This document shows positions 1-33,418 of a stretch of 33,418 bases of DNA, piece after piece. Positions within the stretch are counted from its first letter, which is position 1. Each line of letters opens with the position of its first letter. A model generated the notes under the pieces. That model was given only the letters and a program-made list of their open reading frames with translations, was not told where the DNA came from and searched no databases. The position numbers and the translations under genes are program-made. The stretch is taken from the NCBI GenBank assembly GCA_007571315.1, contig RKRP01000142.1:1-33418 (forward strand), in the 5' to 3' direction. This stretch comes from Gammaproteobacteria bacterium. GTDB lineage: Bacteria; Pseudomonadota; Gammaproteobacteria; Steroidobacterales; Foliamicaceae.

Positions 1-937
1 GCCCCTCTTCGGGACCTACTGCCGGCTTAAAGCCGAAATCCCGCCGCATGGCGGACATGTCCGGCAATGTTGCGCGCATCTCGCCAGGCGGCTCCGGGAC
101 AAACTCGATGTCGCATTCGCAGTTCATCTCCCCGGCGAGAATCCGGATGAATTCGAGCAGTTCCACATCCTGGTCGGAACCGAGGTTGTACAGCGCTGCC
201 GGAGGCTCCCCGGCAGGCGCTCCGCCGCGCAGCGCAGCCAGCGTCCCTGCAACGATATCGTCAATATAGGTAAACGCCCGCCTTTGCCGCCCGTCGCCGA
301 ATACCTTAAGAGGCTGCCCCGCGCGCAACGCCCTGGCGAACGTCATCGCCGCCATATCCGGCCGCCCCCAGGGGCCGTAAACGGTGAAGTAGCGAAGCCC
401 GGTGCTGGGCAGCCCATGAATGCGCGCATAGGAATAGGCCAGCAGTTCGCCCGCCCGCTTGGTGGCCGCGTACACATTCCTGGGGCGGCCGGCAGCATCC
501 TGCTCGGAAAAAGGCGTGTTTTCCGTATCGCCATACACCGACGAGGACGAGGCGTACAGCAGATGCCTGGCGCCGTTGCGAACACAGCACTCCAGCAGCA
601 CGGTCAGCCCGGCGATGTTGCTCGATATATAGCGCTGCGGCGCTTCAATCGAATAGCGAACGCCGGCCTGCGCGGCCAGATGCGCAACCTGCCGAAATGC
701 ATGCGCCTCGAACAAATCCCGCATCCCGCTCTCGTCCGCCAAGTCCAGCTTATGAAAGGAAAACCCGTCATACTCGCGCAACCGGGCCAGGCGGGCTTTC
801 TTCAGCGCCGGGTCGTAGTACGTATTCAGGTTGTCCAGCCCAACCACTTCCAGGCCATCGCGCAGCAGCGCTTCGGACACCGCATGGCCAATAAAACCGG
901 CGGCCCCGGTAATCAGAATCGGCGCGCTGGGGGGCAC
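1..937 (-). CDS. NAD-dependent epimerase/dehydratase (UDP-glucuronate 4-epimerase-like), C-terminus cut by window edge
   Basis: Minus-strand translation from GTG at 937 reads VPPSAPILITGAAGFIGHAV...LDNLNTYYDP...YASSSSVYGD...YAATKRAGELLAYSYARIHGLPSTGLRYFTVYGPWGRPDMA, with Rossmann GxxGxxG, SSSSVYG and YxxxK motifs. No stop before position 1. Confidence 0.88.
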   Translation of the reverse strand, partial: MPPSAPILITGAAGFIGHAVSEALLRDGLEVVGLDNLNTYYDPALKKARLARLREYDGFSFHKLDLADESGMRDLFEAHAFRQVAHLAAQAGVRYSIEAPQRYISSNIAGLTVLLECCVRNGARHLLYASSSSVYGDTENTPFSEQDAAGRPRNVYAATKRAGELLAYSYARIHGLPSTGLRYFTVYGPWGRPDMAAMTFARALRAGQPLKVFGDGRQRRAFTYIDDIVAGTLAALRGGAPAGEPPAALYNLGSDQDVELLEFIRILAGEMNCECDIEFVPEPPGEMRATLPDMSAMRRDFGFKPAVGPEEG

Positions 938-977
938 TGGAAAAACAATTCGGAAATTGCGGACTGCTGGCGCTATT

Positions 978-2291
978 TCATGTCGAGGCGCGAACTTCCT
1001 TAGCGGACATGCCCGGAGCGCGGACCAGCACGCGCAAGGCGGCCAGCGCCACCACGAGGTTCACTGCGCCCATCATGAAAAACGGCGCCGTGCGGCTGAT
1101 CGCATCGAAAACGATTCCGCCGAAATAGCTGGTGCACAGGATGGAGAATGCCCCGATAAGGCCGAACACGCCCACAACCGCGCCGCGCCGCGCTTTTGGC
1201 GCCTCCTGGCCCAGCAGCGCGTTGGCGGTGATGATTACGGAAATCTCGCCAATGCCCACGAATACGCACGCAACCAGCGCAATGTTCACATACGGGTCCT
1301 CCACCATCGCCATGGCCAGGTACGCCGCGCTGGCGACCGCAAACGCAATGCACACCGCCAGAACGCGATTCATGCGGTCCACCAGCCGGCCGATAAAGAC
1401 GGATGTCAAAAGCCCAATTCCCTGAATCGCCGCCATCATCACGCCGGCGCGCTTCAAGCCTTCGGCGGCGCTTAAACCGGCATCCCTGCCATCCTGCACC
1501 ACCCACAGCGAAAGGAAAGTAATAATCACCACCAGGTCGCCCCGGGAAGCGAATGATGTCAGGTAGGCGAGCGCAATTCGCGGATTCCGGGCGGCTTCGG
1601 AGAATCCCTGCCCCAGATTCCGCCAGACCGGCTTGCGCGGTTCGCTTGCGGCCACCCGGCCGGCGCGCCAAGTGAGCCGCGCCATCATCGCCGCCACTGC
1701 GGCGAAAGCCACCATGCACCAGCAGGTATAAATACCGGCATCCTGAGGAGTAAGGCCCTGCCCCGCCAAGTATTCCGGCAGCCGCCCAACCGTAAGCGAC
1801 ATCACCAGAACGCCTGAGCCTGTGGCAATGCTGCCGATGCCTATGAACAGCCCGCGGGAGCGGTTGGCCGGCGTGTCCTGAATGGAAGTCCCGTACATGA
1901 GGGGCGCCGTTGCCGCTCCCAGCGCAAATGCCGCCCGGTATCCGTAAATTTGCAGTTCATTCTCGGCCAGCGGATACAGCAACAGGCTAAAGCCGATCAG
2001 GCAAAGCCCCAGGACCATGATCACGCGGCGGCCGAAATTGTCCGAGGCCGCCCCCACCACGCTCACCAGCAGAATAACGATCACTTCCTGCAGGACCGCC
2101 AACCGCCCCGTCAGCCGCCCATGGATACCGGGGTCGACCGCAAAGACCTCCTCAAGAAGGAACGGCATGATCAGGCCCATGAACGCGAGCAAGGGAATGG
2201 TCGCGAACCCGCCCAGCAGCACCCCCAGGGCATTCAGCCGCGTGTAGCCCTCCGCAAGGACAATCGGACCGAACTTGCCCGCCGCGCTCAC
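978..2291 (-). CDS. MFS transporter
   Basis: 437-aa ORF (GTG start) with multiple hydrophobic segments and an MFS-like loop (SDNFGRRVIMVLG). Ends 40 bp before the epimerase start, same strand. Confidence 0.85.
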   Translation of the reverse strand: MSAAGKFGPIVLAEGYTRLNALGVLLGGFATIPLLAFMGLIMPFLLEEVFAVDPGIHGRLTGRLAVLQEVIVILLVSVVGAASDNFGRRVIMVLGLCLIGFSLLLYPLAENELQIYGYRAAFALGAATAPLMYGTSIQDTPANRSRGLFIGIGSIATGSGVLVMSLTVGRLPEYLAGQGLTPQDAGIYTCWCMVAFAAVAAMMARLTWRAGRVAASEPRKPVWRNLGQGFSEAARNPRIALAYLTSFASRGDLVVIITFLSLWVVQDGRDAGLSAAEGLKRAGVMMAAIQGIGLLTSVFIGRLVDRMNRVLAVCIAFAVASAAYLAMAMVEDPYVNIALVACVFVGIGEISVIITANALLGQEAPKARRGAVVGVFGLIGAFSILCTSYFGGIVFDAISRTAPFFMMGAVNLVVALAALRVLVRAPGMSAKEVRAST

Positions 2292-2362
2292 GGGCTACCC
2301 GGCAACAAAGAGGCAAACAGGCCTGACACAGGAATTCCCCCAACACCCAAGCGACTTCAGAG

Positions 2363-2436
2363 CGCCCCGGCCAGGATTCGAACCTGGGACCTTCCGCTTA
2401 GGAGGCGGACGCTCTATCCATCTGAGCTACCAGGGC
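2363..2436 (-). tRNA. tRNA-Arg (anticodon CCT)
   Basis: Minus strand GCCCTGG-TAGCTCAGATGGATAGAGC-GTCCGCCTCCTAAGCGGA-AGGTC-CCAGGTTCGAATCCTGG-CCGGGGC. Acceptor, D, anticodon (loop CTCCTAA) and T arms fold. CCA is not encoded. Confidence 0.95.
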
Positions 2437-2521
2437 GCGGCGGCATTGAGCATAAGCCAGCGGGCCGCGGCGCGTAAAGTTGCGCAGCGGCCCGCTGGAG
2501 AAGTTGACTTGGAAAGCGCGC

Positions 2522-5038
2522 CTAGAAGGTATAGCTGGCGCGCACCCCGAATTCACGCGGGTCGGGGTAGTACAGGTTGGTGGAATTGGGAAACAACTGC
2601 GTCACAAACACGCGCCCCGGAGGGGGAACCCGCGGAGGGGGCACAAAGCCTGCGACCACGCTGATCCCGGCAAAATCGGGCGCGCTGAGCGCGCTGCGCA
2701 TCGTGTCATCGTCGAGCAGGTTGCTGACGTAGGCCATCACCATCCACGGGCCGCGCGAAACACCCACCCGCAGGTCCGCCAGCATATAGCTCTCGACTTC
2801 CAGCAGATTCCATTCGGCCTCATAGCGCGAACCCTGGTACTGCACGTCCAGATCCACCATGAACTCGCCGCCATTGGCCATTGGCGAACGCCAGGAAAAG
2901 CCGGCGAACAGCTGATGCTGCGGCACATCCTCAATCTCGTTGCCGGTCAGGTCGATCAGGCAGGTGGTATTGACGCCCAGGACAACCAGTTCGCAACTGC
3001 CGCCCCGCACGGCATCGCTGATCGACGCGCTCAACTTGTTGTACTCGTCGTATTCGGAATCCAGCCAGGTGTAGCCCCAGCGCATGGTGAGATTGTCGGT
3101 CAGCACCGTGGTGGTGTCGATTTCAAACCCGGTAATTTTGGCGGCCGAAGCGTTTTCCGGCCGACTGCCCAGAACCGCCCCTTCCCCGGGCGGCAGGTAC
3201 TGCGTGGTGAGCTGCTTCTCGCTGAAATCCTGGTAGAAGAAGGCCCCGTTCACGCGCAGCCGGTTGTCCATCCAGCTGGTCTTCCAGCCCAGTTCGTACA
3301 CGGTTATTTCCTCCGCCTCGAACCGGTACACGTCGGGATTATCGAATCCCTGCGGCCCCACCAGCGAGCTGATTCCGCCAGGCTTAACGCCGCGAGAAAT
3401 GGAGCCGTACCAGGTTTGCTCGTCCGACGGGCGGTAGCGCAGCACGAGTTTGGGAGCCAGATAGCTGTCGTCCTCCTCGGCGAAGTTCTGCGGGCCATCC
3501 CGCGGCACGTCAATGAAAAACGGCCCGAAAGCGTTGGTGATCAATGTGCCGGTGGACGGGCCGGCCATATCCAGGTCCTCGCTCACGTAACGCGCCTCGA
3601 AACCCACGTCCCAGGCTTCAGTGAATTGCCAATCGACCAGGCCATACGCGGAGTAGTGCGAAATTTCCCGGTCCCAGGGATGGTTGACCCAGGGCAATTC
3701 GGTGCCTATGCGCTTCATCCAGTAGCCGCAGCTGATGGGCAATGCCGGGTTTATAGCGAACGGAGGCCGGAAACCATGCATGATGCAGGTAATCGAGTAC
3801 TCGTCCTGGTGGGTGTCTTCGGCCCAATACAGCCCTCCAAGCACCCACGTGACCGGGCCTTCGCCCGCGGAGCTCAGCCGCACCTCCTGGCTGAAGAGGT
3901 CGGTGTCTGTTTCAAAGTTGGTTTCGGCGGCCACGCTGATGCCGAAGGGGCGAACCGGAGCGGAATAATCGCCGATGCGCTGCGAATCAAAAAACTGCGT
4001 GGATTCAACGGAGCCGAAGTGACTGATGGAAGTAAGCGTGGCGCCGCCCAATTCAAACTCGGCGCGCAATTGGCCGCGCACCACTTCGCGGGTGGTGCCC
4101 GGGTAATCCTTCCCGGTGCGCGGGTCGGGCGACAGCGTCAACGTCAGTTCATCAATCCGGGCAACCGGGCCGAACGGCTGATCGACGCCGGTAGCGTCCG
4201 GGTGCCAGAGAACTCCAAGTCCAACTTCCGGCGCCGGCAGGAAGGTGCGCTTTTGGGATGCTGTGGAAGCGGCCGGGCCGAATTCGTCGTCGGTGTATTC
4301 AACCCGGGCAGTGAGCCTCGCCGAGTCCGAAATGTCCAGCGCCGCGGTCAATGTGGCGCCAACGCCCTGCTGACCGCCCACCTCGGCGCCGGTGATCAGG
4401 TTTTCGTAGAAGCCGTCCTCGTTCCAGGCGGCCGCGTTGAAGCCCACGAAGAAATTATCGCTCAAGGGCCCGCTGGCCAGGGCGGTGATTTCACGCTTGC
4501 CTTCCGCCGACAGGTCGATAGCAACCTTGGCGCGGCGCTCCGCGCTGGGGCGCCGGGTGACGTAATGGATGGCGCCGCCGAATGCGCTGCGGCCATACAG
4601 CGCCGACTGCGGGCCGCGCACCACCTCAATGCGTTCGACGTCGATCAGCCTGGGATTGACGGTGAGCGAGCTGCCGGCGGTGCGGATGGCTTCGCCGGAT
4701 ATGTCCACATCGTCCAGAAGCACCGCCACGTTCGGGCGCCCCCGGGTGGGCGACAGGCCGCGCATAACCACGCGCACATCCTGCGGACCAAAGCCCCTGT
4801 CGAAAATGATTCCCGCAGTTTGCCGGGCGATGTCATCAAGGCTCTCTATGCCCTGCACCTCCAAATCTTCCGCGCTGAAGGTTGTGATGCTGATTGGCAC
4901 TTCCTGCAGGGACTCTTCGCGCTTGCGGGCCACAACCACGATTTCCTCCAGTTCCTGAGCGTAAACCGGCATGGCCAGCGCGGCCGCGCAGGCCCCCAAA
5001 ATTGCGGCGCTGAAATGCGCCTTGCGGATGTTCATCAT
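2522..5038 (-). CDS. TonB-dependent receptor
   Basis: 838-aa ORF with signal peptide, plug domain (EEIVVVARKREESLQEVPISITTFSAEDL...VRVVMRGLSPTRGRPNVAVLLDDV...IEVVRGPQSALYGRSAFGGAIHYVTRRP) and C-terminal aromatic ending (REFGVRASYTF). Confidence 0.96.
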   Translation of the reverse strand: MMNIRKAHFSAAILGACAAALAMPVYAQELEEIVVVARKREESLQEVPISITTFSAEDLEVQGIESLDDIARQTAGIIFDRGFGPQDVRVVMRGLSPTRGRPNVAVLLDDVDISGEAIRTAGSSLTVNPRLIDVERIEVVRGPQSALYGRSAFGGAIHYVTRRPSAERRAKVAIDLSAEGKREITALASGPLSDNFFVGFNAAAWNEDGFYENLITGAEVGGQQGVGATLTAALDISDSARLTARVEYTDDEFGPAASTASQKRTFLPAPEVGLGVLWHPDATGVDQPFGPVARIDELTLTLSPDPRTGKDYPGTTREVVRGQLRAEFELGGATLTSISHFGSVESTQFFDSQRIGDYSAPVRPFGISVAAETNFETDTDLFSQEVRLSSAGEGPVTWVLGGLYWAEDTHQDEYSITCIMHGFRPPFAINPALPISCGYWMKRIGTELPWVNHPWDREISHYSAYGLVDWQFTEAWDVGFEARYVSEDLDMAGPSTGTLITNAFGPFFIDVPRDGPQNFAEEDDSYLAPKLVLRYRPSDEQTWYGSISRGVKPGGISSLVGPQGFDNPDVYRFEAEEITVYELGWKTSWMDNRLRVNGAFFYQDFSEKQLTTQYLPPGEGAVLGSRPENASAAKITGFEIDTTTVLTDNLTMRWGYTWLDSEYDEYNKLSASISDAVRGGSCELVVLGVNTTCLIDLTGNEIEDVPQHQLFAGFSWRSPMANGGEFMVDLDVQYQGSRYEAEWNLLEVESYMLADLRVGVSRGPWMVMAYVSNLLDDDTMRSALSAPDFAGISVVAGFVPPPRVPPPGRVFVTQLFPNSTNLYYPDPREFGVRASYTF

Positions 5039-5125
5039 GGTTATCGGCCCCTAGCGACCATCAGGATTGCGCCGGAATTGTGCCACAAGTGGGCCGCCGG
5101 GCGCTTTCGTATAATTGCCGGCGCT

Positions 5126-7393
5126 TTGAAAGGTTCGCGCATTCCCGGTTTCTACCGCCTGACGCCGCGCGAGCGGGTGCGAACGGCGCTCGAGCATGGC
5201 TTGCTTAACGAAGCGGACTCCAGAGGGCTGGCGAGCGGCCATTCCACGCTGGACGCTGAACGCGCCGACCGGATGATCGAGAACGTGATCGGCGTGCTGG
5301 GGCTGCCGGTGGGGCTGGGACTTAATTTCCTGATCAACGGGCGCGAGTACGTTGCGCCCATGGCCGTTGAGGAGCCCTCGGTGGTGGCGGCGCTCAGTTC
5401 TGCCGCCAAGCTGGTGCGCGAAGCGGGAGGCTTCAGGGCCGAAGCCGACGATCCGGTGCTGATCGGACAGATCCAGGTGCTGAACGTGCCCGACCCCGCC
5501 CATGCCGCCGCCAGCCTGCACTCGCGCCGGGAGGAAATCATCCGCCTGGCCAACAGCATTCACCCGCGCATGGTGGCGCGCGGGGGCGGCGTGGTGGATG
5601 TGGAAGTGCATCGCCGCCCCATGCCCGGCGGAAATGGGGAGTTGCTGGTGCTGCATCTTCTGGTCGATACGCGCGATGCGATGGGCGCCAACCTGGTCAA
5701 CAGCATGTGCGAAGGCGTGTCGGCGCTGGTGGAAAGCATGAGCGGAGGGCAGGTTTTCATGCGCATCCTCTCGAACCTGAGCGACCGCGCCCTGGCTCGC
5801 GCGCAAGTGGAAATTCCCGCGGAGCTGCTGGCTGGCAAGGGGCAAAGCGGCGAGGATGTTCGCGACGGCATCGCCATGGCGGCCAACCTGGCCGCGGCCG
5901 ATCCGTACCGGGCGGCCACGCACAACAAGGGAATCATGAACGGCGTGGACGCCGTGGCTCTGGCCACCGGCAATGACTGGCGGGCCCTGGAGGCGGGCGC
6001 GCACGCCTGGGCCGCGCGCCACGGCCATTACACAGCGCTGTCGAAATGGTGGAGCAACGAGCAGGGCGCCCTGTGCGGGCGGCTGGAAATGCCGATCAAG
6101 GTGGGCATCGTGGGAGGCTCGCAGGAGGCCAACCCGGCAACGCAGTTGTTTTTGCGCATGATGCGCGTGGGTTCGGCCCAGGAACTGGCGCGTGTCATGG
6201 CCGCTGTGGGCCTGGCGCAGAATTTCTCGGCGCTCAGGGCGCTGGTTACCGAAGGCATTCAGGCGGGGCACATGACCTTGCACGCGCGAACTGTGGTGAA
6301 GGCCGCGGGAACGCCGCCGGAATTGTTCGACCAGGTGCTTGAACGCCTGATCGGCGATGGCGAAGTGAAGGTTTGGCGGGCCCGGGAGGTTCTTGGCGAA
6401 CTCGAGCGGCAACGCGGGCTTCCGGCGCTGGATGAAGCGTCGATGGCTCGCCTGGGCGTGGCCGGGGGCAAGCTGATCCTGCTGGGCGAGCATGCCGCAG
6501 TGTTTGGCCAGCCGGCGCTGGCCTGCCCGGTGCCGGTCAACGTGCGCGCCCAAATCAGCGACAACGAGGACGGCATTCAACTGGCGGTCCCGGCGTGGGG
6601 CCTGGAGTACCGGCTGGCGCCAGGCCGCAGGCGGCGCCCCTGGGAGCGCTCAGCCCTGCAGATCCTCGAAGAGCTGGGCCTTGAGAATGAGCCGATGCGA
6701 ATTGCGGTTTTCTCGGACCTTCCGCGAGGCGCGGGGCTGGGGTCGTCCGCGGCCATGGCGGTAGCGATCATCCGCGCCATGAGCAAACGTTTCGATCTGA
6801 ACCTGAGCGTGGAGCGGGTCAACGAGATTGCCTGGCAATGCGAGCAATTCACTCACGGCTCGGCAAGCGGCGTGGACAACGCGGTGGCAGCCTACGAAAC
6901 CACCCTGCTCTACCGCAAGGGCGAACCGCCGGAGATTCAGCCGGTCATCGCCGGCGCCGACACCTGGTTCGTAATCGGAATCAGCAGCGAGGAAAGCCTC
7001 ACGGCCGTAACCGTGGAAAACGTCCGTTCGGCGCGGGACCGCAACCCCGGCCTTTATGACCGGCTCTTCAAGGAAATCGGCGAATTGGCGCGCGAGGCGC
7101 GAGGCTGCCTGGAGCAGGGCCGGCTTGAGGAGCTGGGCGACCTCATGAACATCAACCACGGGCTGCTCAATGGCCTGCAGCTGGCCACGCCCGAACTGGA
7201 GCAACTCGTGGATGCGGCGCGCATGGGCGGCGCGCTGGGCGCCAAGCTGACCGGCGCGGGGGCGGGCGGCGCCATGGTGGCCCTGTGCGCCCAGTCCTGC
7301 GGACCGGTCCGCGATGCCCTCGAAAAGGCCGGGGCCAAAACCATATCGCTGAAACTTGCCGCCGGCGGAGGGCGGGTGGAACGGGTGCCGTGA
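5126..7393 (+). CDS. Fused class II (degradative-type) HMG-CoA reductase - mevalonate kinase
   Basis: One uninterrupted frame (C-terminal part of track ORF 2480..7393). HMGR motifs: SRIPGFYRLTPRERV, ENVIGVLGLPVGLGLNFLINGREYVAPMAVEEPSV, DAMGANLVNSMCEGV, THNKGIMNGVDAV, GHMTLHARTV. From about residue 430, GHMP kinase motifs: GGKLILLGEHAAVFGQPALA, PRGAGLGSSAAMAVAII, GSASGVDNAV, GALGAKLTGAGAGGAMVAL. TTG 5126 is the nearest plausible start before the conserved N-terminus. Confidence 0.93.
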   Translation: MKGSRIPGFYRLTPRERVRTALEHGLLNEADSRGLASGHSTLDAERADRMIENVIGVLGLPVGLGLNFLINGREYVAPMAVEEPSVVAALSSAAKLVREAGGFRAEADDPVLIGQIQVLNVPDPAHAAASLHSRREEIIRLANSIHPRMVARGGGVVDVEVHRRPMPGGNGELLVLHLLVDTRDAMGANLVNSMCEGVSALVESMSGGQVFMRILSNLSDRALARAQVEIPAELLAGKGQSGEDVRDGIAMAANLAAADPYRAATHNKGIMNGVDAVALATGNDWRALEAGAHAWAARHGHYTALSKWWSNEQGALCGRLEMPIKVGIVGGSQEANPATQLFLRMMRVGSAQELARVMAAVGLAQNFSALRALVTEGIQAGHMTLHARTVVKAAGTPPELFDQVLERLIGDGEVKVWRAREVLGELERQRGLPALDEASMARLGVAGGKLILLGEHAAVFGQPALACPVPVNVRAQISDNEDGIQLAVPAWGLEYRLAPGRRRRPWERSALQILEELGLENEPMRIAVFSDLPRGAGLGSSAAMAVAIIRAMSKRFDLNLSVERVNEIAWQCEQFTHGSASGVDNAVAAYETTLLYRKGEPPEIQPVIAGADTWFVIGISSEESLTAVTVENVRSARDRNPGLYDRLFKEIGELAREARGCLEQGRLEELGDLMNINHGLLNGLQLATPELEQLVDAARMGGALGAKLTGAGAGGAMVALCAQSCGPVRDALEKAGAKTISLKLAAGGGRVERVP

Positions 7394-7929
7394 AGATGCC
7401 GGAAAACTCGCTCGGCGCGCCGCTGGCGCTGGTGGATGCCAACGACCGGCAGGTGGGCGTGGCGGAAAAGATGGAGTGCCATGAGGGCGAAGGCATTCTG
7501 CATCGCGCCTTTTCGGTGTTCATCTACGGGCCGGATGGCCGCGTGCTGCTGCAGCAGCGCAGCGCCGCCAAATGGCTGTGGCCCATGTACTGGTCGAATG
7601 CCTGCTGCGGCCATCCCCTGCCCGGCGAAGATGTCAGGCAGGCCGCAAGGCGCCGCTCGCAAGAGGAACTTGGCATCAATTGCCAGCCTCGATTTCTCTA
7701 CAAGTTCCGCTATCAGGCGCGTTACTCCCGGCAGCATTCCGAAAATGAGCTCTGCCATGTTTTTGAGGGCGATTGCAGCAGCGTCCCCAAGCCCAATCCA
7801 GCGGAAGTCGCGGCTTGGCGCTGGGTAGCGCCCGGCGAATTAACCCGTGAAATCGACCGCTTCCCGGAACGCTTCTCACCATGGATGAAGCTCGAATGGG
7901 ATGAAATCCGCCGCCGCTTCACCCGTTAA
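7390..7929 (+). CDS. idi: Isopentenyl-diphosphate delta-isomerase, type I (Nudix)
   Basis: LHRAFSVFIYGPDGRVLLQQRSAAKWLWPMYWSNACCGHPLPGEDVRQAARRRSQEELGI...ENELCHVFEG. GTG start overlaps the kinase stop (GTGA); alternative ATG at 7396. Confidence 0.93.
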   Translation: MKMPENSLGAPLALVDANDRQVGVAEKMECHEGEGILHRAFSVFIYGPDGRVLLQQRSAAKWLWPMYWSNACCGHPLPGEDVRQAARRRSQEELGINCQPRFLYKFRYQARYSRQHSENELCHVFEGDCSSVPKPNPAEVAAWRWVAPGELTREIDRFPERFSPWMKLEWDEIRRRFTR

Positions 7930-7957
7930 GTTCCGTCGCTCTCACTCTCCCTGTTGC

Positions 7958-8162
7958 GCAGGGACGTGCTTCCCTCGCCCTTTGGCTGGCCCCCCTCCCT
8001 GCGGGAGACGCATGAATACGTCCCTGCAGCTCATTCGGGCATCCTGCCCTCAACGCTCCCGCAGGGACGTGCTTCCCTCGCCCTTTGGCTGGCCCCCTCC
8101 CTGCGGGAGACGCATGAATACATCCCTGCAGCTCATTCGGGCATCCTGCCCTCAACGCTCCC
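7958..8162. repeat. Tandem duplication, two copies of a ~102-103 bp unit
   Basis: 7958-8060 and 8061-8162 are near-identical (gcagggacgtgcttccctcgccctttggctggccccc(c)tccctgcgggagacgcatgaatac[g/a]tccctgcagctcattcgggcatcctgccctcaacgctccc). Differences seen: one C indel and one G/A. Confidence 0.95.
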
Positions 8163-8187
8163 GCAGGGAGGGGGGCCAGCCAAAGGG
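7978..8187. repeat. Hairpin element A: 30-bp inverted arms (7978-8007 / 8158-8187), nearer arm copy at 8081-8109
   Basis: ccctttggctggcccccctccctgcgggag at 7978-8007 is the exact reverse complement of 8158-8187. The second left-arm copy (8081-8109) lacks one C. Core is 8110-8157. Confidence 0.93.
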
Positions 8188-8243
8188 CTTTACCAGCGAT
8201 TAGGAAGAGGCAGCAAAGGGCTTTTGCTTAATTGCCTGGGTGA

Positions 8244-8382
8244 GCCTCTTTCCTGATGCCGAGGGAGTTATGCCCCCTCTCGGCGGGGACGCATGAATAC
8301 ATCCCTGTAGCTCATTCCGGCATCCATGCCTCCAACGCCCCGCCGAGAGGGGGCATAACTCCCTCGGCATCAGGAAAGAGGC
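8244..8382. repeat. Hairpin element B: perfect 45-bp inverted arms around a 49-nt core
   Basis: gcctctttcctgatgccgagggagttatgccccctctcggcgggg (8244-8288) is the exact reverse complement of 8338-8382. Core 8289-8337 is homologous to the core of element A. Confidence 0.96.
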
Positions 8383-8394
8383 GAGGAAGCTCGA

Positions 8395-9780
8395 CTATTT
8401 GGAAGAGTTGTCGTTACGGGTGAGGGCGGCGGGATTCAGGAGTTTGGCCAGTTCTTTCTTTGACAGGCTGGTTTGTTCCGCCGCCACTTCGATAATCGGA
8501 CGGCCTTCGGCATAAGCCTGCTTGGCGATTGCCGCCGCCTTGTCGTAGCCGATGATCGGATTAAGAGCCGTAACCAGGATCGGATTGCGTTCCAGCACCG
8601 CCTGAAGCCGCTGCGGGTTGACCGTGAATCCGGCGATCGCCTTGTCCGCCAGCGCCGCGCAGGCATTCGACAGGATCAGAATGCTTTCCAGCGCATTGCG
8701 GGCAATCATCGGCAACATCACGTTCAGTTGAAAATTGCCCGCCTGCGCCCCCACCGTAATCGCCGTATCGTTGCCAATCACCTGGGCAGCCGCCTGCATG
8801 ACGGATTCGCATGCCACCGGGTTGACCTTGCCGGGCATGATGCTGGAGCCCGGCTGCAGCGCCGGAAGTTCAATTTCCCCCAAACCGCCCAGCGGCCCGG
8901 AATTCATCCAGCGCAAATCGTTGGCGATCTTCATCACAGTGACCGCCAGCACCTTCAATTGGCCGGAAAGTTCAACCATTGTTTCCTGTCCGGCGAGGGC
9001 GGCAAAGCGGTTGTTCGCAGGCTCGACGGCCCACCCGGTCTTCTCGCTGATCCACCGGCAGGCGCGGCCCGCCATGTCCGGGTGGGTGTTGACTCCCGTG
9101 CCCACCGCCGTGCCGCCCAGCGCAAGTTTGTTAAGCCGCGCATTCAGCGTTTGCGAAAGCCGGCCGGAGCAATCCTGCGCCTGCGCCGTCCAGGCATCCA
9201 TTTCCTGGCCGAGCGACAGGGGCATGGCATCCATCAGATGCGTGCGGCCGGTCTTGATCACCTCTTTCAATTCCCTGGCCCGGCCCGAAATGGTCCGGGC
9301 CAGGCGGTCCAGGCTCGGCAAAAGCCTTTCCCTCGCCTCCAGGCCCGCGGACAGGTGAAGCGCCGAAGGAATCACATCGTTGCTGCTTTGGCCCATGTTG
9401 GCGTGATCGTTCGGATGCACCTTCAGCGCGCCGCTGCTGGCCACGTTGGCGATGACCTCGTTGGCGTTCATGTTGCTGCTGGTGCCGGAACCCGTCTGAA
9501 ACACATCCACCGGGAAGTGTTGATCGAAAACGCCCTGCTGAACCTGCTCGGCGGCGTTGATGATGGCGGCGGCGCGGGCTTCATCAAGCAGGCCCAGAGC
9601 CCCGTTCGCAGCCGCGCAGGCGCCCTTGATGAGGCCCAGGGAGCGGATGAAGGGCCTCGGCATAACCTGCCCGCTGATCTGAAAGTTCTCAATGGCGCGC
9701 TGAGTGCTGGCGCCCCAGAGCGCCTCGGAAGGAACCTTCAACGCTCCCATGCTGTCGCGTTCCGTTCTGAACTGGGCCAT
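8395..9780 (-). CDS. fumC: Fumarate hydratase, class II
   Basis: 461 aa: FRTERDSMGALKVPSEALWGASTQRAIENF, QTGSGTSSNMNANEVIAN, GRTHLMDAMPLSLGQE, GSSIMPGKVNPV. Confidence 0.97.
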   Translation of the reverse strand: MAQFRTERDSMGALKVPSEALWGASTQRAIENFQISGQVMPRPFIRSLGLIKGACAAANGALGLLDEARAAAIINAAEQVQQGVFDQHFPVDVFQTGSGTSSNMNANEVIANVASSGALKVHPNDHANMGQSSNDVIPSALHLSAGLEARERLLPSLDRLARTISGRARELKEVIKTGRTHLMDAMPLSLGQEMDAWTAQAQDCSGRLSQTLNARLNKLALGGTAVGTGVNTHPDMAGRACRWISEKTGWAVEPANNRFAALAGQETMVELSGQLKVLAVTVMKIANDLRWMNSGPLGGLGEIELPALQPGSSIMPGKVNPVACESVMQAAAQVIGNDTAITVGAQAGNFQLNVMLPMIARNALESILILSNACAALADKAIAGFTVNPQRLQAVLERNPILVTALNPIIGYDKAAAIAKQAYAEGRPIIEVAAEQTSLSKKELAKLLNPAALTRNDNSSK

Positions 9781-9870
9781 TGGCGTTTCCCGCTAAAATA
9801 TGATGCGCGCGTGGTGCAGTATAGCCGCGCACGCCAAAGCGATACCGCATAGCGCCAACAGGCTCCAATT

Positions 9871-11247
9871 ATGTCCCCGCGCCCAAGCCCCGATCATTCT
9901 CTTAACGCATTGGGGCCTCTGGACGGTCGCTACGCCGCCGCCGTTCGGCCGCTGGCCAGGTTGTTTTCCGAAGCGGGGCTGATCCAGCAGCGGCTGAGAG
10001 TGGAACTGGCCTGGCTCAGAGCCCTGTGCGCCGAGCCTTCGTTCGCTCCCTCCCCGCCTCTGGACAATGAGGAAACCGCCTTTCTGGATGCCCTGGAGAG
10101 CGGCCTGGGGCTTGCCGCGGCGCGGCGCGTGAAGGCGCTGGAACAGCGGACGCGCCACGACGTGAAGGCGGCGGAACTCTATCTGGCCGAAAGGTTCGGA
10201 GAGCATGACAGCCTTAAAAAGCGCATCCCGTTTCTGCATTTCGCCTGCACCAGCTGGGACATCAACAGCAGCGCCTATGGAGTGATGCTCAAACGGGCGC
10301 GGGAGGAAATCCTGAGGCCGGCCCTGGCTGGCGTGACCCGGCGGCTTGAAGCCATGGCGCGCGAGCATGCCGGCCTGCCGATGCTGGCGCGCACCCATGG
10401 GCAGCCGGCCAGCCCCACTACGCTGGGCAAGGAATTGGCCGTATTCGTTCATCGCCTCAAGCGCCAGCTTGCGGTGCTGAATGCCGTCCCGGCGCTAGCG
10501 AAATGCAGCGGCGCCACCGGCAATTACAACGCGCACTACGCCGCTTGCCCCCAGGTCGATTGGCCGCGCTTCAGCCGCCGCTTCTTGGAAAGCCTTGGCC
10601 TTGAGCAGAACCCGGTCACCACGCAAATCGAACCCTACGATTGGCTTTCGGAATATTGCGACGCGCTGGCGCGAATCAACCGCGCGCTCATCGACTTCAG
10701 CCGCGATACCTGGACCTACGTGTCATTGGGCTACTTTCGCCAAAAGGCGGCAAGCCACGAAGCCGGGTCATCGACGATGCCGCACAAGGTCAATCCGATC
10801 AACCTGGAAAACGCCGAAGGCAACCTGGGTTTGTCCAATGCGCTGCTGGGTCATTTTTCCTCCAAGCTGCCCGTATCCCGATTGCAGCGGGACTTGAGCG
10901 ATTCCACCGTATTGAGGAACCTGGGCGTGGCCTTAGGGCATGCCCTGCTGGCCTGGAAGGAAGTGGGCAAGGCGCTGGAGAAGATTTCACCCGACCCGCA
11001 GCGGATGGCGGCGGATCTTGATTCCGCCTGGGAAACGCTCACCGAGGCAGTGCAAACGGTGATGCGTGCTCACGGCATGGAAGATGCCTACGACAGGCTA
11101 AAGAATTTCTCACGCAATCAAAATATTACAGCTGAATCCTTGCGTAACTTCATAAAACAGGCCGGGCTTCCGGACGCAGCACGCCGAGAACTTCTGGCGC
11201 TCGCCCCGGCCCGCTACACGGGCATTGCCAAAGAACTGGCGGAGTGA
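9871..11247 (+). CDS. purB: Adenylosuccinate lyase
   Basis: 458 aa: LNALGPLDGRYAAAVRPL, ARTHGQPASPTTLGKELAVF, EAGSSTMPHKVNPINLENAEGNLGL. E. coli-type PurB. Confidence 0.97.
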   Translation: MSPRPSPDHSLNALGPLDGRYAAAVRPLARLFSEAGLIQQRLRVELAWLRALCAEPSFAPSPPLDNEETAFLDALESGLGLAAARRVKALEQRTRHDVKAAELYLAERFGEHDSLKKRIPFLHFACTSWDINSSAYGVMLKRAREEILRPALAGVTRRLEAMAREHAGLPMLARTHGQPASPTTLGKELAVFVHRLKRQLAVLNAVPALAKCSGATGNYNAHYAACPQVDWPRFSRRFLESLGLEQNPVTTQIEPYDWLSEYCDALARINRALIDFSRDTWTYVSLGYFRQKAASHEAGSSTMPHKVNPINLENAEGNLGLSNALLGHFSSKLPVSRLQRDLSDSTVLRNLGVALGHALLAWKEVGKALEKISPDPQRMAADLDSAWETLTEAVQTVMRAHGMEDAYDRLKNFSRNQNITAESLRNFIKQAGLPDAARRELLALAPARYTGIAKELAE

Positions 11248-11256
11248 GCTGCCATC

Positions 11257-12342
11257 ATGGCCGGCAAGGTAATGGTGGCGCTTTCAGGCGGAGTGGATTC
11301 CGCGGTGGCGGCGTTGCGCCTGATCGACTCAGGCCACCGGGTGGAAGCCTTGCACATGACCAACTGGGAGGAACCCGACGGCCACTGCCCGGCCGGGGAT
11401 GATCTGCGCGCGGCTCAGGAAGTGGCGAAGGAACTCGGCATCGTTCTTCACCACCTGAACTTCGCCGAGGAGTACCGGCGGGATGTGTTCGAGGCGATGC
11501 TGAGCGAGTGCCGGGCGGGACGCACACCCAACCCCGATGTGGGCTGCAACCGCCGCATCAAGTTCGGAGCCTGCCTGGGCATGGCCAGGCGGCTGGGGGC
11601 GGACCGTTTCGTCACAGGCCACCACGCCAGGCTGGACCATGCCGGCGGGAACATCCGGCTGCTGCGGGGCAAGGACCGGAGCAAGGACCAGACCTATTTC
11701 CTGCATGCGGTTCGAGGCGAGGCGTTGCGGCGGTGCCTGTTTCCGGTGGGCGAGCTGGACAAGGCGGAAGTGCGCGCGGTGGCGCGCCGGCGCGGGCTGC
11801 CGAATTACCAGCGCCCGGACAGCACGGGAATCTGTTTCGTGGGCGAGCATGCCTTCCCGCAATTCATTGGCCGGCACATTCCGGCGCGGCCCGGGCCCAT
11901 CATTACGCTTGCCGGCGAGCGTGTGGGAGAGCACGCCGGCCTGGCCGCCTATACGATCGGCCAAAGGCGGGGTTTGGGGCTGGGCGGCATAAAGGGCTGC
12001 GGGCCCCAACCCTGGCATGTGGCGCGAAAAGACCTGCGCGCCAACGCGCTGGTGGTGGCGCAGGGACGCGATCATCCCCTTCTCTACAGCCGCCGGGTCA
12101 CGGTGCGCGGTCTACGCTGGATCAACGGCGCGCCAGACGCCCTTGCACAGGGCAGGCGCCTGAGCGCCAAAACACGCTACCGCCATAACGATGCCAATTG
12201 TCTGGCCCGCCTGCTGGCGCCCGGCCGTTGCCTGGCGCGGTTCGACGAGCCGCAGTGGGCGGTCACGCCGGGCCAGTACCTGGTGTTTTACAACGGCGAG
12301 GAATGCCTGGGCGGCGGTGTTATCGAGCGCGCCGAAGCGTAA
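11257..12342 (+). CDS. mnmA: tRNA-specific 2-thiouridylase MnmA
   Basis: 361 aa: VMVALSGGVDSAVAALRL PP-loop, GRTPNPDVGCNRRIKFG, KDQTYFLHAV, DSTGICFVGEHAFPQFIGRHIP. Confidence 0.95.
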   Translation: MAGKVMVALSGGVDSAVAALRLIDSGHRVEALHMTNWEEPDGHCPAGDDLRAAQEVAKELGIVLHHLNFAEEYRRDVFEAMLSECRAGRTPNPDVGCNRRIKFGACLGMARRLGADRFVTGHHARLDHAGGNIRLLRGKDRSKDQTYFLHAVRGEALRRCLFPVGELDKAEVRAVARRRGLPNYQRPDSTGICFVGEHAFPQFIGRHIPARPGPIITLAGERVGEHAGLAAYTIGQRRGLGLGGIKGCGPQPWHVARKDLRANALVVAQGRDHPLLYSRRVTVRGLRWINGAPDALAQGRRLSAKTRYRHNDANCLARLLAPGRCLARFDEPQWAVTPGQYLVFYNGEECLGGGVIERAEA

Positions 12343-12403
12343 ACCCCGCAGCGCAAACCCAATACCGGGCAATCAAGGCCGGCGCCGGGAGCGCGGCCCG
12401 CTG

Positions 12404-13777
12404 TCAGCCTTGCTTGATGCGGACGAGTTCGCGGCGGAAGCAGCGCAGCGTAACAGGCGCCAGCGCCAGCACCACCGAGCCGTAGATCAGCGGCACCGCG
12501 GCAAAAGCGAGCGCCAGGCCCCTGGCGCCCGTCGCTCCGGGGAGGACGGACTCTAAAAACGCATCAAAACCTGCGATTCCGGTGCCGCCGTTGAACCAGT
12601 CGGACAGCCAGCCTACGGTGGAAGGTCCCAGCGTCAGTCCGGTAATGCTGATGGCCATGTAATAGACGGCGGAAATCTGGCCGCGGAATTGCGGCGGCGT
12701 AATCATCAGCAGCGCCGTCAATCCGGTGGACGTGGTGGTGGCGATGCCGACCAGGCTCAATCCCATGACCGCGAAGGCGGAGGTCGTGCCCGGCATCAGT
12801 CCGATCAGAACGCCTGTGGGCACGAAGATGAACGCGCCCACCACAGCAATCAGCAAGGGCGCATTGTCCTTGCCGCGGCGCACCAGGTAATCAGAAAGGG
12901 CGCCCGCGGCAAATACCGTGGCGGGCGCGCAGCAAAGAGTGACGACGGCCTTGATCTGGGCGAACTCGGGCGTGTCCATTCCCCAGGTGCGGGAAAACAC
13001 CGCAGGCATCCAGAAATGCGTGTAGGCCACCGTGGTCATCAGGCAGAACGGCAACACAAATGTCAGGTAGGTCTTCCAGTTCGAGAACAGGTGGCGGAAC
13101 ATGTGCCACGGCGCGCTGGAGGTTCCCTGCTTCAGGTCTCGGCGCACCGGCTCCCTCACGGTAAGCATGGCCAGGGACAGAAGCAGGCCGGGCAGCCCCA
13201 CGATAATGAACACCGCCTGCCAGGGCCGGATGGCGCCCACCAGCGGCCAGTTCAGAACCTCCACGCCGCGCAATGCGGCCAGCAGGGCGCCGATCGCGTA
13301 ATACGCGAAGGCAGTGCCCAGCGACAGCGCCATGGAATACACCGCGATCGCCTTGCCGCGTTTCGCCTTGGGGAAGCTGTCGGCGATCATCGACATGGTG
13401 CAGGGGCTCAGGGCCGCCTCGCCCACGCCAACGCTCATGCGCAGCATGAACAGCTGCAAATAGTTGCTCGCCAGCCCGCAGAACGCGGTTGCCGCCGACC
13501 ACAGCGCGATCGCGCAACTGACGATGGTCACCCGGCGCGCGCGGTCCGCCAGCCAGCCCAGCGGCAGCCCCATGGTGGCGTAGAAGATCCCGAAGGCCAG
13601 GCCCAGCAGCAGGCCCATCTGGCCATCGGTCAGGTCCAGGTCCGCCTTCATCGGCTCCACCAGCAAACCGATCACGGTGCGGTCGATGTAGGAAATGAAG
13701 TAGGCCAGGGTCAGCAGCGCCACCATGTACCAGCGGAGCGCAGGGCGCGGATAGGGGGGCTTGTTGGCGTTGTTCAT
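12404..13777 (-). CDS. MFS transporter (Spns/exuT-like)
   Basis: Multiple TM segments; YFISYIDRTVIGLLVEPMKADLDLTDGQMGLLLGLAFGIFYATMGLPLGWLADRARR. ATG 13777 overlaps the upstream TGA (ATGA); track ORF extends to 13816. Confidence 0.92.
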   Translation of the reverse strand: MNNANKPPYPRPALRWYMVALLTLAYFISYIDRTVIGLLVEPMKADLDLTDGQMGLLLGLAFGIFYATMGLPLGWLADRARRVTIVSCAIALWSAATAFCGLASNYLQLFMLRMSVGVGEAALSPCTMSMIADSFPKAKRGKAIAVYSMALSLGTAFAYYAIGALLAALRGVEVLNWPLVGAIRPWQAVFIIVGLPGLLLSLAMLTVREPVRRDLKQGTSSAPWHMFRHLFSNWKTYLTFVLPFCLMTTVAYTHFWMPAVFSRTWGMDTPEFAQIKAVVTLCCAPATVFAAGALSDYLVRRGKDNAPLLIAVVGAFIFVPTGVLIGLMPGTTSAFAVMGLSLVGIATTTSTGLTALLMITPPQFRGQISAVYYMAISITGLTLGPSTVGWLSDWFNGGTGIAGFDAFLESVLPGATGARGLALAFAAVPLIYGSVVLALAPVTLRCFRRELVRIKQG

Positions 13778-14799
13778 GAGTCTTGCGTCTCCGGTTCTCC
13801 GCGCACGCTGCAGCACTGCGCGCCTACGTTGCGCCCATCGTACAGCCTCGCCAGGGCATCAGGCATGTTCTCGAAGCCTTCAACCACATCCTGGACAGGA
13901 TTGAGCGTACCCGCCTTTATCCAGGCTGCCAAACCGTCGAAGGCATCCTGGAAGCGGTCCTGATAGTTATAGACGAAGAACCCGCTCATGCTGCCGTTCA
14001 CGCGGCGCAGGTTCAGGTAGTTGGACAGCGCGAAGCGTTCCGCCCTCAGGTATTCGGAAATGGACCCGCACAGCACGATGCGGGCGCCAAAAGCCAGGTT
14101 GTCCAGGCAGGCCGCCAGCAATTCGCCGCCCACATTGTCGAAGTAGAGATCCATCCCATCCGGGCAGAGCTCCGCGACCCGCGCGCAGGCATCCTCGTTT
14201 TTGTAGTCGATGGCCTGCTCGCAGCCCAGCTCCTGGATGAAGCGGCATTTCTCCGGCCCGCCGGCAATGCCGATGACGCGGCAGCCCAAGATTTTGAGCA
14301 TCTGCACTACGATTGAACCTACCCCGCCCGCGGCACCTGAAACAACGGCGAAGTCGCCGGCCTTGGGCCGTCCGCAATCCAAAAGCCCCCAATAGGCGCT
14401 TACCCCCGTCATGCCGAGAACACCCGCGCCAAGCGAGAACGGCAGGCCGTAATCCCTGCACTTGAAGAACCGCTCCCTGGGCGGCGCGGCCGTTTTCTTC
14501 CACGTCTGCCAGCCCAACTGCCCCTGCACGATGTCGCCGGGCTGATAGCCCGGATGGTTCGATTCCACCACTTCGGCCACTCCGCGCCCGTGAATCACGT
14601 CGCCTATGCTCAATGGCGTCTCGCCCGAGGGGTTCAGGCCCTGCATGTACATGCGCATTACCGGGGCCAGTCCCAGGTAGCGCGTCTTCAAAAGCATTTC
14701 GCCGGGCCCAGGCCGGGGAATCGGCCGCTCCGCCAACTCAAAGTCTCCCGGGCGCACATTGCCCTGCGGCCGCGCCGCAATCCGCCATTGCAGGTTCAC
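13774..14799 (-). CDS. NADP-dependent MDR-family oxidoreductase (zinc-independent, CurA/PTGR-like)
   Basis: GVLGMTGVSAYWGLLDCGRPKAGDFAVVSGAAGGVGSIVVQMLKILGCRVIGIAGG...DLYFDNVGGELL. Likely GTG start at 14799 after GGGAGG; track ORF begins upstream at 15159. Confidence 0.9.
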   Translation of the reverse strand: MNLQWRIAARPQGNVRPGDFELAERPIPRPGPGEMLLKTRYLGLAPVMRMYMQGLNPSGETPLSIGDVIHGRGVAEVVESNHPGYQPGDIVQGQLGWQTWKKTAAPPRERFFKCRDYGLPFSLGAGVLGMTGVSAYWGLLDCGRPKAGDFAVVSGAAGGVGSIVVQMLKILGCRVIGIAGGPEKCRFIQELGCEQAIDYKNEDACARVAELCPDGMDLYFDNVGGELLAACLDNLAFGARIVLCGSISEYLRAERFALSNYLNLRRVNGSMSGFFVYNYQDRFQDAFDGLAAWIKAGTLNPVQDVVEGFENMPDALARLYDGRNVGAQCCSVRGEPETQDS

Positions 14800-14989
14800 A
14801 TCCTCCCTCAAAGCGCCGCGCCCTCCTTCCCAGCAGCCACTATACTGGATCAGCCGCCGCGGCGGGATGCGCCGCGCGATAAATGCGTCATCGCAAGCGG
14901 CGGAAGTCCGTGAACCTGAGTTTACGGAAGAAGATTGGGCCTGGGGCGATGAAGCCCGGAGCAGATAGGTAGAATAAGCGCGCAGGGTT

Positions 14990-16003
14990 ATGGCAAAGGC
15001 ACTTGGCAATTCTCGCCGCAAGGGCATCTCGCAGGCCGGGATCATGGATATGTTTCCCGATGGCGCAGCCGCCAGGCTAGGCAAGGATGGTTCCCTCGGG
15101 CAAATTGATGCCGCCGAAGCGCCTGCCGACAGCTTGAGGAAGGACGAGCGCACCCGCAAGAAATTCCGCGCTGGGCGCAGCGCCTCAGGCGCGGCGGCAA
15201 TCTACAACGGCGATTGCGCGCAGGTGATCGCAAGCGAGATTCCTGATCAGTCCGTCAATCTCATTGTTACTTCGCCACCGTATGCCGACCAGCGCCACGG
15301 CAATTACGGCGGCATTCACCCGGACCGCTATGCAGAGTGGTTCCTGCCCAAAGCGCAGGCTTTCAAGGATTGCCTTGCGCCGGATGGGTCTTTCGTCCTT
15401 AACATCAAGGAGAAGGCGGTAGGCGGTGAGAAGCACCCCTACGTTTATGAGCTGGTGCTCGCGCTGCGGCGGGAACAGGGCTGGCGCCTGGTGGACGAAT
15501 ACTGCTGGCACAAAAAGAACTGTTATCCTGGCAAGTGGCCAAACCGCTTCAGGGATTCGTGGGAGCGCCTGTATCACTTCGCCCTTAATCCTGCCTTCAA
15601 GATGAGGCAGGAGGATGTCATGGTGCCGATGGGCGATTGGAAAGACAAGCGTTTGGCCAACTTGTCCGAAACCGACTTGCTGCGGGATGAATCCAGGCAC
15701 CGCAACGGCTTCGCGAAGCGTGTTGAAAACTGGGTGGGCCGGGATATGGCCTATCCTACCAACGTGCTGCACATGGCCACGGAGTGCAGCCACAAGGGAC
15801 ACCCCGCCACCTTCCCCAAGGCGTTGCCGGAGTGGTTTATCCGGCTTTTCACGGACGCGGGCGATACCGTGCTGGACCCGTTCGCCGGAAGCGGCACAAC
15901 ACTGGTTGCCGCTGTTGAGTTGGGGCGCAATGCAATAGGCATTGACACGCAAGAGGAGTATTGCGAAGCGATGCGGAGCGCCGTTGGTGCTGTCGCATCC
16001 TGA
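14990..16003 (+). CDS. Site-specific DNA methyltransferase (beta-type N4-cytosine/N6-adenine)
   Basis: NLIVTSPPYADQRHGNYGG (catalytic TSPPY) and C-terminal DTVLDPFAGSGTTLVAAVELGRNAIGID (SAM-binding FxGxG). Confidence 0.93.
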   Translation: MAKALGNSRRKGISQAGIMDMFPDGAAARLGKDGSLGQIDAAEAPADSLRKDERTRKKFRAGRSASGAAAIYNGDCAQVIASEIPDQSVNLIVTSPPYADQRHGNYGGIHPDRYAEWFLPKAQAFKDCLAPDGSFVLNIKEKAVGGEKHPYVYELVLALRREQGWRLVDEYCWHKKNCYPGKWPNRFRDSWERLYHFALNPAFKMRQEDVMVPMGDWKDKRLANLSETDLLRDESRHRNGFAKRVENWVGRDMAYPTNVLHMATECSHKGHPATFPKALPEWFIRLFTDAGDTVLDPFAGSGTTLVAAVELGRNAIGIDTQEEYCEAMRSAVGAVAS

Positions 16004-16727
16004 TTGGTGGGCGCGGGCCGAGCCCGGCATTCACGCATCGATCAGCAACTTTGCTGAATGGATGCAGAACAAGGTCGCCACGATCAAACCTCATCAGTTG
16101 ATCGTCAAGAATCCCTACCTGTTTCGCGCACGCGCCCCCAGAAACGCGGATCAACTGGCCGCAAGGCTGATTGACGCTTTCTTGTCGTCAAGCGAGGAAA
16201 CCCGCTTCGGCGACATCCTGGAATCAACGGCTGTAGCAATCTGCCGCGAGTCAAAGGGGGGCTGGAAGTCCAGCGCGGACGGCATTGATCTTGAGTATGA
16301 CGAAGACGAAGTCCGAACCATCATGCAGATCAAGTCAGGCACTAACTGGGGCAATTCCAGTCAACGCAAGAAACTGGTATCCGACTTCCAATCCGCCGTG
16401 CGAACCTTGCGGCAAGGGCGAAGCATGCAGGTGCGTTGCGTGGAAGGTATCTGCTACGGCCCAAGCGGATTAAAGGATTACGGTTCCCATATTCGGATTG
16501 TCGGCAACGCCTTCTGGCAGGACATCAGCGGATGGGCGGATGCAGGCCGCGCCGTCATGAGAGTCGTTGAGCAACATGCGGCCAATGGCCTGAAGGATGT
16601 CGTTGCCGGCACTCGCGCAACTGTTGTTGATTACCTGCAACGCTCAGGCGTGACAACTCACGGCGATGTGGACTGGGACCGGCTGTACGACCTGATTATG
16701 ATGCCCGCCCGCGAGAGACCGCGTTAA
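15942..16727 (+). CDS. Type II restriction endonuclease, PmeII-like family
   Basis: NPYLFRARAPRNADQLAARLIDAFLSSSEETRFGDILES, GIDLEYDEDEVRTIMQIKSGTNWGNSSQRKK (PD-(D/E)xK-like core), VEGICYGPSG, AFWQDISG. Adjacent to and overlapping the methyltransferase. Start may instead be GTG 15987. Confidence 0.82.
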   Translation: MTRKRSIAKRCGAPLVLSHPDWWARAEPGIHASISNFAEWMQNKVATIKPHQLIVKNPYLFRARAPRNADQLAARLIDAFLSSSEETRFGDILESTAVAICRESKGGWKSSADGIDLEYDEDEVRTIMQIKSGTNWGNSSQRKKLVSDFQSAVRTLRQGRSMQVRCVEGICYGPSGLKDYGSHIRIVGNAFWQDISGWADAGRAVMRVVEQHAANGLKDVVAGTRATVVDYLQRSGVTTHGDVDWDRLYDLIMMPARERPR

Positions 16728-16852
16728 GCCATTCCACCAGCTCGAAATCCATTGTAATTCGCATGACTTTCATCTCGGACATTCAGGATTTTCGCTAATC
16801 TGATTCTTCTATAGAGGCCAATTCCATATTTCAGTGAGCGACACCGCGCTTG

Positions 16853-17035
16853 TCACGCCCGGCTCCGGTTATGGATCAGATGGCGGTTCCGCCCCAATGG
16901 CGGTTCGATGCCATAGCTAGGCTTTATTTCAACCCCTAGCTTCCTGAGCTCGAGCTCCAGCTTCCCAAATTTCTCGACAACCGCAACATCAATTCTTGGG
17001 ATTGCGGCCAAGAATGTCTTTCGCCGTTTAGGCAT
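16853..17035 (-). CDS. Small hypothetical protein (60 aa)
   Basis: MPKRRKTFLAAIPRIDVAVVEKFGKLELELRKLGVEIKPSYGIEPPLGRNRH; plausible amphipathic composition, no recognised domain. Confidence 0.35.
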   Translation of the reverse strand: MPKRRKTFLAAIPRIDVAVVEKFGKLELELRKLGVEIKPSYGIEPPLGRNRHLIHNRSRA

Positions 17036-17234
17036 GTGGCTCTTTGGATGCGCTCATTTAGAAGTACCTCTCCGTATGAATGAAAGAGTAAAGATTTTCT
17101 CTCGTCATGTAATCCTTACAGAAGGTGGAAATACTTCTTTACGCATTCTTTTAATTGTGGATGGTCGTCTAAATCTTCTACTCGAAGCTTCATTTCTTCC
17201 TGAAGCATGTTCTTGTCAATGCAGTCCACAGCGT

Positions 17235-17720
17235 CTAATCAGAGTGGTTCGAGCGCAGTCGGGGTTCATCCTTTACTGTGCAACTATCGAATTTCTGCAT
17301 TGCAGGCGTAAGGTTGGACTCCAAGTAGTAGTAATTGTCTATAGCGCTGCGAAGCATATCCTAGGCTTCTTGCCTGGCATCAAAGCGCAAGGTTTTCTGC
17401 GAGCCTCTCTCCCAATCATAATGCTTCAGAAAGTTGCGCACCATGTTCCGATACTTGCCCGTTTCGCTGCAGTTCTTTGAGTCAAGCGCTTCGCCTTTGA
17501 TATATTCGCCAGAAAGAATCTTCTTGAGGGCTACGGTGTTCTTGGTATAAGAATCGTAGGAGGATTGGCCGTCCCGGGCTCTCAACAACTGCCCAAATAT
17601 CTCTTCTGCCGCTCCCGCCAAAGTGATTGCCGAGTAGTAATCTTCACGCTCAAAATAGAGAAATAGAGCGGCTTCAAGCTGCTGCAAGGCGCAGCAGCGC
17701 ACATCATGCACGGATTGCAT
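17235..17720 (-). pseudogene. Hypothetical protein (possibly HEPN-like) interrupted by an in-frame TAG at 17363-17361
   Basis: MQSVHDVRCCALQQLEAALFLYFEREDYYSAITLAGAAEEIFGQLLRARDG...YRNMVRNFLKHYDWERGSQKTLRFDARQEA*DMLRSAIDNYYYLESNLTPAMQKFDSCTVKDEPRLRSNHSD*. The frame continues with coding-like sequence after the TAG. Confidence 0.5.
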
Positions 17721-18082
17721 ATTCCCCCGACTTGCGTCTCTCTTTTCTGGACGCTTGAGAAGTAAGCAGCGAAATCTTATCGCCCTCACCTGCTTCATTA
17801 AGCACAAATTGCCTTGCCAAGCGAAAACCGGTCGAAAGCGCTACGCAACCACTCGCGGATAATTTGCTAATAAGCCGCTCACTTCTCGCGCGTGTCATTC
17901 GCTGCGCCTGCTTATAGCGCGCTGGTTCTATTTGCAGGCCACCTCGTTTACGCGGTTTAGGCGCAGGTACAAAGCATTTCTCGCCATCTTGTCTCCATGG
18001 CGACTGGCGACCGAGCGCAAGATGGCGGCGGCAGGAGCCGTCCCGCTGACGCGGTTGCGCTGCTCGCTGGCTACATAGGGAC

Positions 18083-19963
18083 TCAGGCGGCGGAGCTGAA
18101 CCAGGTTTGGAATTCGGGGGCTTTGGGGGCCGGGAGGCCGGTTTCGGCCTGGCAGCGGGCCTTGAGCTCTTCGGGGGTGCCGCCAAAGTCGAACAGCGAG
18201 GTGTCGCCGCGCTCCGCAGCCATGTCGCTGCGCAGCTTCCCGGTGGCGGCTTCATCGACCTCGCCGTCCTCGTTGCACACCACGCCGTAGCGCCGGGCGC
18301 CGTCCACGGATACCAGCCCGGCGGCCACATCAAAGCCCACCTGTTCGACCGCGCGCTTGAGCGGATCGCCCCAGCCGCCGCCGCCCCAGGTGTCGAAGTA
18401 GAGCAAATCGCCCGGCTCCACCTTGATTCGGTCGCACTTCGATTGCAGCAGTTCCTCGCTGCCGTCAACCCGATGCAAAATTTTGCGGCTGCGCTGCCCG
18501 GGCAGCCCGCCGTTCACGCCCCAGGGATAGGTGAGCCAGCGGTCGTCGTGAATCGAAATTTCACCCGGCTCCAAAAAGCGGTAGCCCACGCGCAGCGCGT
18601 TGCCGCCGCGATGCAAGCCGGGGCCGCCGCTGTCTGGCAGCGTCTCGTACACATCGATCCGCAACGGAAAATAGCTTTCCAGAAACTCATTGGGCACGTT
18701 GGTGAAGCTCGGCCACAGCGAATGGCCATCCGGCCCGTCGCCAAAAGGCTTGCCGGGAATGCCGCCGAAACCGATCTGGTAGAGCTGATACCACTCGCCG
18801 TCGGCGCGCCGGTAGCCGGAGTACATGAAGTGCGGGCTGTCGGAGAAACCGGCCGCGCACAGGAAATCCGGATTGCCCTGCCCCAGCAGCCCGCCCAGCA
18901 CGTCGAAGATGCGTCCCAGGGCATGGGTGCGGCAGGAGAGCGCCGCCGGGAACCGCGGCTTGAGAAGCGTGCCCTCAGGTATGCGCACATCCATCAGGTC
19001 ATAGAAGCCGTCGTTGAACATGATCTGCGGATCGAACACCATAATCATGTACACCCCGGCGAACATCTTGAACATTTCCTCGTTGAGGTAGAAGTTCACC
19101 GAGCTGATGGACTGCGGGTCCGTGCCCTCGAAATCGAAGATCACCTTGTCGCCCTCGCGCCACATTGCGCACTTGATCTTGTACGGCCCCATGCCCAGGC
19201 CGTCGTCGCAGATGAAGTCCTCGAAATACTGCTTCGTTTCCGGCACGGTCTTGTGAATGAGCGTGCCCATGGCGCGCTTGTTGCGGTCGAGCAGCTCCTC
19301 CAGCGCGGAGTAATAGACATCGTCGCCAAAGCGTTCCGCCATCTCGATAACGCGCTTCTCGGCGGTGCGGATAGCGGCCACGATGGCATTGAAGTCGCTC
19401 CGGTTCCAGTGCGGCAGGCGGCAATTGTGCAGAATCAGCCGCAGCACATCCTCCTGGAGTTGGTCGTTCTGGTAAATCTTCACCGGCGGCACGCGAATGC
19501 CTTCCTCGAAGATCTGGCGGGCATCGGTTGGCAAGCTCCCGGGCACCTTGCCGCCAATGTCGGTCATGTGGCCGAACATGGAGGCGTAGGCGATCAGCCG
19601 CCCGTCCTTGAAAATGGGCCGCAGCAGCAGCCAGTCGTTGGCGTGGCTCACGGCCCCGTTGCAGGCGTAGGGGTCGGTGGTGAGGAACATGTCGCCTTCC
19701 TCGATCGTGCCGTCGTACGCCTCCTTGAATCCGTGGATAAAACTGCCGAACTGTCCCACCACCATCTTGCCTTCCAGGTTGGCGATCATGGGAAATTCGT
19801 CGTGCTGCTCGCGGATTCCGGGCGACATGGCGGTGCGGAACAGCACCGCGTCCATCTCCCAGCGCGCGTTGAGCATCGCGTTCTCGATAATGTCCAGCGT
19901 AATGGGGTCCAACTCCACGCGCTCAAAGGGGCGCGGGCGGCTTTCTATGATTTGTGCAGGCAT
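18083..19963 (-). CDS. hyuB: Hydantoinase B / N-methylhydantoinase beta-like subunit
   Basis: 626 aa: LDPITLDIIENAMLNARWEMDAVLFRTAMSPGIREQHDEFPMI, MFGHMTDIGGKVPGSLPTDARQIFEEGIRVPPVKI, GGPGLHRGGNALRVGYRF. Confidence 0.95.
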   Translation of the reverse strand: MPAQIIESRPRPFERVELDPITLDIIENAMLNARWEMDAVLFRTAMSPGIREQHDEFPMIANLEGKMVVGQFGSFIHGFKEAYDGTIEEGDMFLTTDPYACNGAVSHANDWLLLRPIFKDGRLIAYASMFGHMTDIGGKVPGSLPTDARQIFEEGIRVPPVKIYQNDQLQEDVLRLILHNCRLPHWNRSDFNAIVAAIRTAEKRVIEMAERFGDDVYYSALEELLDRNKRAMGTLIHKTVPETKQYFEDFICDDGLGMGPYKIKCAMWREGDKVIFDFEGTDPQSISSVNFYLNEEMFKMFAGVYMIMVFDPQIMFNDGFYDLMDVRIPEGTLLKPRFPAALSCRTHALGRIFDVLGGLLGQGNPDFLCAAGFSDSPHFMYSGYRRADGEWYQLYQIGFGGIPGKPFGDGPDGHSLWPSFTNVPNEFLESYFPLRIDVYETLPDSGGPGLHRGGNALRVGYRFLEPGEISIHDDRWLTYPWGVNGGLPGQRSRKILHRVDGSEELLQSKCDRIKVEPGDLLYFDTWGGGGWGDPLKRAVEQVGFDVAAGLVSVDGARRYGVVCNEDGEVDEAATGKLRSDMAAERGDTSLFDFGGTPEELKARCQAETGLPAPKAPEFQTWFSSAA

Positions 19964-19977
19964 TGCGTAACTCCCGT

Positions 19978-22035
19978 TCAGGAATCCGAGGGCGTAATCA
20001 GGATGTTGCCGTATTCGTCAACCCGCCCCTCGTGAGCAGGAAGAACCAGCGTGGTGGAGTCCATCTCCAGCACGATCGCGGGACCGGCTATCACGTTGCC
20101 GGCCTTGAGCCTGGAGCGGTCGTAAAGCATCGCTTTTTGCATCCCGCCATCCACATAGATCTCGTGCGCGCTCATCTCCGCAGCCGCGGGACTGGCGCCG
20201 CCTTGCTCCACCCGCAAGGCGCGCACCACGGTGGGCTTGCCTTCCGCCACGGCGCGCAGGTTGACCAGCTCCTTGTCTTCCGGCAAGGCGAAGGTGAACA
20301 ACTGCTCGTGCATCTGGTCGAATTTTCCTCCGATCGCCTCCAGGCCCTGCGCCCGCAAATCGTCCAGCTCAAAATCCACCGTCAGCAGCAGGCCCTGGCC
20401 GTGGTAGCGGATGTCCGCCTGGTAGCTCAGGGTCTGATCGCTGCGGGCAATGCCTTCTTCGTCCAGCGCCGCCGAAGCCTGCTCCGCCAAATCGGCGAAG
20501 ATTGCCGCGGCCTCGTCCGCGCTGGTGCGCCCGAAGCGCTTGATGAAGGTGCGCGAGGCCTCGTTGCGCACCCGCGTGGTGGCGTCGCCGTAAGCGCACA
20601 GCACGCCCGGCCCCGGAGGAATGATGACCGGCCAGGAGCTCATCAGCTTGCCCAGCGCATTGGCGTGCAAGGGCCCCGCTCCGCCAAAGGCGATCAAGGC
20701 GAATTCGCGCGGGTCGTGGCCCTGCTCCACCGACACCAGGCGCAAGGCGCCGTACATGTTTTCGTTCACCAGGCTCACGATGCCCGAAGCGGCCTCCATC
20801 AGCGAAAGCCCCAGAGCGTCGGCGACCTGCCGCACCGCGGCTTCGGCGGCAGCCCGGTCCATCTTCATGTCGCCGCCCAGCCGCACTTCCGCCGGCAGGT
20901 AGCCGAGCACCACGTTGGCATCGGTGACCGTGGGCTTCCCGCCGCCCCTGGCGTAAGCTGCGGGGCCCGGGTCGGCGCCAGCGCTCTCCGGCCCCACGCG
21001 CAACGCCCCGGTCAGCTCCGGCACATGGGCGACGGACCCGCCCCCGGCGCCTACGGTGCGCACATCAACCGACGAAGCGCGCACGGTCACGTCGCCAACG
21101 GTGGTCTCGCGCCGCAGTTGCGCCTGACCATCCTGCACCAGCGCCACATCCGTGGAGGTGCCGCCCATGTCGAAGGTCAGCAGATTTTTGCGCCCGGCCT
21201 GCGAGGCAATCCAGATGGCTCCGGAAACGCCGCCTGCCGGGCCGCTCATCAGCAGGTTGACGGGGTAAGCCTCGGCGGCGTCCGCGGAGGCCAGCCCGCC
21301 ATCGGAGCGCAGCACATGCAGTTGCACGCCGCTCATGGTGTCGTTGAGCTGCTGCTGAAGATTGCGAACGTAGGTGGCCACCTTCGGACGCACATAGGAA
21401 TTGGCCACCGTGGTGATGGTGCGCTCGTACTCCTGCATCTCCGGCACCACCTCCGACGACAGCGACACCGGCACGCCGGGAAGAACGCGCTCGGCCACCG
21501 CCCTAAGCTGCTGCTCATGCGCCGGGTTGGCGAAGGAATTAATCAGCGACACGGTCAGCGCTTCAACGCCGCGGCCCGCCAGCTTCTTCAATTCGCTTTC
21601 CAGCGCGTCCTCATTCAGTTCGCGCACCACCGAACCGTCGGCGCCAATGCGCTCGTCCGCTTCGATGGTGAGCGCCAGCGGCGCCAGCGGCAGGCTCTTG
21701 TTGTAGATCACCCATCCGCCCAGGCCGCCCGGCACGAAGGAACGGGCAATCTGCAGCACCTGCCGGTAGCCCCGGGTGGTCACCAGCCCAACCCGGGCCC
21801 CCGTGCCGGTAAGGATGGTGTTGGTGGCCACCGTGGTGCCATGCATCACATGGCTAATGTCGCCAGGATTCACGCCCGCATCGCCACAAACCCTGCTGAT
21901 GCCGTTGGAAACGCCGATCGACGAGTCCTCCGGCGTGCTGGGGACCTTTGCGGTGTGCATCTCCCCCGACTGCTCGTTAACCAGGAGCAGGTCGGTAAAG
22001 GTGCCGCCCACATCCACGCCCAAGCGATAGCTCAT
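19978..22035 (-). CDS. hyuA: Hydantoinase A / N-methylhydantoinase alpha-like subunit (ATPase fold)
   Basis: 685 aa: YRLGVDVGGTFTDLLLVNEQSGEMHTAKVPSTPEDSSIGVSNGI, HGTTVATNTILTGTGARVGLVTTRGYRQVLQIAR, NLLTFDMGGTSTDVALV. RBS-like GGGAGAAATAGC before ATG. Confidence 0.96.
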   Translation of the reverse strand: MSYRLGVDVGGTFTDLLLVNEQSGEMHTAKVPSTPEDSSIGVSNGISRVCGDAGVNPGDISHVMHGTTVATNTILTGTGARVGLVTTRGYRQVLQIARSFVPGGLGGWVIYNKSLPLAPLALTIEADERIGADGSVVRELNEDALESELKKLAGRGVEALTVSLINSFANPAHEQQLRAVAERVLPGVPVSLSSEVVPEMQEYERTITTVANSYVRPKVATYVRNLQQQLNDTMSGVQLHVLRSDGGLASADAAEAYPVNLLMSGPAGGVSGAIWIASQAGRKNLLTFDMGGTSTDVALVQDGQAQLRRETTVGDVTVRASSVDVRTVGAGGGSVAHVPELTGALRVGPESAGADPGPAAYARGGGKPTVTDANVVLGYLPAEVRLGGDMKMDRAAAEAAVRQVADALGLSLMEAASGIVSLVNENMYGALRLVSVEQGHDPREFALIAFGGAGPLHANALGKLMSSWPVIIPPGPGVLCAYGDATTRVRNEASRTFIKRFGRTSADEAAAIFADLAEQASAALDEEGIARSDQTLSYQADIRYHGQGLLLTVDFELDDLRAQGLEAIGGKFDQMHEQLFTFALPEDKELVNLRAVAEGKPTVVRALRVEQGGASPAAAEMSAHEIYVDGGMQKAMLYDRSRLKAGNVIAGPAIVLEMDSTTLVLPAHEGRVDEYGNILITPSDS

Positions 22036-22062
22036 GCTATTTCTCCCGTGTGTATTTCCGCT

Positions 22063-22989
22063 TCAAGCCCGCGCGCCCATCGCCACGTCCGGAAAAATTC
22101 CGGCGCGCGGCAGCATCGCAGGCAAATCGCCGTGGCCCAGCTGCTCGCGCAGCCAGCCACTGGTTTCGATAACTTTCTTCAACGACACTCCAGTCTCCAC
22201 GCCGGAACGCGACAGCAGGTACAGAAGGTCGTCGGTGGGAATATTGCCGGTGGCCCGCGGCGCGAATGGGCAGCCGCCAATGCCGCCAATGCTGGCGTCG
22301 ATGGAGGCAGCGCCAGCGTCCAGAGCGGCCTGGGCATTGGCCAATCCGGTATTGCGGGTGTTGTGCAGGTGCACCCGGATCGGCAGGCCAGGCAGGCGCT
22401 CCGAAATCCGTCCGAGAACATCGGTGATTTGCGCCGGCACCGCCACGCCTATGGAATCGGCAATTCCCAGTTCCACCGGATCGCCCTCGGCAACGCGCTC
22501 GGCGTATTCCACCACCCGCTCTGGCGGCACCTCGCCTTCGAAGGGGCAGCCAAACGCCGACGACACCATGCAGTTGGCGCGCATCCCCTCCCGTTTGGCC
22601 TGCCTGGCAATCTTCAGCCAGGCCTCGATGGATTCAAGACTGGACACTCCCTGGTTGCGCCGGTTGTAGGTATCGCTGGACACCACCACCATGCCCACTT
22701 CGTCGATGCCGCAATCCCGGGCGCGTTCGTACCCCCGCTGGTTCAGCGCCAGCCCGATAAAGATCAGGCCGTCCTCCTTCGGCAGGCCGCGAACAACCGC
22801 TTCGGCATCGGCCATCTGGGGCACGCGCCTGGGATGAACGAAGCTCACCGCCTCCACCTTGCGGATTCCCGCGTCAACGGCGCGGCGAATAAATTCCAGC
22901 TTCACCCCGGTGGGCAGCACCTTTTCGGCCTGCAGGCCGTCCCGCGGCCCCACTTCCACAATGGAAACACGGCGTGCGCTGGTAGTCAT
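22063..22989 (-). CDS. Hydroxymethylglutaryl-CoA lyase family protein
   Basis: VSIVEVGPRDGLQAEKVLPTGVKLEFIRRAVDAGIRKVEAVSFVHPRRVPQMADAE, VHLHNTRNTGLANAQAAL, ASIGGIGGCPFAPRATGNIPTDDLLYLL. ATG 22989; track ORF starts at 23013. Confidence 0.94.
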   Translation of the reverse strand: MTTSARRVSIVEVGPRDGLQAEKVLPTGVKLEFIRRAVDAGIRKVEAVSFVHPRRVPQMADAEAVVRGLPKEDGLIFIGLALNQRGYERARDCGIDEVGMVVVSSDTYNRRNQGVSSLESIEAWLKIARQAKREGMRANCMVSSAFGCPFEGEVPPERVVEYAERVAEGDPVELGIADSIGVAVPAQITDVLGRISERLPGLPIRVHLHNTRNTGLANAQAALDAGAASIDASIGGIGGCPFAPRATGNIPTDDLLYLLSRSGVETGVSLKKVIETSGWLREQLGHGDLPAMLPRAGIFPDVAMGARA

Positions 22990-23115
22990 CAAACTGCTGC
23001 CCCCTCTTGCCAAAGGAGCGTATTCTATACAATGTACGCTGATACTTCATACTGGCGCGGTTCCTTGAGGCAAGCCGGGCCGGGCACTTCGCGTCGCAAA
23101 GAGGGGAAACAGAAC

Positions 23116-24318
23116 ATGACGGAAAGGACCGGCCCGCTGGCCGATCTGAGACTGATTGAACTCGGCGCGCTCCTGGCGGGGCCGTTTTGCGGACAACTGA
23201 TGGCGGATTTTGGCGCCGAGGTCATCAAGGTGGAAGCGCCCGACCGGCCGGACCCGATGCGGGACTGGGGGCAGGAAAAGGCCCACGGCATGTCGCTGTG
23301 GTGGCCGGTAATTGCCCGCAACAAGAAGGCGGTCACGCTGAATTTGCGGGAAAGGGAAGGCCAGGACATCCTCAAGCAACTGGTCGCCAGGGCGGACTTC
23401 CTGCTGGAGAATTTCCGCCCGGGAACGCTTGAGCGCTGGAACCTTTCCTGGGAGGAGCTGCGCGACATCAACCCGGCCCTGATCCTGGTCCGGGTTTCGG
23501 GTTACGGGCAAACCGGCCCCTACTCAAGCCGGGCAGGCTACGGCGCCATCGGCGAGGCAATGGGCGGCCTGCGCTACGTGGCTGGCGATCCTTCCACTCC
23601 GCCAAGCCGCGTGGGCATCAGCATAGGCGACCAGCTCGCGGCGACCTTCGCCTGCATCGGGGCATTAACCGCCTTGCATCACCGGGAGCGCACCGGCGAA
23701 GGGCAAGTGGTGGATTCCGCGATCTACGAGTCGGTGCTCAGCATGATGGAGTCGCTTATTACCGAATACCAGCAGGCCGGGTATATCCGCGAGCGCACCG
23801 GCTCCATTTTGCCGCGGGTGGCCCCCTCAAACGTCTATCCCACCCGGGACGGCACCTATATTCTGATCGCAGCCAATCAGGACAGCGTGTTTCGGCGGTT
23901 GAGCGCGGCCATGGGGCGGCCGGAACTGGCCGACGATCCGCGCTATCGAAGCCACGCCGCGCGCGGCGAAACCCAGCAGGAACTCGACCAGCTGATCGGC
24001 GAATGGACCGCCACCAAGGATGCCGAGGAGCTGGAGGCGCTGATGGACAAAAGCGGCGTGCCGTCGGGCAAGATTTACCGGGCGCCGGAAATGCTCGAAG
24101 ACGCGCACTTCAAAGCCCGCGAAGCGATCGTGTCGGTCATGCATCCCAGGTTCGGCGAACTGAAAATGCAAAATGTGGCGCCCAAGCTGTCGCTTACGCC
24201 CGGCGCAATCCGCGCCCCGGGGCCGGAAATCGGACAGCACAACAACGAAATCTACCGCGGGCTGCTGAATTTGAGTGGCGAAAGGCTTGCGGAGCTCAAA
24301 CAGAGAGGAATAATCTAG
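23116..24318 (+). CDS. CaiB/BaiF family CoA-transferase
   Basis: GPLADLRLIELGALLAGPFCGQLMADFGAEVIKVEAPDRPDPMRDW, ARNKKAVTLNLREREGQDILKQLVARADFLLENFRPGTLERW, SGYGQTGPYSSRAGYGAIGEAMGGL. Confidence 0.96.
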   Translation: MTERTGPLADLRLIELGALLAGPFCGQLMADFGAEVIKVEAPDRPDPMRDWGQEKAHGMSLWWPVIARNKKAVTLNLREREGQDILKQLVARADFLLENFRPGTLERWNLSWEELRDINPALILVRVSGYGQTGPYSSRAGYGAIGEAMGGLRYVAGDPSTPPSRVGISIGDQLAATFACIGALTALHHRERTGEGQVVDSAIYESVLSMMESLITEYQQAGYIRERTGSILPRVAPSNVYPTRDGTYILIAANQDSVFRRLSAAMGRPELADDPRYRSHAARGETQQELDQLIGEWTATKDAEELEALMDKSGVPSGKIYRAPEMLEDAHFKAREAIVSVMHPRFGELKMQNVAPKLSLTPGAIRAPGPEIGQHNNEIYRGLLNLSGERLAELKQRGII

Positions 24319-24323
24319 GCAAT

Positions 24324-24947
24324 ATGGCGCAACTGGACCAGGACTACAGCAAGGCGGGGTTTGGCGGCTCGATCGAGCCGGGAGCGCGTCCCGCGCTGCT
24401 GATCATCGACTTTGTGCGCGCCTACCTGGACCCCGAGTGCTCGCTGTACGCGGGCGTGGAAAAGGAGCATAAGGAAGCGGTAAAACTGCTGGGAGAGTGC
24501 CGCAAGGTCGGAATTCCCATCTTTCATACCTGTGTGGAATACGACCCCGCGGGCGTGGAGGGGGGCGTGTTCTACCGCAAGGTGCCCGCGCTGGCCAACT
24601 TTATCCGCGGCTCCAGGCACTGCGCTTTTGGCGAAGGGCTGGAGCCCGCCGCGGGCGAGGTGGTGATTACGAAAAAATATCCCAGCGCCTTCTTCGGCAC
24701 TCATCTGGCCGCCACGCTGGCGCCGCTGGGCGTGGACACGCTGCTGATCTGCGGCCTGAGCACCAGCGGCTGCGTGCGGGCATCGGCGGTGGATGCGATG
24801 CAGCACGGCTACATTCCTATCGTGGTGCGGGAGGCCACCGGCGACCGCGACGAAGGCCCGCACCAGGCCAACCTCTTCGACATCAGCAAGAAATTCGGCG
24901 AGGTTATCAGCATGGAGCAGGCGCGCGCGTACCTGGCGAACCTGTGA
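24324..24947 (+). CDS. Isochorismatase-like cysteine hydrolase (N-carbamoylsarcosine amidohydrolase-like)
   Basis: PALLIIDFVRAYLD (Asp), VVITKKYPSAFFGTHLAATLAPLGVDTLLICGLSTSGCVRASAVDAMQHGY (Lys and Cys): intact catalytic triad. Confidence 0.93.
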   Translation: MAQLDQDYSKAGFGGSIEPGARPALLIIDFVRAYLDPECSLYAGVEKEHKEAVKLLGECRKVGIPIFHTCVEYDPAGVEGGVFYRKVPALANFIRGSRHCAFGEGLEPAAGEVVITKKYPSAFFGTHLAATLAPLGVDTLLICGLSTSGCVRASAVDAMQHGYIPIVVREATGDRDEGPHQANLFDISKKFGEVISMEQARAYLANL

Positions 24948-25807
24948 TCGGCCCCATCACCTGCGTCACCATAGCGGCGCCTGATCTGGGCGCCATGGAA
25001 GACGCCTATGCCCATTTGGGCTACCGGGCCGCGGCCGGCGGGCGCGTTTCGGGCCCGCTGGCGGCGTTCTGGGGCGCCGAGGCGGTAGAGAACGCGCAAT
25101 TTCTGCTGATGGCGCCGGAAACCTCGCAAGGTTTTCATTTCCGGTTCGTGGAGCAGCCCGCCACACCCGGCTACGAAGCCTATCTGCACTGGGGCTGGAA
25201 CGCCGCGGAACTGATGGTGCAAGACACCGACGCGCTGGAAAAACAGTTGATGGGCACGCCCTTTCATATCCTGGGGCCCCCGGCCGATCTGTCCATCAGC
25301 GATGCGATCCGGGCGATGCAGGTGCGGGGGCCGGCCAAGGAGTTCCTGTACCTCACCATGTTCAAGCGCAAAACGGCATTCGATGTGCCCGAAGCGGCGG
25401 ATTTCGTGGACAGCGCCTTTATCGTGATTCTGGGCGGCCCCAGCGTTGAAATGCTGGGCGAGGGCTGGGGGCGGCGCTTCGGCATTCCCGCCAGCGAGGC
25501 GCGGCCGGTGAAGATTACGGTGATGGGCCAGGCGTACGGCCTGCCGTCGGGCCACCGGTTCATGCTTTCCACCATGCCCCTGGCCGGCAGCAATCTGATT
25601 GAGCTCGACGAGATGCCGGAAACAGCCACGCCCAGGCCGGTGCTGGAAGGATATTTGCCGCCGTCCATCAGCATGGTGAGCTTTGCGTCCGACGCGCTTG
25701 GCCAAGACCTGCTGACGGGGCAAACGGGCGCCCCGTACCACAGCCGCAACGCCGCCATGTGGCGCGGTCCCGTCGGCGAATGGGTCGAATTGATCGCCCC
25801 AGGCTAG
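24944..25807 (+). CDS. VOC/glyoxalase-like protein
   Basis: VIGPITCVTIAAPDLGAMEDAYAHLGYRAAAGGRVSGPLAAFWG...; two-module vicinal-oxygen-chelate-like layout. GTG start overlaps the previous stop (GTGA). Confidence 0.7.
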   Translation: MIGPITCVTIAAPDLGAMEDAYAHLGYRAAAGGRVSGPLAAFWGAEAVENAQFLLMAPETSQGFHFRFVEQPATPGYEAYLHWGWNAAELMVQDTDALEKQLMGTPFHILGPPADLSISDAIRAMQVRGPAKEFLYLTMFKRKTAFDVPEAADFVDSAFIVILGGPSVEMLGEGWGRRFGIPASEARPVKITVMGQAYGLPSGHRFMLSTMPLAGSNLIELDEMPETATPRPVLEGYLPPSISMVSFASDALGQDLLTGQTGAPYHSRNAAMWRGPVGEWVELIAPG

Positions 25808-25877
25808 CGCGGTGCGCTAAAACTCACGCGCTGTTCCGCAAATCCATTGTCCGACCATTTTTCAGGAGGCAAGCCCA

Positions 25878-27008
25878 ATGTTTCGCAACGTTCATGCACT
25901 AACACCCGACGCCAACCACGACGAAGCTTCCCGCATGGACTTTGTTCGCGCTTTCCGGGCTCACCTGTCCAGCGCAATCATGCCGGGCAACTTCTCCTTG
26001 TACGAGGAGAAGATCAAACCCGCCATCGAGGAAGAAACCGGGCGTCCGCCGCAACACCGCGACGAAATCCGCAAGAAGATGGTGGCGGAGCCGTATTACC
26101 AGTTCTGGAGCGCGATGACCCGCCGCAGCCAGGAAATGATGTGGGACGCCACGGTCGATACGGTCGAGCGGCAGCTGCCGGACATGATCCAGCGCTTCCG
26201 GGCCGCAAACGGGGGCGCCGGCGGAAGCCTGCGGCTCAACCCGGACCTGGAAATTCCGCGCTACCACACCGTGCACGACATTCATATCCAGCCGGGCGGC
26301 TACCACACCGACCAGGCGCCCGACGACATCACCGCCGGCGCGCTGTACGAAACCGGCCTGCAAATGTACATGGCCGAAGCCTGGGGGCCGGAGGCCGATT
26401 TCCTGGGCCGCATGCTCTGCGACGGCATGCGCAACCTGTGGCCGGATTTCGAGCCGAAAGCCATTCTGGACATGGGCTGCGGGGCAGGAAACAGCACCCT
26501 GCCCTGGGGCCGCGCCTTCCCGCAAGCCGAGCTTCACGCCATCGATGTGGGCGCGCCCATGCTGCGCTACGGCCACGCAAGAGCGGAATCACTGGGAGTA
26601 GCCGTGCATTTCAGCCAGCAGAACGCTGAAGCCACGGACTACGCGGACGGCAGTTTCGACCTCATCGTTTCGCACATCATGCTGCATGAAACCTCAAAGA
26701 AGGCTCTGCCCAGGATATTCGCCGAAACGCGGCGCCTGCTGAGAGAGGGCGGCCGCATGCTGCACTTCGACATTCCGCGCGGCGACACCCTGTTCGACCA
26801 GTTCATGCACGACTGGGAGAGCTACAACAACAACGAATCCTTCGCCCGCTGCATGACGGACCTCGACTTGGCCGCGGAAGCCCTGAAAGGAGGCTGGACG
26901 GCCGGGGAAACAGGCCTGGAGCGGATGAAATCCAACTTGGACGCTTCGCAGCGGAATTACTCGAAGGACGAGATGAGTTTCAAGGCGCTGGCTGGAATCC
27001 GGGCATGA
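25878..27008 (+). CDS. Class I SAM-dependent methyltransferase with long N-terminal extension
   Basis: AILDMGCGAGNSTLPWGRAFPQAELHAIDVGAPMLRYGHARAESLGVAVHFSQQNAEATDYADGSFDLIVSHIMLHE (methyltransferase motifs I-IV). About 190 aa precede motif I. Confidence 0.92.
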   Translation: MFRNVHALTPDANHDEASRMDFVRAFRAHLSSAIMPGNFSLYEEKIKPAIEEETGRPPQHRDEIRKKMVAEPYYQFWSAMTRRSQEMMWDATVDTVERQLPDMIQRFRAANGGAGGSLRLNPDLEIPRYHTVHDIHIQPGGYHTDQAPDDITAGALYETGLQMYMAEAWGPEADFLGRMLCDGMRNLWPDFEPKAILDMGCGAGNSTLPWGRAFPQAELHAIDVGAPMLRYGHARAESLGVAVHFSQQNAEATDYADGSFDLIVSHIMLHETSKKALPRIFAETRRLLREGGRMLHFDIPRGDTLFDQFMHDWESYNNNESFARCMTDLDLAAEALKGGWTAGETGLERMKSNLDASQRNYSKDEMSFKALAGIRA

Positions 27009-27373
27009 GCGCAAACGGCGAAGCGCCCATTCTGCGCCGCACCGCCAAGGGAAAGCGCCCCCGTTACTTTTCGGACCCGGCCACGGACCGGCTTTTGGGC
27101 ATGCTGATGACCCTGATTGGGGAGGTGTCGGTGCTGCGGGACCGTCTCGACAGTGTGGAGCGGCTGATCGACAAGGGAGGCTTGTTCAAGCGCGAGGATA
27201 TCGACAACTTCCTGCCCGGCAAGCAGGAGGAAGCGGAAAGGGAAAGCGCGCGCCGGCGCTACATTGAACGGGTAATGCGCGTGGTCCAGAACGAGCAGGA
27301 AGAAAAGGCTCCGGCGGCGGCCATGCCTCCGGTGGAGGAAGTGCACCGGGAGTTCGAGGAAGGCAAGCTATAG
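27005..27373 (+). CDS. Small conserved-looking hypothetical protein (122 aa)
   Basis: ATG overlaps the methyltransferase stop (ATGA). Charged, helical sequence MLMTLIGEVSVLRDRLDSVERLIDKGGLFKREDIDNFLPGKQEEAERESARRRYIERVMRVVQNEQEE. Confidence 0.75.
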   Translation: MSANGEAPILRRTAKGKRPRYFSDPATDRLLGMLMTLIGEVSVLRDRLDSVERLIDKGGLFKREDIDNFLPGKQEEAERESARRRYIERVMRVVQNEQEEKAPAAAMPPVEEVHREFEEGKL

Positions 27374-27793
27374 CCGTTCCCAGTCGGCAACTCCGCCGGG
27401 CGCCACGCGAAACAGCGGATGGGCCTGCGGGGCCAGCGGCAATTGCCTTGCGTGCCAATCGGGGGCGCGCTTGTTCAGCTTGATCATCAGATGCCGCCAT
27501 TCAAAATCCAGTTGCCCTTGCGGCACCTCGATCCGCCGGGCCGCTTCGGCAGGCGCAATCCTGCCCGCGTCGAAGCAGAAGCCGCGCGCCACCGATTCGG
27601 CATGCACCGCCTTGAGGTACGTGGCGATGGACGAAAGGGGCTCGGCCTGCGCCCGGAAGCGGAGCAACTGGGGATGGCGCTGGTATCCCGCGGTTTTGCC
27701 TCTCAGCACCGCCTGGGCCAGCAGGCCCTCTCTCCACAGCGCAACCAGCCCGCGGGAATCCAGATGCAAGGGATGAAGGCTCCACAAACGCAC
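27368..27793 (-). CDS. Pyrimidine dimer DNA glycosylase/endonuclease V family-like protein
   Basis: MRLWSLHPLHLDSRGLVALWREGLLAQAVLRGKTAGYQRHPQLLRFRAQAEPLSSIATYL matches the N-terminal pattern I recall for Pyr_excise proteins. Confidence 0.8.
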   Translation of the reverse strand: MRLWSLHPLHLDSRGLVALWREGLLAQAVLRGKTAGYQRHPQLLRFRAQAEPLSSIATYLKAVHAESVARGFCFDAGRIAPAEAARRIEVPQGQLDFEWRHLMIKLNKRAPDWHARQLPLAPQAHPLFRVAPGGVADWERL

Positions 27794-27804
27794 ACGGTTA
27801 TCCT

Positions 27805-27834
27805 ACGCGCCCGGAACCACGCTTCCGGGCGCGT
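27805..27834. terminator. Perfect 12-bp stem / 6-nt loop hairpin, possible terminator
   Basis: acgcgcccggaa-ccacgc-ttccgggcgcgt. Lies between the stop of the DUF4143 ATPase and the start of the glycosylase. No clear T-run. Confidence 0.45.
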
Positions 27835-27873
27835 CCTCAAAGCGTGGCAAATTATCCTCCAAAGCGCACGCGT

Positions 27874-29034
27874 TCAACTCAGACCCAATTCCGCCAGCGC
27901 CTCGCGCCAGTGAACGCAAAGAACGCTGCCTATCCGCAGGCGTTGCAGGTCACGGCTCACGCACAAGGCAAGCGGCTGGACAAAATCGCCGGCAAAGCGC
28001 ATCAAATTGCGCGCGTCTCTTTCATCGGCACGGCGCGAGGACTTGATTTCGAGCAGCGCGGTGCTCATGCCGGGACGTTCGATCACCAGGTCAATTTCCG
28101 CCCCGGCGCCGGTGCGCAGGTACGAGAGCTTCCAATCCGGATAGCGGTAGCGGCACAAGTGGGCAATCTGCGTAATCACAAAGTGCTCGAAAGCTCTCCC
28201 GTATTCGTAAGTCCCTGCGGTGAGCGGCACCTCCAAAGTCCGGTCCAATGACCGTTTGATGCCCGTGTCGAAGTAGTAGAACTTTGGGTTGGAGCGCTGC
28301 TGCTTGCGGATGGAGCGGTGAAACGCCGGCAGCAGAAAACCCACAAGCGTGTCTTCCAGAATGCCGAAGTAGGTCATGACGGTCTTGGGATCAACGCGCG
28401 CATCCCTGGCGATATTGGCGTAGTTGACGATCTTGCCGTTCGCCTGCGCGGCAATCTCCAGAAACTGCCGGAAAGGGTTGAGACGCCTGACGATTTGCTC
28501 GGCAACGATTTCCTCTTTCAGATAGGTCAATGCGTAGGCGCGAAGATAGGCGCGGCGGTCCTCGTCCGTTTCCAACGCGTAAAGCCTGGGCAGCGTGCCC
28601 CAGCGCAGAACGTCGTCCAGCTTGCAGGCATCCGCAAGCTCCGGCACGGTCAGAGGGTAAAGGTTGTGCACGAATGCCCTGCCTGCGAGAAGATTCGATG
28701 CGCCCCGCCGCAGTTTCCGGCCGCTCGACCCGGTTAGCGCAAACCGTTTCCCGGTGCTCTCAATAAGATTGTGAACCACATCCAGAAGCCGCGGCGCGCG
28801 CTGCACCTCGTCGATCAGAATCCACTCCACGCTGTCAGGCAACGCCCTGGCCTGCTGCGCCAGCCGGCCGGGTCGTCTGGCATACAAATCCTCGGTTTCC
28901 GGATTGAGCAAGTCCAGGTACAGCGACTCGCCAGGCTTGAACGCATCCTGGATGTAGGTGGTCTTACCCGTGCCGCGCGCGCCGAACAGAAAGAACGAAC
29001 TGCGCTTGCTGATCTGCAGGATTCTTCGGAACAT
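27874..29034 (-). CDS. AAA ATPase with DUF4143-like C-terminal domain
   Basis: RSSFFLFGARGTGKTTYIQDAF (Walker A), EWILIDEVQRAPRLLDVVHNLIE (Walker B), FALTGSSGRKLRRGASNLLAGRAFVHNLYPLTVPEL, C-terminal YLRTGAGAEIDLVIERPG...LLEIKSS. Confidence 0.93.
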   Translation of the reverse strand: MFRRILQISKRSSFFLFGARGTGKTTYIQDAFKPGESLYLDLLNPETEDLYARRPGRLAQQARALPDSVEWILIDEVQRAPRLLDVVHNLIESTGKRFALTGSSGRKLRRGASNLLAGRAFVHNLYPLTVPELADACKLDDVLRWGTLPRLYALETDEDRRAYLRAYALTYLKEEIVAEQIVRRLNPFRQFLEIAAQANGKIVNYANIARDARVDPKTVMTYFGILEDTLVGFLLPAFHRSIRKQQRSNPKFYYFDTGIKRSLDRTLEVPLTAGTYEYGRAFEHFVITQIAHLCRYRYPDWKLSYLRTGAGAEIDLVIERPGMSTALLEIKSSRRADERDARNLMRFAGDFVQPLALCVSRDLQRLRIGSVLCVHWREALAELGLS

Positions 29035-29355
29035 CCCGAAAGAATATCAGAAATACGGACCGTATTCCCGATTTCGGTTTGAATTAAGGATTACATTCCA
29101 AAAAAGGGCCTGCCGGACAACCAAGAGCGAGACACCACTGGATGACGACCTACAGCCTGCTGGGTAAGCCGCGCCCCCGGGGCCTTGCCAACGCCGTCTG
29201 GCAGTTCCGGCTCGCCGTGGCCGCCTGCAACATCAGTCGGTTGACGGAATTGGCAGCGTGCATGCTCGTAATTCGGAACAAGCCCGCTCACGAACGCAGG
29301 CAGACAAATAACACGGCCCAGGGGTTTGCTCGCCCCCAGAGACGACCAGATGAGA

Positions 29356-31281
29356 TTAGCCTCGATCCGGTTGTTTTGTTCCGGGGTTCGAGCGATTCTC
29401 TGCGGGCGGCAATGACTTTAATTTGGGGTTATCTTCAATTACCTTCCTTTCTCCCCCGTGTAACGTGATATTCAACAGAGACAATCTGTCCCCATCGCCA
29501 TATTTCAACTCAAAGTAAATCTCAATAATCGCCCACTTCGCCCGCAAAAACTGCTTTATGCTTTCCGAACCTGTCCCCGACGGGGGTTCATACTGATACT
29601 TCATATCAGTAGTAATTTCGGCCACCGCATCGCTCAAATCATCCGATGCGTTTATGTGTTTCCTTGCTTGGTCAAGATCGAATGAAAACTGTTGCATGTT
29701 TTGCGGTCTTCGATAGTCGACTTCCAGGATCAACTTGAGAAACTCATCATCAATTTCTGCGCGCGTACGCTGATCGTCCCTTGCGTTGTTCTTTTCAAGC
29801 ACTTGTTCATGAATGCGATAAAACACATAATGAACAGTCTCCGTCATGTCGCCATCCTCCATGTCATCTGGATATTCCTCTGGAAGACCCTCCCACTCCC
29901 CAACTTTGTGCATATACACCGCTTGCATTGCCCGCACTATTCCTTCTTCCATCGCACTTGCCCCTGTGCCAGTTTTCGTTACACCATGAAAGACTTCATG
30001 AGCGATTACTTTTTTAGCGACCGCTCCAGCACTACTCAAGACAATTGCCTCTGGGCCGTTCGCATACCCCCCAGCGCATCTGGATTTCCAAGCAATTCCT
30101 GATTCCCTGACAAAATGTCTATCACGCACCCATTTCCTTTGGCTTTGCTTTTTATATGGGCCGTATATTTACCGTTGATCCCCTGCACATGCGCAAGCGC
30201 TTCATAGGATTCTTCGCTAGGACGCTTATAGATCGCCTCTCCACAGTCTTGATCACTTCCCACGCATTCGCCCTCGTCATAAACAATAGAATTCGTGCCC
30301 TCCTCGTCTGGCGCGCACGAAATTTCTTCTTTGCGTGGGGCGGTATTGCCATTGCACACGCGGAAGTCAACCTTTGCACAAGGTAGAGTGGGCTGTACCG
30401 GGCTAGATGGCACGGGGGCAGCCATATAATCCATCGCATTTTCCACCTTAATAACCTCCCCTGTCTCCGCATCTAAGAAGCCTTGCAAGACTGAAATCGG
30501 ACTTTTTACCATAATCCACACTTGCCATTCAGCCCGAAGCGAATTCCCGGCCTCGGGATTGAGAGCATAGTACAGACCCTCCGCCTTCGCATCCAAGAGC
30601 ATGCGCTCCCTGCCTCCCCGCGCTACATAGCGCGCCCGGTGCTGGTCCATAAAGCGAAACGCCGCCTCACGTGCCAGCGCTTCGGCCTCGGCTGAAAGCA
30701 CAATGATCCGATCTGCCCGCGCTTCTTTCGGGTCAACCAAGCTCCCATCCAATGAAGAAACAGCACCGCTTGAATCAAAGCGGATATGCACTTGGCTGTC
30801 ATAGCCCCTAACGGGTATTCCTGCTATGGATTGCCCAAAAGAAGCACTGTATCCCTCGGCCCCTTCGCGGCCTGCCCACTCGGTTTCCAGTTCAAGCAAT
30901 TCGTTCGCCCCGGTGATAGCGCCATGTTTCTGCAACAAATGAACCACGCTGGAAGGATCGCCAGTGCGTACTAGCGCCTCAACATCCACATAGCCGATTT
31001 CCCCTGAAAAGAAATCAAAGTGTGTTTGCGCACCATCCCGAGCACTGTCCGCCAGCAACGCGCTTTCCTCTGGCAACGCGGGCGCTGGATCATTAGCGGG
31101 GGCGACGGGCAGCGCAAGCGGTGCTTGTCTTGATGCTTCCTGAACCGAAGGCGGTGGCTGGTCCTGGCCAAGCTCTGAATCGGCCAAATGGATTTCACGC
31201 CCAAGTTTGGCGCCAATCACCACCGCCAGCACCGCTAAAACAATGCCAGTACCAGACAGAAAGAATTTTGCCCTCTTCATA
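29356..31281 (-). pseudogene. M4 (thermolysin-like) metalloprotease-like gene with FTP/PepSY-like propeptide, split by a frameshift near 30067-30072
   Basis: Upstream frame (30036..31304, probable ATG at 31281): MKRAKFFLSGTGIVLAVLAVVIGAKLG (signal/anchor), propeptide-like GYVDVEALVRTGDPSSVVHLLQKHG...GFLDAETGEVIKVENAMDYM. Downstream frame (29356..30129): GYANGPEAIVLSSAGAVAKKVIAHEVFHGVTKTGTGASAMEEGIV with HExxH zinc motif. The two frames overlap at a C6 run. Confidence 0.75.
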
Positions 31282-31506
31282 TCGCCCCCAAAAACCTCAT
31301 GCAAAGCATGCCACTACCAACAGCGCAAGAGGCTCATGCAGACAGGGCATTCACTTTTGTGAGGACGGATGAGGGCCGGTGGGAGGTTTCCAAACAATTG
31401 CCGGATTAACTTTGGGGGCCTCTCAAACATCGCAAAAACCCACATCCGAACAACTCGGGGCATCTGCACGGTTAGGCGAGAACATTTTGACTGATCTTGT
31501 GGACCG

Positions 31507-31827
31507 TTATGCTTCGTTGTCGGCGGCTTGCAGCTTGAGGCCGGCCAGCGCATCCGTCATCTGGATTTGACAGGCCAGGCGGCTGTTGGGTTTGCGCTCC
31601 AGGGCGGAGTCCAGCATGGCATCTTCCATATCGTCGATGGGCGGCAAGCGGTCCACCCATTCCTCGTCAATATAGCTGTGGCACGTGGCGCAGGCGCAAC
31701 ATCCGCCGCACTCGGCCACAATCCCGGCCACATCATTCTCCAGGGCAATTTCCATCAGCGTGCAGCCGCTGGGAACCTCCAGTTCACGGGGATTCCCGCG
31801 GCAATCCACGAAATAAACCTTTGGCAT
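31507..31827 (-). CDS. 2Fe-2S ferredoxin (adrenodoxin/putidaredoxin type)
   Basis: AECGGCCACATCHSYIDEEWVDRLPPIDDMEDAMLDSALERKPNSRLACQIQMTDALAGL; Cys ligand pattern CxxxxCxxC...C. Confidence 0.95.
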   Translation of the reverse strand: MPKVYFVDCRGNPRELEVPSGCTLMEIALENDVAGIVAECGGCCACATCHSYIDEEWVDRLPPIDDMEDAMLDSALERKPNSRLACQIQMTDALAGLKLQAADNEA

Positions 31828-31858
31828 GCGGCTACCCTGCTTGTTGCATCAGAAGCGG

Positions 31859-33190
31859 CTAACTTCCGTAGCGCGCCAGCCGCGCTTCCAAATCCTGAAG
31901 CCGCGCCACCTCCCGCTCAAGATACGTCTGCCAGCGGGTAGCGGCTCTGCGCGTGTCACTGTCGCGCACCGCGCGGGCAAAGGCATCGCCCGCCTCGTCG
32001 TACTTTTCCTGCTCGAAAAGGCACTGCCCCAGCAGCATGTAGATTCTGCCCTCGCTTTTCGGCTTGCCTTCGCGAATGGACTGGCGGGCGGCGGAAGCGC
32101 ACTCTCCGTATTCACTCAGGGCGTTGTAGCTTTCGGCCAGCCGCAGATAGAGGTCGCTTCTGGCCTCATCGTCCTCCTCGCCCTCCGCGGCCTTGCGCAG
32201 GGGCTCCAGGGCCTTGCGGTCCTCCTGAGCCAACTGCCACGCCTGCGCCAAAAGGCGGTAATTCATGGCCGTCTCCTCAATCAAACCGTTGTCGAACCCG
32301 TCCTGAAGAACCACCGCGGCCTTGTACGGAACCTCCGCCAGCATGAACAACTGGGCCATGCCCACCAACTCGGAGCTCCTGTCCAGAAGGTCCTGATCGT
32401 GCATGCACCAGTAGGCCGACAACTGCCTGCCCTCGTCCTCCTCTATGGAGTAGAGCCCCTGAAGCTGCATCCAGTACTGCTTCCTGGGCCATTGGGTCAC
32501 CAGAATCCTGGTAATCTCCAGGGCTTCGGGAAACTCCTCCAGTTCCCAGTGCGCGGCGACCATGTAGCGCCACCAGTTTTCCTCAACTTCCACGCCGGTC
32601 GCCTGAGCTTTCTCTATCGCCGCGGACACGTACTGCAGCGCGTCGCGCCATTGCTCCAGCTGGAAATGCGCCATGGCCAGCAGCATGTAGTCGCGCGGCG
32701 GAGGATTTCCCTGGGAATCCAGCCACTGACGGGCATACACGATGGCCTCCTGGAAATTCTCCACCTGCATGTACAACTGCGCCAGCGTGAGAATGGTCCG
32801 GTTATACAAGCCGGGGCCTATCACATCCGGTCCGCCAACCTGAAGCACCCGCCGGAAAGCCTGGATCGCCCCCGGGAAATCCTCCTGCTCAACGTGAATG
32901 AAGCCGGAAAAATTGTTGGTCTGCGCCTGTTCGTAAGGCGTGAGATTGCGCAGTTCCGTAATTTCGCGCAGCAAGGATTCCGCCGTTGCGTAGTCGTCGG
33001 CCTCTAAGGCGTCCTGCGCCTTTGAAAGCCGCCGGTGAACTCTCTCGCTCAACGCCTCCGTGCGCCGCGTTTTCTGCTCCTCCTGGCCCTCCTCCTGCGT
33101 CCAGCCGGTTTGCGCCGGCGCTGCGAGAACCAAGCAGAACAGCGCCGCAACAACGATGCCAGGGCGTGCGCTCACAACCTTAGTCTTCAA
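31859..33190 (-). CDS. Secreted TPR-repeat protein
   Basis: Signal peptide (GIVVAALFCLVLAAPAQTGWTQ) followed by TPR-like helices (LLREITELRNLTPYEQAQTNNFSGFIHVEQEDFPGAIQAFRRVLQ...). TTG 33190 or GTG 33175 start. Confidence 0.82.
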   Translation of the reverse strand: MKTKVVSARPGIVVAALFCLVLAAPAQTGWTQEEGQEEQKTRRTEALSERVHRRLSKAQDALEADDYATAESLLREITELRNLTPYEQAQTNNFSGFIHVEQEDFPGAIQAFRRVLQVGGPDVIGPGLYNRTILTLAQLYMQVENFQEAIVYARQWLDSQGNPPPRDYMLLAMAHFQLEQWRDALQYVSAAIEKAQATGVEVEENWWRYMVAAHWELEEFPEALEITRILVTQWPRKQYWMQLQGLYSIEEDEGRQLSAYWCMHDQDLLDRSSELVGMAQLFMLAEVPYKAAVVLQDGFDNGLIEETAMNYRLLAQAWQLAQEDRKALEPLRKAAEGEEDDEARSDLYLRLAESYNALSEYGECASAARQSIREGKPKSEGRIYMLLGQCLFEQEKYDEAGDAFARAVRDSDTRRAATRWQTYLEREVARLQDLEARLARYGS

Positions 33191-33418
33191 TCTGGAAGGT
33201 AATCCTGTGTTTCAGCCCGGGCACCGCGATGGGCGTGCCGTTCACCACGCGGGGCTTGTATTTGAATTTGAGCAGGGCCTGCACCGAAGCCCGCTCAAAC
33301 AGCGAACTGCTGCAGAAGATCACGCTCACGTCGGTGGTGGTGCCCAGCGGCGTAACGGTAAACTGAAGATCGCAATAGCCCTCCAGGCCGCGCGACTGCG
33401 CCCGGCGCGGATACATGG
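33180..33418 (-). CDS. TonB C-terminal domain protein, N-terminus cut by window edge
   Basis: YPRRAQSRGLEGYCDLQFTVTPLGTTTDVSVIFCSSSLFERASVQALLKFKYKPRVVNGTPIAVPGLKHRITFQIED is a TonB_C-type sequence. Stop overlaps the TPR gene start. Confidence 0.88.
   Translation of the reverse strand, partial: MYPRRAQSRGLEGYCDLQFTVTPLGTTTDVSVIFCSSSLFERASVQALLKFKYKPRVVNGTPIAVPGLKHRITFQIED

Follow-up and report, generated by a model that had tools for sequence, protein, structure and literature searches.

A natural single-frame fusion of class II HMG-CoA reductase and mevalonate kinase in bacteria, predicted to act in isoprenoid biosynthesis

HMG-CoA reductase (HMGR) is usually called the rate-limiting enzyme of the mevalonate pathway. 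The class II enzymes known as MvaA, such as those of Pseudomonas mevalonii (1qax), Delftia (6dio), Burkholderia (6p7k) and Streptococcus pneumoniae (5wpj), are single-domain proteins that carry no kinase. The archaeal-type mevalonate kinase (MVK) of Methanosarcina mazei (6mde/4hac), which is reportedly feedback-resistant, likewise stands alone, and both HMGR and MVK are usually homodimers. A natural fusion of HMGR with another enzyme of its pathway is found in MvaE of Enterococcus, in which the partner is the upstream acetoacetyl-CoA thiolase, located N-terminally. IspDF of the MEP pathway is also a bifunctional enzyme of isoprenoid-precursor synthesis, although it belongs to a different pathway and joins non-consecutive steps. 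Both MvaE and IspDF are named as fusions in PMC13001223.

The protein described herein differs from MvaE in that its reductase is joined to the downstream kinase, at the C-terminal side. It is encoded in a stretch of 33,418 nucleotides (the window) from a marine gammaproteobacterium. No paper describing an HMGR–MVK fusion was found in the open literature, subscription papers lying outside the scope of the search; the sequences themselves are public. Searches of the same literature under Calditrichota, Caldithrix abyssi or sponge symbionts together with mevalonate returned nothing on it. Word searches likewise gave no mention of the fusion in a 2026 survey of bacterial isoprenoid pathways or in a 2026 preprint on 6,924 bacterial HMGRs. 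The features of the window on which the following discussion depends are:

5110–5115, + strand: perfect TATAAT, 10 bases ahead of the TTG; the five closest relatives have it as well
5126–7393, + strand: HMGR–MVK fusion gene, TTG start, 755 amino acids, stop included
5126–6415, + strand: class II HMG-CoA reductase domain, residues 1–430, with E83, K268, D284 and H382 and the cofactor helix H146-P-R148-M-V-A-R152
6416–6460, + strand: linker of 15 residues (431–445), lowest model confidence, below 50 at 431–434
6461–7390, + strand: mevalonate kinase (GHMP) domain, residues 446–755, with K449, GLGSSAA, E573, D584 and GAKLTGAGAGG
7396–7929, + strand: type I isopentenyl-diphosphate isomerase gene (idi), NF002995 at 186.8 bits, cut-off 127
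22063–23013, − strand: hydroxymethylglutaryl-CoA lyase gene, 280 bits, cut-off 246

An earlier, sequence-only reading had claimed that one uninterrupted frame joins a complete class II HMGR to a complete GHMP mevalonate kinase, and all parts of this claim hold. The frame runs unbroken from TTG to TGA, with no stop or frameshift at the domain junction, and a domain search of it finds both enzymes. The reductase half matches Pfam HMG-CoA_red (PF00368) over residues 28–387 with 352 bits (cut-off 27) and NCBIfam TIGR00532 over residues ~3–430 with 399 bits (cut-off 260). The kinase half matches the Pfam GHMP N and GHMP C domains (66.8 and 45.1 bits) and, from residue 446 to ~735, model positions 1–276 of the mevalonate kinase model TIGR00549 with 232 bits (cut-off 163). 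The Pfam search found no thiolase domain in the frame. All four catalytic residues of the reductase (Glu, Lys, Asp, His) are kept as E83, K268, D284 and H382; by sequence alignment with the solved HMGR they correspond to the active residues of the P. mevalonii enzyme, E83, K267, D283 and H381. In the kinase, the catalytic K449, S541, E573 and D584 are kept, and the GHMP motif set is complete (K449, GLGSSAA, E573, SGVDN with D584, GAKLTGAGAGG). The reductase shares its fold, its four catalytic residues and ~41–51% identity with the MvaA enzymes, and the kinase has the GHMP fold and motifs in common with M. mazei MVK at ~32% identity.

Comparison with close relatives favours the TTG at 5126 as the start codon. 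In one of them (L005) an in-frame stop lies 12 codons upstream, so that the equivalent TTG is the first usual start codon left. Furthermore, codon differences from L002, L003 and L005 are mostly synonymous in both domains from about codon 1 on and mostly non-synonymous upstream of the TTG. A frame arising by chance is excluded. Should the TATAAT at 5110–5115 act as a genuine −10 box, the fusion mRNA would be nearly leaderless; a generic sigma-70 promoter scan found no complete site near the gene. A perfect inverted repeat, TTGTG-C-CACAA (5078–5088), lies between a divergent TonB receptor gene (2522–5038, − strand) and the fusion. L005 has this repeat too, L002 and L004 have imperfect versions of it, and L003 has lost it; it is a possible operator.

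The junction could be an artefact of misassembly or of a mis-binned contig, and the source genome is indeed a draft of 204 contigs. This explanation has practically no chance of being correct, given that the same junction recurs in dozens of independent assemblies, among them isolate genomes (Cryobacterium, Frigoribacterium) and chromosome-level assemblies. It is also very improbable that the fusion is merely apparent, with an internal start or cleavage freeing the kinase as a second functional protein. An in-frame ATG does lie inside the linker of the window and of four close relatives, but the corresponding Met is replaced in L005 and missing from most other linkers. Moreover, no complete copy has a break in the frame, and purifying selection acts on the region around the junction. 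A split fusion in one relative (G198), for which a single TAA had been reported, was rejected, as direct reading shows an open frame across the junction.

How closely the two domains are coupled can be considered from the linker and from a predicted structure. Across the fused relatives the linker varies from 6 to 86 residues and is poorly conserved, the longer versions being rich in Gly/Ala or Gln/Ser. The AlphaFold model of the fusion has a mean pLDDT of 85.5 and is confident inside each domain; compared with solved structures, it is most similar to class II HMGRs, followed by mevalonate kinases. The relative placement of the domains is not fixed in the model (pTM 0.55). In P. mevalonii, the C-terminal part of HMGR shuts over the active site, and in the fusion this part passes directly into the linker. 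A short tether emerging from the reductase's C-terminal flap, together with the consecutive nature of the two steps, might suggest a substrate channel, with mevalonate handed straight from the active site of the reductase to that of the kinase; this would be a stronger version of the reading preferred here. We consider such a channel unlikely, because a linker of so variable a length argues against a rigid tunnel; its low conservation, its Gly/Ala- or Gln/Ser-rich composition when long and the lack of a settled domain arrangement in the model also speak against it. The linkers and the predicted structure rather fit a flexible tether that would fix 1:1 expression and proximity. Since the parent enzymes are usually homodimers, the fusion protein may form larger assemblies.

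The fusion is not restricted to the window. A single scan of GTDB genomes yielded 30 further full-length single-frame fusions and one ended by a contig boundary, all with HMGR preceding MVK. The architecture recurs in Gammaproteobacteria of several orders, in Calditrichota and in Microbacteriaceae (including the Cryobacterium and Frigoribacterium isolates); the Myxococcota copy is the incomplete one, and a copy from one MAG labelled Caldisericaceae groups with Calditrichota. In samples of single taxa, which may overlap in genomes with the first scan, a full-length fusion was found in 32 of 40 Calditrichota genomes (six more have a partial one, mostly at contig ends), in about 10 of 369 Gammaproteobacteria and in 6 of 150 genomes of the Microbacteriaceae sample. 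Thus, the statement of the sequence-only reading that the two enzymes are normally separate does not apply to Calditrichota, in which the fused form is the normal state.

In the HMGR tree, 39 fused reductases form one clade with respect to 18 single-domain relatives (support 100/100), the outgroup being drawn from the best 80 matches of one scan, and Calditrichota branch first (98/88). These main groups reappear in the MVK tree, whose stand-alone outgroups are three rows with very long branches, a weak test of a single origin on the kinase side. Distances in the two domains correlate with r = 0.886, a value reached in none of 2000 shuffles. This correlation and the agreement of the trees indicate that the halves travel together. 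The single clade of fused reductases and the co-evolution of the domains point to one old fusion event, after which the gene was spread as a unit. The early branching of Calditrichota and their phylum-wide possession of the gene suggest, without proving it, that the fusion is oldest there.

The reductase had been assigned in the sequence-only reading to a 'degradative' sequence class. What stands of this is the name of the TIGR00532 model, which is the only source of the label. An Asp in the cofactor helix governs the choice between NADH and NADPH (PMC12292504), and the motifs Dx(V/L)xxxL and (H/Y)xSxxxR have been associated with NADH and NADPH, respectively (PMC13370337). The NADH motif is not matched in the window (H146, R148, R152), and the NADPH motif is matched in part, by His at position 1 and Arg at position 7, with Arg instead of Ser at position 3. 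The HMGRs of P. mevalonii, Delftia and Burkholderia carry the NADH-type Asp146, in contrast to the fused clade, which has His (rarely Gln/Asn) and Arg152. Asp146 is absent from all 39 fused HMGRs, 37 of which have His in its place, with the Arg kept in an NADPH-like helix H-P-[KRN]...R, while 17 of the 18 single-domain relatives keep the Asp; on the tree this loss is one change, hence one event rather than 39. Given the lost Asp and the His and Arg in the helix, the fused reductase is predicted to use NADPH or both cofactors. Given the residues that they carry, the 'degradative' label is misleading for these proteins.

The pathway surrounding the fusion was sought in the window and in the rest of the genome. 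The idi gene, which the earlier reading did not mention, begins 2 bases past the fusion stop, probably in the same operon. In relatives, the usual gene order is diphosphomevalonate decarboxylase (MVD), a PMK-like kinase, the fusion and idi. HMG-CoA synthase (HMGS), PMK and the decarboxylase had been noted as missing from the window, and they are located elsewhere in the same genome, where contig 107 carries HMGS, decarboxylase, PMK-like and farnesyl-diphosphate-synthase-like genes in this order. MVD and idi both score above their model cut-offs, and the PMK-like gene falls below that of the PMK model. The HMGS is divergent (TIGR01835 below cut-off, one weak PF08540 piece), but it matches solved HMG-CoA synthases. 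The set of HMGS, HMGR, MVK, PMK, MVD and IDI is therefore represented in full, HMGS and the PMK-like kinase with scores below cut-off. No second HMGR and no second MVK was found in this genome, the other TIGR00549 matches being the PMK-like gene and MVD. The HMG-CoA synthases of fusion-bearing genomes are generally long (~490–500 amino acids), divergent and far below the prokaryotic HMGS cut-off (for example, L084 9907–11379, − strand), and possibly represent a distinct HMGS subfamily. In some Pseudomonadales relatives (L013 23–9992) the fusion operon lies amid squalene synthase-like and hpnH (hopanoid) genes, which suggests hopanoids as one sink of its isoprenoids there.

In a family-by-family search, dxr, ispG and ispH of the MEP pathway were found neither in the window's genome nor in its five close relatives. 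The source genome is 91% complete, so that one missing gene alone would be weak evidence; the absence of three, in close relatives too, is stronger. Among the 43 fusion genomes tested, ispG is missing in 39; the exceptions are one gammaproteobacterium (G071) and three Microbacteriaceae, which have the mevalonate and MEP pathways together. In G071 the fusion (locus L091) is accompanied by both dxr and ispG, perhaps as a recent acquisition or an intermediate. Within the Gammaproteobacteria sample, dxr occurs in 300 of 369 genomes, namely in 1 of the 10 fusion carriers versus 299 of the 359 others (p = 1.5e-6 in a Fisher test, which ignores shared descent).

A catabolic role has to be weighed against these data. 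The reductase could run backwards from mevalonate to HMG-CoA, as in P. mevalonii, with the HMG-CoA lyase of the window cleaving the product and the kinase as an accessory. Besides the 'degradative' model name, two points agree with such a role: the lyase gene is present, and the closest solved relatives (from P. mevalonii, Delftia and Burkholderia) are NADH enzymes. Nevertheless, it is highly unlikely, as the NADH-type Asp is lost, the fused kinase consumes mevalonate in the opposite direction, the forward pathway (HMGS, PMK, MVD, idi) is complete and the MEP genes are missing. The lyase is located 14 kb away, beside two hydantoinase/caprolactamase-like subunits (18083–22035, − strand), and HMG-CoA lyase also serves leucine breakdown. 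Together these genes make up a catabolic cluster, one that deals with HMG-CoA as well. Elsewhere in the window, a type II restriction-modification pair (14990–16727, + strand) consists of an N6/N4 DNA methylase followed, with slight overlap, by an EcoO109I-type restriction endonuclease. An AAA_14/DUF4143 ATPase gene (27874–29034, − strand) borders a stretch of lower GC content (28–32 kb, 55–56% versus ~64%) that is possibly acquired DNA.

The biosynthetic reading put forward from the sequence alone is thus strongly backed by the gene content of the genome. The fusion is very probably a bifunctional enzyme of isoprenoid biosynthesis that converts HMG-CoA via mevalonate to 5-phosphomevalonate with an obligate 1:1 ratio of the two activities. 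The observations behind this are the architecture, the conserved residues, the single clade, the co-evolution of the domains, the pathway context and the absence of MEP genes. The N-terminal class II reductase would form mevalonate from HMG-CoA, the probable reductant being NADPH or either of the two cofactors, and the C-terminal GHMP kinase would phosphorylate this mevalonate with ATP. The tether would hold the kinase close to the C-terminal flap of the reductase, in a protein that would supply the sole reductase and the sole mevalonate kinase found in the genome, within the sole IPP pathway found. Both enzymatic activities, the cofactor, the oligomeric state and any kinetic benefit are predictions. 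More tentatively, and as a possibility rather than a probability, the gene would mark a mevalonate module that is passed on by inheritance and occurs throughout the phylum Calditrichota. This module would have entered several lineages of Gammaproteobacteria and a few of Actinobacteria, taking over completely from the MEP pathway in most of the gammaproteobacterial ones, with a reductase shifted from NADH to NADPH and a kinase tied to it that pulls flux forward.

Such a natural and long-retained tie of the pathway's reductase to the next enzyme can be tested and used in isoprenoid engineering. Automatic annotation based on TIGR00532 may name the protein as a 'degradative' reductase only, thereby masking the kinase. 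In addition, the fusion flags bacteria, including many Gammaproteobacteria, that apparently rely on mevalonate without an MEP pathway, and this reliance alters which isoprenoid inhibitors, of the fosmidomycin type or of the statin type, should act on them.
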